64,000 nucleotides of DNA from Bacillota bacterium (GTDB taxonomy: Bacteria; Bacillota; Clostridia; UBA1381; UMGS1253): positions 1 to 64,000 of the forward strand of contig JAKJBW010000004.1 in assembly GCA_022706785.1 (NCBI GenBank), read 5' to 3'. Both the position numbers and the translations under genes were made by a program. Numbering within the stretch: the stretch's first letter is position 1; the number at the start of each line of letters is the position of its first letter. Positions 1 to 64,000 of this stretch are shown piece after piece. The notes under the pieces are model-generated. The model saw only the letters and a program-made list of their open reading frames with translations. It made no database searches and was not told where the DNA came from.

Positions 1-189
1 AAAGCCCACAATCCCGCCGGCGACAGGGCCGAGCAAGAGTCCGGCATATATAATGGGTATATTGCCGAATCCCAGGCGGACGGTGCCTCCAAACAGCATG
101 ACGGATGCAAATCTTGTCAGGATGATACTGATTGCGGCAAATAGGGCCATAAGAACCAAAGTTTTTACTGAATGATTGTTGTTTTTCAT
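1..189 (-). CDS. folT: Folate ECF transporter S component FolT (N-terminal part, runs off the window)
   Basis: Only the first 63 codons are present; the 3' end lies beyond position 1. The protein starts MKNNNHSVKTLVLMALFAA and then forms hydrophobic segments, with the signature RLGFGNIPIIYAGLLLGPVA that is typical of folate-family S components of energy-coupling-factor transporters. Such proteins bind folate in the membrane and are powered by a shared EcfT/EcfA module, which is not in this window. The ATG at 187-189 follows an AAAGGAG ribosome binding site. The gene is preceded by a recognisable THF riboswitch and a terminator, which independently supports a folate role. The family call is strong; the exact substrate form is inferred. 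Confidence 0.88.
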   Translation of the reverse strand, partial: MKNNNHSVKTLVLMALFAAISIILTRFASVMLFGGTVRLGFGNIPIIYAGLLLGPVAGGIVGF

Positions 190-250
190 ACCGGATTCTC
201 CTTTAGGGTATAATATTGGTTTGAAACGACACTCCGGGAACGCAGGTCTG

Positions 251-284
251 AAAAACAAAGGCGGCACACAAAAAAGTGCGCCGC
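251..284 (-). terminator. Intrinsic terminator between THF riboswitch and folT
   Basis: On the minus strand a GC-rich stem (GCGGCGCAC paired with GTGTGCCGC, loop TTTTTT, 261-284) is followed by TTTGTTTTT (251-260). It lies between the riboswitch aptamer and the folT start, so it is the probable expression platform: premature termination when folate cofactor is bound. Confidence 0.8.
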
Positions 285-312
285 ATAAAAAACACATGTT
301 TTTATGATACTG

Positions 313-416
313 CGGCAGCGGAATGCGAAAGCAGCACCGCAAGCCGTTATGGCTTTTCGTACAAAAAGCAACTTCCCGTCTTTTTGTCACTTAACGCGCC
401 GCAAACTACTCTGCCA
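313..416 (-). promoter_or_regulatory. Tetrahydrofolate (THF) riboswitch
   Basis: On the minus strand the segments GGCAGAGTAG (415-406), GCGTTAAGTG (397-388), GACGGGAAGTTG (380-369), ACGAA (360-356), GCGGTG (340-335) and CTGCC (318-314) occur in the order and spacing of the folT-motif RNA (THF riboswitch). GGCAG (415-411) closes with CTGCC (318-314) as stem P1. The aptamer is followed by a terminator and then folT, the usual arrangement in Clostridia. This is recognition from memory of the class, not a covariance-model hit. Confidence 0.88.
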
Positions 417-439
417 AGAGTAATGATTAATACTAACCT

Positions 440-468
440 ATGATACATCAAAATCTACAAGAATGCAA
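440..468 (-). promoter_or_regulatory. Sigma-A promoter of the folT transcript
   Basis: Minus-strand -35 TTGCAT (468-463) and -10 TATCAT (445-440) with a 17-nt spacer. Transcription would begin near 433, just upstream of the THF aptamer. Confidence 0.65.
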
Positions 469-559
469 CAAATTTTTATGTTAAATTAAATAAAACTATA
501 TTTTAGGCCTGAAAGCTTAAAAAAACATGGATAAATCTGGACAAATATTGAAAAACCGC

Positions 560-587
560 TTGACAATGCAGAGGATATGTGTAAAAT
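560..587 (+). promoter_or_regulatory. Sigma-A promoter of the mntP transcript
   Basis: -35 TTGACA (560-565) and -10 TAAAAT (582-587) with a 16-nt spacer. The predicted start lies at about 592-595, at the 5' edge of the manganese riboswitch P1 stem; the start must be close to 591 for the whole stem to be transcribed. Confidence 0.65.
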
Positions 588-590
588 ATT

Positions 591-691
591 CATGAGGGAG
601 TAGTTAGCACGCCTTAACGGGCTGCGGTAAGTCAACATCCTGGCCGTAGATTGTTTTATGGCCTGGCTTACCTTAATAAACAAGACTCATG
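591..691 (+). promoter_or_regulatory. Manganese riboswitch (yybP-ykoY family)
   Basis: The segment GAGGGAGTAG (594-603), the GGTAAG/CTTACC helix (626-631 with 667-672), GTCAACAT next to its 5' strand, a GGCC/GGCC helix (about 642 and 660), and CAAGACTC (681-688) are the conserved elements of yybP-ykoY RNAs. P1 is CATGAG (591-596) with CTCATG (686-691). The family binds Mn2+ and commonly controls mntP and P-type ATPases, exactly the genes downstream. Recognised by eye from conserved positions. Confidence 0.9.
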
Positions 692-724
692 TTCTGCCAA
701 AACGGCGCTGCATGGGCTTTTTTT
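686..724 (+). terminator. Riboswitch-controlled terminator upstream of mntP
   Basis: CTCATG (686-691) pairs with CATGGG (711-716), with GCC (696-698) and GGC (703-705) inside, followed by seven T (718-724). The 5' strand of the terminator is the 3' strand of riboswitch P1, so the two helices exclude each other: Mn2+-stabilised P1 should prevent termination. Confidence 0.82.
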
Positions 725-780
725 ATACCTTGTGAAAAACATACCGGATTTTACGCACAAAGAAAAAAGGGGTGTCTTGG

Positions 781-1329
781 GTGGGGCTTATTGAGGTATT
801 GCTAATCGGAATCGGGCTTAGCATGGATGCGACGGCAGTATGTATGACAAATATGATGGCATATAAGGGCAGTCCGCGTTCAAAGGTGTTGGCGCAGCCT
901 GTGTTTTTTGGGCTGTTCCAGATGTTTATGACTATAGCCGGCTACTATGCAAGCAGTTTTTTTACGGGTTTTATGATGAAATATTCAGGGATGGTCGCTT
1001 TTCTGATTCTGGGAATCATAGGCGCCAAAATGCTTTATGACGCGTTTAAGCGCGAGCAAGGCTGCACATACCGTATCGGCAATATGACCTATAAGGTGCT
1101 TTTGTTTCAGGCAGTCGCCACCAGCATTGACGCTTTGGCTGTCGGTGTGGGCTTTGGCGCGTTGCAGGTGTCCATTTTATATGCTTCCGTCACCATTGGC
1201 GTCACAACGGCGATATGCAGCCTTATTGCTGTCTGGCTTGGCAGAAAGTGCCGCGATTTTCTAGGGCGCAGCGCCGAAATCCTCGGCGGTGTCATTTTAA
1301 TTGCTATTGGGGTAAAGGCACTGTTTTAG
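781..1329 (+). CDS. mntP: Manganese efflux pump MntP
   Basis: This small membrane protein (182 residues, about six hydrophobic segments) exports Mn2+. Two family signature repeats are visible: GLSMDATAV near the N-terminus and ATSIDALAVGVGFG in the second half, each with the conserved Asp, and the C-terminal AEILGGVILIAIGVK. I chose the GTG at 781 because AAGGGG (767-772) lies eight bases before it; the in-frame GTG at 772 would sit on top of that ribosome binding site and would add three residues. The gene follows a manganese riboswitch and terminator and is 94 bases from the P-type ATPase start with no terminator between, so the two are probably co-transcribed. Confidence 0.93.
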   Translation: MGLIEVLLIGIGLSMDATAVCMTNMMAYKGSPRSKVLAQPVFFGLFQMFMTIAGYYASSFFTGFMMKYSGMVAFLILGIIGAKMLYDAFKREQGCTYRIGNMTYKVLLFQAVATSIDALAVGVGFGALQVSILYASVTIGVTTAICSLIAVWLGRKCRDFLGRSAEILGGVILIAIGVKALF

Positions 1330-1423
1330 GGTTAAAATATAGCAAGGTATTAATACTCAGCGTCTGTGTGAGTTGTCAGCTCAATCCATGCAGACACTGT
1401 CCGGGAAAGGGATGAGGGCAAAT

Positions 1424-4066
1424 ATGAAAAGCTATCTTGAAAGCATTGAGCGAACCTTTGCGGATACCCAAAGCGGCGAATCAGGTCTTTCACAACAGGA
1501 CGCGCAGGCCCGCCTTGATAAGAACGGGGCAAATAAGCTGGCGGAAGGCAAAAAGGCGTCGTTGGTCAAACGCTTTTTATTGCAGCTGGCAAATCCCATG
1601 ATTATTGTGCTTATAGCCGCAGCGGCGGTATCGGGCGTTACATCTGTGTACGCACAGGAATCCTTCGCGGATGTGTTTATCATTTTGTTTGTGGTCCTTT
1701 TGAATGCCGTGCTTGGACTGTATCAGGAAAGCAAAGCGGAAAAGGCCATCGAAGCGCTGAGCGAGATGTCGGCGGTCACCTCAAAGGTGCTGCGGGACGG
1801 CTCTGCCGTTTATGTGAAGAGTGAGGAGCTGGTTGTGGGTGATATCGTTCTTTTAGAGGCTGGGGACGCTGTGCCTGCCGACGCAAGGCTGATTGAGTGC
1901 GCCAGCGTCCAGGCAGAGGAATCCGCGCTCACAGGCGAATCTGTTCCTGTCAATAAAACCGCTGATACCCTGGCGTCCTCAAACGGCACAGATATACCGC
2001 TCGGCGACCGCAAAAACATGGTGTATATGGGCAGTATGGTGGTGTATGGGCGCGGACGTGCCGTGGTGGTAGCCACAGGCATGGACACCGAAATGGGCAA
2101 AATAGCGGGCGCCATTACCAAGGTGGAAGACAGCACAACGCCCCTGCAACTCAAACTCAATCAGCTCAGCAAGGCGATGAGCTTTATTGTCATAGGAATT
2201 TGCGTATTTATGTTCTGTTTCAGCCTTTGGCGCGCAGGCAATATCAGTGCGCAGACGGTGCTGTCGACCTTTATGATCGCCGTAAGCCTGGCGGTTGCGG
2301 CAATTCCCGAGGGACTTGCGACAGTGGTTACTATTCAGCTTGCCATAGGCGTAACCAAAATGGCAAAGCGAAACGCGGTGATACGCAAGCTTACCGCTGT
2401 GGAAACGCTTGGCTGCACACAGGTGATCTGTTCAGATAAGACAGGTACATTAACACAGAACAAAATGACGGTGACTGATCATTTTGCGGATGACGAAAAG
2501 CTTTTGGCCACGGCCATGGCGCTCTGCAACGATACCCACATCGACGCGGAAGGCAAAACGGTGGGCGAGCCTACTGAAACCGCGCTGGCTGAATATGCCC
2601 TGAAGCTTTTGGACAACGCCGGATTAAAACAGAAAAACCCCCGTATTGGGGAAGCGCCTTTTGATTCCGTGCGCAAAATGATGTCTACCGTTCACCGCAT
2701 GGGTGACGGCAATATTGTACAATATACCAAGGGCGCGCCCGATGTTGTGCTGGAGCGTTGCGCCTACTATCTGGACGGCGGCGAAGCGCGGGAAATGACC
2801 GATGCTTTTCGCACAGCGGTTGCACAGCAGAACAAGCGCATGGCGGGCAAAGCGCTTCGCGTACTCTGCGCCGCATGCAGGCGCTACGATGCAGCGCCTG
2901 CATCATATGAGCCGGATGCTTTGGAGCAGGATTTGATCTTCGTCGGCTTAACAGGCATGATCGATCCCGTCCGTCCTGAGGTGACAGATGCGATAACCCA
3001 GTGCCGCCAGGCCGGAATACGTCCTGTTATGATAACAGGCGATCACCGCGATACTGCCGCCGCCATTGCCATGGAGCTTGGCATTATATCGGAGCCGGGC
3101 GAGGCGATTACAGGCACACAGCTTGATGCAATCGCAGATGAGGAGCTGGTCAGTTCAGTGGGCGACTATTCGGTTTATGCCCGTGTTCAGCCGGAACACA
3201 AGCTTCGCATTGTGGAGGCATGGAAGAAAAACGGTATGGTTGTCGCCATGACCGGCGACGGCGTAAACGATGCGCCGTCTATTAAAAGTGCGGACATCGG
3301 CATCGGCATGGGCATCACAGGCACCGACGTGACCAAAAATGTCGCTGATATGGTGCTGGCGGATGATAATTTTGCCACCATTGTGGCAGCCGTCGGCGAA
3401 GGCAGAAGAATTTATGACAATATCCGAAAAGCTATAGGCTTTTTGCTGTCGTCCAACATGAGCGAGATTATCGCTATTTTTGCGGCAAGCTGTTTTAATT
3501 TTATCATTCTGCACCCCATTCATATTTTGTGGATCAACCTCATCACAGACACGTTTCCGGCTTTGGCGTTAGGCATGGAGCCGGAGGAGACCGATCTGAT
3601 GCGCAGACCGCCGCGCAGCTCAAAGGAAGGCGTGTTTTCGGGCGGGCTTGGCGTTGCCGTTGCGTATCAGGGCTTTCTTGTGGCGATAATCACGCTGGCA
3701 GCATATTTTATCGGCCACTTCTTAGAATCGGGTGTATGGGAAATAACAAACAGCCCTGAGGGCACAACCATGGCTTTCCTCACCATGTCGATGGCTGAGA
3801 TTTTTCATTCATTTAATATGCGCTCTGCGCGCAGCTCACTGCTTTCCATGAAGCGCCAGAACCTTTACCTTATTGCGGCCGCGGCGCTTTCTCTGCTGCT
3901 GACGACTGCGGTGATCTATATCCCTTTCCTGGCGGGTTTGTTTGATTTTGCACATATCTCGCCTTTGGAGTACGGCATTTCCATACTGCTTGCGTTTGGC
4001 ATTATACCGATGGTAGAGCTTGTCAAGCTGCTTAAGCGGCAGCATGAAAAAACGGCTGCGAAGTGA
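1424..4066 (+). CDS. P-type cation ATPase, Ca2+/Mn2+ type (P2A, SERCA-like)
   Basis: The 880-residue protein is an ATP-driven cation exporter of the plasma membrane. Visible elements in order: an N-terminal cation-ATPase domain, actuator motif TGES, TM4 motif PEGLA, phosphorylation motif DKTGTLT with Asp338, nucleotide-domain KGAP, hinge MITGDH and AMTGDGVNDAP, then TM5 SSNMSE and TM6 NLITD. The TM5 Asn/Glu and TM6 Asn-Thr-Asp match the ligand residues of SERCA-type Ca2+ pumps. The ATG at 1424 has GAGGG five bases before it; upstream in-frame starts lack a good site. Position in the same probable transcript as mntP, under a Mn2+ riboswitch, suggests that Mn2+ may be exported as well as or instead of Ca2+. 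The substrate is inferred. Confidence 0.9.
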   Translation: MKSYLESIERTFADTQSGESGLSQQDAQARLDKNGANKLAEGKKASLVKRFLLQLANPMIIVLIAAAAVSGVTSVYAQESFADVFIILFVVLLNAVLGLYQESKAEKAIEALSEMSAVTSKVLRDGSAVYVKSEELVVGDIVLLEAGDAVPADARLIECASVQAEESALTGESVPVNKTADTLASSNGTDIPLGDRKNMVYMGSMVVYGRGRAVVVATGMDTEMGKIAGAITKVEDSTTPLQLKLNQLSKAMSFIVIGICVFMFCFSLWRAGNISAQTVLSTFMIAVSLAVAAIPEGLATVVTIQLAIGVTKMAKRNAVIRKLTAVETLGCTQVICSDKTGTLTQNKMTVTDHFADDEKLLATAMALCNDTHIDAEGKTVGEPTETALAEYALKLLDNAGLKQKNPRIGEAPFDSVRKMMSTVHRMGDGNIVQYTKGAPDVVLERCAYYLDGGEAREMTDAFRTAVAQQNKRMAGKALRVLCAACRRYDAAPASYEPDALEQDLIFVGLTGMIDPVRPEVTDAITQCRQAGIRPVMITGDHRDTAAAIAMELGIISEPGEAITGTQLDAIADEELVSSVGDYSVYARVQPEHKLRIVEAWKKNGMVVAMTGDGVNDAPSIKSADIGIGMGITGTDVTKNVADMVLADDNFATIVAAVGEGRRIYDNIRKAIGFLLSSNMSEIIAIFAASCFNFIILHPIHILWINLITDTFPALALGMEPEETDLMRRPPRSSKEGVFSGGLGVAVAYQGFLVAIITLAAYFIGHFLESGVWEITNSPEGTTMAFLTMSMAEIFHSFNMRSARSSLLSMKRQNLYLIAAAALSLLLTTAVIYIPFLAGLFDFAHISPLEYGISILLAFGIIPMVELVKLLKRQHEKTAAK

Positions 4067-4090
4067 TACTGATATTTACAGTATCAGTTT
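4064..4090 (+). terminator. Probable weak terminator after the P-type ATPase
   Basis: TGATACTG (4064-4071, starting in the stop codon) pairs with CAGTATCA (4079-4086) and is followed by GTTTT. The short T-run makes it a weak candidate. Confidence 0.45.
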
Positions 4091-4145
4091 TAAGACAATA
4101 GTTTTTGGATTCGGTTATGTCCGGTGCATATTTTGAAAATACGAA

Positions 4146-4174
4146 TTGCATAACGCTTTGGATTCTGCTAAACT
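4146..4174 (+). promoter_or_regulatory. Promoter of the first sulfatase gene
   Basis: -35 TTGCAT (4146-4151), 17-nt spacer, -10 TAAACT (4169-4174) preceded by TGC (extended -10 form). It lies about 50 bases before the sulfatase start. Confidence 0.55.
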
Positions 4175-4220
4175 GGATGTATGTTATATAAAGATATGCG
4201 CTGAAAAGAGGGAAAAAAGA

Positions 4221-5690
4221 ATGAAATTTAATATTCTGCACATTTTTTCGGATCAGTTTCGTTTTGATTGCATTGGCGCAATGGGCAACCCTATCATTAA
4301 AACGCCTCATCTCGACCGGCTGGCAAGCATAGGGGTGGCGTTTACAAACGCGTACACGCCTTCACCAGTCTGTGTGGCGGCGCGCTGCTCCATGATCTAT
4401 GGGCAATATCCCACCAAAACCAAGTGCTGGTCAAACGATATCATGCCCGAAGGAAAAACCTTCATGGACACCTTAGCAGAGCAAGGGTATATCACATACG
4501 GGATAGGCAAATGCCATTTCACACCGGAAAGCAATGCGCTTCGGGGCTTTACTGTCCGTGAGCGCCAGGAGGAGGGCAATGTTTTAACGTCTGAGGAGGA
4601 ACCGTACTACCGTTCATTAAAAGAAAACGGTTATAGGCATTGCTATGAGCCTCACGGCTCAAGAGGCGAAATGTATTATATCCCTCAGGTTTCAAAGCTG
4701 CCCGAAGAACACCACCCCACAAATTGGGTCGGGGAGCGAAGCGTCCGGTTTATTGAAACCAACACCCGCAAGCCTTGGTATTTGTTCAGCTCTTTTATTC
4801 ATCCGCACCCGCCGTTTTCGCCGCCGGTGCCATGGAATATGCTCTACAACGCCGTCGATATGCCGGAGCCAAATGTGCCGGCAGATTATGAAGCCTGCCT
4901 GACATTTCTTAACAAGATCCAAAACCGGTATAAATACCGTGACAGAGGCACAGACGCCAATCTCATCCTCACCATGCGCGCGTATTATTATGCCTGTATC
5001 AGCTTTCTGGACCATCAGGTGGGCAAAATATTAGACGCGCTGGAAAGGACAAATCAGCTGGATAATACCGTCATTGTATTTACCGCCGATCACGGTGAGC
5101 ATCTGGGCGACTACAACTGTTTTGGGAAGCGCAGTATGCATGACACCTGTGCTAAAATACCGATGCTGATCTACCAGAAGGGCGTATTTGAAGGCGGAAA
5201 GACCTGCGATATTCCGGTATCGCTTGTCGATCTTGCGCCGACTTTTACAGGCCAAACCGAGAATTATGATGGTTTGGATTTAAAAAAGCTGTATCGTGGT
5301 GAAGTGCAAAGAGAGTATGTTTATTCCATATATTCCGCGTATCAGGAATGCGTGCATGCCGGTGTTGCGCCACCAGAGGAGCATGCAATAGAGATCATGT
5401 CCAATTTGATGATTAGGAATAAGTCATTCAAATACGTCTATTCTGTTGCGGACGAGCGTGAGTTTTTACTTAGGAGCGGTGATGACAGCGTCAATCTCGC
5501 CGGCGTGGTAAAATATGAAAACATTAAAAATAAATTGAAGGAAGATTTAATGCAATTTCTTGAGGAAAACGGTGAAAACGGCTTTTGCGCAGGCGGGCAG
5601 TGGAAACGGTTTGACTACCGGTTTAGCCTTCCGCACAATCCGAGGGCAGGCCTTCTGACCCAGGCCGTTACCGTTGATTGGTTTGAATAG
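4221..5690 (+). CDS. Type I sulfatase (formylglycine-dependent, cysteine type)
   Basis: This 489-residue alkaline-phosphatase-fold hydrolase should cleave sulfate esters. The first metal-binding motif is IFSDQFR near residue 10. The maturation motif CVAAR has the target cysteine at residue 51 (C-x-A-x-R, a form accepted by anaerobic maturases), and TADHGEHLGDY is the later metal-binding segment. No signal peptide is visible, so it looks cytoplasmic and would act on imported or small substrates. The ATG at 4221 follows AGAGGG. It has its own promoter and terminator and no transporter or glycosidase neighbours that would name its substrate. No sulfatase-maturing radical SAM enzyme of the usual type lies in the window. 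Confidence 0.88.
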   Translation: MKFNILHIFSDQFRFDCIGAMGNPIIKTPHLDRLASIGVAFTNAYTPSPVCVAARCSMIYGQYPTKTKCWSNDIMPEGKTFMDTLAEQGYITYGIGKCHFTPESNALRGFTVRERQEEGNVLTSEEEPYYRSLKENGYRHCYEPHGSRGEMYYIPQVSKLPEEHHPTNWVGERSVRFIETNTRKPWYLFSSFIHPHPPFSPPVPWNMLYNAVDMPEPNVPADYEACLTFLNKIQNRYKYRDRGTDANLILTMRAYYYACISFLDHQVGKILDALERTNQLDNTVIVFTADHGEHLGDYNCFGKRSMHDTCAKIPMLIYQKGVFEGGKTCDIPVSLVDLAPTFTGQTENYDGLDLKKLYRGEVQREYVYSIYSAYQECVHAGVAPPEEHAIEIMSNLMIRNKSFKYVYSVADEREFLLRSGDDSVNLAGVVKYENIKNKLKEDLMQFLEENGENGFCAGGQWKRFDYRFSLPHNPRAGLLTQAVTVDWFE

Positions 5691-5715
5691 AAGGAAATGT
5701 GGCAATAAAATGACG

Positions 5716-5747
5716 AAGGCTATAATACAGACAATTATAGCCTTTTT
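5716..5747 (+). terminator. Intrinsic terminator after the first sulfatase
   Basis: AAGGCTATAAT (5716-5726) pairs perfectly with ATTATAGCCTT (5734-5744), ending in TTTTT (5743-5747). Confidence 0.85.
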
Positions 5748-5763
5748 GCCGGTTTTCCCACCG

Positions 5764-5792
5764 TTGACAGAGATACTATGCGGTGATATACT
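5764..5792 (+). promoter_or_regulatory. Sigma-A promoter of proS
   Basis: -35 TTGACA (5764-5769), 17-nt spacer, -10 TATACT (5787-5792). The leader of about 65 bases is too short for a T-box riboswitch. Confidence 0.8.
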
Positions 5793-5861
5793 TATTTTTA
5801 ATGGGTGAAACAAAGATAGCAATGCTACAAATTTGTGCGCAAGCAAAGGGGTGCTTTTGAC

Positions 5862-7571
5862 ATGTTAATGAGCAGACTTCTCGGCGAAAGGTTTAAGGAA
5901 AAACCTGCGGACGCGAGTATGCCAAGCCATATTTTCCTTTTACGCGGCGGGTACGCAAGGCAGGTGGCAAATGGGATTTATTCGCTTTTGCCCCCCGCCA
6001 AAAGGGTAGTTGATAAAATTGAGAGAATTATACGCGAGGAGATGGACGCGGTTGACGGGCAGGAGGTTTTGCTGCCTGTTGTCCTGCCTGCTGAGCTTTG
6101 GAAGGAGTCCGGTCGCTGGGAAAGCGTGGGCAGCGAGCTTTTGCGTTTTCGCGACAGGGCAGGGCAGGACATGATTTTAGGCATGACCCACGAGGAGGCG
6201 ATCGTGCATCTGGCAAGGAGTGAGGCGCTCTCCTACACCAAGTATCCGTTTATGCTCTATCAAATTCAAACCAAGTTCCGCGATGAGCCCAGAAGCCGCG
6301 GTGGTCTTGTCCGCGTGCGTGAATTCACCATGAAGGACGCTTATTCCTTCCACACCTCACAGGCGTGCCTGGAAACATATTATCAGCGCTGCTACGATGC
6401 ATATCACAGGATCTTTGTGCGCGCAGGGCTTACCAATGTGATCTCGGTCTGTTCCGATTCCGGCATGATGGGCGGGGCTGTCGCGCATGAATTTATGCAG
6501 GTTAACGAATTTGGCGAGGACTCCTTGGTGATCTGCGATAAATGCGGCTACCATTCCAATATGGAGGTTGCGGCCGCTAAGCTGACGCCCCGTAATAAAG
6601 TGCTGTCCGAAATCAAAGAAACGGCGACGCCCGGCTGCAAGGATATAGAAGCTGTAGCGGGATTTTTCGGTGTGGACGCAGACAGCACGGTCAAGGCAAC
6701 GGTTTTCGGTACGTCAAAGTCGCCAAAGCCGCTTGTGGTGTTTATCCGCGGGGACCTTGAGGTGAATGAGGCCAAGCTGAGAAAAGTAGTCGGCGGCGAG
6801 GTGTTTCCCTTTGCAGATTACGAAAAGAGCAATCTGTGCTTTGGCTATATCGGTCCTTATCATCTGGACTGCGACTGCGATATTGTTTATGACAGTTCGA
6901 TCAAGGGCGAAAATGATTTGGTGTGCGGAGCAAACAAGGAAGGCTACCATTTGTCAGGCCTATGTATGGACAGAGATGTATCGGCGCATGAATTTTATGA
7001 TGTCGCAAAGGTGGTCCAGGGCGCTGCCTGCATACAGTGCGGCGCGCCGCTTGCTATCCGCCGCGGCATAGAGGTAGGCAACATCTTTCAGCTCGGCACA
7101 AAATACACCGCCGCCATGGGTATGGAATACATTGACGAAAACGGCAGGCGTAACACACCCATTATGGGTTGCTACGGCATCGGCGTAGGACGATTGCTTG
7201 CCTGTATCATAGAAGACAATCACGATGAATACGGCCCTGTGTGGCCGATATCGGTGGCGCCGTGGCAGATTCACATCTGCTCTTTGAATAATCAGAAAGA
7301 AGAGATTGCCAAGACCGCGGCAGAGATATATGAACAGTTTTCAAAAAAATACGAGGTTGTGCTCGACGACAGAAATGTTGCCGCCGGCATTCAGTTTGCA
7401 GACGCCGATCTTTTGGGGATTCCTGTGCGCATTGTGGTGAGTCAGCGCGGCCTTGCAAACGGTGAGATTGAGGTCAGCACGCGTGACAAGAGTGTGAAAA
7501 TGTCTGTGCCTGTTGATAACATTGCGCAAGAAATAGGCCAGTTGATTGAACAACTAAAAAACAGTAAATGA
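5862..7571 (+). CDS. proS: Prolyl-tRNA synthetase (bacterial type)
   Basis: This class II aminoacyl-tRNA synthetase charges tRNA(Pro). The 569-residue length matches the bacterial form with an inserted editing domain between motifs 2 and 3. Motif 2 is visible as TKFRDEPRSRGGLVRVREF, motif 3 as GCYGIGVGRLLACIIED, and the C-terminal anticodon-binding domain follows (PVWPISVAPWQIHI onward). The chosen ATG at 5862 has AAAGGGG ten bases upstream; an ATG six bases later is also possible. The gene stands alone between its own promoter and a strong terminator, with no T-box leader. Confidence 0.96.
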   Translation: MLMSRLLGERFKEKPADASMPSHIFLLRGGYARQVANGIYSLLPPAKRVVDKIERIIREEMDAVDGQEVLLPVVLPAELWKESGRWESVGSELLRFRDRAGQDMILGMTHEEAIVHLARSEALSYTKYPFMLYQIQTKFRDEPRSRGGLVRVREFTMKDAYSFHTSQACLETYYQRCYDAYHRIFVRAGLTNVISVCSDSGMMGGAVAHEFMQVNEFGEDSLVICDKCGYHSNMEVAAAKLTPRNKVLSEIKETATPGCKDIEAVAGFFGVDADSTVKATVFGTSKSPKPLVVFIRGDLEVNEAKLRKVVGGEVFPFADYEKSNLCFGYIGPYHLDCDCDIVYDSSIKGENDLVCGANKEGYHLSGLCMDRDVSAHEFYDVAKVVQGAACIQCGAPLAIRRGIEVGNIFQLGTKYTAAMGMEYIDENGRRNTPIMGCYGIGVGRLLACIIEDNHDEYGPVWPISVAPWQIHICSLNNQKEEIAKTAAEIYEQFSKKYEVVLDDRNVAAGIQFADADLLGIPVRIVVSQRGLANGEIEVSTRDKSVKMSVPVDNIAQEIGQLIEQLKNSK

Positions 7572-7618
7572 ACCTATTGATTTGAGCTTGAAACCTAATC
7601 CGGATCAATCGGTCAGAT

Positions 7619-7649
7619 AAATATCCCACGGCAACGCCGTGGGATATTT
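7619..7649. terminator. Bidirectional terminator between proS and the convergent small gene
   Basis: A 14-bp perfect stem (7619-7632 with 7636-7649) encloses a 3-nt loop; core ATATCCCACGGC. A-rich and T-rich ends on both sides fit termination in both directions. The same ATATCCC...GGGATAT design recurs at 19324-19367. Confidence 0.82.
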
Positions 7650-7658
7650 ATTCGGGAT

Positions 7659-8105
7659 TTATTCAAGGCATATATTAATAGCCTCATTCTTCTTCAATAT
7701 CTCAACAATTTTTTCGGCATCTTCTTTTCTGGCTTTGATACGGCAGTAAATGCTGCCGTCCGCCACGTCGTTTTTATAATGCTCGTCAAAGGCTTCGGGC
7801 AGGCCGTAGCTTGAAAGCCCGTTTACCATGTTTGCCATGAGTTCTTCTGAGATAAGCCCAATGAATGGGCCGCCCACATTATCCATTCCAAAGTCTTGTG
7901 TTGCAATAGTATTGATGCCGACTGCCTTTCCGGCCCTTCCGGCTAAAATATCTGACTGCCGCATATCGGCCGGCGGTTCATAGCTGGCGCATTTATCTTT
8001 GGTAAAAAGCGAAACGTCAGCCGATTTTATGTTTTCGACCTGGGCTACGACGTCCTGCGCATTTTTTGCCTGATTAAACAATGAAGTAATGGTTTTCTTT
8101 GCCAT
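7659..8105 (-). CDS. Small soluble protein, possibly stress-protein (YflT-like) related
   Basis: A 148-residue protein with no confident name. The C-terminal half (SYGLPEAFDEHYKNDVADG, then IYCRIKARKEDAEKIVEILK) resembles the ending of small bacterial stress proteins, where a YxxxVxxG turn precedes a ferredoxin-like strand and helix; this likeness is weak. There are no membrane segments and only two cysteines. The ATG at 8105 is preceded by GGAGAGGAG. It is a single-gene unit facing proS, divergent from asnB. Nothing in the neighbourhood points to a partner. Confidence 0.7.
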   Translation of the reverse strand: MAKKTITSLFNQAKNAQDVVAQVENIKSADVSLFTKDKCASYEPPADMRQSDILAGRAGKAVGINTIATQDFGMDNVGGPFIGLISEELMANMVNGLSSYGLPEAFDEHYKNDVADGSIYCRIKARKEDAEKIVEILKKNEAINICLE

Positions 8106-8304
8106 ACGCGATGCTCCTCTCCAACAGGGATTTATTAATAGGATATTTCTATTATGCTGGTCTGATGATATTCTATGTTATGAAAAATCTGGAAAACAGC
8201 TTGGGATTTTGTGCCGTCGGGCAGAAAAGAAGCGCTACCCTTCAAAATTTAGCGTATCCGCCGGCAACATTTGAAGGCGGTCGGAATATACTATCAGTAA
8301 ACAA

Positions 8305-8337
8305 AGGCGTTTTTATCTTGAAAGGATAGAAACGCCT
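8305..8337 (+). promoter_or_regulatory. 13-bp hairpin in the asnB leader
   Basis: AGGCGTTTTTATC (8305-8317) pairs over its full length, with one G-U, with GATAGAAACGCCT (8325-8337), loop of seven. No T-run follows on the plus strand, so it is not a plus-strand terminator. It begins close to the expected RNA 5' end if TATACT at 8287-8292 is the -10 box. Possible roles are mRNA stability or control of asnB translation. Confidence 0.45.
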
Positions 8338-8356
8338 GTTCGATTGGGGTGATATT

Positions 8357-10183
8357 ATGTGTGGGATCGCTGGAGAGGTGAATTATAGCTATAAGACGGA
8401 GCACGCAGTATTTGAAGATATGAAACGCATACTGAAACGCAGGGGTCCGGATCAAGATGGCATTTATAGTGACGAGCATGTGACGCTGGTGCATGCGAGG
8501 TTGTCTGTTGTGGACCTTGCGCATGGGCTTCAGCCCATGAAAACGGTCTATGCCGACAAAGAATACTGCGTGGTGTATAACGGTGAACTGTACAACACAC
8601 AAGACGTGCGCGGCAGGCTGATCGCTAAAGGGCATAGATTTGAAGAGCAATCCGACACCGAGGTTTTGCTTAAAGCTTATATAGAATGGAAAGAAAAATG
8701 CGTTGATTATTTCAACGGCATTTTTGCGTTTGCCATCTGGGATAAAGCCCGGCAAAAACTATTTGTCGCCAGAGACAGAATGGGGGTAAAGCCTTTCTTT
8801 TACTGCCACAGGGGCGATATTTTCGTTTTCGGCTCCGAAATAAAAGCGCTGCTGCTGCATCCGTTGGTCCAGGCCGCAATCGACGTGAATTCCATTGCGG
8901 AGATTATGCTTGTCGGCCCGGGCAGAACGCCGGGCTATGGCGTGTTTAAAGACATCAAAGAGCTGTGCCCGGGGTACTGCGGCTACTTTGGCGAAAACGG
9001 CTTGCATACCTATCAGTATTGGAATGTGGAAGACAGGGTGCACAGCGATTCCTTTGACACAACAGTGGAAAAGGTTCGCTATCTGGTGACCGACGCTATC
9101 AAAAAGCAACTGGTGTCCGATGTGCCTGTCTGCACGTTTCTATCGGGCGGGGTTGACTCCAGTATTATCTCCGCGCTTTCATATCAGCATCTAAAAGACA
9201 GGGGAGAGCAGCTTACCACATTTTCAGTTGACTACATAGACAACGATAAATATTTTAAGCCAAGCAAATTTCAGCCCAACAGTGATGATCATTATATCGA
9301 TTGTATGAAAAATTTTCTGGGCACGCAGCATAAAAAGATAGTGATCGGAACCGACGAGCTGACAGATGCGCTGTTTGACGCTGTGGAGGCAAGGGATCTG
9401 CCGGGTATGGCGGATGTGGACTCCTCGCTTCTGCTTTTCTGCAAAGAAGTGAAGAAGCATGCCACAGTGGCGCTGTCGGGCGAGTGCGCCGACGAAATTT
9501 TCGGGGGCTACCCCTGGTATCGGGATGAAACTATACGAAACATTGACGGCTTTCCGTGGGCGCAGTCCACGGCATACCGCATGGGGTTTCTAAAAGACGA
9601 GTTTGCCAATGGAATAGACGCTCAAGGGTATGTCTACAGCCGGTATCAGGATACAGTGGCCGAGGCGCCCAAGCTGGGCGGGATATCGCCGTTGGAGTCT
9701 CGAATGAAGGAAATGACCTATCTGAATCTCAGGTGGTTTATGCAAACGCTGCTTGATCGTAAGGATCGGATGAGCATGTACAACGGCCTTGAGGTGCGTG
9801 TGCCTTTCTGTGACCACAGGATTGTCGAATACCTTTACTCAGTTCCCTGGGAAATGAAAAACTATCAGGACAGGGAGAAAGGCATTTTAAGGCTGGCAAT
9901 GGACGGATACCTTCCGGATGAGGTGCTGTGGCGCAAAAAAAGCCCTTACCCCAAAACCCATAACCCGGCATATTTAAGTCGGATTTCCAGTATTTTAAGG
10001 GAAATCATAAATGACCCTGCATCCCCGCTGCTCCGTATCGTAAAAAAAACCGAGCTTGAAGCATTGCTTAATGCCGACAGGGCAGTTCCGTGGTACGGGC
10101 AGCTGATGACGACGCCGCAGACCATTGCTTATTTCATTCAGGTTAATCATTGGCTGAAATTATATCATATCAGGATAGTTTAA
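8357..10183 (+). CDS. asnB: Asparagine synthase, glutamine-hydrolysing
   Basis: The 608-residue enzyme makes asparagine from aspartate, ATP and glutamine. It begins MCGIAGEV, so Cys2 is the N-terminal nucleophile of the class II glutamine amidotransferase domain; RGPDQDG and VVYNGELYN follow. The synthetase domain has the pyrophosphate loop LSGGVDSS near residue 265 and GECADEIFGGYPWY. Length and order match the AsnB family. The ATG at 8357 follows GGGGTGAT. The gene is monocistronic and divergent from the small gene to its left. No T-box is present in the leader, which instead holds a 13-bp hairpin. Confidence 0.95.
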   Translation: MCGIAGEVNYSYKTEHAVFEDMKRILKRRGPDQDGIYSDEHVTLVHARLSVVDLAHGLQPMKTVYADKEYCVVYNGELYNTQDVRGRLIAKGHRFEEQSDTEVLLKAYIEWKEKCVDYFNGIFAFAIWDKARQKLFVARDRMGVKPFFYCHRGDIFVFGSEIKALLLHPLVQAAIDVNSIAEIMLVGPGRTPGYGVFKDIKELCPGYCGYFGENGLHTYQYWNVEDRVHSDSFDTTVEKVRYLVTDAIKKQLVSDVPVCTFLSGGVDSSIISALSYQHLKDRGEQLTTFSVDYIDNDKYFKPSKFQPNSDDHYIDCMKNFLGTQHKKIVIGTDELTDALFDAVEARDLPGMADVDSSLLLFCKEVKKHATVALSGECADEIFGGYPWYRDETIRNIDGFPWAQSTAYRMGFLKDEFANGIDAQGYVYSRYQDTVAEAPKLGGISPLESRMKEMTYLNLRWFMQTLLDRKDRMSMYNGLEVRVPFCDHRIVEYLYSVPWEMKNYQDREKGILRLAMDGYLPDEVLWRKKSPYPKTHNPAYLSRISSILREIINDPASPLLRIVKKTELEALLNADRAVPWYGQLMTTPQTIAYFIQVNHWLKLYHIRIV

Positions 10184-10204
10184 CAGGCAGCGCCTAAAGA
10201 TACG

Positions 10205-10231
10205 GCAGCGCGCATCTGACATGTGCGCTGC
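10205..10231 (+). other. GC-rich hairpin downstream of asnB
   Basis: GCAGCGCGCA (10205-10214) pairs with TGTGCGCTGC (10222-10231) apart from one G-U. No T-run follows, so it is not a canonical terminator; it may protect the asnB mRNA end or work with Rho. Confidence 0.4.
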
Positions 10232-10279
10232 ATGCCGTTGCAGCCGCAGCGGACAAGCCTAAATATTTTGAAAATTGTA

Positions 10280-10308
10280 TTGCAATCGCGCATCGCCTAT
10301 GGTATAAT
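10280..10308 (+). promoter_or_regulatory. Sigma-A promoter of rpmE (and probably rpsO)
   Basis: -35 TTGCAA (10280-10285), 17-nt spacer, -10 TATAAT (10303-10308). A small CCGGC/GCCGG hairpin (10343-10347 with 10355-10359) lies in the leader. Confidence 0.78.
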
Positions 10309-10381
10309 TTTCACGTTGCGTTGAGAACATAACTAATGGATGCCGGCTTTAAGGGCCGGTTACGGAAGGGAGGAAAATGCC

Positions 10382-10588
10382 GTGAGAGAGGGGATTCATC
10401 CGAATTACGAGGCCACCACCATTAAATGTGCGTGTGGCGAAGTGATTGAAACGAGTTCTACCAAAAAAGACATTAAAATTGAAATTTGCTCAAAGTGTCA
10501 TCCGTTTTTCACCGGCAAGCAAAAGCTTGTGGATACCGGCGGGCGCGTTGAGAAGTTCAGGAAGCGTTTCAATATGGACAGTAAATAA
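10382..10588 (+). CDS. rpmE: Ribosomal protein L31, zinc-binding (C+) form
   Basis: The 68-residue protein starts at GTG 10382 as [20 protein letters not shown]. Four cysteines, CAC and CSKC, form the zinc site of the C+ type of L31, and [20 protein letters not shown] is the conserved C-terminal half. AAGGGAGG at 10366-10373 is eight bases before the GTG; the earlier ATG at 10340 is in the structured leader and gives a non-conserved extension. It is followed by rpsO after a structured 112-base gap. Zinc-dependent replacement by a C- paralogue is known in the family, but no such paralogue is in the window. Confidence 0.93.
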
Positions 10589-10611
10589 GTTTCTTAGGGC
10601 AAGATTCGCAA

Positions 10612-10676
10612 AGCGGTATCATAACCCCATCGCGGAACACGGTTCTCCGACCGCTTCTGGGATGGCGGCGTTTTTT
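10612..10676 (+). promoter_or_regulatory. rpmE-rpsO intergenic structured RNA (terminator-like, possible S15 leader)
   Basis: CCATC (10627-10631) can pair with GATGG (10661-10665) around CGGT/ACCG (10640-10643 with 10650-10653), followed by CGGCG and six T (10671-10676). The 5' segment GCGGT near 10612 can alternatively pair with ACCGC (10650-10654). The element could terminate rpmE mRNA, with readthrough into rpsO, or be an S15 autoregulatory leader; rpsO leaders with alternative folds are known. Confidence 0.5.
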
Positions 10677-10700
10677 CAAAATATTAGGAGGTGAAACAGC

Positions 10701-10964
10701 ATGACAAAAGAGCTTAAGACATCAATTATCAACGATTTTAAAATCCATGAAACCGATACAGGCTCTCCCGAAGTTCAGATTGCTATGCTTACCGAGAGGA
10801 TTAACCATCTCAACGAGCATTTGCAAACACATAAAAAAGACCACCATTCCAGACGCGGTCTGCTTAAGATGGTTGGTACGCGCCGCGGTCTTCTTAATTA
10901 TCTTATGAAGAAGGACATCGAAAGATACAGAGCGATTATCGCTAAATGTAATTTAAGAAAGTAG
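10701..10964 (+). CDS. rpsO: Ribosomal protein S15
   Basis: The 87-residue protein has the family core [21 protein letters not shown] and [20 protein letters not shown], which binds 16S rRNA in the central domain of the small subunit. The start ATG at 10701 has AGGAGGTG upstream. The gene sits directly before pnp, the conserved rpsO-pnp order of most bacteria. Confidence 0.97.
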
Positions 10965-10974
10965 TGTATTCGCG

Positions 10975-11004
10975 CAAATGGGCGGAGGAAACTTCGCTCA
11001 TTTG
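10975..11004 (+). terminator. Hairpin after rpsO (weak terminator or mRNA end)
   Basis: CAAATGGGCG (10975-10984) pairs over ten positions, with one G-U, with CGCTCATTTG (10995-11004). It is followed only by TTGTAT, so termination would be partial. Confidence 0.5.
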
Positions 11005-11068
11005 TTGTATATCTGAAAAGCATTAAAACATTTCCAGACATCGTAAAACTTGCAGTCAGGCAATTGGC

Positions 11069-11132
11069 TTTAGCAGTTAGATTTGCTTTTTGCACTTGTA
11101 TTTATAGATAGAAGGCAAATCTAAATGCTAAA
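11069..11132 (+). promoter_or_regulatory. Long inverted repeat in the pnp leader (candidate PNPase autoregulation duplex)
   Basis: The arms 11069-11086 and 11115-11132 are complementary at 17 of 18 positions (TTTAGCA, one mismatch, TTAGATTTGC in the left arm). The loop is 28 nt. The duplex would stand 60 bases before the pnp start. In E. coli, RNase III cuts a leader duplex and PNPase then removes the small strand to repress itself; a similar role is inferred from position and size only. Confidence 0.6.
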
Positions 11133-11192
11133 TACCCGTTGCCTCTGCAGGTTAAAACAAACAATAACAGCGAAAAGAGAGGTAAAAGGAGT

Positions 11193-13292
11193 ATGACAAA
11201 AACATTTCAGACAACACTTGCAGGCCGCCCGTTTGTGGTGGAAACAGGGAAGATGGCACAGCTGGCGAATGGTTCGTGCATGGTACGCTATGGGGATACG
11301 GTAGTTCTTTGCAGTGCTACGGCTTCATCAAAGCCGCGTGATGGGATCGATTTTTTCCCGCTCAGCGTGGACTTTGAGGAAAGATTATATTCTGTCGGCA
11401 AGATTCCGGGCAGCTTTTTAAAGCGTGAAGGCCGCCCCAGTGAAAAGGCTATCCTGACGTCACGCGTGATCGACAGGCCCATACGCCCGCTTTTTCCTTC
11501 GGATTTGCGCAACGATGTTTCGGTAGTGGCTACGGTTATGTCGGTGGAGCAGGACAATTCTCCTGAAATTGCCGCTATGATTGGAGCGTCTATCGCACTT
11601 TCCATATCTGATATCCCGTTTGCCGGGCCGATCGGCGGCGTAATGGTCGGGTATGTGGACGGCCAGTTTGTTGTCAATCCCACTTGTGAGCAGCGCGAGC
11701 GCAGCAGTATGGCGCTGACGGTTGCCGGTAGCATGGACCGCGTTGTCATGATTGAGGCGGGCGCGCAGGAAATAGATGAAACGGTTATGTTTGAGGCAAT
11801 TAAATTTGCCCATGCCGAGATCAAGAACATCTGCGGGTTTATAAACAGTATTGTCCAGCAGATCGGGCTGGCCAAATTCGAATATGAGCATATCGTTTTG
11901 GATGCGGATATTTTCGAGGATGTTAAGGCGTTTGCCATAGACAAGGTAAAGGCTGCGCTCGACACCGATGACAAAAAAGTGCGTGATGAGCGCATGAAGG
12001 TTGTGAGCGAGGAGGTTGCCGCGCACTTTGCCGAGAAGTATCCGGACAGCGGTGCGGCGTTTGGCGAAGCGCTCTATAAGCTGCAAAAGCTGATTGTGCG
12101 CCGCTGGATACTCGACGAGCAAAAGCGTGTGGACGGCAGAGGTATTTTAGATCTGCGTCCGCTTTCGGCAGAGGTTGGCATATTGCCGCGCACACACGGC
12201 TCCGGCCTGTTTGCCCGCGGCCAGACGCAGGTGCTCACCATAGCTACGCTCGGTGCGCTTGGCGAGATCCAAAAGCTTGATGGTATTGATGAAGAAGAAT
12301 ATAAGCGGTATATGCACCACTATAATTTCCCGTCCTACAGCGTGGGCGAGACCCGTCCGTCAAGGGGGCCGGGACGCCGCGAAATAGGGCATGGCGCTTT
12401 GGCGCAAAGGGCACTTGAGCCTGTTCTTCCCATTGAGGATGAGTTCCCGTACGCAATCCGCCTTGTTTCGGAGGTGCTCAGCTCAAACGGCTCAACCTCA
12501 CAGGGCAGTATCTGCGGAAGCACCCTTGCGCTGATGGACGCCGGTGTTCCTATCACCGCGCCCGTTGCCGGCATATCGTGCGGACTTGTTACTGAAGGCG
12601 ACCGGTATATCACCATGGTCGACATCCAGGGCCTGGAGGATTTCTTCGGCGATATGGACTTTAAAGTGGCCGGTACCAAAAAGGGTATCACCGCGATTCA
12701 GATGGATATTAAAATACATGGTCTCACTTACGATATCATCCACGATGCGCTTATGCAGACCAGGGACGCCCGCTACTATATTTTAGACGAGGTAATGCTT
12801 AAGGCCATAAATAAGAGCAGAGAAACCCTTTCGCCCTATGCGCCAAAGGTTGTTATTATGCGTATTGATCCCGAAAAGATCAGGGATGTTATCGGCACAG
12901 GCGGCAAGGTGATTCAAAAGATCGTAGCCGATACCGGTGCGAAGATCGATATTGAGGATGACGGCCGCGTGCTGATTTTCTCACCCGATCAGGCGTCGGG
13001 AGAAATGGCTCAGAAAATCATTGAAGGCATTGTAAAGGAGCCGGAGGTAGGGGATATTTACAAGGGCAAGGTTGTGCGTATCATGCAGTTCGGCGCCTTT
13101 GTGGAAATCCTGCCGGGCAAGGATGGCCTGATCCATATCTCAAAGCTTGACAACAGGCGTGTGGAGAAGGTAGAGGATGTGGTAAACATCGGCGACGAGG
13201 TCATGGTAAAGGTTATAGAAATCGATAAGCAGGGAAGAATAAATCTGTCCCGTAAGGACTTGCTGGTCAGCCAGGATAAAGCGTCGGTGTAA
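11193..13292 (+). CDS. pnp: Polyribonucleotide nucleotidyltransferase (PNPase)
   Basis: The 699-residue enzyme degrades RNA 3' to 5' by phosphorolysis and is a core part of the degradosome. Two RNase PH domains are visible, the first with [20 protein letters not shown] and the second with [17 protein letters not shown] and [19 protein letters not shown] domain has [11 protein letters not shown], and the S1 domain has [20 protein letters not shown]. The ATG at 11193 follows AGAGAGG; upstream in-frame codons run into the leader. The long inverted repeat in the leader is a candidate autoregulatory element. Downstream a terminator separates it from the peptidase. Confidence 0.96.
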
Positions 13293-13312
13293 GGCTTACA
13301 GCTATAAAAGAT

Positions 13313-13342
13313 ATATGCGGGCGGAGGTCGCCCGCATATTTT
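13313..13342 (+). terminator. Intrinsic terminator after pnp
   Basis: ATATGCGGGCG (13313-13323) pairs perfectly with CGCCCGCATAT (13329-13339), followed by TTTT. Confidence 0.8.
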
Positions 13343-13441
13343 ATCTGATGCACAGCATAAATGTGTATTATCAATCCGGCATGAATCATAGGGGATACTA
13401 ATCTTCTATGCTTCAAGGAATAAATTTAATGAGGTGAAAGC

Positions 13442-14698
13442 GTGTATTGCATGTATCATCTGGACAATAAGATCACTGTCGTTACTGAGAAAATCGAACA
13501 TGTCCGCTCTGTGGCGATGGGTGTGTTCGTCTATAGTGGTTCCCGCCACGAGCCTGCGGAATTGTCGGGTGTTTCCCATTTGATAGAGCATATGCTCTTT
13601 AAAGGTACGCAAAAGCGCAGCGCCAAGGATATCGCTGAGGAGTTTGATGCGGTGGGCGGGCATTTAAACGCGTACACGACTAAGGAATACACCTGCTTTT
13701 ATGCCAATATTTTGGATGAGAATATTGAGCTTGCCGCCGATATTCTTTCGGATATGCTTTTGAATTCTAAATTGGCTGATAAGGATATACGGCTTGAACG
13801 GCGTGTTATTCTGGAAGAGATCCATATGTCGGAGGACGCTTCGGAGGATCTGGTTCATGACATGGTGCTGGAGGCGGCGTGGGGCAAGGGCAGAGGGCTT
13901 GGCGCATCCATATTGGGGAGTCAGCAGACGCTGGAGTCCATAGACGCCGCAGCAATGAGGGATTACATGAACCGGATGTATACGCCGTCCAAAATAGTCA
14001 TTGCGGTAGCGGGGAATTTTGACGACGCGGCGCTCAAAGCGCTGTTGGAAGAAAAATTTGGCAGCTGGCACAGAAGCGGAACGCCTCATATCACTGAAGG
14101 CACACCCTTTCTGGGAGACATGCTTGTGAGAGAGCGCAACATTGAGCAGACGCACATCTGCCTGGGCTTTGAGGGCCCTCCGACCGACAGTGGAGAGATG
14201 TATGCCGCCATGGCGTTTAACAATATTTTCGGGAACGGTATGAGCTCCCGCCTTTTCCAGCGTGTCAGGGAGGAAAAAGGGCTGGTTTACTCCATCTATT
14301 CCTATTTAAATCCTTTTGTGGATACCGGAGTTTTCGTGATTTCGGCCAGCATGGCTGCAAAAAACGCAAAAGAGGTTCTGAAAATCATATTTGAAGAGGT
14401 GGACAGGGCAACTTCGGAGATGCTGAGCAAGGCCACGCTGGGCAGAGCCAAGCAGCAGCTTAAAGGGAATTATATTTTGGGACTTGAAAGCGTCAGCACA
14501 CGTATGCAGGGCATTGGCCGTTCGCTGATGCTAAACGGCAGGGTAAGGACGCCTGAACAAGTGATCGAAAACATAGACAAAGTCGATGCAAAGCGTGTTT
14601 CAGACTGTGTCAAAACTGTTTTTGATTATGATATGATGGCCTCTGCGGCGGTCGGAAATATTGACGAAGACTATGTACGTGAGCTTTTGAAAAGGTGA
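13442..14698 (+). CDS. M16-family zinc peptidase (MlpA/processing-peptidase type)
   Basis: The 418-residue protein has the inverted zinc motif HLIEH (His46, Glu49, His50) followed by MLFKGT, and the third ligand region ILEEIHMSED. The C-terminal half is the usual inactive M16 partner domain, with RLFQRVREEKGLVYSIYSY. The family includes mitochondrial processing peptidase and the Bacillus MlpA/YmxG protein encoded just after pnp, so synteny agrees. No signal peptide is seen and the substrate is unknown. The GTG at 13442 follows GAGGTGAAAG. Confidence 0.9.
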   Translation: MYCMYHLDNKITVVTEKIEHVRSVAMGVFVYSGSRHEPAELSGVSHLIEHMLFKGTQKRSAKDIAEEFDAVGGHLNAYTTKEYTCFYANILDENIELAADILSDMLLNSKLADKDIRLERRVILEEIHMSEDASEDLVHDMVLEAAWGKGRGLGASILGSQQTLESIDAAAMRDYMNRMYTPSKIVIAVAGNFDDAALKALLEEKFGSWHRSGTPHITEGTPFLGDMLVRERNIEQTHICLGFEGPPTDSGEMYAAMAFNNIFGNGMSSRLFQRVREEKGLVYSIYSYLNPFVDTGVFVISASMAAKNAKEVLKIIFEEVDRATSEMLSKATLGRAKQQLKGNYILGLESVSTRMQGIGRSLMLNGRVRTPEQVIENIDKVDAKRVSDCVKTVFDYDMMASAAVGNIDEDYVRELLKR

Positions 14699-14728
14699 AG
14701 CGTTTTGTGAGCCGGAGCAATCTGTGAC

Positions 14729-14757
14729 TTGACAAGTCTTTTGACGGAGCATATAAT
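14729..14757 (+). promoter_or_regulatory. Consensus sigma-A promoter of thrS
   Basis: -35 TTGACA (14729-14734), 17-nt spacer, -10 TATAAT (14752-14757): a perfect consensus. Transcription should start near 14764, leaving a leader of about 30 bases, with no room for a T-box. Confidence 0.88.
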
Positions 14758-14792
14758 TGGTTATATATTTTCACGACAAGGAAGAAGATACC

Positions 14793-16520
14793 ATGATGAA
14801 TCAAATGAATGAATTGGATGCGTTGCGGCACAGTGCGTCTCACGTGATGGCTCAGGCGGTAAAACGCCTTTTTCCCGGCGTGAAGCTTGCAATAGGCCCT
14901 TCGATTGAGACAGGGTTTTACTACGATTTTGACGCCGATACGCCGTTTATCACCGCCGATTTGGAAAAAATAGAGGCGGAAATGAAAAAAATCGCCAAGG
15001 AAAATTTAAAAATAGAACGCATAGAATTGCTACGGGAAGAAGCTCTTAAGCTTATGGCAAACGAGCCGTATAAGATTGAACTTATCAACGGACTGCCGGA
15101 CGATGCGGTGATTTCGTTTTACAAGCAGGGAGAGTTTGTGGATTTGTGCGCCGGTCCTCATGTGAATTATACGAGCAAGGTCAAGGCGTTTAAGCTCTTG
15201 AGCGTAACGGGAGCTTACTGGCGCGGCGATTCTGCGAACAAAATGCTTCAGCGCATTTACGGCACAGCGTTTGCCAATAAGGAAGCGCTGGAGGAACATT
15301 TGCAGCGTCTGGAGGAAGCCAAAAAACGCGACCACAGAAAGCTTGGGCGCGAGCTTGATCTGTTTGATATCTACGAAGAAGGCCCGGGATTTCCGTTCTT
15401 TTTCCCAAAGGGCATGGTGCTGCGCAATCTGCTGGAGAGCTTTTGGCGTGCCGAGCATGCAAAATGCGGATACACCGAGATCAGAACGCCCGTAATCCTG
15501 AACGAGGAGCTTTGGCATCGTTCGGGACACTGGGATCACTACAAAGACAATATGTATTTCACCAGGATAGATGAAAATGACTATGCCATCAAGCCCATGA
15601 ACTGCCCGGGCGGAATGCTGGCGTTCAAGCGCAGGCTGCACAGCTACCGTGATCTTCCGCAGCGCATGGCCGAGCTTGGGCTGGTACATCGTCATGAGCT
15701 TTCGGGCGCATTGCACGGGCTGATGCGGGTACGCTGCTTTACTCAAGACGACGCACACATATTTATGACGCCGGAGCAGATTGAAGCCGAAGTATTAGAC
15801 GTTATCGCACTGATTGACAGGTTCTACAAGGTGTTTGATTTTAAATACAGCGTGGAGCTTTCCACAAGACCCGCCGATTCCATGGGGTCCGACGAGCAGT
15901 GGGAGGCGGCCACAAATGCGCTTAAGCACGCGCTTGAAGTGAATAAAAAGGATTATACCGTTAATGAGGGCGACGGCGCTTTCTACGGCCCTAAAATCGA
16001 TTTCCATCTGGAGGATTCCATAGGCCGCACATGGCAGTGCGGGACCATTCAGCTGGATTTTCAGATGCCGGAACGCTTCGACCTGGCCTATATTGGCCCG
16101 GATGGGGAAAAGCACCGCCCTGTTATGATCCACCGCGTGGTGTTTGGCAGCATAGAACGATTTATTGCTATTCTGACCGAGCATTTTGCCGGTGCCTTTC
16201 CGCTGTGGCTGTCGCCGGTTCAGGTAAAGGTAATTGCCATTACAGACAGCCACCACGCATACGCAAGCGGCGTTTACCAGGCTTTGCGGGATGCCGGTAT
16301 CCGGTCCGAAATAGATTTGCGCAGTGAGAAGATCGGCTATAAGATCCGTGAGGCGCAGCTTGAAAAGGTGCCGTATATGCTGATCGTGGGGGATAAAGAG
16401 ATGGAATCCGGTGCCGTGGCGGTAAGAAGCCGCAAGAGCGGCGATATGGGAAGTATGGGGACAGATGCGTTTATAGGGATGGTTTTAAAGGCCGTTTTGG
16501 AAAAAGCGCTTGATGCATAA
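14793..16520 (+). CDS. thrS: Threonyl-tRNA synthetase lacking the TGS domain
   Basis: The enzyme charges tRNA(Thr). It begins almost directly with the editing domain: [10 protein letters not shown] holds the HxxxH motif and CAGPH supplies the Cys and His. The catalytic domain has MNCPGG (zinc Cys), [16 protein letters not shown] and [11 protein letters not shown], and a C-terminal anticodon domain follows. It is 575 residues, about 65 fewer than forms with an N-terminal TGS domain. The absence is real rather than a mis-called start, because the promoter -10 box lies only 36 bases upstream of the ATG at 14793. GGAAGAAG serves as ribosome binding site. Confidence 0.95.
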
Positions 16521-16550
16521 AAGGCACTAAAAGCTTTTGCTTTTAATGCC
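16519..16550 (-). terminator. Terminator of rdgB, shared region with thrS end
   Basis: On the minus strand GGCATTAAAAGC (16550-16539) pairs with GCTTTTAGTGCC (16534-16523), one mismatch, followed by TTTT (16522-16519). On the plus strand the stem could also end thrS but lacks a T-run. Confidence 0.65.
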
Positions 16551-16562
16551 GGGCTTGCGCCG

Positions 16563-17153
16563 TCACAGGTTTTTTAGCAGCGCATCCTTCAACATGGCCA
16601 GCGCTCTGGCGCGGTGACTGATGCTGTTTTTCTCGACGGAGCTCATTTGGGCAAAGGTTTTGTCAAACGCGCTTACCCAAAATACAGGATCATAGCCAAA
16701 GCCTGCGTTTCCCGCAGGCTTTTCGGTAATCATGCCGTCTACGGTCCCCCTGCCGATAAACTGCCTGCCGTCGGGCAGACAAAGGGCGACTACCGAAACG
16801 AACTGTGCGCTTCTGAGCGCGGGAGGTACGCCTTTAAGTTCATTCAGCAGCTTAGTGATAAACATGTCCGCACTGGCGTCCTCACCGGCATATCTGGCCG
16901 AAAATACGCCGGGTCTGCCGCCCAGCGCATCCACACAAAGTCCCGAATCGTCGGCGATCACGGCTGTGCCTGCAAACTTGGCGATTGCTTTTGCCTTAAG
17001 CAGGGCGTTTTGCTCAAAGGTAGCGCCTGTTTCATCCACATGGGTATCAAAGCCTGCGTCGTGCTGGCCGATTACTTCTATGCCGATACCGCCCAGTATG
17101 GCGGCAAATTCACTTATTTTTCCGGCATTGTTTGTTGCAGCAATGACTCGCAT
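16563..17153 (-). CDS. rdgB: XTP/dITP diphosphatase (RdgB/HAM1 family)
   Basis: The 196-residue enzyme hydrolyses non-canonical purine nucleotides (XTP, dITP) to monophosphates to keep them out of DNA and RNA. Motifs: ATNNAGKISEF at the N-terminus (nucleotide binding), AVIADDSGLCVDALGG with the catalytic Asp, PGVFSARYAG, and GNAGFGYDPVF near the C-terminus, all in family order. The ATG at 17153 with GAAAGG upstream gives the standard family length; an in-frame extension to 17240 covers the predicted promoter and is rejected. It is convergent with thrS. Confidence 0.95.
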   Translation of the reverse strand: MRVIAATNNAGKISEFAAILGGIGIEVIGQHDAGFDTHVDETGATFEQNALLKAKAIAKFAGTAVIADDSGLCVDALGGRPGVFSARYAGEDASADMFITKLLNELKGVPPALRSAQFVSVVALCLPDGRQFIGRGTVDGMITEKPAGNAGFGYDPVFWVSAFDKTFAQMSSVEKNSISHRARALAMLKDALLKNL

Positions 17154-17187
17154 ATTTTGTACGACCTTTCTTTGTTTTATCGCTAAA

Positions 17188-17216
17188 ATATTACAACAAA
17201 TCCGGCGAATATGCAA
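17188..17216 (-). promoter_or_regulatory. Promoter of rdgB
   Basis: Minus-strand -35 TTGCAT (17216-17211), 17-nt spacer, -10 TAATAT (17193-17188). Confidence 0.6.
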
Positions 17217-17297
17217 TATATACAACAACTTTATTTTCATCAGGTTAGGATGCCGCCAACGTTCACAAAAATTTAAGAATTTAATTATAGAAGGATA

Positions 17298-17337
17298 TTG
17301 CGCTATGAGAAAAATTAGTGTAAACTACATGTAGTTT
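17298..17337 (+). promoter_or_regulatory. Promoter with overlapping 16-bp perfect palindrome
   Basis: -35 TTGCGC (17298-17303), 17-nt spacer and -10 TAAACT (17321-17326) precede the zinc-ribbon gene. AAACTACATGTAGTTT (17322-17337) is a perfect palindrome covering the -10 box and the start region, the place where a repressor would block transcription. The binding protein is unknown. Confidence 0.5.
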
Positions 17338-17395
17338 TTACAGGTAAAGAAAAAAAATAAGGCAACAAAAAACAGTAGATGAGAGGAAGACTGTG

Positions 17396-19282
17396 ATGAT
17401 GATTTGTAAACACTGTTCATTTGAAAACGAAGACGGTGAAAAGGTCTGTAAGGCCTGCGGAGAACCATTAGAGCAGGATTTACAACAGCCTGATGCTGCT
17501 GCCGGATCTTCGGAGGAAACGTCAATAGAGCAAATGGCTACGGATGATGCGGACATACAGGATGTGCGGGATGAAGAGCTGCCCGTATTTACCGAGGCCG
17601 GTATGCCTGACGGGGAAGACGCGCAACCCGAAGAAGCGGAGGACGATGCGGCTTTTTTTGATGAAAAGCCTGACAATGAAAGCAAAAAGAGGCCTTTCTT
17701 TTTTGCTTTTTCCGGCATCATTGCGCTTGCCGCGATTTGCCTTGGCATGTGGCTCTTGTTCACAGGCATATTTGCGCCCAAGTATGAGCTTCCCGTCGAC
17801 CGTTCGAAGTTTGATCTTCTCTATATCAAAGACGATATGCTCTACGCCAAGCCCATCTCAAAGGCAGTCCGCCAGCTTTCAGACGCCATGTCGGCCAGTT
17901 CCGAGTATCCCGTTATGTCGGACAGTGGTACCATTGTTCAGTCCAAGGACGGGAAAACCACTTATTTCCTGGAAAATTACGATTCGGAAACCATGCAGGG
18001 TTCTCTGTTTGTAAGCTACAACAATAAAGATAAGGTTCATATTGCGGACGGTGTTATCCAGGGCTTTACCGTGTCGCCCGACGGAAAGTCTGTGCTCTAT
18101 CTGACAAACGCTGACCTTGAACAAGGCAGCGGAACGCTCAACTTTTACAAAAAAGGCGGACAGGTGCAGGTGCTGGCGGAAAAATCGGCCTATAATGTAT
18201 ATCTGTTTGCCGACGACAGCAAAGCCGTGGGCTATATTGACAATTACGACAATGCATCCTATTCCGGTGAACTCTACTATATGCCTGTCGACGGACAGGC
18301 GGTAAAGGTAGACGACGGCGTGGTCATTTTAAAGAAGCTTTCTTCCAAACGTGAGATCATCTATCTTAAAGACATGAATATGCAAGACTATACCTGTGAT
18401 CTTTACTGCTGGAGCAGCGTTGGCGGGTCCGAGCTTATTGTGGAGGATATCAACCAGAACTATATGAATGTATCTCCGTTCTCCGCCAAGACAATATACC
18501 TTAAAACGCCGGACAATATTACCTTGGATTTTGTGACCAAAGTGCCAAACAAGCCCGCGCAAATCATCATGTCGGGACTTATGGGCTTTTTCTCCTACGA
18601 TATCGAAAACGGCAACTACTTGCTGGCTAAAGCGCCTGAGGACGACAGCAGAACACCCGATATGTATCTGAATAAAAAAGGCAGGGAGCCTGTCAAGATA
18701 GCGGAAAAATTTGTTGCCCAGCAGCACGGCAAGGCATCGCTGGATTACAGCAGAGTTGTATACCTGAATGAATATGATCAGGCAACCAATAGGGGCAAGC
18801 TGCATGTGAGGACCAATTGGTTCGGACTGATAAAAGACAGAGTTATAGCGGAAAATGTGTTTGTGTTTGCCCTGACGCCTGATGCTAAAACGATTGCCTA
18901 TCTGGCAGACACCGATGAAAAGGGCGCAGGTTCGCTGTATGTATACAGAGGGGGAAAGAGCCAGCATATTGCCGACGGTTTAATGTATCAGGATTTCATC
19001 CTCTCGCAGAACGGGAAAGCGATTTTCTATATGACCGACATTGACGCGCAAACCAATACAGGCAACCTTTATATGATAAGGACTTACGGCGGCGGCCCTA
19101 TGCAGATAGACAGCGGTGTGTACAGTGATTTTTACAGCAGAAGCGACAAAAACATTATTTATATGAAGAATTATGATTCTGAAACGCAAAAAAGCGATCT
19201 GTATATGTGGAAGGGCTTCGGCGATCCGGAGCAGCTTGACACAGGCGTAGGGGCTTTGCTGTTTGAGACGAAAATACAGTAG
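17396..19282 (+). CDS. Zinc-ribbon, single-pass membrane protein with repeated propeller-like domain
   Basis: The 628-residue protein is not a named family. It starts with a zinc ribbon (CKHC at residues 4-7 and CKAC at 18-21), then an acidic linker to about residue 95, one membrane helix (IIALAAICLGMWLLFTGIF), and an outside region of about 500 residues. That region contains some eight imperfect repeats of roughly 50-60 residues, each with a YLxDxD...GxLYxYxxGG...IADGV pattern, as in TolB/WD-like beta-propellers. By topology the ribbon is in the cytoplasm and the propeller outside. Starts at 17393 (GTG), 17396 and 17399 are all possible; GAGAGGAAG precedes them. It has its own promoter and a strong terminator. 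A sensor or surface role is only a guess. Confidence 0.8.
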   Translation: MMICKHCSFENEDGEKVCKACGEPLEQDLQQPDAAAGSSEETSIEQMATDDADIQDVRDEELPVFTEAGMPDGEDAQPEEAEDDAAFFDEKPDNESKKRPFFFAFSGIIALAAICLGMWLLFTGIFAPKYELPVDRSKFDLLYIKDDMLYAKPISKAVRQLSDAMSASSEYPVMSDSGTIVQSKDGKTTYFLENYDSETMQGSLFVSYNNKDKVHIADGVIQGFTVSPDGKSVLYLTNADLEQGSGTLNFYKKGGQVQVLAEKSAYNVYLFADDSKAVGYIDNYDNASYSGELYYMPVDGQAVKVDDGVVILKKLSSKREIIYLKDMNMQDYTCDLYCWSSVGGSELIVEDINQNYMNVSPFSAKTIYLKTPDNITLDFVTKVPNKPAQIIMSGLMGFFSYDIENGNYLLAKAPEDDSRTPDMYLNKKGREPVKIAEKFVAQQHGKASLDYSRVVYLNEYDQATNRGKLHVRTNWFGLIKDRVIAENVFVFALTPDAKTIAYLADTDEKGAGSLYVYRGGKSQHIADGLMYQDFILSQNGKAIFYMTDIDAQTNTGNLYMIRTYGGGPMQIDSGVYSDFYSRSDKNIIYMKNYDSETQKSDLYMWKGFGDPEQLDTGVGALLFETKIQ

Positions 19283-19323
19283 GCTGGCCGATTTTCAGGC
19301 ATTTTGTCAATTGTCCTGACTTA

Positions 19324-19367
19324 ACATACAAATATCCCGCAGCCAAGGCTGCGGGATATTTGTATGT
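19324..19367. terminator. Bidirectional terminator with a 21-bp perfect stem
   Basis: Arms 19324-19344 and 19347-19367 are exactly complementary over 21 bp with a 2-nt loop; the core is ATATCCCGCAGCC. It lies between the zinc-ribbon gene and the convergent XRE gene and has A/T-rich ends on both sides. Confidence 0.82.
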
Positions 19368-19431
19368 GTGTTATAGAAACATCACTTATTCAAAGCTTTC
19401 CATATGGTCATACGGATTAGACCTCTCAATT

Positions 19432-19827
19432 TTATTGGTTCATTGATTTTTTCAATTGTTTATCCAATAAAAATTGATAATAATCGTGGATATCACGGCG
19501 GCCTTCTTCCTGCAACTGTGAAATGTCAAGAAGATTTTGGTTTTTGTATAATAAACCGTCCTCTTTCACCTTGAATTTCCTGCTGGCGCTCCTGCCTATA
19601 ATGTAATCGACCGTCACATTATAGAAATCGCTCAATGCAATCAGGGTTTGATAATCGGGAATCCTTTTGCCTGTTTCCCAATAACACACACACGGCCGGG
19701 TTACTTTAAACAGATTAGCGATTACCTGTTGCGAAATTCCCTTTTCCTTACGCAATTCCTTGAGCCTTTTTCCGAGCGAGTAGCACGTATCATACCCATT
19801 ACCTGCATTTTCACTGCCGATGGGCAT
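19432..19827 (-). CDS. XRE-family transcriptional regulator
   Basis: The 131-residue protein has an N-terminal Cro/C1-type helix-turn-helix, LGKRLKELRKEKGISQQVIA followed by LFKVTRPCVCYWETGKRIPD and LIALSDFYNVTVDYIIGR, at residues 18-78. The C-terminal 50 residues are of unknown function. Start ATG 19827 follows GGGAAGGTG. Its promoter contains a TTGCAA-n5-TTGCAA dyad, which suggests autoregulation. It is convergent with the zinc-ribbon gene and divergent from metK, so control of metK is conceivable but not shown. Confidence 0.88.
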   Translation of the reverse strand: MPIGSENAGNGYDTCYSLGKRLKELRKEKGISQQVIANLFKVTRPCVCYWETGKRIPDYQTLIALSDFYNVTVDYIIGRSASRKFKVKEDGLLYKNQNLLDISQLQEEGRRDIHDYYQFLLDKQLKKSMNQ

Positions 19828-19875
19828 TTCTGTTTCACCTTCCCTTCATATTCAAAACGGATAACATATGCCTTA

Positions 19876-19904
19876 ATATTAGCATATTTGCAAAACAATT
19901 GCAA
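19876..19904 (-). promoter_or_regulatory. Promoter of the XRE gene with overlapping dyad operator
   Basis: Minus-strand -35 TTGCAA (19904-19899), 17-nt spacer, -10 TAATAT (19881-19876) preceded by TGC. TTGCAA at 19888-19893 and 19899-19904 form a dyad with 5-nt spacing over the -35 and spacer, a plausible autoregulatory operator. The rest of the gap to 20071 shows no gene. Confidence 0.6.
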
Positions 19905-20071
19905 GATTTTTACCGGCCATATATAAAAAAATCGGACTTTTGCATGGAAAGTGTTTTATCACACAGATAAACGGGCTTTTATGACAGGTTGTGCCGTCGG
20001 CTTTTTTTGTGCCAATATGTCTTATTTTGTAGATATTTAAAAATCTTTTGTAATGTGTATGGCTTAAACAA

Positions 20072-20100
20072 TTGATTTTTCCGCCTGATTGTTATATACT
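20072..20100 (+). promoter_or_regulatory. Promoter of metK
   Basis: -35 TTGATT (20072-20077), 17-nt spacer, -10 TATACT (20095-20100). The transcript would carry a leader of about 98 bases. Confidence 0.65.
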
Positions 20101-20131
20101 GTTTTATGTAGGCTTGAATTCAGCAATAATG

Positions 20132-20183
20132 TGAAGGTGACAGCCCTGTAGTATGGGGGGTATAAAAGCCTTCAATATTACCC
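20132..20183 (+). promoter_or_regulatory. Structured metK leader, possible pseudoknot riboswitch of unknown class
   Basis: TGAAGG (20132-20137) pairs with CCTTCA (20169-20174). Inside and across this stem GGGTA (20158-20162) can pair with TACCC (20179-20183), and CAGCCC (20141-20146) can pair with part of GGGGGG (20155-20160), so an H-type pseudoknot is possible. The element ends eight bases before AAGGAG of metK, well placed to control translation. I do not recognise any SAM riboswitch class here. Confidence 0.4.
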
Positions 20184-20204
20184 TATAACAAAGGAGATGG
20201 CACT

Positions 20205-21395
20205 ATGTCAAGGAAGCTTTTTACATCTGAATCTGTAACCGAAGGACATCCTGATAAAATATGTGATTTGATATCCGACGCCATTCTTGATGATATTATT
20301 GCCAAGGACCCGGGGGCTCGTGTTGCCTGCGAGGTGACGGCGACAACCGGCCTGATTATGGTTGTGGGTGAGATCAGTACGTCTACCTATGTGGATATAC
20401 AGCAGGTGGTGCGCCAAACGGTCAGGGAGATAGGCTACGACAGGGCGAAATTCGGCTTTGACTGCGATACCTGTGCGGTGATCACTGCACTTGACGAGCA
20501 GTCTCCCGATATCGCCATGGGTGTTAACGAGTCGCTTGAAATGAAGCAGCACCTTTCAGATGATGAGGACGCCGGGCGCAACGGGGCAGGGGATCAGGGA
20601 ATGATGTTTGGATTTGCCTGCAATGAGACGCCTGTGCTTATGCCTATGCCTATCTATCTTGCGCACAAGATGGCCCTGCGCCTGACACAGGTGCGCAAGG
20701 AAGGGCTCCTGTCTTACTTGCGTCCGGACGGCAAAACACAGGTTACTGTAGAGTATGAAAATGACAAGCCTGTAAGGATCGACACTGTGGTGGTGTCAAG
20801 CCAGCATGACGCGGAGGTTTCATTAGACGTTATACGCCGTGATGTTATTGCCAATGTGGTACTGCCGGTTTTGCCTCCTGAGCTTGTGGATACGGATACA
20901 AAGTTTTTTATTAATCCCACGGGCCGGTTTGTTGTCGGAGGGCCGCAGGGGGATTCCGGGCATACGGGCCGGAAAATTATTGTGGACACTTACGGCGGGT
21001 ATTCGCGTCACGGCGGCGGCGCTTTTTCGGGCAAGGATCCGACAAAGGTAGACAGGAGCGCGGCGTATGCGGCGCGGTATGTGGCTAAAAATATAGTGGC
21101 TGCCGGGCTGGCCGACAAGTGCGAGCTCCAGATTGCTTATGCTATTGGTGTGGCAAAGCCTGTCTCGGTTATGGTGGACACTTTCGGAACCGCTAAAATA
21201 GACGAAGCTGAAATTCTAAAGCTGGTAGAGCGCAATTTCGACTTGAGGCCCGCCGCGATTATCAAAAACCTGGATTTGAGAAAGCCGATTTATAAAAAGA
21301 CCGCGGCTTACGGACATCTGGGAAGGGAAGACTTAGAGCTGCCATGGGAAAGGACGGACAAGGCCGCCGCGTTAAGAGCGCAGGCCGGGCTGTAA
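20205..21395 (+). CDS. metK: S-adenosylmethionine synthase
   Basis: The 396-residue enzyme makes S-adenosylmethionine from methionine and ATP in the cytoplasm. Signatures: [20 protein letters not shown] at the N-terminus, [10 protein letters not shown] (ATP-binding loop), and [20 protein letters not shown] with the catalytic lysine. The length matches the bacterial family. AAGGAG lies before the ATG at 20205, after an unusual structured leader. The hydrogenase accessory genes follow 66 bases downstream in the same direction with no terminator, so metK may lead that operon. S-adenosylmethionine feeds radical SAM enzymes, including those that build the hydrogenase H-cluster. Confidence 0.97.
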
Positions 21396-21461
21396 GTCCT
21401 GCGTTTGCCTATACGCTGTCATAATTAAATTTGCGCTTCAAGCGGATTAGGAGGAAATCTG

Positions 21462-21806
21462 ATGGTATTATCCCAGGTAAAAGAGATTTTAAACGCGCAG
21501 GTTATAGCGGGGGAGCAGTTTATTGGATGTGAAGTATGCACGGCCTGCGGGAGCGATCTCATGAGCGACGTTTTGGCATTTGTCAAGGAGCAGGGGATAC
21601 TGCTTACCGGGCTTGTGAATGCACAGGTTGTTCGCACAGCGGAAATGATGGATATTAAGGTGATTGTTTTTGTACGCGGCAAGGTACCCAATGATGAAAT
21701 GGTACGAATGGCGATACAGAAGGAAATGGTGCTTATGTCCACCGGCTTTCCGATGTACATAGCCTGCGGCAAGCTCTATAACGCAGGCCTTATACCGGGC
21801 GAATAA
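21462..21806 (+). CDS. DRTGG-domain-like protein, hydrogenase-cluster type
   Basis: A small protein of 114 residues resembling the DRTGG domain proteins found with Clostridial [FeFe]-hydrogenase genes. It has an alternating alpha/beta pattern, TGLVNAQVVRTAEMMDIKVI followed by VFVRGKVPNDEMVRMA, and three cysteines, two of them in EVCTACGSD. No enzyme motif is evident. AGGAGG precedes the ATG at 21462. A related gene is found at 23696, so the cluster has two DRTGG-like genes on either side of an ATPase and a hydrogenase-like protein. A ligand-sensing role is plausible from use of this domain in phosphotransacetylases, but not shown. Confidence 0.8.
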   Translation: MVLSQVKEILNAQVIAGEQFIGCEVCTACGSDLMSDVLAFVKEQGILLTGLVNAQVVRTAEMMDIKVIVFVRGKVPNDEMVRMAIQKEMVLMSTGFPMYIACGKLYNAGLIPGE

Positions 21807-21827
21807 GCCGGGGATGGAGGCGTTTTT

Positions 21828-22289
21828 ATGAGTGATGTGATCAGGCTGCACTTTGATGTGGCAGGGGATAATCTTACCGAAGCGGGCGCGGCGGCGGGCA
21901 GTGTGAAAAAGGTACTTCACCAGCTCGGCGTTGATCCGGCAGTTATCAGAAGGGTTGCGGTTGCCATGTATGAGGGCGAGATCAATATGGTAATCCATGC
22001 CGACGGCGGAACGGCCGACGTTGAGATAACACCGGAATATATTAAGGTTGTACTCACAGACAGCGGCCCGGGCATAAAAGACATTGACCTTGCTATGACG
22101 GCGGGGTATTCCACGGCCACTAAGCGGGTAAGGGAGATGGGTTTTGGCGCCGGTATGGGACTGCCGAATATGAGAAGTTACAGCGATGAAATGAATATAA
22201 CATCAGAAGTTGGCGTAGGAACAACAGTAGAAATTTTGATTTACACAGGTAAAGACCGCTCGCCTGTTAATATGGCGGCGGAGGCATAG
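21828..22289 (+). CDS. Anti-sigma-factor-like ATP-binding protein (HATPase_c, RsbW/SpoIIAB type)
   Basis: A 153-residue GHKL-fold protein. The N-box region is AVAMYEGEINMVIHADGG, the G1 box is LTDSGPGIKDIDLA, and the G2 box is MGFGAGMGLPNMRSYSD, so the ATP site looks complete. It lacks the phosphoacceptor His domain of a sensor kinase, and its size fits serine kinases that bind sigma factors or anti-anti-sigma proteins. No STAS partner or sigma factor is encoded nearby. GGAGG is seven bases before the ATG at 21828. It lies between a DRTGG protein and a hydrogenase-like ferredoxin, which suggests a regulatory task tied to hydrogenase expression or assembly. Confidence 0.85.
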   Translation: MSDVIRLHFDVAGDNLTEAGAAAGSVKKVLHQLGVDPAVIRRVAVAMYEGEINMVIHADGGTADVEITPEYIKVVLTDSGPGIKDIDLAMTAGYSTATKRVREMGFGAGMGLPNMRSYSDEMNITSEVGVGTTVEILIYTGKDRSPVNMAAEA

Positions 22290-22308
22290 CTGAAAGCGGG
22301 TGAGCAAA

Positions 22309-23625
22309 ATGGAAAGGAACTACTTTCATTCGGTCATGCTTGATCGGGATAAATGCATGGGCTGCATCAACTGCATAAAGCGGTGTCCGACAGAGGCGAT
22401 CCGCGTGCGGCATGGCAAGGCTAAAATCATTAAAGAAAGATGTATTGATTGCGGCGAATGTATCCGAGTATGTCCGTATCACGCCAAAAAGGCGGTGACC
22501 GATCCTTTTGACAGGATTTACGCATATGCATACAAAATAGCCCTGCCGGCGCCTACACTGTACGGACAGTTTAATAATATCGAGGACATCAACATTGTTC
22601 TTAACGGATTAAAGCACATCGGCTTTGACGATGTGTTTGAGGTCGCGCGTGCGGCCGAGATCGTGACGGCTGCGTCTGTTGACATGATAAGCCAGGGCAA
22701 GCTTGTGATGCCCATCATATCGTCTGCGTGTCCTGCGGTTGTGCGGCTTATCCGGGTCCGGTTCCCCAACCTCATAAAGCATGTGCTCCCCATTCTGTCA
22801 CCTATGGATGTGGCGGCAAAGCTCGCAAAAAAAGAGGCGGCCCAAAAAACAGGACTTGCCCCGGAAAAGATTGGGGTGTTTTTTATTTCGCCCTGTGCCG
22901 CCAAGGTAACCGTTATGCGGGATCCGTTAGGGCAGGAAAAGTCCGAGGTGGACGGCGTCATTGCCATGAACGACATCTATATGAAGCTGGCGCCCATTAT
23001 AGGCAAAATAAAGCCTGAGGAAAATCTGGTGAAAGCCAGCCTTAAGGGTGTGGGCTGGGCAAACAGCGGCGGTGAATCCTTAGCGCTCGGAAAAGACGAG
23101 TATATTGCGGTTGACGGTATTGATAACGTGATCAAGGTGTTGGAGGAGCTTGAGGACGAGCAGCTTACCGACATTAAATTTGTGGAAGCATCCGCCTGTG
23201 TGGGCGGATGCGTGGGAGGGCCGCTTGCGGTCGAAAACGGGTTTGTGGCGGAGACCAGGATCAAAAGGCTGATGAAAAATCTTGGGCCGGATAATACACA
23301 GTCCGAAATCCCTGAAGTGGCGCTGGCAGACGTTTTGTGGAGCAGTAAGCTGGAGTATACTCCTGTAATGAAGTTAGACGACGATATGCTCACCGCTATG
23401 AGAAAGATGGAGCAGCTTGAGCGCCTTGCCGAGGATTTGCCCAAGCTTGATTGCGGCTCATGCGGCGCGCCGACATGCAAAGCGCTGGCTGAAGATATTG
23501 TGCGGGGCTTTGGCCGTGAGATCGACTGTATTTACAAGCTGCGTGAGCGGATACGCAAGCTTGCCAATGAGATGGTGGATTTAGAGGAAAATCTGATTGC
23601 ATTCAGACAGGATGAGCAGGAATAA
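22309..23625 (+). CDS. Divergent [FeFe]-hydrogenase-like iron-sulfur protein
   Basis: About 438 residues. Two [4Fe-4S] ferredoxin motifs come first (CMGCINCIKRCP and CIDCGECIRVCP), then an H-cluster-domain region, then a C-terminal CGSCGAPTC motif as in the PF04060-type Fe-S domain. The three H-cluster motifs are altered: SSACPAVV in place of TSCxPxW, SPCAAKV in place of MPCxxKxxE, and SACVGGCVGG in place of MACxGGCxxGGG. The four cysteines that hold the cluster remain, while surrounding catalytic residues differ. This matches putative sensory or non-catalytic hydrogenase homologues. ATG 22309 is chosen over GTG 22300 because GGGTGA precedes it; both are in frame. Confidence 0.85.
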   Translation: MERNYFHSVMLDRDKCMGCINCIKRCPTEAIRVRHGKAKIIKERCIDCGECIRVCPYHAKKAVTDPFDRIYAYAYKIALPAPTLYGQFNNIEDINIVLNGLKHIGFDDVFEVARAAEIVTAASVDMISQGKLVMPIISSACPAVVRLIRVRFPNLIKHVLPILSPMDVAAKLAKKEAAQKTGLAPEKIGVFFISPCAAKVTVMRDPLGQEKSEVDGVIAMNDIYMKLAPIIGKIKPEENLVKASLKGVGWANSGGESLALGKDEYIAVDGIDNVIKVLEELEDEQLTDIKFVEASACVGGCVGGPLAVENGFVAETRIKRLMKNLGPDNTQSEIPEVALADVLWSSKLEYTPVMKLDDDMLTAMRKMEQLERLAEDLPKLDCGSCGAPTCKALAEDIVRGFGREIDCIYKLRERIRKLANEMVDLEENLIAFRQDEQE

Positions 23626-23695
23626 GTAAGCCGATATGCTTTAGCGGTATAAAGTATGGTGCTTTCTTTTGTGAGAAGGGAATGAATTTAGAACT

Positions 23696-24031
23696 ATGAA
23701 GGTAGATAAACTTGCCGATGAACTGGGGCTTAAGCTTCTTGTGGGCAAAAGCGGGCTTGCAAACGAGGTAACAGGCTGCTATATATGCGATCTGCTGAGC
23801 TATGTCATGGGCCGGGCGTCTAAGGGGGATGCTTGGATTACGGTGCAGACCAATATTAATGTGATTGCGGTGGCTGTGCTTACCGAGGTGGGGTGCGTTA
23901 TCGTGCCTGAGGACATTGAAGTGGATGAAAAAACGCTTGCCAAGGCTGAGCTTGAAGGAATAGCGGTCCTGTCTTCATCCCGTAGCGCCTATGAGCTGGC
24001 GTGTGCCATAAAAGCGCTTATATCGGTGTAG
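23696..24031 (+). CDS. Second DRTGG-domain-like protein of the hydrogenase cluster
   Basis: A 111-residue protein related in layout to the gene at 21462. It begins MKVDKLADELGLKLLVGKSG, has TGCYICDLLSYVMGRASKGD, and ends with AVLSSSRSAYELACAIKALI. The alternating strand and helix pattern and the cluster context support the DRTGG-like call. There is no clear strong ribosome binding site (AAGGGAATG lies somewhat far from the ATG). It precedes the PHP gene by 25 bases. Function unknown; a regulatory ligand-binding role is inferred. Confidence 0.78.
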   Translation: MKVDKLADELGLKLLVGKSGLANEVTGCYICDLLSYVMGRASKGDAWITVQTNINVIAVAVLTEVGCVIVPEDIEVDEKTLAKAELEGIAVLSSSRSAYELACAIKALISV

Positions 24032-24056
24032 GCTGCAAAAGAAGGGGTGTGGACGG

Positions 24057-24791
24057 GTGAAATATTTTTATGATCTGCATATTCATTCCTGTCTGTCGCC
24101 ATGCGGGGATGCGGATATGACGCCTAACAATATCGTGAATATGTCCCGTCTCAAAGGCCTTGACATTATTGCGGTAACTGACCACAACAGCGCCGGTAAT
24201 GTCGCAGCGGTCATGACATGCGGGCAGCAGGCGGGGGTGCTGGTCGTGCCCGGGATGGAGATAGAAACCTCTGAGGAAGTGCATGTTCTGGCGTTTTTTC
24301 CTTCGCTTGACAAATGCCTGCAAATGGATTCGATGATAACTGCCGCCATGCCGCAGCTTGAAAACAGGGAAGAGATATTCGGTGCGCAGCACCTTCTAAA
24401 TGAGCGTGATGAGTATGTGGGCTCTGTTTCGCGCATGCTGGTTACGGCCGGCAAGCTGTCTATAGAAGAGGTTGCGCGTCACGCGCAAATACTCGGAGGG
24501 GTCACCGTGCCGGCGCATGTTGACAGAAGCTCCTACAGCGTGTTGTCCAATCTGGGCTTCATACCGCCCGAACCGGGATTTACCTGTGTGGAGATTTCTA
24601 AAAACACAGACCGTGACCACGCTATACGAAGATATCCTTTTCTTTCGGATTACCACATCTTATCTTCATCAGATGCGCATTATCTGGCCGATATATCCGA
24701 GCCGCAGCAAACGCTTGATTTGCCGCAGCTGTCTGCCGAGGCTGTTGTTTCGTTTCTTAAAACCCACAGAACAGGCATAAACGATATATAG
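24057..24791 (+). CDS. PHP-domain metal-dependent phosphoesterase
   Basis: The 244-residue protein has the PHP motif I DLHIHSCLSPCGD, motif II AVTDHNSAGNV, VVPGMEIETSEEVHVLAF (motif III with conserved Glu and His) and SSDAHYLADI near the C-terminus. These supply the usual metal-binding His and Asp set. PHP proteins of this size hydrolyse phosphodiesters or phosphomonoesters, and one is regularly found in Clostridial hydrogenase clusters, where its substrate is not known. It starts at GTG 24057 with GGGGTG upstream. A terminator follows about 110 bases later. Confidence 0.88.
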   Translation: MKYFYDLHIHSCLSPCGDADMTPNNIVNMSRLKGLDIIAVTDHNSAGNVAAVMTCGQQAGVLVVPGMEIETSEEVHVLAFFPSLDKCLQMDSMITAAMPQLENREEIFGAQHLLNERDEYVGSVSRMLVTAGKLSIEEVARHAQILGGVTVPAHVDRSSYSVLSNLGFIPPEPGFTCVEISKNTDRDHAIRRYPFLSDYHILSSSDAHYLADISEPQQTLDLPQLSAEAVVSFLKTHRTGINDI

Positions 24792-24887
24792 CCTTGTGCT
24801 ACTAAAAAACAGATAAAATTTTCAGCAAATATTCTCTATAATTCGTCAAAAAAGTTTGCTTTAACTATAGCTTTTCTAATGATAATG

Positions 24888-24896
24888 TGATATACT
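24888..24896 (+). promoter_or_regulatory. Candidate extended -10 promoter before the hydrogenase operon
   Basis: TGATATACT (24888-24896) is a TGn-TATACT extended -10 box; no good -35 was found. It lies just upstream of a terminator hairpin and 41 bases upstream of the Rex-type site, so its pairing with the hyd genes is uncertain. Confidence 0.35.
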
Positions 24897-24901
24897 ATTT
24901 G

Positions 24902-24925
24902 ACGGTGCTTTGAGCATCGTTTTTT
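24902..24925 (+). terminator. Intrinsic terminator between the metK-PHP block and hydC
   Basis: ACGGTGC (24902-24908) pairs with GCATCGT (24914-24920), one G-U, followed by six T. It should separate the accessory block from the hydrogenase operon. Confidence 0.7.
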
Positions 24926-24936
24926 CGCGCGCATCA

Positions 24937-24954
24937 TTGTTAAAGCCTTAACAA
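24937..24954 (+). promoter_or_regulatory. Rex-type redox operator upstream of hydC
   Basis: TTGTTAAAGCCTTAACAA is a perfect 18-bp dyad (TTGTTAA-n4-TTAACAA) that equals the Rex consensus of Firmicutes. Rex senses NADH/NAD+ and represses fermentation and hydrogenase genes when NADH is low. The site is 94 bases before the hydC start. No rex gene is in the window. Confidence 0.85.
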
Positions 24955-24970
24955 ACTTTTGCGTGCCGAA

Positions 24971-25006
24971 CTAAGGCTATTTTTGTTGGTATGTCACAAG
25001 CCTTAG
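24971..25006 (+). other. Inverted repeat in the hydC leader
   Basis: CTAAGGCT (24971-24978) and AGCCTTAG (24999-25006) are exact complements with a 20-nt loop, between the Rex-type site and the hydC ribosome binding site. Role unknown. Confidence 0.4.
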
Positions 25007-25047
25007 CCCGTGAGAAGCGTTATAAAATTATCTTAGGAGGACCGCAG

Positions 25048-25536
25048 ATGAGTGAGAAAAAGGTTATTACTTTTAAGGGCACAAAGGAGCAGGAAGCTCG
25101 ACTCTTAAAAGCGATTGAAAGCCATAAGGGGCAGCCCGGATCGCTTATGCCGATTTTGCAGCAGGCCCAGGAGATTTACGGCTATCTTCCAATAGAGGTG
25201 CAGCGTATTATTGCTCAGAAGACAGGCATTTCCATGGCGGAGATTTACGGGGTAGTGACATTTTATACCCAGTTTTCCCTGTATCCCAAGGGTGAGTACA
25301 AGATCAGCGTCTGCATGGGAACGGCTTGTTATGTCAAGGGTGCAAACGCTATATTGGACAGACTCAAGGAGCGCCTGGGGATAGAGGTTGGTGAGTGCAG
25401 CTCCGACGGCAAATACTCGCTGGATGCTACCCGCTGCATAGGCGCGTGCGGTCTTGCGCCGGTTCTGACTGTTAACGACGATGTTTACGGCAGGCTTGTC
25501 GCGGACGATGTTGACGGTATATTAGCGAAATATTGA
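25048..25536 (+). CDS. hydC: NADH-linked hydrogenase subunit HydC/HndA (NuoE type, 2Fe-2S)
   Basis: The 162-residue subunit carries a thioredoxin-fold [2Fe-2S] cluster. Ligand motifs are CMGTAC (Cys-x4-Cys) and CIGAC (Cys-x3-Cys), as in NuoE. GSLMPILQQAQEIYGYLP and EIYGVVTFYTQFSL are conserved family segments. AGGAGG before the ATG at 25048 decides the start. It is the first gene of the hydrogenase operon, with the Rex-type operator upstream. In HydABC or HndABCD enzymes it helps pass electrons between NADH at HydB and the H-cluster subunit. Confidence 0.94.
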   Translation: MSEKKVITFKGTKEQEARLLKAIESHKGQPGSLMPILQQAQEIYGYLPIEVQRIIAQKTGISMAEIYGVVTFYTQFSLYPKGEYKISVCMGTACYVKGANAILDRLKERLGIEVGECSSDGKYSLDATRCIGACGLAPVLTVNDDVYGRLVADDVDGILAKY

Positions 25537-25537
25537 T

Positions 25538-26089
25538 ATGCAGGAGCTGTCGTTACATGTGCTTGATATTGTGCAAAACGCTGTTAAAGCCGAGGCAACG
25601 CTGATAGAGATCGATATCGCGCAAAGCGTGCAGGAGGACACTCTCTGCATTACGGTGAAGGATAACGGCAAAGGCATGACGCCGGAATTCCTGAAAACGG
25701 TTACCGATCCCTTTTCCACAACAAGAACGACTCGCCGTGTGGGGCTGGGTATACCCCTTTTCAAGGAGGCGGCGGAGGCAGCGGGCGGCAGCTTTGACAT
25801 AGAAAGCGCGCCGGGAGCCGGGACACGCGTGTGCGCTGTGTTTGGTTACTCACACATTGACCGTCAGCCTATCGGCGACATGGCTTCCACGCTTTTGTCA
25901 GTGGTGCAGTGCAATCCCGATATCGAATTTGTCTATCATCACAGCAGTGACCTTGGAGGCTTTGATTTTGACACACGGCAAATAAAGAAGATACTGGCGG
26001 GAGTTCCCATCACAAGCCCGGACGTCGCGGTATGGATGAGGGACTATTTGAATGAAAACATTGAAAAATTATATGGAGGTGCACAATAA
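25538..26089 (+). CDS. GHKL ATP-binding protein of the hydrogenase operon
   Basis: A 183-residue protein with an N-terminal HATPase fold: LHVLDIVQNAVKAEA (N-box), VKDNGKGM (G1) and RRVGLGIPLFKEAAEAAGGS (G2). The last 80 residues (from about GDMASTLLSVVQCNP) form an unassigned extension. It has no His-kinase dimerisation domain. The ATG lies two bases after the hydC stop with no ribosome binding site of its own, so translation is probably coupled. This ATPase recurs between hydC and the 2Fe-2S gene in many Clostridia; its role in regulation or assembly is unknown. Confidence 0.85.
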   Translation: MQELSLHVLDIVQNAVKAEATLIEIDIAQSVQEDTLCITVKDNGKGMTPEFLKTVTDPFSTTRTTRRVGLGIPLFKEAAEAAGGSFDIESAPGAGTRVCAVFGYSHIDRQPIGDMASTLLSVVQCNPDIEFVYHHSSDLGGFDFDTRQIKKILAGVPITSPDVAVWMRDYLNENIEKLYGGAQ

Positions 26090-26461
26090 ATGAAGTCATT
26101 GGCAGAGCTTGAAGCGCTAAGAAAGAATGCTTTAGAACAAATCCATATGCGCCATGACAGAAAAGACGGCATAAGAATCGTTGTAGGTATGGCCACCTGC
26201 GGAATTGCGGCGGGGGCCCGGCCTGTGCTGGGCGCGTTTATGGAGGAAATAGCAAACAGGAAGCTTTCCGATGTGACCGTGACCCAGACGGGATGCATAG
26301 GGGTTTGCCGTCTGGAGCCTGTTGTTGAAGTCTATATGCCCGGCCAAGAGAAGGTAACATATGTTAAGATGGACGCACAGAAGGCAAAAAAGGTTGTAGC
26401 GGATCATATTGTTAACGGTTTGGTCGTATCGGAGTATACCATCGGAGAAGTTGAACAATAA
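26090..26461 (+). CDS. Thioredoxin-like [2Fe-2S] ferredoxin subunit (HndB type)
   Basis: A 123-residue protein with the fold of the N-terminal part of NuoF/HydB. The first cysteine is in MATCGIAAGARP and the last pair in QTGCIGVCRLEP. These give only three cysteines where four would ligate a plant-type or thioredoxin-like [2Fe-2S] cluster, so cluster binding may be altered. GGAGGTG precedes the ATG at 26090. The gene lies directly between the ATPase and hydB, the place of hndB in NADP-reducing hydrogenase operons, and is probably a subunit of the complex. Confidence 0.87.
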   Translation: MKSLAELEALRKNALEQIHMRHDRKDGIRIVVGMATCGIAAGARPVLGAFMEEIANRKLSDVTVTQTGCIGVCRLEPVVEVYMPGQEKVTYVKMDAQKAKKVVADHIVNGLVVSEYTIGEVEQ

Positions 26462-26478
26462 TAGGGAGGGGAAGCGGT

Positions 26479-28278
26479 ATGAATTTATATAGAAGCCACG
26501 TCTTGGTCTGCGGCGGAACGGGCTGTAATTCGTCGGGTTCTGCTAAGGTTTTCGAGGCGTTTGAGGCTAAGATAAAGGAAAAGAATCTGGATAAAGAGGT
26601 CATGGTAGTCAGGACGGGCTGCTTCGGGCTTTGCGCGCTCGGTCCTGTCGTCGTCGTGTATCCTGAAGGCTCCTTCTACAGCATGGTTGAGCCCGGGGAT
26701 GTAGAAGAGATTGTTGAGGAGCATTTGCTCAAGGGCAGAATTGTAAAGCGTCTGTTATATTCCGAGACCTTGCCCGCAGAGCAGAGTGACACTATATTAT
26801 CGTTAAATGACGTTGATTTTTATAAAAAACAGATGCGTATCGCACTGCGCAACTGCGGTGTGATAAATCCTGAAAAAATTGAGGAATACATTGCTTTTGA
26901 CGGCTACAAAGCGCTTGGCAAGGTGCTCACGCAAATGAAGCCGGAGGAAGTGATTGAGGAGATAAAGAAGTCGGGTCTGCGCGGCCGCGGCGGCGCAGGT
27001 TTCCCCACAGGGGTAAAGTGGGGCTTTGCCGCAAACGTTTCCGCCGACCAAAAATATGTTGCCTGTAACGCGGACGAAGGCGATCCCGGCGCGTTCATGG
27101 ACAGAAGCGTGCTTGAGGGGGATCCCCATGCGGTTGTAGAAGCCATGGCAATCGCCGGGTATGCCATAGGGGCAAGTCAGGGCTATATTTATGTCCGCGC
27201 AGAATATCCTATTGCGGTTGAGAGGCTTCAAATTGCTATCAAGCAGGCAAAAGAGTACGGGCTTTTGGGCAAGGATATCTTTGGCAGCGGCTTTGATTTC
27301 GACCTTGATATCCGTCTTGGCGCCGGCGCGTTTGTGTGCGGTGAGGAAACCGCGCTCATGACTTCGATCGAGGGCAAGAGGGGCGAGCCCAGATGCCGTC
27401 CGCCGTTCCCTGCTGTGAAAGGATTGTTTGGCAAGCCGACGGTTCTGAATAACGTCGAGACATACGCCAATATCCCCATTATTATCAATAAGGGCGCCGA
27501 CTGGTTTGCCGGCATAGGTACTGAAAAGAGCCACGGCACAAAGGTGTTTGCGCTGGGCGGCAAAATCAACAATACCGGCCTTGTGGAAGTGCCGATGGGC
27601 ACTACGCTCCGTGAGATCATAGAAGAAATCGGCGGCGGTATTCCAAACGGCAAGAAGTTTAAGGCTGCCCAGACGGGAGGCCCCTCCGGCGGATGTATTC
27701 CCGCAAGCCTGATCGATACGCCCATTGACTATGACTCGCTTATCAGCATAGGCTCAATGATGGGCTCCGGCGGCCTTATCGTTATGGACGAGGACACCTG
27801 CATGGTGGATATTGCAAAGTTTTTCCTTGAATTCACTGTTGACGAGTCCTGCGGCAAGTGTGTGCCGTGCAGAATAGGCACTAAGAGGATGCATGAAATA
27901 CTTGAAAAGATCACAAGCGGAAATGGCATGCTCCAGGATATTGACAAACTCGAAGCATTGTGCAACAGCGTTAAGAGCTCGGCGCTGTGCGGGCTTGGCC
28001 AGACGGCTGCCAACCCCATCTTAAGCACACTGCGTTATTTCAGGGACGAATATATCGCCCACGTTGTGGATAAGAAATGCCCTGCCGGCGTGTGTAAATC
28101 ACTGCTGGTTTACAAGATTGACCCCGATCAGTGCAAGGGCTGCAGCATATGCGCGAAGCATTGCCCGACCAATGCCATTTCAGGCAAGCTCAAGTCGCCC
28201 TATGTCATAGATACGGAAAAATGTATCAAATGCGGTGTGTGCGAGGCAAAGTGTCCCTTTAATGCGATATCCAGATAG
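26479..28278 (+). CDS. hydB: NADH-binding flavin subunit HydB/HndC of the [FeFe] hydrogenase
   Basis: This 599-residue protein oxidises or reduces NAD(H) through FMN. Domains in order: a thioredoxin-like [2Fe-2S] domain (CGGTGCNSSG, then CFGLCALGP), the NuoF NADH/FMN domain with GRGGAGFPTGVKWGF and NADEGDPGAFMDR, the SLBB region, a [4Fe-4S] site (ESCGKCVPCRIGTKRM), and a C-terminal double ferredoxin domain (CKGCSICAKHCP and CIKCGVCEAKCP). This matches HydB of electron-bifurcating hydrogenases, which couple NADH and reduced ferredoxin oxidation to H2 release. GGGAGGGG precedes the ATG at 26479; hydA follows 16 bases after its stop. Confidence 0.95.
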   Translation: MNLYRSHVLVCGGTGCNSSGSAKVFEAFEAKIKEKNLDKEVMVVRTGCFGLCALGPVVVVYPEGSFYSMVEPGDVEEIVEEHLLKGRIVKRLLYSETLPAEQSDTILSLNDVDFYKKQMRIALRNCGVINPEKIEEYIAFDGYKALGKVLTQMKPEEVIEEIKKSGLRGRGGAGFPTGVKWGFAANVSADQKYVACNADEGDPGAFMDRSVLEGDPHAVVEAMAIAGYAIGASQGYIYVRAEYPIAVERLQIAIKQAKEYGLLGKDIFGSGFDFDLDIRLGAGAFVCGEETALMTSIEGKRGEPRCRPPFPAVKGLFGKPTVLNNVETYANIPIIINKGADWFAGIGTEKSHGTKVFALGGKINNTGLVEVPMGTTLREIIEEIGGGIPNGKKFKAAQTGGPSGGCIPASLIDTPIDYDSLISIGSMMGSGGLIVMDEDTCMVDIAKFFLEFTVDESCGKCVPCRIGTKRMHEILEKITSGNGMLQDIDKLEALCNSVKSSALCGLGQTAANPILSTLRYFRDEYIAHVVDKKCPAGVCKSLLVYKIDPDQCKGCSICAKHCPTNAISGKLKSPYVIDTEKCIKCGVCEAKCPFNAISR

Positions 28279-28294
28279 AAAGGAGAGATGAAAA

Positions 28295-30040
28295 ATGCAG
28301 ACAGTTAATATCAAGATCAACGGCAAAGAGTTGAGCGTTCCTGCCAGCTATACGGTACTGGAAGCGGCGCGCCTTGCCAATATAGATATTCCTACCCTGT
28401 GCTACTTAAAAGGCGTAAACCAGATCGGCGCGTGCAGAATGTGCGTGGTTGAGATCAAGGGCGCCAGAAGCCTTCAGGCGGCCTGTGTTTATCCTGTCAG
28501 CGAGGGTATGGAGGTGAGCACTAATTCGGCGTTGGTCAGAGAGTCGCGAAAGACAACGCTCCAGCTGATTTTATCCAACCATGATAAAAAGTGCCTTACC
28601 TGCGTGAGGAACCGCAACTGCGAGCTGCAGACGCTTTCTGATGAGCTTGGCATAGGCGATATTCCCTTTGAGGGAGAGGTCTCTGACGCAAGATGCGAGA
28701 TTGACAATATGTCGCCGTCTATTGTGCGTGACAACAATAAATGTGTCCTGTGCCGCCGCTGCATAAGCGTGTGTAAAAACGTGCAGACGGTAAGCGTTAT
28801 CGATGCCAAGGAAAGAGGCTTTAAGACCAATATCGGCTGTGCGTTTGATAAATCGCTGGGCGAGGTCGCGTGTGTGAACTGCGGTCAGTGTATTGCGGTT
28901 TGCCCTGTCGGCGCATTGTATGAGAAGGATACCACCGAAAAAGTATGGCAGGCGATTGAAGATACCGCCAAGCACGTTGTTGTCCAGACCGCTCCGGCTG
29001 TCAGAGTGGCGCTGGGAGAGGAATTTGGCATGCCGATAGGTTCGCGTGTGACAGGCAAAATGGTGGCTGCGCTTCGCCGGATGGGCTTTGACAGGGTGTT
29101 TGACACCGATACGGCTGCCGATCTTACCATTATGGAAGAGGGCACGGAGGTTATCGAGCGTATTACTCAGGGCGGCAAGCTGCCTGTTATCACTTCGTGC
29201 AGCCCCGGCTGGGTGAAGTTCTGCGAGCATAACTATCCGGAATTTTTAGATAACCTTTCCACGGCAAAGTCCCCCCACGAGATGTTTGGGGCGCTGATTA
29301 AGTCATATTACGCCGATAAGGCAGACATTGATCCTAAAAATATTGTGGTCGTATCGGTTATGCCGTGCACCGCCAAGAAATTCGAGGCAGAGCGGCCGGA
29401 GCTTTCAAACGGCGGCAATCAGGATGTTGATATGGTCATCACGACCCGCGAGCTGGCCAGAATGATCAAGCAGGCAGGTGTTGATTTTGTTAACCTGCCC
29501 GATGAAGCGTTCGACAATCCGTTCGGCGGAGCGTCAGGCGCGGGCGTTATCTTCGGCGCGACGGGCGGCGTTATGGAGGCTGCGCTGCGTACCGTTGCGG
29601 AGGTGCTCTCCGGCAAGTCGCTGGACGATTATGAATACAAGGTAGTGCGCGGCACCGACGATATCAAGCGTGCGGAGGTCGATGTGGCCGGCAGAACCAT
29701 AAAAGCCGCTGTGGCACATGGTCTGGGCAATGCCAGAAAGCTTTTGGACGCTGTTAAGGCGGGCAAGGAAAGCTACGATTTTATCGAGATCATGGCATGT
29801 CCGGGCGGCTGCGTAACGGGCGGCGGGCAGCCCATTGTAGACGCGAAAAAGCAGATGGACATCAATGTGAAAGCTGAGCGTGCCAAGGCGATCTATGCTG
29901 AGGATAAATCGCTACCGATAAGAAAGTCGCATGAGAATCCTGTGATCAAAAAGCTTTACGACGAGTTTCTTGAGAAGCCCGGTTCGCACAAAGCGCACAG
30001 ACTCTTGCACACGCATTATACCGAGCGCGAACTGTACTAA
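28295..30040 (+). CDS. hydA: [FeFe] hydrogenase catalytic subunit HydA/HndD
   Basis: The 581-residue catalytic subunit reduces protons to H2. Domains: plant-type [2Fe-2S] ferredoxin (Cys36, 47, 50, 64), a His-Cys3 [4Fe-4S] site (HDKKCLTCVRNRNC), two [4Fe-4S] motifs (CVLCRRCISVCK and CVNCGQCIAVCP), and the H-cluster domain with all three classical motifs TSCSPGW, MPCTAKKFE and MACPGGCVTGGGQP intact. A C-terminal small-subunit-like region ends the protein. Size resembles the HndD type and lacks the extra C-terminal cluster domain of longer HydA forms. GAAAGGAGAG precedes the ATG. The maturases HydE, HydF and HydG are not in the window. Confidence 0.97.
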   Translation: MQTVNIKINGKELSVPASYTVLEAARLANIDIPTLCYLKGVNQIGACRMCVVEIKGARSLQAACVYPVSEGMEVSTNSALVRESRKTTLQLILSNHDKKCLTCVRNRNCELQTLSDELGIGDIPFEGEVSDARCEIDNMSPSIVRDNNKCVLCRRCISVCKNVQTVSVIDAKERGFKTNIGCAFDKSLGEVACVNCGQCIAVCPVGALYEKDTTEKVWQAIEDTAKHVVVQTAPAVRVALGEEFGMPIGSRVTGKMVAALRRMGFDRVFDTDTAADLTIMEEGTEVIERITQGGKLPVITSCSPGWVKFCEHNYPEFLDNLSTAKSPHEMFGALIKSYYADKADIDPKNIVVVSVMPCTAKKFEAERPELSNGGNQDVDMVITTRELARMIKQAGVDFVNLPDEAFDNPFGGASGAGVIFGATGGVMEAALRTVAEVLSGKSLDDYEYKVVRGTDDIKRAEVDVAGRTIKAAVAHGLGNARKLLDAVKAGKESYDFIEIMACPGGCVTGGGQPIVDAKKQMDINVKAERAKAIYAEDKSLPIRKSHENPVIKKLYDEFLEKPGSHKAHRLLHTHYTERELY

Positions 30041-30059
30041 GAAAAGTTTATAACTAAAG

Positions 30060-30098
30060 AAAAAAGCGGTGCTTACACGTTGTAAATGCCGCTTTTTT
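30060..30098 (+). terminator. Intrinsic terminator of the hydrogenase operon
   Basis: GCGG (30066-30069) pairs with CCGC (30089-30092) above a TTACA/TGTAA helix, flanked by AAAAAA and followed by TTTTTT (30093-30098). Confidence 0.82.
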
Positions 30099-30190
30099 AT
30101 AGGATACTATAGCGGAGCCGCCATAAGCGCGCCCGGCCGGATGAAAATACACAAAAAATCTTGTATATTATTACAGGTTATATTATAATA

Positions 30191-30290
30191 AATACAATCA
30201 AAGGGATAAACCCTATCGGGTTTATCTCATATGCATTTATTATATCGGTGTGAGCAGGGCCGACTACGGCTTGTACTTATGATATAATAA
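30191..30290 (+). repeat. Tandem 100-bp structured repeat, unit 1
   Basis: First of two adjacent units with a period of exactly 100 bp. It contains a hairpin ATAAACCC/GGGTTTAT (30206-30225, loop TATC), TTTATTATATC (30236-30246), a GCCG-ACTA-CGGC hairpin (30259-30270), and ends in TATGATATAATAA, an extended -10 box. The two units agree at about three quarters of positions by eye, and the last 30 bases are identical. A partial match to the unit end (TATAATAAATAC) lies just upstream at 30184-30195. Confidence 0.85.
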
Positions 30291-30390
30291 ACGCAATTTG
30301 TGGATATAAAGCCTTTCGGCTTTATTCTTTATGCGTTTATTGTATCGGTGTGTAACAAGCCGACTACGGCTTGTACTTATGATATAATAA
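30291..30390 (+). repeat. Tandem 100-bp structured repeat, unit 2, with probable glmM promoter
   Basis: Second unit. Its hairpin is ATAAAGCC/GGCTTTAT (30306-30325): one base pair is changed from C-G to G-C on both strands relative to unit 1. GATATAATAAACGC (30281-30294) pairs, with one G-U, with GCGTTTATTGTATC (30333-30346) around that hairpin. The unit ends with TGATATAAT (30380-30388), an extended -10 promoter suited to glmM, whose start is 51 bases downstream. Confidence 0.85.
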
Positions 30391-30438
30391 TGAGTGTATT
30401 GCAGTTGATTAAAAAATGATCGGGAGGTCTTTTACTTT

Positions 30439-31794
30439 ATGGGAAAACTCTTCGGAACCGACGGCGTGCGCGGGATCGCTAATTATGAGCTTACGGCAAA
30501 GCTCGCATTTGATCTGGGGCGTGCGGGCGCATCAGTGCTTACGCATGAATTGGACCATAAACCCAAAATACTGGTCGGAAAAGACACCAGATTGTCGGGG
30601 GATATGCTTGAATGCGCGTTGGCCGCAGGCATATGCTCAATCGGTGCGCAGGTAGTTTTGCTCGGTGTTATCCCTACGCCCGCTGTGGCGCATCTGGTAC
30701 GAAAATACGGTGCGGACGCCGGCGTGGTGATCTCAGCATCGCATAATTCTTTTGAATACAATGGGATTAAATTTTTTAATGCGCAAGGGTATAAGCTAAA
30801 TGATGAAATAGAAGCCAAGATTGAAGAAATTATTTTGGGCGGGCCCAGCGAAGACGAGCTGCCGCCGACAGGGGACGGGGTAGGCCATATCGTAAGAAGC
30901 AAGGATGCTTTGCGCGACTACATAGCATTTGCTAAAAGCACTATCGACTGCACGCTGGACGGCTTAAATATTGTCGTGGACTGCTCAAACGGCGCTAATT
31001 ACCAAGCCGCGCCCGAGACATTTCGTTCGCTGGGGGCGGCGGTCAGCGTTTTGGCCGATGTCCCGAACGGTATCAATATTAATGCGGACTGCGGCTCTAC
31101 GCACATGAAAAAGCTGTGTGAGCATGTAAAGTCGGCAGCCCTACCCAGCGTGGGAATAGCCTTTGACGGTGACGCGGACCGTATGCTTGCTGTGGATGAA
31201 AACGGCGAGGTTGTAAACGGCGACGAAATCATGATGATTGCAGGCAAATACTTAAAAGAGCAGGGGTGCTTGGCGGACAATACCATTGTTGCCACGGTTA
31301 TGAGCAACCTGGGCTTCACCATTGCCGCCAAGGAACAGGGCATTTCGGTCAAACAGACGTCGGTGGGGGACAGATATGTGTTGGAGTGCATGATCGCAAA
31401 CGGTTATACCTTGGGCGGCGAAGAGTCGGGACATATTATTTTCCTTGAGCACAACACCACTGGCGACGGACTTGTATCGGCGCTGCTTTTGCTGTCCATC
31501 ATCAAAAAGACCGGCAAAACCTTGTCGGAGCTTAGAAAGATCGTCAAGATTTTGCCGCAGGTGCTTGTCAATGCCAGAGTAAAAAATGAGAACAAATCAG
31601 AGCTCGGCAAGCATCCTGTTATCCTTCAGTCAATCGCGCAGCTTGAGGCGGAGCTTGCCGGCTGTGGCAGGGTGCTCATACGTCCGTCCGGAACAGAGCC
31701 GCTGGTGCGCGTTATGCTGGAGGGAAGCGACAGGGATACGCTTGAAGCCAAGGCGCGCTCACTAGCCGATGCCATAGAGCAGCTGTTGGCCTAG
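30439..31794 (+). CDS. glmM: Phosphoglucosamine mutase
   Basis: The 451-residue enzyme converts glucosamine-6-phosphate to glucosamine-1-phosphate for peptidoglycan precursor synthesis. It begins MGKLFGTDGVRGIAN. The catalytic serine loop is VISASHNSFEYNG with Ser101, the metal loop is FDGDADRMLAVDE, the sugar-binding loop is GGEESGH, and the phosphate-binding loop near the C-terminus is IRPSGTEPLVRVM. Length and motif order match GlmM. The GGGAGG ribosome binding site is 11 bases before the ATG. The leader contains the 100-bp tandem repeats, which supply the likely promoters. Confidence 0.96.
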   Translation: MGKLFGTDGVRGIANYELTAKLAFDLGRAGASVLTHELDHKPKILVGKDTRLSGDMLECALAAGICSIGAQVVLLGVIPTPAVAHLVRKYGADAGVVISASHNSFEYNGIKFFNAQGYKLNDEIEAKIEEIILGGPSEDELPPTGDGVGHIVRSKDALRDYIAFAKSTIDCTLDGLNIVVDCSNGANYQAAPETFRSLGAAVSVLADVPNGININADCGSTHMKKLCEHVKSAALPSVGIAFDGDADRMLAVDENGEVVNGDEIMMIAGKYLKEQGCLADNTIVATVMSNLGFTIAAKEQGISVKQTSVGDRYVLECMIANGYTLGGEESGHIIFLEHNTTGDGLVSALLLLSIIKKTGKTLSELRKIVKILPQVLVNARVKNENKSELGKHPVILQSIAQLEAELAGCGRVLIRPSGTEPLVRVMLEGSDRDTLEAKARSLADAIEQLLA

Positions 31795-31899
31795 GCATAG
31801 CGGCGATTGACCTTAATCAACAGACACAGGAAGGCATTTGTTTTGATACGTTTATGTGATTTTCTGTGTGCTTACTTTTAAAACAGGAGGCAGTTTTTC

Positions 31900-32637
31900 A
31901 TGTCGGGACATTCCAAGTGGAGTACAATAAAGCGGAAAAAGGGCGCAAACGACGCCCAAAGAGCCAAAATATTTACTAAGATTGCAAGGGAGATCACAGT
32001 TGCGGTAAAGGCCAGCGGACCGGATCTCGAAACCAATTCGAAGCTTGCTGATATCATGGCGAAGGCGCGCGCAAACAACATGCCAAATGATAATATCATG
32101 CGAACCATAAAAAAGGCATCGGGGGAGGCAGGCGGCGAAAATTACGAGGAAATCACCTATGAAGGTTACGGCCCAAGCGGTGTTGCGGTTATTGTCGAAA
32201 CGCTCACAGACAACAGGAACCGTACGGCAGGCGATATGCGCCATTATTTTGACAAATATCACGGCAATCTGGGGCAGACAGGTTGCGTGGGGTTCATGTT
32301 TGACAAGAAGGGCATCATCATCATTGAAGAGGAGGCCGTGTCCGATGAGGACGCGCTGATGCTTGACGCGCTTGACGCCGGCGCGGAAGACTTTGCAGCC
32401 GAAAGCGGATATTTTGAAATCACCACAGCACCGGAAGCCTTAAATGCGGTTCGTGATGCGCTAAAGGCTAAAGGCTATCATCTTAGCTCAGCGGAGGTTG
32501 AAATGGTTCCGCAGACTACAACTGATCTTACGAACGAAGAGGATATCAAATATATGCTCAAGCTGCTGGAAATGCTTGAAGACAACGACGATGTCCAGAA
32601 TGTGTATCACAACTGGGGCAACCCTGTAGAAGAATAG
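31900..32637 (+). CDS. yebC: YebC/TACO1-family regulatory protein
   Basis: The 245-residue protein begins MSGHSKWSTIKRKKGANDAQ, the family hallmark, followed by AKIFTKIAREI and ENVEEITYEGYGP-like EEITYEGYGPSGVA, and the typical central domain with NRTAGDMRHYFDKYHGNLG. YebC proteins act as DNA-binding regulators in some bacteria and as factors easing translation of proline-rich stretches in others; both roles have been reported for the family. AGGAGG precedes the ATG at 31900. It stands between glmM and a convergent sulfatase. Confidence 0.95.
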   Translation: MSGHSKWSTIKRKKGANDAQRAKIFTKIAREITVAVKASGPDLETNSKLADIMAKARANNMPNDNIMRTIKKASGEAGGENYEEITYEGYGPSGVAVIVETLTDNRNRTAGDMRHYFDKYHGNLGQTGCVGFMFDKKGIIIIEEEAVSDEDALMLDALDAGAEDFAAESGYFEITTAPEALNAVRDALKAKGYHLSSAEVEMVPQTTTDLTNEEDIKYMLKLLEMLEDNDDVQNVYHNWGNPVEE

Positions 32638-32656
32638 AATATTAATATTGAAGTTA

Positions 32657-32683
32657 AAGGCCGCATCTAAATGATGCGGCCTT
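32657..32683. terminator. Terminator between yebC and the second sulfatase
   Basis: AAGGCCGCATC (32657-32667) pairs perfectly with GATGCGGCCTT (32673-32683). The T-runs are short on both strands. Confidence 0.68.
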
Positions 32684-32687
32684 GGTA

Positions 32688-34034
32688 TTATATGATATCA
32701 GGTACTGCAAAGCTGTCGCCCGTTTTTTCCACCCATTGCTTGAGTTTATTATTAAGTTCAACCAGCTTATGATGATAGGCTATATTATGGGCTAAATTGA
32801 CAAACTCATACGGATCATCCTTTAAATTAAACATGAGCCACGGCATGTTTTCAAAGCAGGCATATTTATAGCCGTCCTTTGTGACGATTCCCCGCCACGG
32901 TTTATCTATAGAGTAGCCGTGGCCTGTCGGTACCACGGACTGCAGATATGCGCTGTCGGGCTCCTCCGGCTTTGCGTTTTTGGGGAGCCGGTATGTAGAA
33001 TAGTCAACTCCCTCCATCCATTGCGGCTTTGCAATGCCGCACAGGCCAAGCGTTGTGGGCGCAATGTCGACATGGTTTACGGGCACGTCAGGGACCATAC
33101 GGCATCCTCTGCCCTCGTAGGACATGGGTTTTTCACCGGAAATGATAAAGGGTATGCGTATTGCTTCCTCAAAAGGGGCGGTTTTCCTGAAATGTCCATG
33201 GCTGCCATGCATGTCGCCGTGATCGCTAAAAAACATGATATGCGTATCAAACAGCAATCCGTTTTGCGTAAGGGCGGTTATAATGCGGCCGATATTATGA
33301 TCCAGGTTTTCAATCATGGCATAGTAGCCGGCCAGATCCCTGCGTGCCCTTGGCATGACCGAAGCAACGTCCGGAACATTGGGGCGAAGGGATACCGTTC
33401 CCGGGTTGTGGCGCTTCATGTATTCCTCCGGTGCTACGTACGGGTCATGGGGCGGCTGTACCGATAAAACCGCAAAAAACGGCTCACTGTCTGTTTGCAA
33501 AACGCTTCCCTTTTCATTAATATAATCGATCATCAGATCAGTCAGGGCATCAGTTTCATATCCGTCAAGCCGGTAATGAAAAGCGTTGTCTCCTTCTCCG
33601 CCGTGCACATAGCTGTCCCATTGGCTGTTGTTGTTTTCAAATCCAGTCCAGTGTTTGAATCCGCCTCGACTGTCGGGTGGGACGATGTGATATGCCGCCC
33701 TGCCGGTGCGCTCTTTAAAGCCGTCTAAATGCCATTTGCCTATGTAGCAGGTATCATAGCCGTTGTCATTGAACACATTCGCAACTGTTTTCTGCTTGGG
33801 ATCTAGCTTGTATTCATGACCCGGAACACACTTGTGCGGGTAGAGCCCTGTCAGCATGGAGCCACGAAACGGGCAGCACAGCGGGAATCCGGCGACCGCA
33901 TGTGTAAAGTTGACACCGGTAGACGATAACCGGTCTATATTTGGTGTGAAAACATTGGGATCGCCGCTGATCCCAAGCGCCTGAGCCCTGTGCTGGTCGG
34001 AAACGATCCATATGACATTCGGTTTAGAAGACAT
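32688..34034 (-). CDS. Second type I sulfatase (formylglycine-dependent)
   Basis: A 448-residue sulfatase family member, only distantly like the one at 4221. It has IVSDQHRAQALG for the first metal site, maturation motif CCPFR (target Cys53, C-x-P-x-R), QPPHDPY, and FFSDHGDMHGSHGHFRKTAPFEE for metal and substrate contacts. No signal peptide is visible, so it is probably cytoplasmic. ATG 34034 is chosen because GGGTG stands seven bases before it; ATG 34040, two codons earlier, is also possible. It is divergent from the nucleoside-hydrolase-like gene at 34383. Confidence 0.88.
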   Translation of the reverse strand: MSSKPNVIWIVSDQHRAQALGISGDPNVFTPNIDRLSSTGVNFTHAVAGFPLCCPFRGSMLTGLYPHKCVPGHEYKLDPKQKTVANVFNDNGYDTCYIGKWHLDGFKERTGRAAYHIVPPDSRGGFKHWTGFENNNSQWDSYVHGGEGDNAFHYRLDGYETDALTDLMIDYINEKGSVLQTDSEPFFAVLSVQPPHDPYVAPEEYMKRHNPGTVSLRPNVPDVASVMPRARRDLAGYYAMIENLDHNIGRIITALTQNGLLFDTHIMFFSDHGDMHGSHGHFRKTAPFEEAIRIPFIISGEKPMSYEGRGCRMVPDVPVNHVDIAPTTLGLCGIAKPQWMEGVDYSTYRLPKNAKPEEPDSAYLQSVVPTGHGYSIDKPWRGIVTKDGYKYACFENMPWLMFNLKDDPYEFVNLAHNIAYHHKLVELNNKLKQWVEKTGDSFAVPDII

Positions 34035-34040
34035 AAACAT

Positions 34041-34288
34041 TCACCCATTTCCAATATTTTATCGTTATTCACTGATTCATAATTTTATCATGTTTATGCT
34101 GAAAAAGCCAGCGTTTTCTAAACTTTTACACTTTTGTCCTGCAAGGAAAAAATCGAAGGCAATACTTTGTGTATTAACAAGATTTTTGACACAGCAGGGC
34201 ATAATTTTCGGCCAATAGACGAATAAATGGATTTTTTAAACAAGCCCTAGGGTGCAGTCTGGACAGCATTTAAAAACAGGGCAGATAA
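34041..34288. other. Gene-free region between the second sulfatase and the divergent gene
   Basis: An A/T-rich stretch with no credible coding region. A weak minus-strand extended -10 box (TGATAAAAT, about 34088-34096) could serve the sulfatase. Nothing else was recognised before the plus-strand promoter at 34289. Confidence 0.4.
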
Positions 34289-34317
34289 TTGACATATGGC
34301 TGCAAAAATGGTATGAT
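34289..34317 (+). promoter_or_regulatory. Sigma-A promoter of the nucleoside-hydrolase-like gene
   Basis: -35 TTGACA (34289-34294), 17-nt spacer, -10 TATGAT (34312-34317). Confidence 0.75.
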
Positions 34318-34382
34318 AGCTTTCGTTGTGAAGATAAAACGCGGAGCCGGAATATAGCGTAAAAAATGGGGGAGATAAAGAC

Positions 34383-35456
34383 ATGGAACACAACACTGCA
34401 AAGAAAATTCCTGTTGTTTTGATTGCGGATATCTATCATGAGCTGTCTGATTTTGACCAGCTGGATCTTGTCGTATTACTGAGCCGGCCTGAATTTGAGG
34501 TAAAAGGCTTCATTCTGGATCAGATGCGGACGGAATGGGGAGAAAAAAGTCATAGTACGAAATATGTTGAGAAAATTTTTAAACTGCTTGAAAAAGAAGA
34601 GATTCCGATAATAAAGGGCGTCGGCAGGGAAATGCAGTCGGCGGATGATGTTAGCGACCACAGGGATTCCGAGGCATCCATTGTCTTTTTGAGAAACATG
34701 ATGGAGAAGCAGGAGGGGTTGCGGGTGTTCTGCTGGTCGTCTTTGACCGATATCGTTATTGCCTATAAAGGCGCTTCCGAGAAAGTCAGGGCAAATTTGC
34801 ACAGGGTTTATGCAAACATCGGATGGTTCAAATATTCACTTTACCCTGAATATGAGCAGACCCGGGCGCAAAGAGAGTGTAATGTGATGTACGACAAGAT
34901 TGCTTTTATGGAGGCATTCACGTGCGGGATGCCGCTTGCATGGCTTCCCTGCAATGAGGGTGCCTGGAAGCTGTCTTTTGGCAAAGTAAGTGAAAATTTG
35001 GCCGGACCTACCATTAAGTGGCTTGACCATGAATTATGCCACTATCACTTGATCAGAGAACTGAAGGGGAAACGGCGCGGCGGAAGAACCCGGTATTTTG
35101 TAACCATAAGAGAGGAAATGTATAATCCAAAGCATTCTCCGGTGCCGGAACCTCTTGGAGACCCCGTAAGAGAACTTGAAGCTATGGACAGGGACGATGT
35201 TTATTTGCGACCGATACGAATGTATGAAACACAATCGACATACCATGCGGTTTGTGAAGCGACTGGCGTGAAGGCGTCGGGTATTAAGGCTCAATATTAC
35301 AGTGTTAACTTCACAGAGGTAGACGGTGTCCCATACCTTGAGCACTTTGAGAAGAGCACAGACGGTACTATGATCCTGACAGATACGGACACTGATGTCA
35401 TGTACAACTTTGTTTTTGAATCACTAAAAATTGCAAGAGGGGTTAAGGAAATATAG
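34383..35456 (+). CDS. Nucleoside-hydrolase-fold-like protein, function unknown
   Basis: The 357-residue protein starts with PVVLIADIYHELSDFDQLDL, which resembles the N-terminal strand and aspartate loop of inosine-uridine nucleoside hydrolases, and continues VVLLSRPEFEVKGFILDQ, like the following helix and strand. The usual DxDDxxAL calcium motif is replaced by spaced acidic residues, so metal binding and catalysis may differ. The middle (SSLTDIVIAYKGASEKVRAN) fits the same fold. No signal peptide or membrane segment. GGGGGAG precedes the ATG. It is divergent from a sulfatase, so the two may belong to one degradative pathway; that is inference. The fold assignment is tentative. Confidence 0.7.
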   Translation: MEHNTAKKIPVVLIADIYHELSDFDQLDLVVLLSRPEFEVKGFILDQMRTEWGEKSHSTKYVEKIFKLLEKEEIPIIKGVGREMQSADDVSDHRDSEASIVFLRNMMEKQEGLRVFCWSSLTDIVIAYKGASEKVRANLHRVYANIGWFKYSLYPEYEQTRAQRECNVMYDKIAFMEAFTCGMPLAWLPCNEGAWKLSFGKVSENLAGPTIKWLDHELCHYHLIRELKGKRRGGRTRYFVTIREEMYNPKHSPVPEPLGDPVRELEAMDRDDVYLRPIRMYETQSTYHAVCEATGVKASGIKAQYYSVNFTEVDGVPYLEHFEKSTDGTMILTDTDTDVMYNFVFESLKIARGVKEI

Positions 35457-35466
35457 ACCTACGGTT

Positions 35467-35510
35467 ATAATTAAATACCACCGGTTGATCAGCCGGTGGT
35501 ATTTAATTAT
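35467..35510. terminator. Bidirectional terminator, 18-bp perfect stem
   Basis: Arms 35467-35484 and 35493-35510 are exact complements (ATAATTAAATACCACCGG in the left arm), loop of eight containing TGATCA. It serves the gene at 34383 and the convergent infC-rpmI-rplT operon. Confidence 0.85.
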
Positions 35511-35546
35511 ATAATATATAAATCTAAAATGACTTTCTTGCGTATT

Positions 35547-35900
35547 TTACAGGGAAGCCTTTGCCTTTTCCACAAGCGCGCTGAATGCTGCCGCATCTGA
35601 GATCGCTATTTCAGAAAGCATTTTGCGGTTGATCTGGATTCCGGACTTTTTAAGACCGTTCATCAGTCTTGAATAATTGATATTATTCATTTTTGCCGCA
35701 GCACTGATCCTGGTGATCCACATCCTGCGAAAGTCTCTTTTTTTAAGCCTTCTTCCGATATAAGCGTATACCAAAGACTTCATAACGGCTTCGTTTGCGG
35801 TTCTAAACTGCTTGCTTTTAGCGCCGCGATAGCCCTTTGCAAGCTTTAATATTTTTTTATGCTTTTTTTTATTGATAATAGCGCCTTTGATTCTTGCCAT
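35547..35900 (-). CDS. rplT: Ribosomal protein L20
   Basis: The 117-residue protein has [39 protein letters not shown] and [19 protein letters not shown], all conserved in L20. It binds 23S rRNA early in large-subunit assembly. It is the last gene of infC-rpmI-rplT. In Firmicutes, L20 also represses this operon by binding the infC leader, and a structured leader with a terminator is present here. GAAGGG precedes the ATG. Confidence 0.97.
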
Positions 35901-35930
35901 CTTTTATCCCTTCTTTCCAAATTTATAATA

Positions 35931-36128
35931 TTACTTGTACGGAATAAGCTTTTTAATTGTAGCCTCGTTTGCGGGACTTGCATACGCTGTCTTTCTAAGC
36001 CCTCTTTTTCTTTTGGTCGATTTTTTGGTCAGTATGTGGCTTTTAAAAGCATGTCCTCTTTTTACCTTGCCGGATTTAGTCAGAGAAAATCTTTTTGCCG
36101 CTCCTTTATGCGTTTTTATTTTAGGCAT
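35931..36128 (-). CDS. rpmI: Ribosomal protein L35
   Basis: The 65-residue protein has [20 protein letters not shown] at the N-terminus and the basic [20 protein letters not shown] stretch, the family signature. It lies between infC and rplT in the standard order. AAGGAG precedes the ATG at 36128. Confidence 0.97.
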
Positions 36129-36191
36129 AATGGTACACTCCTTCCGAATTTTTAATAAAGGTATTTATTTATATTTCACCGGAAAACGTCT

Positions 36192-36710
36192 TTATTTAGT
36201 TTCCTTCGGTGACATAATCATTGCCAGACTTCTGCCTTCGAGCTTGGCGTTCTTTTCAACGGTGCCGTAGCCTTGCGCCGCATCCGCAAATTTTTTCAAA
36301 AGCTCTGTGCCCAATGACAGATAATGTATCTCACGGCCCCGGAAACGCACACTGACCTTCACTTTACTGCCGGCCTTTAAAAACTTGAGCGCGGCATTGA
36401 GCTTGGTTTCAAAATCATGGGTATCAATGGATGGAGAGAGGCGCACCTCTTTGAGCTCAACCACTTTTTGGTTTTTACGGTTTTCCTTCTCACGCTTGGC
36501 GCTTTCAAAGCGATACTTGCCGTAATCCATGATTTTGCACACGGGCGGACTGGCAGCAGGCGCTATTTTGACAAGATCGAGGTTGGCATCCATTGCGGTT
36601 TTCTGCGCCTGTGCAATGTCAACAACGCCGAATTGCGTACCGTCTTCACCGATCAGGCGAACCTGTTTGTCACGGATTTCTTCGTTGATCTGAAGCTCTT
36701 TGTTACTGAT
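36192..36710 (-). CDS. infC: Translation initiation factor IF-3, probable AUC start
   Basis: IF-3 binds the 30S subunit and proofreads the start codon. The protein has NEEIRDKQVRLIGEDGTQFG, the linker, and the C-domain with KEVRLSPSIDTHDFETKL and VKVSVRFRGREIHY. No AUG occurs at the expected start. AAGGTG (36722-36717) lies six bases before ATC (36710-36708), which would begin ISNKELQINEEIR and give 172 residues, the family size. An in-frame GTG at 36728 has no ribosome binding site and would place the SD inside the gene. Near-cognate starts are known for infC and allow IF-3 to repress itself; AUC use here is inferred. Confidence 0.93.
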   Translation of the reverse strand: MSNKELQINEEIRDKQVRLIGEDGTQFGVVDIAQAQKTAMDANLDLVKIAPAASPPVCKIMDYGKYRFESAKREKENRKNQKVVELKEVRLSPSIDTHDFETKLNAALKFLKAGSKVKVSVRFRGREIHYLSLGTELLKKFADAAQGYGTVEKNAKLEGRSLAMIMSPKETK

Positions 36711-36890
36711 AAATATCACCTTCCACACATGTTATTTTAAACGCAAAGCATAATAATAAAGCGGATGAAGCATTGTCATCCGCATAAACATAAACACAAC
36801 ACCGCCGAAGGGCGGAGCATATCCAGTTATTGACCGTACTGGCTGTGCCGCACGGTGAGAGCGGAAAACTCTGCTTTATTATTTTACTTA
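36711..36890 (-). promoter_or_regulatory. Structured infC leader (L20-type autoregulatory leader)
   Basis: The leader of about 180 bases contains several hairpins on the minus strand, including CCGCC-CTTC-GGCGG (36815-36802 region), an ACCGT/ACGGT helix and a CCAGT/ACTGG helix, and ends in the terminator at 36751-36783. This fits the L20 leader of Firmicutes, where L20 binding favours termination. The class assignment rests on position and architecture, not on a model match. Confidence 0.6.
36751..36783 (-). terminator. Attenuator terminator in the infC leader
   Basis: Minus-strand GCGGATGA (36783-36776) pairs perfectly with TCATCCGC (36768-36761), followed by TTTATTATTA. It lies before infC, so it is a control point and not an operon end. 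Confidence 0.75.
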
Positions 36891-36896
36891 TCTACT

Positions 36897-36926
36897 AATA
36901 TACCACATATTATGTGGCAATGTCAA
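36897..36926 (-). promoter_or_regulatory. infC operon promoter with palindrome filling the spacer
   Basis: Minus-strand -35 TTGACA (36926-36921) and -10 TATATT (36902-36897) with an 18-nt spacer. The spacer contains CCACATAATATGTGG (36917-36903), a perfect 7-1-7 palindrome directly next to the -10 box, a likely operator for an unknown regulator. Confidence 0.7.
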
Positions 36927-36960
36927 GATAAACTTTTGAAAATTTAACCGTTTTTAAGCC

Positions 36961-38784
<1,824 letters not shown>

Positions 38785-38830
38785 AATATCTTCTCCTTTT
38801 ATATCCTGAAAAATTATCTATAACTAAAAC

Positions 38831-38858
38831 AGTATATCATATCCTATACCGAAAACAA
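38831..38858 (-). promoter_or_regulatory. Probable promoter of typA
   Basis: Minus-strand TTGTTT (38858-38853), 16-nt spacer, TATACT (38836-38831) preceded by TGA (extended -10). Confidence 0.5.
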
Positions 38859-38946
38859 AAGTATTTTTTTGCAAAAAGTTATAGAAATTCCGAAAAAGAT
38901 GAAAAGAGCACTGCAAAGACAAACGTCATAAATAAGCTTTTTTTGG

Positions 38947-38975
38947 TTGACAGTCCGGTTAGCTTAAACTATAAT
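38947..38975 (+). promoter_or_regulatory. Consensus sigma-A promoter of recA
   Basis: -35 TTGACA (38947-38952), 17-nt spacer, -10 TATAAT (38970-38975). No CGAAC-n4-GTTCG LexA box is visible around it, so SOS control is not supported by the sequence. Confidence 0.85.
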
Positions 38976-39018
38976 GATATTAACGGAATTGCTTATGAAT
39001 ACTAAAGGAGGAACAGAT

Positions 39019-40098
<1,080 letters not shown>

Positions 40099-40134
40099 AA
40101 AATTTTCTTCGGCAAAAATGGAGGGATACTGACA

Positions 40135-41043
40135 ATGGACAAAAACGGTTTGGTTTTTTCTATAGAAAGAGGCTCTGTTCACGACGGACCCGGCCTTAGG
40201 ACGACAGTTTTTCTCAAGGGCTGCCCGCTGCACTGCCTGTGGTGCCACAACCCCGAATCGCAGTGCTTTTCTCCCGAACTGTATTTTTTTGAAGAAAAGT
40301 GCACGTTGTGCGGCGCATGTGTGCCGGTTTGCCCAAATAAATGCCACAGCATCAAGGACGGCGTACATAGCATTAACCGGGCGGCTTGTACCGCACGCGG
40401 CAAATGCGTTGATGCTTGTCTGTGGTCTGCTCTGGAGATAAAGGGAAGGCTGATGAACAGCGGGGAAGTCATGGAGATCGTGAAAAAAGACAGGGCTTAT
40501 TATGCGGCTTCGGGCGGCGGGCTGACATTGTCCGGCGGTGAGCCTATGAGCCAGTTCGATTTTGCCTATGAGCTTCTCGGCTTATCCAGGCAGAGCGGAA
40601 TCCACACCTGCATTGAAACAAGTGGGTTTGCGCCTACGGAAAAATTTGAAAAGATCGCAGAGGTCGTAGACCTTTTCCTGTTTGACTATAAAGAGAGCGA
40701 CGATGAGAAGCATATACAGTACATGGGGGCGGATCAAAAGCTGATCCTGCAAAATCTTTTTGCGCTTGACAGGCTTGGCGCAAAGATTGTGCTGCGCTGT
40801 CCTGTCATACCGCATTTGAACGACCGGCCGGAGCATCTTAAGGCCATTGCCGAATTGGCCGAAAAGCTTGTTAACATTACAGAAGTAAATATCATGGCGT
40901 ACCATCCTATGGGGCAGTCCAAAAGCAAACGCCTCGGCAAGGAATATCCGCTCCAAAACAGCGAATTTGCGCCAAAGGATCAGGTGGAAAACTGGATTGC
41001 TTTCATAAAGGAAAATACGTCGGTTCCCGTGCGGAAAGGATAG
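40135..41043 (+). CDS. Glycyl-radical enzyme activating protein (radical SAM), orphan
   Basis: The 302-residue protein has the radical SAM motif CPLHCLWC (Cys30, 34, 37), the glycyl-activase signature DGPGLRTTVFLKGC, an inserted double [4Fe-4S] ferredoxin region (CTLCGACVPVCP and CTARGKCVDAC), and LSGGEPMSQ. Activases of this ferredoxin-bearing subtype place a glycyl radical on enzymes such as 4-hydroxyphenylacetate decarboxylase, glycerol or choline lyases. No glycyl-radical enzyme is encoded in the window, so the target is unknown. GGAGGG precedes the ATG at 40135; the gene follows recA closely and ends in a strong terminator. Confidence 0.9.
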   Translation: MDKNGLVFSIERGSVHDGPGLRTTVFLKGCPLHCLWCHNPESQCFSPELYFFEEKCTLCGACVPVCPNKCHSIKDGVHSINRAACTARGKCVDACLWSALEIKGRLMNSGEVMEIVKKDRAYYAASGGGLTLSGGEPMSQFDFAYELLGLSRQSGIHTCIETSGFAPTEKFEKIAEVVDLFLFDYKESDDEKHIQYMGADQKLILQNLFALDRLGAKIVLRCPVIPHLNDRPEHLKAIAELAEKLVNITEVNIMAYHPMGQSKSKRLGKEYPLQNSEFAPKDQVENWIAFIKENTSVPVRKG

Positions 41044-41058
41044 ATTAATAAACATCTT

Positions 41059-41100
41059 GTATTAAAAAAGAGCCTGCGCCTGTAGGCTCTTTTTTAATAC
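41059..41100. terminator. Bidirectional terminator, 17-bp perfect stem
   Basis: Arms 41059-41075 and 41084-41100 are exact complements (GTATTAAAAAAGAGCCT in the left arm), loop of eight, with T-runs on both strands. It overlaps the stop codon of the convergent gene at 41094. Confidence 0.85.
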
Positions 41101-43427
41101 AGCTGGTTAAACCGGTACGAAACATTTCCGCTTTTGTCGACATCCACAAGGATATAGCGAAGCTTAAAATTGATTGACACAAAATTGTCCGGCGTGATAT
41201 CGTTTGAAAAACCGGGCGTGGAAATATAGCGCACACCGTCATACGGCGTGGCGGCTGTGGCCCAGTTATTGTAGAAAACGTATACCTCATGACCTTTTTT
41301 AACGGTATCGGCAAGGATGTCTTTGAGCAGCTGCGATTCTGCGTCCGAGGTAAATTTCATATTAGTCGGCATAAATACGAACAGGTTTTTTGTACTCAAC
41401 GCATTAAGCTCGTCCATAAGCCAGCTCCACTCCTTGCCGCTCATGAAATCATCTTCCGTATCAAGGTGGATGAAGGTATTGCCGTCCTTAACAAAACTGC
41501 CGTAGGTTTCGCAGGTTATGGTGGGTATTGTCATATTATCCTTGATTTTGGGCGTGGTATAAAGGCTTAAATACGCGGCGATATCAGCCTGTGAATCCAG
41601 TGCGCGCATTGCCCTTTGCATGATCAAATTGTTGAAAAGGGTGTTGGGCTCGCGCATATTGCCAAATACGGCAATGCGCAGGACTTTATTATCATTATTA
41701 AGCGGCGTGCCGGTTTTGTTTGCACTGTCGGTGCCCTTTTTGCTGTCAGGCAGTGTTATCTGGTCATTATTCCCGCCCACGTGGACCGCAAAATAGGTGA
41801 CGGCATCGCCAAGAGCCACGCTTACGAGAGCGGAACCGGGTTTTTTGCCGATTACCGCAGTACGGTTGAGGGAAATGACATCACCAGAAAGCGTGACCTT
41901 CATATCGGTTATGGGGATATGGGCTAAATATCCAGCGTCGTCCCTTGCCCAGAACCAAACGTCCTTTGCTTCACCTACGTTAAGATAGATATCTTTATTA
42001 GTATGTTCAATTGCGTATGGGCGATCCAGCACCTTGATCTGCAAGCTCACTGATACGTCGTGATATTTGGCTGTTACGGTGGCTATTCCTGAGGTGGTCG
42101 GGCGGAATTCATTGTCTGAAAAGCTCCCGGCTGTGCCGGACACGCTCCAATTGACCTTAGACTGATCAAACGGTACGGCGGAAAGATATTGATTAAACGC
42201 CTGCAAAGACAGCCTAATACGCGAATTTACCCAAACCATGTCGCCGTCGGGAATGATCTTCAAAGCGGAAACGTTATTGTCCTGCGGCTGATCCGATTTG
42301 ATGCCAAGCACGGTGGAAACCTTGCGGTACGGCTTTTCGGACGGGGTATTCACCAATTCCTGACTGCCGCTTACCGGGTTTTTGGCAACCATTTGGGTGG
42401 AGCCTCCGCCGTCTAGGTTTATCGCGTTATATACGCCGATGCTTTTCATAAACTCCGCAAGCTCGGTCAGCGTCATGCCTCTGGAATTATTCTGGCGGCC
42501 GTCCACTGTCACCAGATACAGTATTCTTCCGGACTTGTCGACGCCGGCCGCCGTCCTGGGGTTATTACCCGCGGGATTGTGCGAAAAGCCGGACGGGATC
42601 TGACCGTTTTGCAAAATCTGCGCTCCGCCGCCTGCGGCAAGGGTAATGTCAGAAGTATTGATGTTTGAAGAAATTTCTATGGTTACCTTATCGCCGGCAT
42701 GAAAATTATCGATCAAAAACGTATTCCAATCGCTTAGCGTGGCTAAGACGTATGTGTCACTGTCAAGGCTTACAGGCTCTGAATTGAAGCGTATTTCCTT
42801 CACGATACCGTCCTTTACTACCATCTCATGAAGCGTGCCGGTAGAGTCCAGCGAAACGCTGTCCCAATATTTGTTGTACATCATAATGCCGGAAAGATCA
42901 TCATATTTATTCAGCCCCTTTATGACATGTCTGTTTCCGTTGGGGGCCACAAGCGTCATGGTGTATTGGAACATATTGATAAAAATATCGTTGTCCCATG
43001 ACTGGGCGAGGGTATACATTTCATTTCCGTTTGAGGGCGACGACATAAGCGAGCCTTTTGAATACACCGGCCCTACGGGCGAACCGCGGCCTGTCGTCTG
43101 ACCCCAGCTGAAAAAATCTGAATTGACGGCGGCAACCGTATCGTATTCCTTCGCTATTGCTTCTACCGTATTCAAGTAGCTGACCCCTCTCGGATCGGAG
43201 AGCACTTCAAGGGCAAGATGCGGCTCTTTTAAATCGGCTTTAACTACTTCGGCATTGTTCCATGTCCGGTCAGACATAAAAAGCTTGTAGCTGCTCCTTG
43301 TCACGCCGCGTGACAGGTCCTCAGTGTCTATGTAGGAATAGACGACCGATGCCGCGAAAGCTTTGGGAGCGATTAAAACCAATATCATATAAATTGACGC
43401 AACGAATGCGGTTAGTTTTTTTGTCAT
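41094..43427 (-). CDS. Secreted phosphodiester-glycosidase (NAGPA)-domain protein with Ig-like and degenerate phosphoesterase domains
   Basis: 777 residues. A signal peptide (MTKKLTAFVASIYMILVLIA, then PKAFA-ASV) points to export. The NAGPA/DUF2233 domain spans about residues 60-375, with ALEVLSDPRG, VNSDFF, PRTAAGVDKSGRILYLVTVD and NAINLDGGGSTQMV. One or two Ig-like (Big-type) domains follow, about residues 385-560. The last 200 residues look like a calcineurin-type phosphoesterase that has lost its metal ligands (VFGNMRE where GDxH would be, and no GNHD). Substrate may be a sugar phosphodiester of the envelope. It starts four bases after the DUF4364 stop, so they form an operon. Confidence 0.82.
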   Translation of the reverse strand: MTKKLTAFVASIYMILVLIAPKAFAASVVYSYIDTEDLSRGVTRSSYKLFMSDRTWNNAEVVKADLKEPHLALEVLSDPRGVSYLNTVEAIAKEYDTVAAVNSDFFSWGQTTGRGSPVGPVYSKGSLMSSPSNGNEMYTLAQSWDNDIFINMFQYTMTLVAPNGNRHVIKGLNKYDDLSGIMMYNKYWDSVSLDSTGTLHEMVVKDGIVKEIRFNSEPVSLDSDTYVLATLSDWNTFLIDNFHAGDKVTIEISSNINTSDITLAAGGGAQILQNGQIPSGFSHNPAGNNPRTAAGVDKSGRILYLVTVDGRQNNSRGMTLTELAEFMKSIGVYNAINLDGGGSTQMVAKNPVSGSQELVNTPSEKPYRKVSTVLGIKSDQPQDNNVSALKIIPDGDMVWVNSRIRLSLQAFNQYLSAVPFDQSKVNWSVSGTAGSFSDNEFRPTTSGIATVTAKYHDVSVSLQIKVLDRPYAIEHTNKDIYLNVGEAKDVWFWARDDAGYLAHIPITDMKVTLSGDVISLNRTAVIGKKPGSALVSVALGDAVTYFAVHVGGNNDQITLPDSKKGTDSANKTGTPLNNDNKVLRIAVFGNMREPNTLFNNLIMQRAMRALDSQADIAAYLSLYTTPKIKDNMTIPTITCETYGSFVKDGNTFIHLDTEDDFMSGKEWSWLMDELNALSTKNLFVFMPTNMKFTSDAESQLLKDILADTVKKGHEVYVFYNNWATAATPYDGVRYISTPGFSNDITPDNFVSINFKLRYILVDVDKSGNVSYRFNQLY

Positions 43428-43431
43428 AGGG

Positions 43432-43986
43432 CTATACCTCGTGTGATTTTATTTCTGTTGTCAAAAGTGCGGCAATACCTGCGTAGATATCCGCGCTGTT
43501 GTTTTTAAACCTTTCGCATATTCTTTCGGCGTGATCCATATCGCCCGCAAAGAACCTAAGCTCAAGGACGGGCAGATCATGATCCAGTAAATGCATTTCG
43601 GCGGAGAACTGGTTGTAGTTGACGGGAACAACCTTTGCCGTCAGCTGGCGCCTTTTTCGCTCTGAAGCAAACATGTCCGAAATTGCCTGGGAAACATATT
43701 CTCGTATTTCAAGCGGAATACGCATATAAAAGTGCTGTGCGGATGTCTGGCCTTCGGCTGTCAGCGCATACACCAGCTTTTGTTCCATACTTTTATATGT
43801 ATAGATCTCCTTTGCCCCGACCAAGAAGTCCAGCGCTGAAAGCAGGTCAAAATAATTGATTTCTGCACTGGTCAGGGCGATTTCAGTTATCTGCGGTATA
43901 GTTAAAGGCTTGTCCGCTTCAATTAAGGCATGCAGCACAATAAGCTTTATTTCCAGCGGGTCTTCAATTTTATAAAGGTGTTTCAT
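43432..43986 (-). CDS. DUF4364 family protein
   Basis: The 184-residue protein matches the DUF4364 family of Clostridia, with an N-terminal winged-helix-like part (IKLIVLHALIEADKPLTIPQ and ALTSAEINYFDLLSALDFLV) and a mixed C-terminal domain. A regulatory role is possible from the fold. ATG 43986 is chosen because AGGAGG lies five bases before it; the upstream in-frame TTG has the binding site inside its coding part. It directly precedes the NAGPA-domain gene, whose ribosome binding site overlaps this stop codon. Two TTATAATA -10-like boxes lie upstream without good -35 boxes. Confidence 0.85.
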   Translation of the reverse strand: MKHLYKIEDPLEIKLIVLHALIEADKPLTIPQITEIALTSAEINYFDLLSALDFLVGAKEIYTYKSMEQKLVYALTAEGQTSAQHFYMRIPLEIREYVSQAISDMFASERKRRQLTAKVVPVNYNQFSAEMHLLDHDLPVLELRFFAGDMDHAERICERFKNNSADIYAGIAALLTTEIKSHEV

Positions 43987-44136
43987 GCGCGCCTCCTGCG
44001 ACAAAAACGTCTGTCACGCTTATTATAACACGAACTCCAACGAAAAATATGGTAGTTTATGCTGAAATAAAAACAGCGTTACTATTTTTATTATAACACA
44101 AACGGAGCAAAAGTTATAGTGCAAATATTTCTTTTA

Positions 44137-44145
44137 TGCTATAAT
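44137..44145 (+). promoter_or_regulatory. Extended -10 promoter of the QueG-like gene
   Basis: TGCTATAAT (44137-44145) is a consensus extended -10 box. No -35 match was found. Confidence 0.5.
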
Positions 44146-44204
44146 GATACAATAAATATGTGACATGGTTTTTAAAATTGTTTTATATTCTCAGGAGGGA
44201 CAGC

Positions 44205-44903
44205 ATGGCATATCAGAGTGATTATGTGCGTGTATTATCTGAAAAATTAAAAGCATTGGGCGTAAGCGACTACGGCTTTGCTAAATCCGGTGCACCGGAT
44301 GGCTGCCCATGCCCGGACCTGCCATATGCGGTCAGCATTGTGGTGAAGCTGTCGGATGCGGTGGTGGATCAGATTACAGACAAACCCACCTTTTCTTACT
44401 TCCATCATTACCGTACAGTAAACGCATACATAGACAATATCATTTTGCAGACCGGCATGCTGATTGAAAGCCTCGGCTTTCGCTATTTTCCGATTGCCGC
44501 GTCCCAGTCCGTCCCGGATGCGGGTTCGTACGCCGGACTGTTGTCACACAAGGCCGTGGCGCGTACGGCAGGGCTTGGCAGTATTGGCAAAAATGCGCTT
44601 TTTTTATCAAAAAAATTTGGCGCGCGCGTCCGGCTGGGCACGCTTTTGACAAATATGCCGCTGCCTTTGGCGGATGCGGAGGATAACATTGATTTGTGCG
44701 GCGACTGTGATTTGTGCGTCAGGACATGCCCGGCGCTTGCGCTGACCGGCCGTGTGTGGCATGAGGGGATGGCAAGAAGCGATATTATTGACGCGGGTGC
44801 GTGCAGCAGGTATATGAAAGAAACATTCCAAAGCATCGGGCGCGGAGCGGTTTGTGGAATCTGCATGAAGATTTGCAAATATCAGGGGGAGGGCAGCAAA
44901 TGA
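44205..44903 (+). CDS. QueG-like double [4Fe-4S] reductase homologue
   Basis: The 232-residue protein resembles epoxyqueuosine reductase. VARTAGLGSIGKNALFLSKK and GTLLTNMPLP match the QueG core, and LCGDCDLCVRTCPALAL plus CGICMKICKY supply two [4Fe-4S] clusters. It is shorter than QueG (usually above 300 residues) and the N-terminal cobalamin-binding part seems reduced, so it may be a related reductase without a role in queuosine. AGGAGG precedes the ATG at 44205. Its last bases overlap the rnhB start by four (ATGA), giving translational coupling. Confidence 0.8.
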   Translation: MAYQSDYVRVLSEKLKALGVSDYGFAKSGAPDGCPCPDLPYAVSIVVKLSDAVVDQITDKPTFSYFHHYRTVNAYIDNIILQTGMLIESLGFRYFPIAASQSVPDAGSYAGLLSHKAVARTAGLGSIGKNALFLSKKFGARVRLGTLLTNMPLPLADAEDNIDLCGDCDLCVRTCPALALTGRVWHEGMARSDIIDAGACSRYMKETFQSIGRGAVCGICMKICKYQGEGSK

Positions 44904-45517
44904 AAGAGAAAACCGATATGCTGTTTTATGAAAAAGAGTTGTATGCGCAAGGATTTAGGCTGATTGCCGGCGTTGATGAAGCAGGGCGGGGCCCGCTGGC
45001 GGGAGCGGTATACGCCGCGGCGGTTATTTTGCCGCCGGATATGATCATAGAAGGGCTTGATGATTCCAAAAAACTGTCTGAAAAAAAGCGTGAAGCGCTT
45101 TTTGATGTCATATGCGAAAAAGCCCTCGCATATTCCGTGTGTGCGGTTTCAAACGAGGAAATAGACAGGATAAATATTCTCCGCTCAACGCATAAGGCAA
45201 TGTGCGGAGCGGTCAGTGGGCTATCGGTCCGGCCCGATTTTGTGATCATTGATGGTAACAGCATAAGCGGGCTTTCCACTCCGCACAAAACCATTGTAAA
45301 GGGGGATGGCTTGTCAGCGTCAATTGCCGCCGCGTCCATCCTTGCAAAGGTAAGCAGGGACCGGTACATGGGGCATCAGGCGCAGCTATACCCGCAATAC
45401 CGTTTTGACAAGCATAAAGCATACGGCACGGCACAGCATCTGGCGCTGATTGCAGAGTATGGGCCTTGCCCCATCCATCGCAAAACATTTAAAGGCGTAA
45501 GGGAGCATATCAGATGA
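44900..45517 (+). CDS. rnhB: Ribonuclease HII
   Basis: The 205-residue enzyme cuts RNA in RNA-DNA hybrids and removes single ribonucleotides from DNA. The catalytic motif GVDEAGRGPLAG has Asp26 and Glu27; LDDSKKLSEKKRE and IAAASILAKVSRDRYM are also typical. It overlaps the previous gene by four bases and its own stop overlaps yraN by four bases. The rnhB-yraN pairing is common in Firmicutes. Confidence 0.96.
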   Translation: MKEKTDMLFYEKELYAQGFRLIAGVDEAGRGPLAGAVYAAAVILPPDMIIEGLDDSKKLSEKKREALFDVICEKALAYSVCAVSNEEIDRINILRSTHKAMCGAVSGLSVRPDFVIIDGNSISGLSTPHKTIVKGDGLSASIAAASILAKVSRDRYMGHQAQLYPQYRFDKHKAYGTAQHLALIAEYGPCPIHRKTFKGVREHIR

Positions 45518-45894
45518 TAAGCAAAGACAGGGCAAGCATCGGCAGCTTCGGCGAACACGCCGCGAAAGCGTATTTGATTAAAGAAGGCTATTTGATCGTG
45601 GAGACGAATTTCAGATGCAGGCAGGGTGAAATTGACATTGTCGCCAAAGACGATGGCTGCCTGGTGTTTGCGGAAGTCAAGACGCGAAAAAACTGCCGGC
45701 ATGGCACTCCTGGAGAGGCCGTGGGCGCCTTGAAGCAAAAAAAAATCGTCATAGCGGCACAAGAGTACATGATGCAAAATAAAATAGATTGTACCGTAAG
45801 GTTTGATGTGATCGAGCTATTATACTGCAATCGTGCAAATGGCTACCAAATAACAGCTTTAAACCACATCAAAGATGCGTTTATGGGGGTGTAA
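45514..45894 (+). CDS. yraN: YraN/UPF0102 endonuclease-fold protein
   Basis: The 126-residue protein has the UPF0102 pattern GSFGEHAAKAYLIKEGY, NFRCRQGEIDIVAKDDG and LVFAEVKTRK, that is, the D-ExK core of the nuclease-like superfamily. The biological role of the family is not settled. ATG 45514 overlaps the rnhB stop. The dipeptidase gene starts two bases after its stop. Confidence 0.93.
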   Translation: MISKDRASIGSFGEHAAKAYLIKEGYLIVETNFRCRQGEIDIVAKDDGCLVFAEVKTRKNCRHGTPGEAVGALKQKKIVIAAQEYMMQNKIDCTVRFDVIELLYCNRANGYQITALNHIKDAFMGV

Positions 45895-45896
45895 TC

Positions 45897-46841
45897 ATGT
45901 ATTCTTATACTGTTGTTGATGCGCACTGTGACACCATCAGCGAACTGTACAGACCGCTTCGGCTCTATCAGAATGACGGGCATCTGGATATAAAAAGGCT
46001 GAAAGCATATAAAAACTGGCTGCAATTCTTTGCCTTGTGGGCACCGCCGCAGCTTGACGCAGTTGGCGCCTTTCAACGCTGCGAAACGATAATCCGCCAG
46101 TTTCATGAGCAGCTGGCGAGGTATTCGGCGTACATAGAACAGGTTGCTAATATAAAAGAAATAGAATCTGCGTTTGGCAGGCGGAAAATTGGCGCATTTC
46201 TGACCCTTGAAGGCGGCGTGCCGATAGGCGGTGATCTGGCTGTGCTGGACTGGTTTTACGCGCAGGGGGTGCGCTGCATTGCCCCTACCTGGAACAACAG
46301 CAATCTGCTTGGCACCGGAGCGGGGGAGGAGGATCCTGTAACGGGGCTTACCTCACTTGGCAAACAAGCGGTATCACGCATGAATGCGCTCGGTATTATC
46401 GTGGATGTGTCGCATTTGTCTGAAAAGAGCTTTTGGGACGTCGCGCAAGATTGCGCAGGGCCGTTTGCGGCCACGCATTCTAATGCCCGCAAAATCTGCG
46501 ACCACAGGCGAAACCTTACCGACGAGCAGTTTTTAGCGGTTGTCAGAGCGGGCGGCGTTGTTGGCATGAATATGTATCCGCTGTTTGTTACAGGCGGGAA
46601 AAAGGCGGGCATTGATGATCTTATCCGCCATATCGAGCACTTTTTGTCGTTGGGCGGTGCGGATAATATCGGGCTTGGCTGTGACTTTGACGGTATTGAT
46701 TACGGCCTTGAGGAAATAAAAGGTGCAGAGCATGTGTATCTGCTCTTTGATCGAATGAGGCGCATGAACTATCCCGATAGTCTGATAGCAAAAATAGCGT
46801 CGGAAAACTTCCTGGGTCTTATAAAAGCCGTATGCCGGTAA
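45897..46841 (+). CDS. M19-family (renal-type) dipeptidase
   Basis: The 314-residue zinc enzyme hydrolyses dipeptides, often those with a D-residue at the second position. VDAHCDTISEL is the HxD motif, LTLEGG holds the bridging Glu, IVDVSHLSEKSFWD and FAATHSNARKICDHRRN supply the other ligands and the substrate loop, and NIGLGCDFDGID is the last signature. GGGGGTG precedes the ATG. It is the fourth gene of the QueG-like/rnhB/yraN operon. No export signal is visible. Confidence 0.93.
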   Translation: MYSYTVVDAHCDTISELYRPLRLYQNDGHLDIKRLKAYKNWLQFFALWAPPQLDAVGAFQRCETIIRQFHEQLARYSAYIEQVANIKEIESAFGRRKIGAFLTLEGGVPIGGDLAVLDWFYAQGVRCIAPTWNNSNLLGTGAGEEDPVTGLTSLGKQAVSRMNALGIIVDVSHLSEKSFWDVAQDCAGPFAATHSNARKICDHRRNLTDEQFLAVVRAGGVVGMNMYPLFVTGGKKAGIDDLIRHIEHFLSLGGADNIGLGCDFDGIDYGLEEIKGAEHVYLLFDRMRRMNYPDSLIAKIASENFLGLIKAVCR

Positions 46842-47006
46842 AATGCCGGCAGTAATTCTTAAATTTGACGTGATGTTATAGAAAAGTGCCGTCGGACGCG
46901 GGCTGCTACATTGCGGGTAAGGCTGACAAGGCGCCGTCGGAAGTATATTTTGGGGTTGAGGAGCGTTTATATTATCGCTCAATTATAAAAGTTATTAAAT
47001 AAAAAC

Positions 47007-47035
47007 TTGCAAATTTGCTCTGCATGTGATACTAT
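47007..47035 (+). promoter_or_regulatory. Promoter of the aminotransferase gene
   Basis: -35 TTGCAA (47007-47012), 17-nt spacer, -10 TACTAT (47030-47035) preceded by TGA. The gap from 46842 to here holds no gene. Confidence 0.7.
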
Positions 47036-47111
47036 ATATATGGTTTATGGTCATTTTTTGAAAGAAGCACAGTCTATTTATTCAAATTATACATTTTCGG
47101 AGGGTGATGGG

Positions 47112-48302
47112 ATGGAGCTGTTCATTGCAAAAAAGGCGAAAGAGGTCAGTCCGTCGTCTACGCTTGCAATTGACGCTAAATTTAAGTCGATGAAGGCGCA
47201 AGGGCTTGATGTTGTAGGATTCGGCACGGGCGAGCCGGATTTTGATACGCCGCAGCATATTAAGGATGCGGCTGTGGAGGCGATATCTGCGGGAAAAACG
47301 AAATATACGCCGGCTTCGGGAACGCTTGAGCTGAAAAAAGCTATCTGCGGCAAGCTGCTGGCCGATAACGGCCTTGAATACGAGCCTGCCAGTATCGTGG
47401 TGTCCAACGGCGCGAAGCATTCGCTTGTTAACGCGTTTATGGCGATTTGCGATCCCGGCGATGAGGTCATTATTCCCGCACCGTATTGGGTGAGCTATCC
47501 TGAAATGGTCAAGCTGGCCGACGGTGTGCCTGTGGCACTGGAAACGACTGAAGAAAATGGATTCAAATTTTCTATTGATGACTTAAAGGCAAAAATTACG
47601 CCTAAAACCCGGGCGCTTATTATCAATTCTCCCAGTAATCCCACAGGAATGGTGTATTCCGAGGCGGATTTAAGGGCGATTGCGCAGATTGCGGTGGAGC
47701 ATAAGATCTATGTGATTTCAGACGAGATATATGAGCATTTAATATACAACGGCAAGCATGTGAGTATAGCGTCATTCGGGGATGAGATTAAAGAACTGAC
47801 CATAGTCATCAACGGCGTTTCCAAAACCTATGCCATGACCGGCTGGCGGATAGGGTATGCCGCGGCCGATAAGCGGCTGGCGGGCGTGATGTCCAACATT
47901 CAGAGCCATGCGACATCCAATCCCAATTCTATCGCCCAGGAAGCGGCTGTCTGTGCGCTTACTGGTTCCATTCAGTGTGTGGAGCAGATGCGGGAGGCAT
48001 TTTTGGCGCGCAGAAATTACATGGTCGGCAGAATAAACAGTATTGGCGGTGTATCCTGCCTTATGCCCGAAGGGGCGTTTTATGTCATGATGAATATATC
48101 GCAGTTGATTGGCAAGACCTTGGGCGGCAGGCACATCGGTGGCTCCGATGATTTTGCCGACGCATTTTTGGAGACCGCAAAGGTAGCTGTGGTATCGGGG
48201 AGCGGCTTTGGCGCCGACAACTATGTGCGCTGGTCATATGCCACCGACATGGATACCATTAAAACAGGGCTTGACCGTCTGGAGACGTTTTTAAAGTCAT
48301 AA
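47112..48302 (+). CDS. Class I pyridoxal-phosphate aminotransferase (aspartate aminotransferase type)
   Basis: The 396-residue enzyme transfers amino groups between an amino acid, probably aspartate, and a 2-oxo acid. GFGTGEPDFDTPQHIKDAA, YTPASGTLELKKAI, NSPSNPTGMVY, SDEIYEHLIY and the Schiff-base lysine segment NGVSKTYAMTGWRIGYAA are all in family order and match subgroup I-gamma aspartate aminotransferases. The ATG at 47112 follows GGAGGGTG. It has its own promoter and terminator. Substrate specificity is not decided by sequence alone. Confidence 0.92.
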   Translation: MELFIAKKAKEVSPSSTLAIDAKFKSMKAQGLDVVGFGTGEPDFDTPQHIKDAAVEAISAGKTKYTPASGTLELKKAICGKLLADNGLEYEPASIVVSNGAKHSLVNAFMAICDPGDEVIIPAPYWVSYPEMVKLADGVPVALETTEENGFKFSIDDLKAKITPKTRALIINSPSNPTGMVYSEADLRAIAQIAVEHKIYVISDEIYEHLIYNGKHVSIASFGDEIKELTIVINGVSKTYAMTGWRIGYAAADKRLAGVMSNIQSHATSNPNSIAQEAAVCALTGSIQCVEQMREAFLARRNYMVGRINSIGGVSCLMPEGAFYVMMNISQLIGKTLGGRHIGGSDDFADAFLETAKVAVVSGSGFGADNYVRWSYATDMDTIKTGLDRLETFLKS

Positions 48303-48320
48303 CGGTGCGATAACTTACAA

Positions 48321-48361
48321 AAAAAGCCTCAGGTTTTCAGAATCAAAACCTGAGGCTTTTT
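48321..48361. terminator. Bidirectional terminator, 17-bp perfect stem
   Basis: Arms 48321-48337 and 48345-48361 are exact complements (AAAAAGCCTCAGGTTTT in the left arm), loop of seven, with T-runs on both strands. It separates the aminotransferase from the convergent SPFH gene. Confidence 0.87.
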
Positions 48362-48376
48362 CATATGCTTTTAAAA

Positions 48377-49300
48377 TTATTTGTCGCCCAGCAGCTCCTT
48401 GACGGAGGTAGCCAGTCCCGCAACGCCCTGGATATTGCTTGGAATGATAATTTTTGTTGCCTGACCCTGCGACATTTTTTCCATAGCCTCAAGTGATTTA
48501 ATGGTCAACATGCCGTCGCCGGGCTGGGCGTCGTTAATCATTTTTATACCTTGTGCCGTAGCGCTTTGTACCTTAAGTATTGACTCGGCTTCGCCTTCGG
48601 CGCGCCTGATGGTAGCTTCCTTGGCTGCTTCCGCCTCAAGAATGGCAGCCTCCTTTTTGCCTTCCGCGCTTAAAATCAAAGACTGCTTGTTGCCTTCCGC
48701 AACCAGTATCGCGGAAGTCTTTTCGCCTTCGGCCCGCAAAATGGCTTCACGGCGCTCACGCTCCGCCTTCATCTGCTTTTCCATAGCGTCCTGAATGGCT
48801 TTGGGCGGCATGATGTTTTTAAGCTCGACACGGTTGATTTTGATGCCCCAGGGGTCTGTCGCTTCATCAAGAATAGCGCGCATTTTTGTGTTTATGGTGT
48901 CTCTGGAGGTTAAGGTCTCATCCAGCTCTAAGTCGCCTATGATATTGCGAAGCGTTGTGGCAGTCAGATTTTCGATAGCCGCCATGGGGTTATCCACGCC
49001 GTACGTATACATTTTCGGATCGGTGATCTGGAAATATATCACAGTGTCTATTTGCATGGTGACGTTATCCTTGGTAATAACCGGCTGCGGGGCGAAATCC
49101 ACTACCTGCTCCTTCAAAATAACGATTCTAACGACCCTTTCAATGAACGGAATTTTGAAATGGAGCCCTACGCTCCAGGTGCCGCTGTATGCGCCCAGAC
49201 GTTCAATCACATATGCATAGGCCTGGGGCACTATCTTGATATTGCCTATCAGAATGAAAAGTATAACGATTCCCAACGCGATGAGTACGAGCTGTTGCAA
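48377..49300 (-). CDS. SPFH/stomatin-family membrane protein (QmcA-like)
   Basis: The 307-residue protein has one N-terminal membrane segment (LVLIALGIVILFILIGNIKI), the SPFH domain (VPQAYAYVIERLGAYSGTW, ILKEQVVDFAPQPVITKDNV and WGIKINRVELKNIMPP), and a long Ala/Glu-rich coiled coil of AEGEKTSAILVAEG-type repeats. Such proteins form large membrane-bound assemblies that organise membrane microdomains. The start is TTG at 49300 with AAGGAGG upstream. The adjacent NfeD gene is the usual partner of this family. Confidence 0.93.
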   Translation of the reverse strand: MQQLVLIALGIVILFILIGNIKIVPQAYAYVIERLGAYSGTWSVGLHFKIPFIERVVRIVILKEQVVDFAPQPVITKDNVTMQIDTVIYFQITDPKMYTYGVDNPMAAIENLTATTLRNIIGDLELDETLTSRDTINTKMRAILDEATDPWGIKINRVELKNIMPPKAIQDAMEKQMKAERERREAILRAEGEKTSAILVAEGNKQSLILSAEGKKEAAILEAEAAKEATIRRAEGEAESILKVQSATAQGIKMINDAQPGDGMLTIKSLEAMEKMSQGQATKIIIPSNIQGVAGLATSVKELLGDK

Positions 49301-49434
49301 TTAAATTACCTCCTTCATTTTACCTGATCAGATATTTTTATTTTATAAGAAATTGCGCTAAATCACATTACCGGGCAAGATACTAAAACATCTGCCACAT
49401 TTACTGCGTAATGCCAGCGGGCGCGGCCCGCTTT

Positions 49435-49884
49435 TTATGCCGGGGACTGCTCATCCAAAGCCTGCTCCACAATAAGCTTAACACCCTGGATTTCTAAAAT
49501 ATTCACCTGTGCGTCAAGGGCGATTTTATCGCCTGTCTTGCTGCGGGCGGTCCACACCTTTCCCGCTGTTTTTACAGCCCCTGTGCCATTGATGTTATCA
49601 ATTGCTTCAGTAACGATGCCTTTTGTGCCAACCACGCTGTCGGCATTGGTTTTTTCGGCTTTGCGGTAGAGATATTTTTTGAAGAAATTGCGTGTAAACA
49701 ACAGGAAAATCGCAGACGATACAAAGAAAATCGCCATTTGCAATATGAAGTTGTCCACACCGCAGAATACCGCTATCATTGTGACGATAGCGCCAAGGGC
49801 AAACCAAATACAAACCAGGCCGTACGTCACAGCCTCAACTATGAAGAGCACTACCGCAATAATCAGCCAAACAAGCTCTGCCAT
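49435..49884 (-). CDS. NfeD-family membrane protein
   Basis: About 149 residues, with two to three hydrophobic segments in the first 70 residues (VWLIIAVVLFIVEAV and MAIFFVSSAIFLLFTRNFF) and a C-terminal OB-fold domain (VVGTKGIVTEAIDNINGTGA). NfeD proteins pair with SPFH proteins, as here. ATG 49884 has AAGGGG eight bases upstream; ATG 49890 is the alternative. The 134-base gap to the SPFH gene holds a GCGGGC/GCCCGC hairpin (49417-49431 region) without a minus-strand T-run. Confidence 0.9.
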   Translation of the reverse strand: MAELVWLIIAVVLFIVEAVTYGLVCIWFALGAIVTMIAVFCGVDNFILQMAIFFVSSAIFLLFTRNFFKKYLYRKAEKTNADSVVGTKGIVTEAIDNINGTGAVKTAGKVWTARSKTGDKIALDAQVNILEIQGVKLIVEQALDEQSPA

Positions 49885-49959
49885 TTTCATCACCCCTTGA
49901 AAATATTATACACTACGGGGCTAAAATATGCAAGACGAAAACTTGCGCTTTGCAACCTT

Positions 49960-52302
49960 TCATTGGAAAGCATAGGTAACCTTGATAACGCGCACTTTGC
50001 CTCCGGCTTTTACGCTGCCGTCGGAATAAAGCTCAACAGAGGCAATCCTGTCTGAGGTCAGTTCGCTTTGCTGTATGGTGATGTATCCGACAGTATCGGG
50101 TTTCTTTTTGTATATCACCACATTTTCATCCATGGGATAGACAATGCCGTTTACCCTTATGCGGTTGTAGTCGACAGCGTCCACAGACGAAGCGCTGTCC
50201 ACCTTGGCAAGGGCTGTCATTTTTGTAAGTTTTCCGCCGCTTAGCTCAAGCCGTACAGGCTCGCCGGCATTCACAGAGTAAATCACATTGCCTGAAAAGG
50301 TGCTTTGCGCTCCGCGGATATCCACTGTGTATGTGCCGGATATGTTCATGGAATTGGCGTCGCTTGTTTTGCTTGACACAACGATACCGTATTGTGTCGC
50401 CGACGAGGTGATGTTGTTGAACAGAATAACGCCGATATCATCAAAGCCTACAGACACCGCATAGTCAAGTATATCGTCCAAGTAAAATCCTGATTGGGTG
50501 AGATCCGACAGCCGGATGGTAATCACATCGGCGGCCTGCCCTGCATTGTTGGATACCAGGTCAAACAATACAGCGCCTTCGGCAATGGATTTGCCGTTAA
50601 TGGTTCTGTTTTCTTTGTTAAAACTGCCTGCCAGGTCCGGTGCGTTTGATGGTGAAAGCGACAGCAGCCCGTCTGCAAAGCTCAGACGTACCAGAGCGCC
50701 TTTGTAGTTGCTGTAGTCTTTTACCGTTTTGTATTTATAGGTGTTGCCGTCACCCATGAATATATTCGCGAAATATTCCAGCTCGCCCTTGTTATCACCG
50801 TCCTCGGCCATGGCGGAAACTGTGCTTGTGAGCACACCGTAATCAAGCGAGGCGTTGTTGGTAATATTGGCCACGCCGGCTATCTTGCCGTCTTTTCCCA
50901 GCAAAAGCGTAACACGGTCGCCTATCTTAAAGCTGCCGGCGGATTCGTCAAGCTTTGCGGTGGCCTGTGCGGTTTCGATCTGATACGTTTTACCGCCAAG
51001 CTCTATGCTTGTAACATATGCTTTACTCGGAAAGGCTTTATCATATATGCCTGTGACCTTATCTGCATACACATCCATTGTGTTGGTTACAGGATTGTAG
51101 TACACAACATCGTAGCGTTTGATATCGACAAATCTTGCGGCCAAACCATCACGGTAGACCGTGACAAGGTCGGGATTGGCGATAGTAATGCTGCCTATGG
51201 TATTGTCGCCCGTCTGCATATCACGCACCGCAATAACCGGCGTGATATGCGGCGCCGGCAAAAGCAGGGCATAGTCCCATCTGCCGTCGTATTTGCCCTT
51301 AAGCAGCACCTGTGCGCCGGGCGCTATGTTTTGCTTGACAGCGGCAAATGTGGTTTTGTTTCCCTCATAGTAAATGGGAAAAGCATCTTCAAACGCATAT
51401 TCCGTACTGCCGTTTTCGTCGATGCAGGCGTATTTGTTATCATCAAGATTCTTTTTGACAGTAAGCCGCCGTGTATACTGCGTCACGGGACTTGCCATGA
51501 CGACACGCTTTTGGTCGTCAAGGTACAGCTTCACCGTGCTGCCCAGCATGTTGTCCACATTGACAAGCGTTTTGTATATGCCGTCGCCCGTCTTGATCTG
51601 ATCCGCGCTCAGGGACTTGTCGTTTTGCTGAGTGGCAGTTATGGGGGTTTCGTCAATGACGGTGTATCCCATAACATCCAGGGGCGTTTTCCTTACGCCG
51701 TTTGCCACGCCGGGGTTTATTTCGGTTTCAAACAGCCTGCCCAGAATCAAGGCCATATTGCCCCGGGAAATAACGTCGGAAGGCGAGAAAACAAGGCCGT
51801 CTGTCAGCCCCAGGGCGGCCGCTTTTTGTATGTAGTTGTCGGGCCAGAAGCTGCCGACATCCTTAGTCGCGTAGCCCAGCATGCGAAGCGAGATGGTGAT
51901 AGCCTGTGCGTAGGACAAATTCTCCTCGGGATGGAAGGTGCCGTCGGGGTAACCGAGGATCAGGGCGTTTTTCACCGCATAATTGATATATTTCAACGCC
52001 CAATGGTCGGCACGCAGGTCCGAAAATGCGCTGGTACCCGAATTGGACATAGCTTCATTCTGCTTGCCAAGCACATAAACGGCGACTTTTGCGAATTCCG
52101 CCCTTGTCAGGCTGTCGTCAGGACGAAAATTACCGTCAGGATCGCCCGTGATCACGCCCAGCGTTTTTAAAAGATCGGCAGAGCCCGCGTACGGGGCACT
52201 GCTGTCTATGTCCGGAAAAAACACGCTTGCGCCTACTGCGCCAGCGGAACCTACCAGCATGCAAAAGCACAGTGCAAGGCCTATCAGTTTGTGGTATTTC
52301 AT
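49960..52302 (-). CDS. SLH-domain cell-surface protein
   Basis: The 780-residue protein starts with a signal peptide (LIGLALCFCMLVGSAGAVGA). Three SLH domains follow within about residues 28-200 (FFPDIDSSAPYAGSADLLKT, AFSDLRADHWALKYINYAV, SFWPDNYIQKAAALGLTDG), which anchor proteins to pyruvylated cell-wall polymers. The remaining 580 residues are beta-rich and not recognised. It lies 50 bases after the ABC permease gene in the same direction, so it may belong to the exporter operon. GGGTG precedes the ATG. Confidence 0.9.
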   Translation of the reverse strand: MKYHKLIGLALCFCMLVGSAGAVGASVFFPDIDSSAPYAGSADLLKTLGVITGDPDGNFRPDDSLTRAEFAKVAVYVLGKQNEAMSNSGTSAFSDLRADHWALKYINYAVKNALILGYPDGTFHPEENLSYAQAITISLRMLGYATKDVGSFWPDNYIQKAAALGLTDGLVFSPSDVISRGNMALILGRLFETEINPGVANGVRKTPLDVMGYTVIDETPITATQQNDKSLSADQIKTGDGIYKTLVNVDNMLGSTVKLYLDDQKRVVMASPVTQYTRRLTVKKNLDDNKYACIDENGSTEYAFEDAFPIYYEGNKTTFAAVKQNIAPGAQVLLKGKYDGRWDYALLLPAPHITPVIAVRDMQTGDNTIGSITIANPDLVTVYRDGLAARFVDIKRYDVVYYNPVTNTMDVYADKVTGIYDKAFPSKAYVTSIELGGKTYQIETAQATAKLDESAGSFKIGDRVTLLLGKDGKIAGVANITNNASLDYGVLTSTVSAMAEDGDNKGELEYFANIFMGDGNTYKYKTVKDYSNYKGALVRLSFADGLLSLSPSNAPDLAGSFNKENRTINGKSIAEGAVLFDLVSNNAGQAADVITIRLSDLTQSGFYLDDILDYAVSVGFDDIGVILFNNITSSATQYGIVVSSKTSDANSMNISGTYTVDIRGAQSTFSGNVIYSVNAGEPVRLELSGGKLTKMTALAKVDSASSVDAVDYNRIRVNGIVYPMDENVVIYKKKPDTVGYITIQQSELTSDRIASVELYSDGSVKAGGKVRVIKVTYAFQ

Positions 52303-52352
52303 CTGTTATCACCCTTTTTCAATTTTCTGTAGACTGACCTGTTTATGCTGTA

Positions 52353-53531
52353 CTACTCAAACCGCAGCGCCTCTATCGGGTTAAGCTTAGAGGCTTTATT
52401 GGCGGGGTAGAGCCCGAAGAACACACCCACGCACATAGAGAAGGAAAATGCCATAAGTACTGTAAATATGTCAGGGATTGCGCTTATGCTCAGAAGCTTT
52501 CCGAGCCAGTTGCCAAGCGCAATCCCAAGTGCAATTCCAACGATGCCTCCCAGGGCGCTCAGCATAACCGATTCTATCAGAAACTGGCCTAAAATATCGC
52601 GGCGCTTGGCGCCGATAGCTTTTCTTATGCCGATTTCACGGGTGCGTTCGGTAACCGATACCAGCATAATGTTCATGATGCCTATACCGCCGACCAAAAG
52701 CGAAATTCCCGCGATTCCAGCCAGCATGGAGGTCAGCATGCCGGTGACCTGATTCACTGTTTCCATAAGCTCCTTTTGATCTAAAATGGAATAGGCGTCG
52801 GTGCTTGAAAACTTTTTATACAAAAAGGTTTGCAGACGGGATTTTGCCGTTTCTACCGTGCTCTCATTACGCGCCTGTGTGTAATATGAGCGGATTGTGG
52901 CGTTTCTTAAAAGGCGGGTAGCGGCAGAATAGGGGATAATGACCCTGTCATCGGTGGAGCTTTTGGAGGAGTCCTGTTTTTCTTCAATTACGCCGACAAC
53001 GGTAAACGGATAGCCGTTGATTTTAATTTGCTTGCCAAGCGGGTCGCTGCCGTCAAAAAGCTCCTGCTTCAAATAGGTGCCGATCAAAACTACCCTTTGT
53101 CTGTGCTCCACGTCGGAGGCTGTCAGAAAGCGGCCCGATCCCACATGGGTATTTCTGATATCGGCGTATTTTTCGTTTGTCCCCTCAAGGGAGGTGGTGT
53201 TGGTATTTTTATTGCCGTATTTAATCATCAGGCCGGACCCTGAGGCAACAGGGGCGACGCCGTTAAATACGTCTGAATTGCTGTCGATGAATTCTGTCAT
53301 GGTTTCGGGGTCCATGGTGTTTGAGCCGCGCCCCGTGATGTTGACAATAAGCATATTTGAACCATACTGGGAGATGCTCTCTGTAATGCTTTTGGTAGAG
53401 CCTTTTCCAATGCTGATCAATGCGATAACGGAACACACGCCTATAATGATGCCCAGCATGGTCAAAAATGTGCGCATTTTATTGCCCAGGATACTTTTGC
53501 CCGCCATTTTAAAAGCCATGGTAAAATTCAT
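52353..53531 (-). CDS. MacB/YknZ-type ABC transporter permease
   Basis: The 392-residue protein has an N-terminal membrane helix, a large extracellular MacB periplasmic-core domain, and three C-terminal helices including AGISLLVGGIGIMNIMLVSV, TERTREIGIRKAIGA and GLYPANKASKLNPIEALRFE, the FtsX/MacB family ending. It forms a mechanotransmission-type exporter with the ATPase encoded upstream, whose stop overlaps this start by four bases (53528-53531). GGAGGG precedes the ATG inside the ATPase gene. Confidence 0.93.
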   Translation of the reverse strand: MNFTMAFKMAGKSILGNKMRTFLTMLGIIIGVCSVIALISIGKGSTKSITESISQYGSNMLIVNITGRGSNTMDPETMTEFIDSNSDVFNGVAPVASGSGLMIKYGNKNTNTTSLEGTNEKYADIRNTHVGSGRFLTASDVEHRQRVVLIGTYLKQELFDGSDPLGKQIKINGYPFTVVGVIEEKQDSSKSSTDDRVIIPYSAATRLLRNATIRSYYTQARNESTVETAKSRLQTFLYKKFSSTDAYSILDQKELMETVNQVTGMLTSMLAGIAGISLLVGGIGIMNIMLVSVTERTREIGIRKAIGAKRRDILGQFLIESVMLSALGGIVGIALGIALGNWLGKLLSISAIPDIFTVLMAFSFSMCVGVFFGLYPANKASKLNPIEALRFE

Positions 53532-54238
53532 ATAGGCTGCCCTCCTGTCAGGTCTGTTTCAGTCAGAAGGGCGGTGTCGGAAGCAATCATACCATCCTGA
53601 ATGCGGATGGTGCGTCCGGCCTGTTTGGCCACATCGTTATCGTGTGTGATCAAAACGATTGTCTTGCCCTCCGCGTGAAGCTCCTTCATCATAGCCATTA
53701 CTTCCATGCCCGATTTGGAGTCAAGGTTTCCTGTAGGCTCATCGGCCAATATGATTGGCGGCCTGCTTGACAGCGCCCGCGCGATAGCCACCCTTTGTTG
53801 CTGACCGCCGGAAAGCTCCGACGGCCGGTGATGGATTCTGTCAGTAAGCCCCACACGCGCCAAGGCTTCAAGCGCAAGCTTTCTGCGCTCAGACGCCGCA
53901 ATGCCCATATAGATCAGAGGCAGCTCCACATTTTCGAGCGCGGAAAGCTTGGGCAGCAGATTAAAGCCCTGGAAAATAAATCCGATTTTCCTGTTTCGGA
54001 TGGCGGCAAGCTGGTTTTCCCTTAGCCTGCTGACCTCCTGACCTTCAATGTAATATGTACCGCTTGTGGGGGTATCAAGACAGCCCACCATATTCATCAG
54101 TGTGGATTTCCCGGACCCCGACGGGCCGATGACAGCCACAAACTCCCTGGGACGCACATGCAGGCTGACATCACACAGGGCAGGGACCTCAATATCGCCC
54201 ATATGGTAGATTTTATATATGTGCTCAATTCGTATCAT
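53528..54238 (-). CDS. ABC transporter ATP-binding protein (MacB/LolD/YknY type)
   Basis: The 236-residue ATPase has Walker A IGPSGSGKSTLMN, Q-loop FQGFNLLPKLSALENV, signature LSGGQQQRVAIARALS, Walker B PIILADEPTGNLDSKSG, and switch His in VLITHDNDVA. These are the pattern of the MacB/LolD group. It powers the permease encoded just downstream. AAGGAG precedes the ATG at 54238; the adaptor gene ends 12 bases upstream. Confidence 0.95.
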   Translation of the reverse strand: MIRIEHIYKIYHMGDIEVPALCDVSLHVRPREFVAVIGPSGSGKSTLMNMVGCLDTPTSGTYYIEGQEVSRLRENQLAAIRNRKIGFIFQGFNLLPKLSALENVELPLIYMGIAASERRKLALEALARVGLTDRIHHRPSELSGGQQQRVAIARALSSRPPIILADEPTGNLDSKSGMEVMAMMKELHAEGKTIVLITHDNDVAKQAGRTIRIQDGMIASDTALLTETDLTGGQPI

Positions 54239-54249
54239 ATCATTGCTCC

Positions 54250-56262
54250 TTATCGCCCAGATGTGCCTCCCGAGCGGCCGGCGCTTCCGCTGCCGCCTGT
54301 GGAATATCGCATAGTGCCGCCGCCTGCCGGCGCACCCATACCGCCCATGCCGCCGCCGGGACCCATCATAATATTAGTGGAGGTGCTTGTGCTTGAGGCG
54401 GTGGAAACATAAATCACTTCGCCCTCGTTAAGGCCGCTTATAATCTCTGTTTCATCCTCACTGCTGATACCTACGACCACCTCACGGCGTTCGGCCGCCG
54501 CCAGTGTGCCTGCCGAGCTGCTGTTCCTGCTGCCCGATGCACCGGGGGAGAGCAGTGAGGTCATGGGATTGCCGGAGCGGGCCGAAGCTCCCGACGGCCT
54601 GCGGGAAGCGCCCCCGCCCGAAGCGGCATTGCCGGAACCGGGGGTGTTGGAAGGTGATGCGCTTGTGGGCGGTGTGCCGCTGCGGCTGCCGCCGCCGGAT
54701 GCTGTTCCGGAAGGCTGAACAAGCACAACAGACTTGCCGTTTATTTTCTGTACGGCTTCAATAGGTACCTTAAGCACGCCCGTTTTGCTTTCCGCCACCA
54801 CACTGGCGTTGACATTCATGCCGATTTTAAGGTCACCGGGCGCGTCAATTGTCACCTCGACAGGATAGGTGGTAACGCCGTTTTGAGAAGTCCCCTCCTG
54901 CAAGACCTGCGTGATGATGCCCGAAAGGTCTACTTCCGGCAGCGCGTCTGCCGTCACCTTGACGGGCTGTCCGATCTTGATCTTTGCGATATCCAGTTCA
55001 TCCACATCCATGGTAAACTTCATTTTAGACATATCGGCAATGGTGGCAAGCACGGTTGAGGTTGTGGAATTGCCTACCGTATCCCCAGCTTTTGCATCCT
55101 TCTTTATGACCGTTCCTGTGATAGGGGATTTGATCTGATAATCCTCAAGCTGCTTTTGCTGTGACGCTAACGAAATCTGCAGGTCGCTGTAATCTAGATT
55201 GCTTTTTTCTATGGTGTTTAAAACGCTGTCATTGGTCAGTTCAAGTATTTTTTGACCTTTTTCTACCCAGTCGCCGTCTTTGACAAATACCGATTTAACC
55301 GTACCGGCAGTTTTGGCAGACAGGGTCTGATTTTCAGAAAGCGCAGCCGTTCCCGAGGCAGGGGAGAGCTGGCCGTCAATATTGGCCGTAAAAGTCATCC
55401 CTGCGCTGATGGCGCCCGGGTTTTCAAGCGTGATTTCTACGTTATATAAAACGCTGCCGTCTGATGAACGGACAGGCGCGTTGCTGATATTGCTGACCGT
55501 GCCGTATATATCGCTGGTCATGAAATCGGCGCTGGTGAGCTGAGCCGACTGGCCGACATAGATATACTTAAGCTGTGATTCGGAGAAGGGGATAGTAACA
55601 AGCAGGGTTTCATCGTTGGATAGTTCGCCCAGCTTTGCGTTTGCCGAAAGCTCGTCTCCGGCCTTTGCCGAAAAGCCGCTGAGCCTGCCCGAAGCAGGAG
55701 CGTATACTGTCCAGTCTTTCATGGCGTTGTAGTTTGACCGGTTGGATATCTCGGCTTTTTTGATAGAGTTGACGGCTTTGTCTATACTCAGCCTGAGGTC
55801 TTCATCGTCGAACGAATATAAAAGATCATCTTTATTGACAACGTCACCCTCTTCAAAGGGCGCGGACAAAATACTGCCCTTGACCATCGGCACGATATCG
55901 TACTTCGCCATGGGCTCCATAACGCCGCTTCCGGTAATGGTCACAGCAATATCGCCTCGCGTCACCATCGAAGTCTGCTGGGTAGCGCTCGCAGTCCGGA
56001 GCGCGTTTCTGGCGGCAAACCAATTCCATGTGCCCAGAGAAACAACAGCAATCACAAGAATAATCAAAGTGATCGTAACAGGCTTTTTCCACTTTGTTTT
56101 GCGTTTTAACCTGGTCGAAAGCCCGGGCGGAACAACGGCAGACAGAAGCTTGCGTGCAGACGGCTTTTCTTTGTCGTTTTCCTCCTCATCCGCTACATTG
56201 GGCATGTCCGGCTCCTCTGCTGTTATTTGAGGGCTGTTTTGTTCAAGATCCTTTTTACTCAA
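54250..56262 (-). CDS. HlyD/RND-type periplasmic adaptor (YknX-like) with low-complexity insert
   Basis: The 670-residue adaptor has an N-terminal cytoplasmic segment, one membrane helix (VTITLIILVIAVVSLGTWNW, near residue 70), biotinyl-lipoyl and coiled-coil regions (VYAPASGRLSGFSAKAGDEL, QIKSPITGTVIKKDAKAGDT) and beta-barrel parts. Unlike most adaptors it has a second lipoyl-like half and a Gly/Ser/Pro-rich insert of about 80 residues, followed by EVVVGISSEDETEIISGLNE and a Gly-rich tail. The start is TTG 56262 with GGAGGAG seven bases upstream; a five-codon ORF beginning at ATG 56268 overlaps this start in another frame. Confidence 0.9.
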   Translation of the reverse strand: MSKKDLEQNSPQITAEEPDMPNVADEEENDKEKPSARKLLSAVVPPGLSTRLKRKTKWKKPVTITLIILVIAVVSLGTWNWFAARNALRTASATQQTSMVTRGDIAVTITGSGVMEPMAKYDIVPMVKGSILSAPFEEGDVVNKDDLLYSFDDEDLRLSIDKAVNSIKKAEISNRSNYNAMKDWTVYAPASGRLSGFSAKAGDELSANAKLGELSNDETLLVTIPFSESQLKYIYVGQSAQLTSADFMTSDIYGTVSNISNAPVRSSDGSVLYNVEITLENPGAISAGMTFTANIDGQLSPASGTAALSENQTLSAKTAGTVKSVFVKDGDWVEKGQKILELTNDSVLNTIEKSNLDYSDLQISLASQQKQLEDYQIKSPITGTVIKKDAKAGDTVGNSTTSTVLATIADMSKMKFTMDVDELDIAKIKIGQPVKVTADALPEVDLSGIITQVLQEGTSQNGVTTYPVEVTIDAPGDLKIGMNVNASVVAESKTGVLKVPIEAVQKINGKSVVLVQPSGTASGGGSRSGTPPTSASPSNTPGSGNAASGGGASRRPSGASARSGNPMTSLLSPGASGSRNSSSAGTLAAAERREVVVGISSEDETEIISGLNEGEVIYVSTASSTSTSTNIMMGPGGGMGGMGAPAGGGTMRYSTGGSGSAGRSGGTSGR

Positions 56263-56414
56263 GACTCATCTCCTCCATCCATAACAATGCAATGCGTATG
56301 TAAAATCAATTTTATCATACACCTAAGTTATAAACGTGCCATGAACATTTTGTGAATAATCCGTTAAAACATATCAATTTTCATGCAAAGCTCTGTCGGT
56401 GTTCGGCTGGTTTA

Positions 56415-56444
56415 ATTATAGCATATGGTTTGATTTGATAGCAA
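56415..56444 (-). promoter_or_regulatory. Promoter of the exporter operon
   Basis: Minus-strand -35 TTGCTA (56444-56439), 18-nt spacer, -10 TATAAT (56420-56415) preceded by TGC (extended -10). The leader to the adaptor start is about 145 bases. Confidence 0.7.
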
Positions 56445-56478
56445 TCTTTTGCTTTTGCTAAATTTGACCTGAAAAACA

Positions 56479-56517
56479 AAAAAGAGCAGGGGGGAAGTCT
56501 GTCTTCCCGCCTGCTCC
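56479..56517 (-). terminator. Intrinsic terminator of the DtxR-family gene
   Basis: Minus-strand GAGCAGGCGGGAAG (56517-56504) pairs with CTTCCCCCCTGCTC (56498-56485), one mismatch, followed by TTTTTT (56484-56479). Confidence 0.82.
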
Positions 56518-56528
56518 AGGGGATTATT

Positions 56529-57017
56529 TTATTTTACCTTTTGCCTTTTTACCTTATAATTTTTAAATCTCTGATATATTTCGGGATTGGCGTGAAAAAA
56601 CCTTAACAGGTGCTCAATACTGGAGACGGTATTTTTGCTTACCATATGTTCCACCATTTCTGTTTCGGCAAAAATATCGTTAGGGCTTTCGTGTGAGATC
56701 ATTTCAAAGAAATGCTTCATGACGTCGTGCCTGTGCAGCAAATAGGCGCCCGCTTTTTCACCTTCCTCCGTCAATTTTATGATACCGTATTTCTCATAGT
56801 CAACAAGGCCTGCCTTTGAAAGCTTTGCAAGCGTCTTTGACACCGAGGATGGCCTGACATTCAAATCCGCCGCCAGTTCATTGACCCTAATGTGGCCGTT
56901 GTCACGTATGGCTCTGCAGATCATTTCCAAATAATCCTCCAGGCTTGGCGTCAGTACATTTTTATTTTTGTCTAAAAGCTGATACCCTCTTGCCGTATAA
57001 AACTTTTCATCATTCAT
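56529..57017 (-). CDS. DtxR/MntR-family metal-dependent regulator
   Basis: The 162-residue protein has an N-terminal winged helix (SLEDYLEMICRAIRDNGHIR, then VNELAADLNVRPSSVSKTLA and GLVDYEKYGIIKLTEEGE), followed by the dimerisation domain with metal-ligand residues (LLHRHDVMKHFFE and AETEMVEHMVS). It binds Fe2+ or Mn2+ and represses uptake genes when metal is plentiful. ATG 57017 follows AAAGGATGG. It is divergent from feoAB, so Fe2+ control of Feo is the simplest reading; Mn2+ control cannot be excluded. It has no C-terminal SH3 domain, unlike DtxR itself. Confidence 0.9.
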   Translation of the reverse strand: MNDEKFYTARGYQLLDKNKNVLTPSLEDYLEMICRAIRDNGHIRVNELAADLNVRPSSVSKTLAKLSKAGLVDYEKYGIIKLTEEGEKAGAYLLHRHDVMKHFFEMISHESPNDIFAETEMVEHMVSKNTVSSIEHLLRFFHANPEIYQRFKNYKVKRQKVK

Positions 57018-57030
57018 GCGCACACCATCC

Positions 57031-57108
57031 TTTAAAGGTAAACCTAAACAATTCATTATATGCGTAACCAAGGCGGTATATGGCACATATAATTAGTTTA
57101 GGGAAACT
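57031..57108. promoter_or_regulatory. Regulator-feoA intergenic region with two candidate operators
   Basis: Two dyads are visible: AGGTAAACCT (57036-57045) inside TTTAAAGGTAAACCTAAA, and AGTTT-AGGG-AAACT (57095-57108). A -10 box TATAAT at 57088-57093 for feoA precedes the second dyad. Both resemble binding sites of DtxR-family repressors in half-site sequence, but the match is loose. Confidence 0.4.
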
Positions 57109-57145
57109 TTTTGACCCCTAATATATTGATATGGAGCTAAAGCAA

Positions 57146-57394
57146 ATGGATAATAACGTATCTACACTCGATTGTCTGCCGATAGGAAGGCAGGGCAGGA
57201 TCATGTCGTTAATGTCGACGGGCAGCCAAAAACGCCGCATGCTGGACTTGGGGCTTGTGGCAGGAACGACTGTTGAGGCTTTACATAAGAGTCCGTCGGG
57301 AGATCCGGTTGCCTATTTTATCAGGGGAGCGGTCATCGCGCTTAGAAGCGAGGACGCGCAAAAAATCAGGATAAAATATACTTTGCCGCAATGA
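57146..57394 (+). CDS. feoA: FeoA ferrous iron transport protein
   Basis: The 82-residue SH3-like protein has GRQGRIMSLMSTGSQKRRML, DLGLVAGTTVEALHKSPSGD and PVAYFIRGAVIALRSEDAQK, the FeoA pattern. It helps FeoB work in the membrane. ATG 57146 is chosen since GGAG stands nine bases before it and the ATG at 57131 has no binding site. The 79-base gap to feoB includes a GGGGCATTC/GAATGCCCC hairpin (57409-57417 with 57439-57447). Confidence 0.92.
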   Translation: MDNNVSTLDCLPIGRQGRIMSLMSTGSQKRRMLDLGLVAGTTVEALHKSPSGDPVAYFIRGAVIALRSEDAQKIRIKYTLPQ

Positions 57395-57473
57395 TACGGC
57401 ATAAAAAGGGGGCATTCTGCGAAATAATGCTGTTCATGGAATGCCCCTGTTCATTATGAGGGGGACGGGAACT

Positions 57474-59630
57474 ATGCGGTTTTTCAAATGGTCTGCCGGT
57501 GAGGCAGCCAAAATCAATGCGTCAAAACCTACGATGCGCGCGCAGAATGCCAAAGTTATTGCGCTGGCAGGCAATCCCAACGTAGGCAAGAGCACGGTTT
57601 TCAACGCGCTGACAGGAATGAATCAGCATACGGGAAACTGGGCTGGCAAAACGGTTGCCAATGCGCAGGGAATGTATACATATCGCAATGAAGATTTTGT
57701 CGTGGTGGATATGCCCGGAACATATTCCTTGTTGTCCAATTCTGTGGAGGAGGAGATTGCCCGGGACTTTATTTGTTTTGCAAATCCTGATTTGACGGTT
57801 GTTGTCGTTGATGCCACATGCCTTGAGCGAAACCTTAATCTGGTGCTTCAAATCCTTGAAATTACAGGCCGGGTGGTGGTATGCGTCAATCTGATGGATG
57901 AAGCGGAAAAAAAGCATATACAGATTGATTTGGATAGGCTGTCCGGCTTGCTTGGCGTTCCGGTTGTGGGCACAAGCGCACGCGCAAAACAGGGTATAGA
58001 CGACCTGAGCGAGCAAATTTACCGCTCAGCGTTTAAAGCAGAGGAAACAGAAAGGTTTGAACTCAAATACAGCGCAATCATTGAAGACGCTATAGCGATA
58101 CTGTACCCTTCAGTCAGCGAAATAACAGACAAAACAGACCCAAGGTGGGTCAGTATAAAGCTGTTGGATTCAGACGATACGCTAAGCCGGTCACTTGATG
58201 CGCACCTGGGGTTTGACATCACCGCAGATGCTGCGATGCAGGCAAAAATGCAACAGGCACGCCAGCTACTTTTGGCGGCGGGCCTTGAGACGGAGAGCCT
58301 GCGCGATACGATGGTATCGCAGATTGTGGCGACAGCAGAAGAGATTTATGGCGAGTGTGTGACGGCGCAGCGTGCGTCCTGCCATGCGCGCGACAGGATG
58401 CTGGACAGGATTTTTACAGCCAGGCTGACAGGAATCCCCATCATGCTTCTTTTTATGGGTATTATTTTCTGGCTTACGGTTACCGGTGCGAATTATCCGT
58501 CCTCGCTTTTGGCGGACGGACTGTTTTGGATAGAGGCAAAGCTTTATATTTTGTTTGAATGGCTGGGTGCGCCGTGGTGGGTGACGGGGCTTTTTGTTTC
58601 CGGCATGTACCGCACGCTTGCGTGGGTCGTGTCGGTGATGCTGCCGCCCATGGCGATCTTTTTTCCGCTTTTCACGCTGCTTGAAGACGCGGGCTATTTG
58701 CCGCGCATAGCGTTTAACATGGATAAATTTTTTAAAAAAGCCTGCGCTCACGGCAAACAGGCGCTCACCATGTGCATGGGGTTTGGCTGCAACGCTTGCG
58801 GCGTTGTTGGCTGCCGCATTATCGACTCTCCGCGCGAGCGGCTTATTGCCATGCTCACCAACAATTTTGTGCCGTGCAATGGCCGGTTTCCCACGCTAAT
58901 CGCAATTATTACCATGTTTTTTTCGGGAACGGTTTCCAATATGATATTAAAATCTACAGTGTCAACGCTCATGCTTACTGCGGTTGTGGTGCTGGGCGTG
59001 GTCATGACACTGCTGATTTCAAAGCTGTTGTCAAAAACCATATTAAAAGGACTGCCGTCTTCCTTTGCGCTTGAGCTGCCGCCATACCGCAGGCCGCAGG
59101 TAGGTAAAGTTATTGTACGTTCGGTGATGGACCGCACATTGTATGTGCTTGGGCGCGCGGTGTGCGCGGCTGCCCCGGCGGGGCTTGTGATTTGGCTTAT
59201 GTCAAATGTTACAGTAGCGGACGTAAGCCTTCTTTATTACTGTACAAATTTTCTCGATCCTTTTGCGAGGCTGCTCGGCCTTGACGGCGTGATTCTGATG
59301 GCGTTTATTTTGGGGTTTCCGGCCAATGAAATTGTGATGCCTATTATCATCATGAGTTATCTGTCGATGGGAAGTATGGCGGAATTTGATGATCTGAGCC
59401 AGCTGTTCGGACTGCTTTCGGAAAACGGCTGGACATGGATCACAGCCGTTTGCACCATGCTGTTTTCGCTGATGCATTTTCCGTGCGCCACCACCTGCTG
59501 GACAATAAAAAAAGAAACACAGAGCCTTAAGTGGACTGTGCTTGCTTTTGCGATCCCTACTGTGACAGGGATTGCGGTCTGTTTCATCGTTGCAAACCTG
59601 TGCCGTTTGGCAACGCTGTTTTTGAAATGA
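57474..59630 (+). CDS. feoB: FeoB ferrous iron transporter
   Basis: The 718-residue protein imports Fe2+. It has an N-terminal GTPase domain (GNPNVGKST for G1, DMPGTYSL for G3, NLMDEAEK for G4), a helical GDI region, and two gate-like membrane modules with GFGCNACGVVGCRIID and NNFVPCNGRFPTL, plus Cys-rich FPCATTCWT near the end. All are conserved in FeoB. The start at ATG 57474 follows GAGGGGG; ATG 57456 is an alternative. It shares a transcript with feoA, separated by a hairpin. Confidence 0.95.
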   Translation: MRFFKWSAGEAAKINASKPTMRAQNAKVIALAGNPNVGKSTVFNALTGMNQHTGNWAGKTVANAQGMYTYRNEDFVVVDMPGTYSLLSNSVEEEIARDFICFANPDLTVVVVDATCLERNLNLVLQILEITGRVVVCVNLMDEAEKKHIQIDLDRLSGLLGVPVVGTSARAKQGIDDLSEQIYRSAFKAEETERFELKYSAIIEDAIAILYPSVSEITDKTDPRWVSIKLLDSDDTLSRSLDAHLGFDITADAAMQAKMQQARQLLLAAGLETESLRDTMVSQIVATAEEIYGECVTAQRASCHARDRMLDRIFTARLTGIPIMLLFMGIIFWLTVTGANYPSSLLADGLFWIEAKLYILFEWLGAPWWVTGLFVSGMYRTLAWVVSVMLPPMAIFFPLFTLLEDAGYLPRIAFNMDKFFKKACAHGKQALTMCMGFGCNACGVVGCRIIDSPRERLIAMLTNNFVPCNGRFPTLIAIITMFFSGTVSNMILKSTVSTLMLTAVVVLGVVMTLLISKLLSKTILKGLPSSFALELPPYRRPQVGKVIVRSVMDRTLYVLGRAVCAAAPAGLVIWLMSNVTVADVSLLYYCTNFLDPFARLLGLDGVILMAFILGFPANEIVMPIIIMSYLSMGSMAEFDDLSQLFGLLSENGWTWITAVCTMLFSLMHFPCATTCWTIKKETQSLKWTVLAFAIPTVTGIAVCFIVANLCRLATLFLK

Positions 59631-59654
59631 TACGCTGCCCTGTTTGACTTTCAA

Positions 59655-60455
59655 TTAACTGCTTATGCCGAGAAGGCCGCATGCGTTATCATAAAAGATT
59701 TTTTTGCGCTGCGCATCCGAAAGCGGCAGGCGCATAAACCTGGCAAGCTCGCTTTTGTAATCGGCAAGAGGGTAGTCGGTGCCGAAAAGGATTTTATCAA
59801 CGCCATGCTTTTCGATGATGTGCATGGCTTTGCTCTCCGGCAGCTCAAAAAGCGTGCTTGACGTATCAAAATACAAATTTCTGCCCACCAAATACTGCTC
59901 GGCTTTATCCCACTCGAAAACGCCGCCCAGATGCGCGCCGATGGCTACCATATTGGGATACCGGTCCAAAATCCAGGCTAAGCGGCGGGGCGTTGTCAGG
60001 TCGCCACGCCGGTCGCCCATGTGAAACAGTACGGGAAGCCCAAGCGCTACAATCTCTTCATAGATAGGCAGCATCTTGGGCGTGTCGTAGCAGAAGCGCT
60101 GGAAGTCGCCGTGCAGCTTGATTCCCTTAAGGCCGAGCGCTTTGATGCGCCCCAGTTCTTTTTTATAGTCCGCATAATCCGGATGGATGCTGCCAAAGCC
60201 TATCACGAGGTCGGGATATTGGTGCGTAAGCCCGGCCAGATAATCGTTTACGTTTTCTACCTGAGACGGCTTGGTGGCCGTTGAAAGGGCGACGATTTTG
60301 CTGACATTGGCGGCCTTAGCCGTTTGCAAAAGCTGTGAAAAATACCCTTCGCTTGCAGGCTCCATATGGTAGTATTCCTTTAGGTTCAGTGTTGCTTTTT
60401 GCGCTATTTTATCCGGAAATGCGTGCGCATGAAAATCGATAATTTTGTAGTCCAT
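59655..60455 (-). CDS. Amidohydrolase-superfamily protein (TIM-barrel)
   Basis: The 266-residue protein has the N-terminal metal motif IIDFHAHAFPD, VIGFGSIHPDYAD, GIKLHGDFQRF, the GLPVLFHMGDRRGD segment with His, and KILFGTDYPLADYK near the C-terminus. This is the pattern of Amidohydro_2 (ACMSD-like) proteins, which hydrolyse or decarboxylate small ring compounds. The true substrate cannot be told. GAAGGGA precedes the ATG at 60455. It follows hemW by about 36 bases in the same direction and is convergent with feoB with no clear terminator between them. Confidence 0.87.
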   Translation of the reverse strand: MDYKIIDFHAHAFPDKIAQKATLNLKEYYHMEPASEGYFSQLLQTAKAANVSKIVALSTATKPSQVENVNDYLAGLTHQYPDLVIGFGSIHPDYADYKKELGRIKALGLKGIKLHGDFQRFCYDTPKMLPIYEEIVALGLPVLFHMGDRRGDLTTPRRLAWILDRYPNMVAIGAHLGGVFEWDKAEQYLVGRNLYFDTSSTLFELPESKAMHIIEKHGVDKILFGTDYPLADYKSELARFMRLPLSDAQRKKIFYDNACGLLGISS

Positions 60456-60491
60456 TTCAGTCTGTCCCTTCTTTGCCGCGGTTTCTTGTTT

Positions 60492-61613
60492 TTACACAAA
60501 ATCACATAAAATGCTGTTGCTCACACTAAAGCCCTGGTGCGTAAGATAAATACGCTCTCCGGCTGTTTTCAAAAAGCCCGTACGTATATGCCTGGCCAGC
60601 GCTTTGCCAAACAAATCACAAATGTCTTTCTCGAATCGCTGTTTAAAATCGTTAATGTCGATGCCGTCGCATAAACGTAGTCCCATAATGATAAATTCGC
60701 TGATTTTGTCCGACTCGGATAAAAGCGTTGTTTCCACTATGGGCAAGCAGCCTTCCGAAAGAGATTTGATATATTCACCTATATCACAGACATTGGCCCA
60801 TCGCCGCTCTCCGTCGTAGGAATGCGCGCCCGCGCCCAAGCCGGCATAGTCATCGCAATGCCAATATTTTAAATTGTGCCTACATTTGCGGTCTTCTTTT
60901 GCGAAGTTAGAAATTTCATATTGCCCATATCCGCTTGCGTCTAAGTAAGAAACAGCCAGGTCATACATTTGCCGCTCTGTGTCCTCATCGGGCAGGGAAA
61001 GCCTCTGCTTTTCATGCTGTTCATACAGCGGCGTGCCCGGCTCTAAGATCAGGCTGTATGCCGAAATATGTTCGGGAGCCAAATCGCAGACAGCTTTGAG
61101 CGTTTTTCCAAAGCTGCCAAGGCTTTGGGCGGGAAGGGCAAACATCACGTCAATATTGACATTCTCAAAACCCGCGCGACGGATCATATGATAGCTTTCT
61201 ATAGCGTCACAAGCGGTATGCAGCCGTCCGAGCGTTTTCAGCTCATCATCGTTCATAGACTGCACGCCCATGCTGATTCTATTGATCCCTGCCTCTTTAT
61301 ACGTTTGCAGCTTTTCTTGCGTCAGAGTGGCAGGATTGGCTTCAATGGTTATCTCGACGTCACCGGCAATACAAAACCTGTGTCCGCATGCCCATAATAC
61401 CTGGGCAATCAGGCTTTCGTCTATACAGGACGGTGTTCCGCCGCCGATAAATATGGTGTCAAGCTCTTGTGCTTTACACATATCTATTTCTTTAATCAAG
61501 GCGTCAATATAAGCTTTATGCAGCTGCGCTGAGCCACTTGCACATGAAAAAAAGTCGCAATAGGCGCATTTCCTTACGCAAAACGGGATATGGATATAAA
61601 GCCCTTTTGCCAT
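60492..61613 (-). CDS. hemW: HemW-type radical SAM protein (heme chaperone)
   Basis: The 373-residue protein begins MAKGLYIHIPFCVRKCAYCD with the radical SAM motif Cys12, Cys16, Cys19. IFIGGGTPSC, TIEANPATLTQEKL, NRISMGVQSMNDDEL and YSLILEPGTPLY are HemW family signatures. HemW resembles HemN but lacks coproporphyrinogen oxidase activity in tested cases and binds heme; the CxxxCxxC without a following fourth Cys-Cys extension fits HemW better than HemN. It lies 12 bases after lepA, the standard lepA-hemW order. GGAGGG precedes the ATG. Confidence 0.93.
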   Translation of the reverse strand: MAKGLYIHIPFCVRKCAYCDFFSCASGSAQLHKAYIDALIKEIDMCKAQELDTIFIGGGTPSCIDESLIAQVLWACGHRFCIAGDVEITIEANPATLTQEKLQTYKEAGINRISMGVQSMNDDELKTLGRLHTACDAIESYHMIRRAGFENVNIDVMFALPAQSLGSFGKTLKAVCDLAPEHISAYSLILEPGTPLYEQHEKQRLSLPDEDTERQMYDLAVSYLDASGYGQYEISNFAKEDRKCRHNLKYWHCDDYAGLGAGAHSYDGERRWANVCDIGEYIKSLSEGCLPIVETTLLSESDKISEFIIMGLRLCDGIDINDFKQRFEKDICDLFGKALARHIRTGFLKTAGERIYLTHQGFSVSNSILCDFV

Positions 61614-61625
61614 ATCTGCCCTCCG

Positions 61626-63431
61626 TTATTCGTCCAGCTTCAGCACCGACATAAATGCTTCCTGCGGCACCTCTACGCTGCCTACCTGACGCATACGTTT
61701 TTTACCTTCCTTTTGCTTCTCCAGCAGCTTCTTCTTTCTGGTGATATCGCCGCCGTAGCACTTGGCAAGCACGTCCTTGCGCATGGCCTTCACCGTTTCG
61801 CGCGCAATGATCTTACCGCCTATCGCCGCCTGAATGGGAACCTCAAACATCTGACGGGGAATGGCATCCTTGAGCTTTTCGGCAATACGCCTGCCTCTGG
61901 CGTATGCTTTTTCCTTATGCACAATAAAGGAAAGCGCGTCCACAATGTCGCCGTTTAGCAGCATGTCCATTTTCACCAGGTCGGCCTTCTTATAGCCTGT
62001 CAGTTCATAGTCAAACGACGCATAGCCGCGCGTGCGCGACTTGAGCGCATCAAAAAAGTCGTAGATGATTTCGTTTAGCGGCAGTTCATAGTGAAGCTGC
62101 ACTCTGTCCGCATCAATGTACTGCATGTCTTTGTAAGTCCCGCGCCTGTCCTGGCAAAGTTCCATAATGCTGCCCACATAATCCTTGGGTGTCATGATAT
62201 TGGCGGAAACAATGGGCTCCTCCATGTAGTCAATGTGGTCTGCGGAAGGGAGGTTGGTCGGGTTGTCGATATCCAGCATCTCGCCGTTGGTTTTTCTGAC
62301 CTTATACACGACGCTGGGCGCTGTGGTGACAAGGTCCAGGTTATATTCGCGTTCCAGGCGCTCCTGAATGATCTCCATATGCAAAAGGCCTAAAAAGCCG
62401 CACCGAAAACCAAAGCCCAGCGCAATTGAGGTTTCCGGCTCAAATATCAGCGACGCATCGTTTAGCTGCAGCTTTAAAAGCGCGTCGCGCAGGTCGTTGT
62501 ATTTTGCGCCGTCGGCAGGATAAATGCCCGAAAATACCATGGGCTGCACCTCGCGGTAGCCTCTAAGCGGCTCAGATGCAGGGGTGTCCTCTGTTGTGAC
62601 AGTGTCGCCCACGCGGGTATCGCGCATGGACTTGATGCTTGCGGCAATGTAGCCCACCTCTCCGGCGGACAGCTCGTCTGCCGCGACCATGCCCATTGGC
62701 TTTAAATAGCCTACCTCCACAACCTCATAGCTGGCGCCTGTCGCCATCATACGAATGGTCTGCCCGACCACCAGCCTGCCTTCCTTGATACGCACATATA
62801 CAATAACGCCGCGGTAGCTGTCGTAGTAGGAATCAAAAATCAGTGCGCGCAAAGGGAGATCGCAATCGCCTTTGGGCGCGGGAATTTTGGCTACGATTGT
62901 CTCAAGCACAGCATCGATATTAATATCGTTTTTTGCCGAAATCAAAGGCGCGTCATGCGCGTCAAGGCCTATCACATCTTCAATTTCTTCCTTTACCATA
63001 TCGGGATGCGCGGCGGGCAGGTCGATCTTGTTGATGACAGGCACAACCTCCAAGTCGTGTTCAATAGCAAGATAGGTGTTTGCCAAAGTCTGCGCCTCGA
63101 TGCCCTGTGACGCGTCCACGACCAGAACAGCGCCTTCGCAGGCGGCAAGGCTTCTGGACACCTCATAGTTGAAATCAACATGGCCCGGCGTGTCGATCAG
63201 ATTTAAAACATAGTCATTCCCGTCGTTTGCCTTGTAATTAAGGCGTACGGCGCGTGCTTTGATGGTAATGCCGCGCTCACGCTCCAGCTCCATATTGTCT
63301 AAAAGCTGGCTTTCCATATCGCGGGCGTTCACCTCACCGGTATGCTCCAAAAGCCTGTCCGCCAAGGTGGACTTGCCGTGATCTATATGCGCGATAATAG
63401 AAAAATTCCGCATAAATTCCTGTTTGGACAT
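61626..63431 (-). CDS. lepA: Elongation factor 4 (LepA)
   Basis: The 601-residue GTPase binds ribosomes and affects initiation or elongation under some conditions. [20 protein letters not shown] (G1), [18 protein letters not shown] (G2), [20 protein letters not shown] (G3) and [10 protein letters not shown] (G4) are intact. The LepA-specific C-terminal domain has [20 protein letters not shown] and [26 protein letters not shown] precedes the ATG at 63431. Confidence 0.97.
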
Positions 63432-63501
63432 AAATATCCTCCTGCAAAGAATGCCTGATTAAATGGACATCCCTGTATAATCCCATACAAAATTCTCAAT
63501 A

Positions 63502-63530
63502 ATTATAACACAGCCGTGCGCGCTTGTCAG
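63502..63530 (-). promoter_or_regulatory. Promoter of lepA-hemW
   Basis: Minus-strand -35 CTGACA (63530-63525), 17-nt spacer, -10 TATAAT (63507-63502). Confidence 0.72.
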
Positions 63531-63598
63531 CCTTTTTGTTTGTGTACAGTCAGATTTTTTATTAAAAAATTTTCTTTGTGCGCGGGTGGTAAAATAAT

Positions 63599-63627
63599 TT
63601 ACAACAGCCTGCCACAGGTGGTATAAT
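63599..63627 (+). promoter_or_regulatory. Promoter of uvrC
   Basis: -35 TTACAA (63599-63604), 17-nt spacer, -10 TATAAT (63622-63627). The leader of about 130 bases to 63764 shows no gene or clear structure. Confidence 0.68.
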
Positions 63628-63764
63628 GCGGTATACGATATATTTTGATATGTGTTTTTGATTAAAACAAGACCAGTCCTGCCATAGACTCAGACAGAAG
63701 CAAGCCTTCTTGTGTGTACCCATGGCGCAGGTGAGAGGAAAACAAAACAATACAGGTGTATGCG

Positions 63765-64000
63765 ATGTTTGATTTGGCACAACAGCTTAAAAATCTGCCC
63801 GAAGCGCCGGGCGTATATCTGATGCACGATGCGCAGGACCGCATTATATATGTGGGTAAGGCCAAGGTGATTAAAAACCGTGTGCGCCAGTACTTTCAGT
63901 CTGCCAAAAACCACGGCGCCAAGGTGCGCGCCATGGTGAGCCACATTGCGTGGTTTGAATATATCATTACCGATTCCGAGCTTGAGGCGCTTGTTTTGGA
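63765..64000 (+). CDS. uvrC: Excinuclease ABC subunit C (N-terminal part, runs off the window)
   Basis: Only the first 78 codons are present. The start [20 protein letters not shown] is followed by [20 protein letters not shown], the GIY-YIG nuclease domain of UvrC with the usual conserved Gly-Lys-Ala-Lys. UvrC makes the incisions in nucleotide excision repair. AGGTG lies before the ATG at 63765. The remainder continues beyond 64000. Confidence 0.93.

Follow-up and report, generated by a model that had tools for sequence, protein, structure and literature searches.

A Co-inherited Gene Cassette around a Putatively Sensory Group D [FeFe]-Hydrogenase in Bacillota

Results

Organization of the Locus

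The DNA analyzed here, termed the window, comprises positions 1 to 64,000 of contig JAKJBW010000004.1 from a Bacillota bacterium. Five open reading frames, all on the + strand, were confirmed at positions 21462-24791 in the order drtA-hatp-hydS-drtB-php. They are flanked on the 5' side by metK and on the 3' side by hydCDEBA (about 25048-30040), and their features are collected in Table 1. This row of five genes had been reported in a first-pass annotation, and each of the open reading frames was found as it was given there. The recurrence of the gene arrangement across genomes is far beyond chance. In the region upstream of drtA, no sigma-70 promoter could be called with confidence.

Table 1. 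Features of the cassette and its flanks in the window
Feature	Position	Strand	Description
metK	20205..21395		5' flank of the block
drtA	21462..21806	+	single-domain DRTGG-fold protein (predicted), 114 aa; first cassette gene
hatp	21828..22289	+	SpoIIAB/RsbW-type GHKL ATPase, 153 aa; intact N-box Glu/Asn and G boxes
hydS	22300..23625	+	441 aa; [FeFe]-hydrogenase of group D (M2e), putatively sensory
drtB	23696..24031	+	second DRTGG protein, 111 aa
php	24057..24791	+	putative PHP-family metallo-phosphoesterase, 244 aa
Rex operator TTGTTAAAGCCTTAACAA	24937..24954	.	perfect match, 0 mismatches, 5' of hydC
hydC	25048..25536	+	NuoE-like bifurcating hydrogenase subunit
hydD-position	25538..26089	+	histidine-kinase-like GHKL ATPase
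hydE-position	26090..26461	+	thioredoxin-like [2Fe-2S] protein
hydB	26479..28278	+	NuoF-like flavoprotein subunit
hydA	28295..30040	+	group A [FeFe]-hydrogenase catalytic subunit; NF040763 above its own cut-off

The start of hydC adopted in Table 1 is preceded by AGGAGGA and is likelier than the listed start at 24991. The operator upstream of this gene is the sole exact Rex site in the genome, which also contains a rex gene, and on these two grounds hydCDEBA is predicted to belong to the Rex regulon. At other loci the enrichment of Rex boxes was modest (30 sites versus 12 in the reversed control), with 10 sites near hydC and 4 near drtA, and for this reason our claim of Rex control is confined to the window and does not extend to all loci.

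HydS Is a Group D Hydrogenase Homologue

HydS matches the Pfam families Fe_hyd_lg_C, FeS (PF04060), and Fer4 at the curated cut-offs. Two N-terminal [4Fe-4S] sites are followed by the H-domain and then by a C-terminal cluster site, Cx2Cx4Cx16C, with exact spacing (C385, C388, C393, and C410). Eight N-terminal, four H-cluster, and four C-terminal cysteines are retained. A Pfam scan of HydS detected no PAS domain, and the protein does not fit group C.

The proton path of group A is absent from HydS, and that of group D is kept. When residues of TamHydS from Thermoanaerobacter mathranii were mapped onto HydS by a constant offset from the published positions, rather than by sequence alignment, the path E252-E289-S249-D265 corresponded to E259, E296, S256, and D272, and eight further group D residues (R30, R32, K35, K58, D378, E392, D393, and D403) corresponded to R35, R37, K40, K63, D384, E398, D399, and D409, respectively. 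Among 70 sequences, Glu occupies position 259 in 68 and position 296 in all 70, and D272 is found in 65; position 256, Ser in the window, is variable. Compared with the published TamHydS residues, these motifs mark HydS as a putatively sensory [FeFe]-hydrogenase of group D (M2e). HydF and HydG are encoded in the genome.

The alternative proton path underlies the activity of TamHydS (PMC10407848), which is catalytically competent, yet slow (PMC8163306). The sensory hypothesis for group D proteins is already in print (PMC8163306, PMC3561251, PMC3608648), and the accessible portions of the literature gave no in vivo demonstration that a group D enzyme senses H2. The first-pass annotation had described a possible sensor with altered hydrogenase motifs that keeps the cluster cysteines but not the catalytic surroundings. 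HydS does belong to the kind of protein proposed as sensory, and its cysteines are kept. The altered motifs are present, in the form known from earlier descriptions of group D, and the surroundings cannot be called lost because the group D proton path remains.

The SpoIIAB/RsbW-Type ATPase

The product of hatp matches Pfam HATPase_c (PF02518) and HATPase_c_2 (PF13581) at the curated cut-offs, and TIGR01925 below its cut-off. The closest solved structure is SpoIIAB. Residues E49, N53, D78, G80, and G82 are invariant in 69/69 sequences, as is the stretch G105-G111. Judged from these motifs, the protein keeps the catalytic Glu and Asn of SpoIIAB together with the N box and G boxes of the SpoIIAB/RsbW family.

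With SpoIIAB and RsbW as its closest matches, the ATPase could be the anti-sigma factor and kinase of a classical partner switch, acting on a STAS antagonist and on a sigma factor in charge of the hyd genes. However, the one STAS protein found in the genome assembly, which is 90.7% complete so that another may have been missed, is SpoIIAA, whose gene lies in a separate spoIIAA-spoIIAB-sigF operon, and no STAS or sigma gene belonging to the cassette lies within the window. The anti-sigma reading was lowered after this genome-wide search for STAS partners, and we now regard partner switching as improbable.

DRTGG Proteins, a Putative PHP Phosphoesterase, and a Second ATPase

DrtB is a DRTGG protein that matches PF07085 at 29.0 bits against a cut-off of 25.2. 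DrtA has no Pfam match of its own. Its AlphaFold2 model (pLDDT 92.8) resembles the DRTGG structure 2ioj (TM score 0.86); against the DRTGG region of the Clostridium perfringens CBS-pyrophosphatase, the TM score is about 0.74. In a fusion protein from locus L054, the stretch orthologous to DrtA exceeds the Pfam DRTGG cut-off. From the predicted fold and this fusion, DrtA is assigned as a DRTGG-fold protein. S35 and T49 of DrtA are invariant in 52/52 sequences (family alignment A5), as are D32, S35, T49, and N55 of DrtB in 57/57 (alignment A8). The residue opposite Ser35 in the DRTGG protein AF1212 is Gln. Conservation makes Ser35 of both proteins a candidate phospho-acceptor.

The php product matches Pfam PHP above the curated cut-off and keeps H8, H10, H43, E68, H76, H154, D206, and H208. 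All of the His, Glu, and Asp metal ligands are present except the Asp of motif I, where the usual SDG is replaced by SPC with an invariant Cys16. Profile searches matched the structures of EndoQ, TM0559, and RNase AM, as well as nucleotide phosphatases. The nearest solved relatives act on nucleic acids or nucleotides and not on phosphoproteins, an observation that counts against phosphoprotein chemistry. An AlphaFold2 model built from four sequences reached a pLDDT of 52 and was discarded. The ATPase at the hydD position is a probable sixth member of the cassette; its gene follows php in cassettes that lack HydS and is fused to the PHP gene at L082.

These relationships bear on a nucleotide-ligand circuit, close to the suggestion in the first-pass annotation that the DRTGG and PHP proteins make or remove a ligand. 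DrtA and DrtB, with CBS domains where these occur, would bind an alarmone, either an adenine nucleotide or a dinucleotide, that PHP hydrolyzes and the ATPases read or use, with HydS modulating the circuit through H2. Ligand chemistry for these proteins is a guess, and a nucleotide would be compatible with the fusion of the ATPase to CBS pairs and with the profile matches of PHP. In addition, one of the nearest solved relatives of DRTGG is the CBS-DRTGG region of the C. perfringens pyrophosphatase, which was crystallized with AMP and Ap4A; the nucleotide in that protein, however, spans the CBS domains and not DRTGG (PMC13039410). The cassette also lacks a nucleotide-making enzyme, and we consider such a circuit possible but unlikely.

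Co-inheritance and Fusions

Among 398 sampled genomes of the phylum, DrtA is present in 158 of the 160 that encode HydS and this PHP in 149 of the 160, counts that ignore shared ancestry. Fourteen genomes have DrtA without HydS. The cassette occurs in about 40% of the sampled genomes, and recurrence in Clostridia, which had been stated earlier, extends widely through the phylum. The complete gene order is found in 49 of the 72 loci read, median intergenic gaps range from -3 to 20 bases, and the neighborhood with HydABC is constant. The ATPase gene is adjacent or fused to hydS in 70/72 loci, which makes it the closest partner of HydS and agrees with the earlier proposal that the signal passes through the ATPase.

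Fusions join DRTGG to HATPase (L054 above the cut-off; L045, L055, and L063 by length and sequence), HATPase to HydS (L097), HydS to DrtB (L056 and L057), PHP to the HydD-type ATPase (L083 by length, besides L082), and CBS to HATPase (L053, L059, L096, L115-L119, and L127). Because the partners are neighboring genes, the fusions weigh less than independent evidence. The block is well supported as a co-inherited cassette. A search made for a defense-system reading gave nothing.

HydS might instead be an ordinary slow catalytic hydrogenase, as the competence of TamHydS might allow (PMC8163306), with unrelated genes kept beside it by operon inheritance. Against this, co-inheritance holds in families f86 and f128, where the parts of the cassette are unlinked, and fusions join the parts to one another. 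We consider this explanation very improbable.

Cassettes without HydS

In loci L115-L119 the order is DrtA-CBS-HATPase-DrtB-PHP-HydD, with no HydS. In family f86, HATPase-HydS and DrtA-DrtB-PHP-HydD are on different contigs, and the latter group lies directly behind rex in L122-L124. Some cassettes adjoin rex or rnf-like genes without hydrogenase genes, and the HydS-less versions fall in at least two separate places in the tree. HydS would be an exchangeable input, replaced in some lineages by a CBS pair that is fused to the ATPase and probably senses adenylates. Given that some versions lack HydS, the central function of the cassette need not involve H2. The HydS-less cassettes, the probable membership of the hydD-position ATPase, and the Rex operator were all absent from the first-pass annotation.

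The constant HydABC neighborhood would suit a role outside signaling, in which the set helps to assemble or stabilize HydABC and similar Fe-S flavoproteins, with GHKL ATPases as chaperones, DRTGG and PHP as helpers, and HydS as a structural relative. A further point in favor is that the Acetobacterium woodii hydrogenase contains an additional subunit without cofactors, HydD (PMC6288185), a possible counterpart of the hydD-position protein in the window. The full active site and proton path kept in HydS argue against this role, as do the HydS-less cassettes beside rex or rnf-like genes, and we find it no likelier than partner switching.

Discussion

Proposed Relay

We propose that HydS would feed a relay in which a SpoIIAB-like ATPase acts on the DRTGG pair, PHP reverses the step, and redox metabolism is adjusted, a reading that we judge to have an even chance of being correct. 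As a slow group D [FeFe]-hydrogenase, HydS would provide the H2 or redox input, and we infer that H2 is the signal in vivo. HydS would sit on the ATPase and set its state. The targets of the ATPase may then be DrtA and DrtB, which it would most likely phosphorylate, with Ser35 as the candidate site, or bind in a nucleotide-dependent way, as SpoIIAB does with its partner. PHP, together with the hydD-position ATPase, would undo the modification or remove a nucleotide ligand. The output would tune NADH, ferredoxin, and H2 metabolism, presumably through the neighboring HydABC in the window and probably through a Rex- or Rnf-linked system in other genomes. More tentatively, the SpoIIAB-type kinase, DRTGG pair, and PHP may form a general, previously undescribed anaerobic redox and energy signaling system that is tied to HydABC, Rnf, and Rex and takes its input from an H2-activating H-cluster protein in most genomes and from a CBS adenylate sensor in others.

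The route by which a signal leaves a group D hydrogenase is an open question in the literature (PMC8163306, PMC13104023), and the cassette supplies likely signaling partners. The HydS-less versions show that the relay can be detached from its H2 input. With named partners and a separable relay, H2 sensing by group D enzymes becomes directly testable. The cassette also links H2 sensing to NADH through Rex and probably to the adenylate state.

Comparison with Known Systems

The closest known protein is TamHydS, which has the same domain order, the Cx2Cx4Cx16C motif, no PAS domain, and the group D proton path (PMC8163306, PMC10407848, PMC13104023). Like HydS of the window, it is encoded 5' of a bifurcating hydrogenase and beside a histidine-kinase-like ATPase. 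The accessible portions of these papers name the ATPase and an AraC regulator as neighbors, with no mention of the DRTGG pair, of PHP, or of CBS and rex versions. That a group D HydS neighbors a kinase-like ATPase and HydABC had already been published (PMC8163306, PMC3561251, PMC3608648); in the searchable papers, the DRTGG pair and PHP do not figure in this arrangement. No description of DRTGG proteins with a hydrogenase, or of the cassette parts together, was found in the open-access literature. New here are the DRTGG pair and PHP as members of the cassette, the co-inheritance counts, the fusions, the replaceability of HydS, and the Rex operator.

The group C sensory hydrogenases (TmHydS, RaHydS, and HfsB) share with HydS the altered H-cluster surroundings, a C-terminal FeS domain, and proposed H2 sensing. 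They carry PAS domains and pair with kinases or phosphatases, whereas HydS of the window has no PAS. The SpoIIAB and RsbW kinases have the ATPase fold and catalytic residues of the hatp product, but in the cassette DRTGG proteins fill the neighboring place and there is no STAS protein or sigma factor. The C. perfringens pyrophosphatase shares the DRTGG fold of DrtA and DrtB and the CBS domains of related cassettes. In the pyrophosphatase, DRTGG forms a single domain within a larger enzyme, whereas in the window it makes up two independent proteins of one domain each, with Ser35 invariant. The regulatory [NiFe]-hydrogenases have an unrelated metal center and act in a two-component system with a PAS kinase. 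Together with the PAS-containing kinase HoxJ, they provide a parallel in the way the system works, a hydrogenase feeding a GHKL-type kinase (PMC8163306).

Gene Content and Class of HydS

The row of five genes called in the first-pass annotation (two DRTGG-like proteins, an ATPase, a hydrogenase homologue, and a PHP protein) was borne out in its positions, with all of the genes co-directional. Pfam agrees for the ATPase, the PHP protein, and one of the two DRTGG proteins, and also for the hydrogenase homologue and the FeS domain at its C-terminus. The Pfam search of the window proteins gave no match for the first DRTGG-like protein, DrtA, itself. Its assignment holds by fold, the best PDB match to the predicted structure (pLDDT 92.8) being 2ioj, a DRTGG protein (TM 0.86), and the orthologous stretch of a fused protein at locus L054 also passes the Pfam DRTGG cut-off. 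Downstream of php, hydC is followed by the hydD-position gene for an HK-like ATPase, a gene for a 2Fe-2S protein, then hydB, and lastly hydA (group A; score above its NCBIfam cut-off). The labels hydD and hydE denote gene position and not homology to the same-named Acetobacterium woodii proteins.

HydS, the [FeFe]-hydrogenase homologue, retains all of the cluster-binding cysteines, as had been proposed. In motif L1 the H-cluster cysteine is preceded by Ala (SSAC), L2 is SPCAAK, and L3 is ACVGGC. The spacing of the C-terminal motif, Cx2Cx4Cx16C, is that published for [FeFe]-hydrogenase groups C and D. Pfam detects no PAS domain in HydS. The group D-conserved residues given in PMC10407848 and PMC13104023 are present at constant offsets, and are kept in most or all of 70 relatives. 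HydS of the window is filed as putative group D by this mapping from published positions. Genes for HydF and HydG were found in the genome.

Recurrence, Gene Order, and Fusions

Of 398 genomes sampled from the phylum, 160 gave a HydS match to a five-sequence profile (E <= 1e-60). DrtA was found in 172 (E <= 1e-16, a threshold that lets in some DrtB too) and PHP in 155 (E <= 1e-40). The proposed recurrence of the set was supported: HydS occurs with DrtA in 158 genomes, with PHP in 149, and with both in 149 (Fisher p < 1e-84, values that ignore shared ancestry). Among 72 loci (the window, five from an earlier locus search, and 66 picked for spread from the better HydS matches, hence biased toward group D), the full order is found in 49, and HATPase and HydS are adjacent or fused in 70. 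Contig ends truncate several of the incomplete loci, and four carry a DrtA stretch joined to the ATPase.

Fusions join DRTGG to HATPase (L054 by Pfam; L045, L055, and L063 by length and sequence), HATPase to HydS (L097), HydS to DRTGG (L056; L057 by profile), PHP to the HK-like ATPase (L082; L083 by length), and CBS to HATPase (L053, L059, and L096).

Other elements are collected in the table. A literature search found no description of the hydrogenase-sigma-54 activator fusion; the hydrogenase-MCP fusion resembles the known group C2 kind. The HydS pieces in genome G037 suggest a decaying or frameshifted gene, and the L112 repeats may be an assembly edge.

Coordinates of the operator and of side elements
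Feature	Location	Strand	Remarks
Exact Rex operator, TTGTTAANNNNTTAACAA	window 24937-24954		between php and hydC; sole exact copy in genome
THF riboswitch	window 314-415	minus	86 bits
[FeFe]-hydrogenase and FeS domains fused to sigma-54 activator	L045:15053-17278		cassette locus; AAA+ and Fis-type HTH
Same fusion	L059:15006-17690		cassette locus; AAA+ and Fis-type HTH; additional PAS
Hydrogenase domain fused to MCP signalling domain	L051:9534-11447		adjoins HATPase-HydS
In-frame tandem repeats	L112 (G000:C38) 1-731	both	contig start; unit ~34 residues
DrtA, then HydS fragments	G037:C1:688164-689093		HydS in two pieces, beside cassette

Cassettes without HydS

HydS is an exchangeable part of the cassette. 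Loci L115-L119 have the order DrtA, CBS-HATPase, DrtB, PHP, and HydD-type ATPase, with HydS absent between them. The best HydS-profile match in genome G321 (9e-23) reads as a HydA-length protein, and G117 and G150 hold more distant matches, near 1e-52. Genomes of family f86 carry HATPase-HydS on one contig and DrtA-DrtB-PHP-HydD on another. In a concatenated tree, the HydS-less cassettes fall in at least two places. A support of 1.0 joins L118/L119 to the split loci, and L115-L117 fall around L096, which carries both CBS and HydS, with support 0.65.

Regulation and Mechanism

Rex is encoded directly upstream of DrtA in L118, L122, and L124 (Pfam), the gene in that position in L120 and L123 reads as Rex, and in L125 a Rex gene (Pfam) is some genes distant from the cassette. 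By profile match and reading of the sequence, rnf-like genes adjoin L117 and L127. The rex-drtA-drtB-php-hydD block of L122, L123, and L124 appears from the sequence to be flanked by folC-like and maf-radC-mreBCD-like genes. Since an exact operator lies between php and hydC and a rex gene was found in the genome of the window, hydCDEBA is probably under its own Rex-controlled promoter, separate from the cassette.

The nearest solved relatives of the HATPase are SpoIIAB proteins, with which the catalytic Glu and Asn align; both are invariant in 69 sequences. Apart from one encoded in the sporulation operon, no STAS protein was found in the genome, and thus the DRTGG proteins are the likelier HATPase partners. 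Ser35 is invariant in DrtA (52/52) and DrtB (57/57), is aligned with Gln in AF1212, and from this conservation is a candidate acceptor residue, no more. The PHP protein keeps its metal ligands save the motif I Asp; motif I reads SPC, with an invariant Cys after the missing Asp position. Because the nearest solved relatives of PHP are nucleases and phosphoesterases, a nucleotide circuit is still the main rival reading of the cassette.

Comparison with Known Systems

PMC8163306, PMC3561251, and PMC3608648 already place group D enzymes, regarded as putatively sensory, near a kinase and ahead of a bifurcating hydrogenase. A search of the open-access literature turned up no paper in which the DRTGG pair and PHP are assigned to a group D system. 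New findings of this analysis are the figures for co-inheritance, the protein fusions, the CBS cassettes that lack HydS, and the link to rex.
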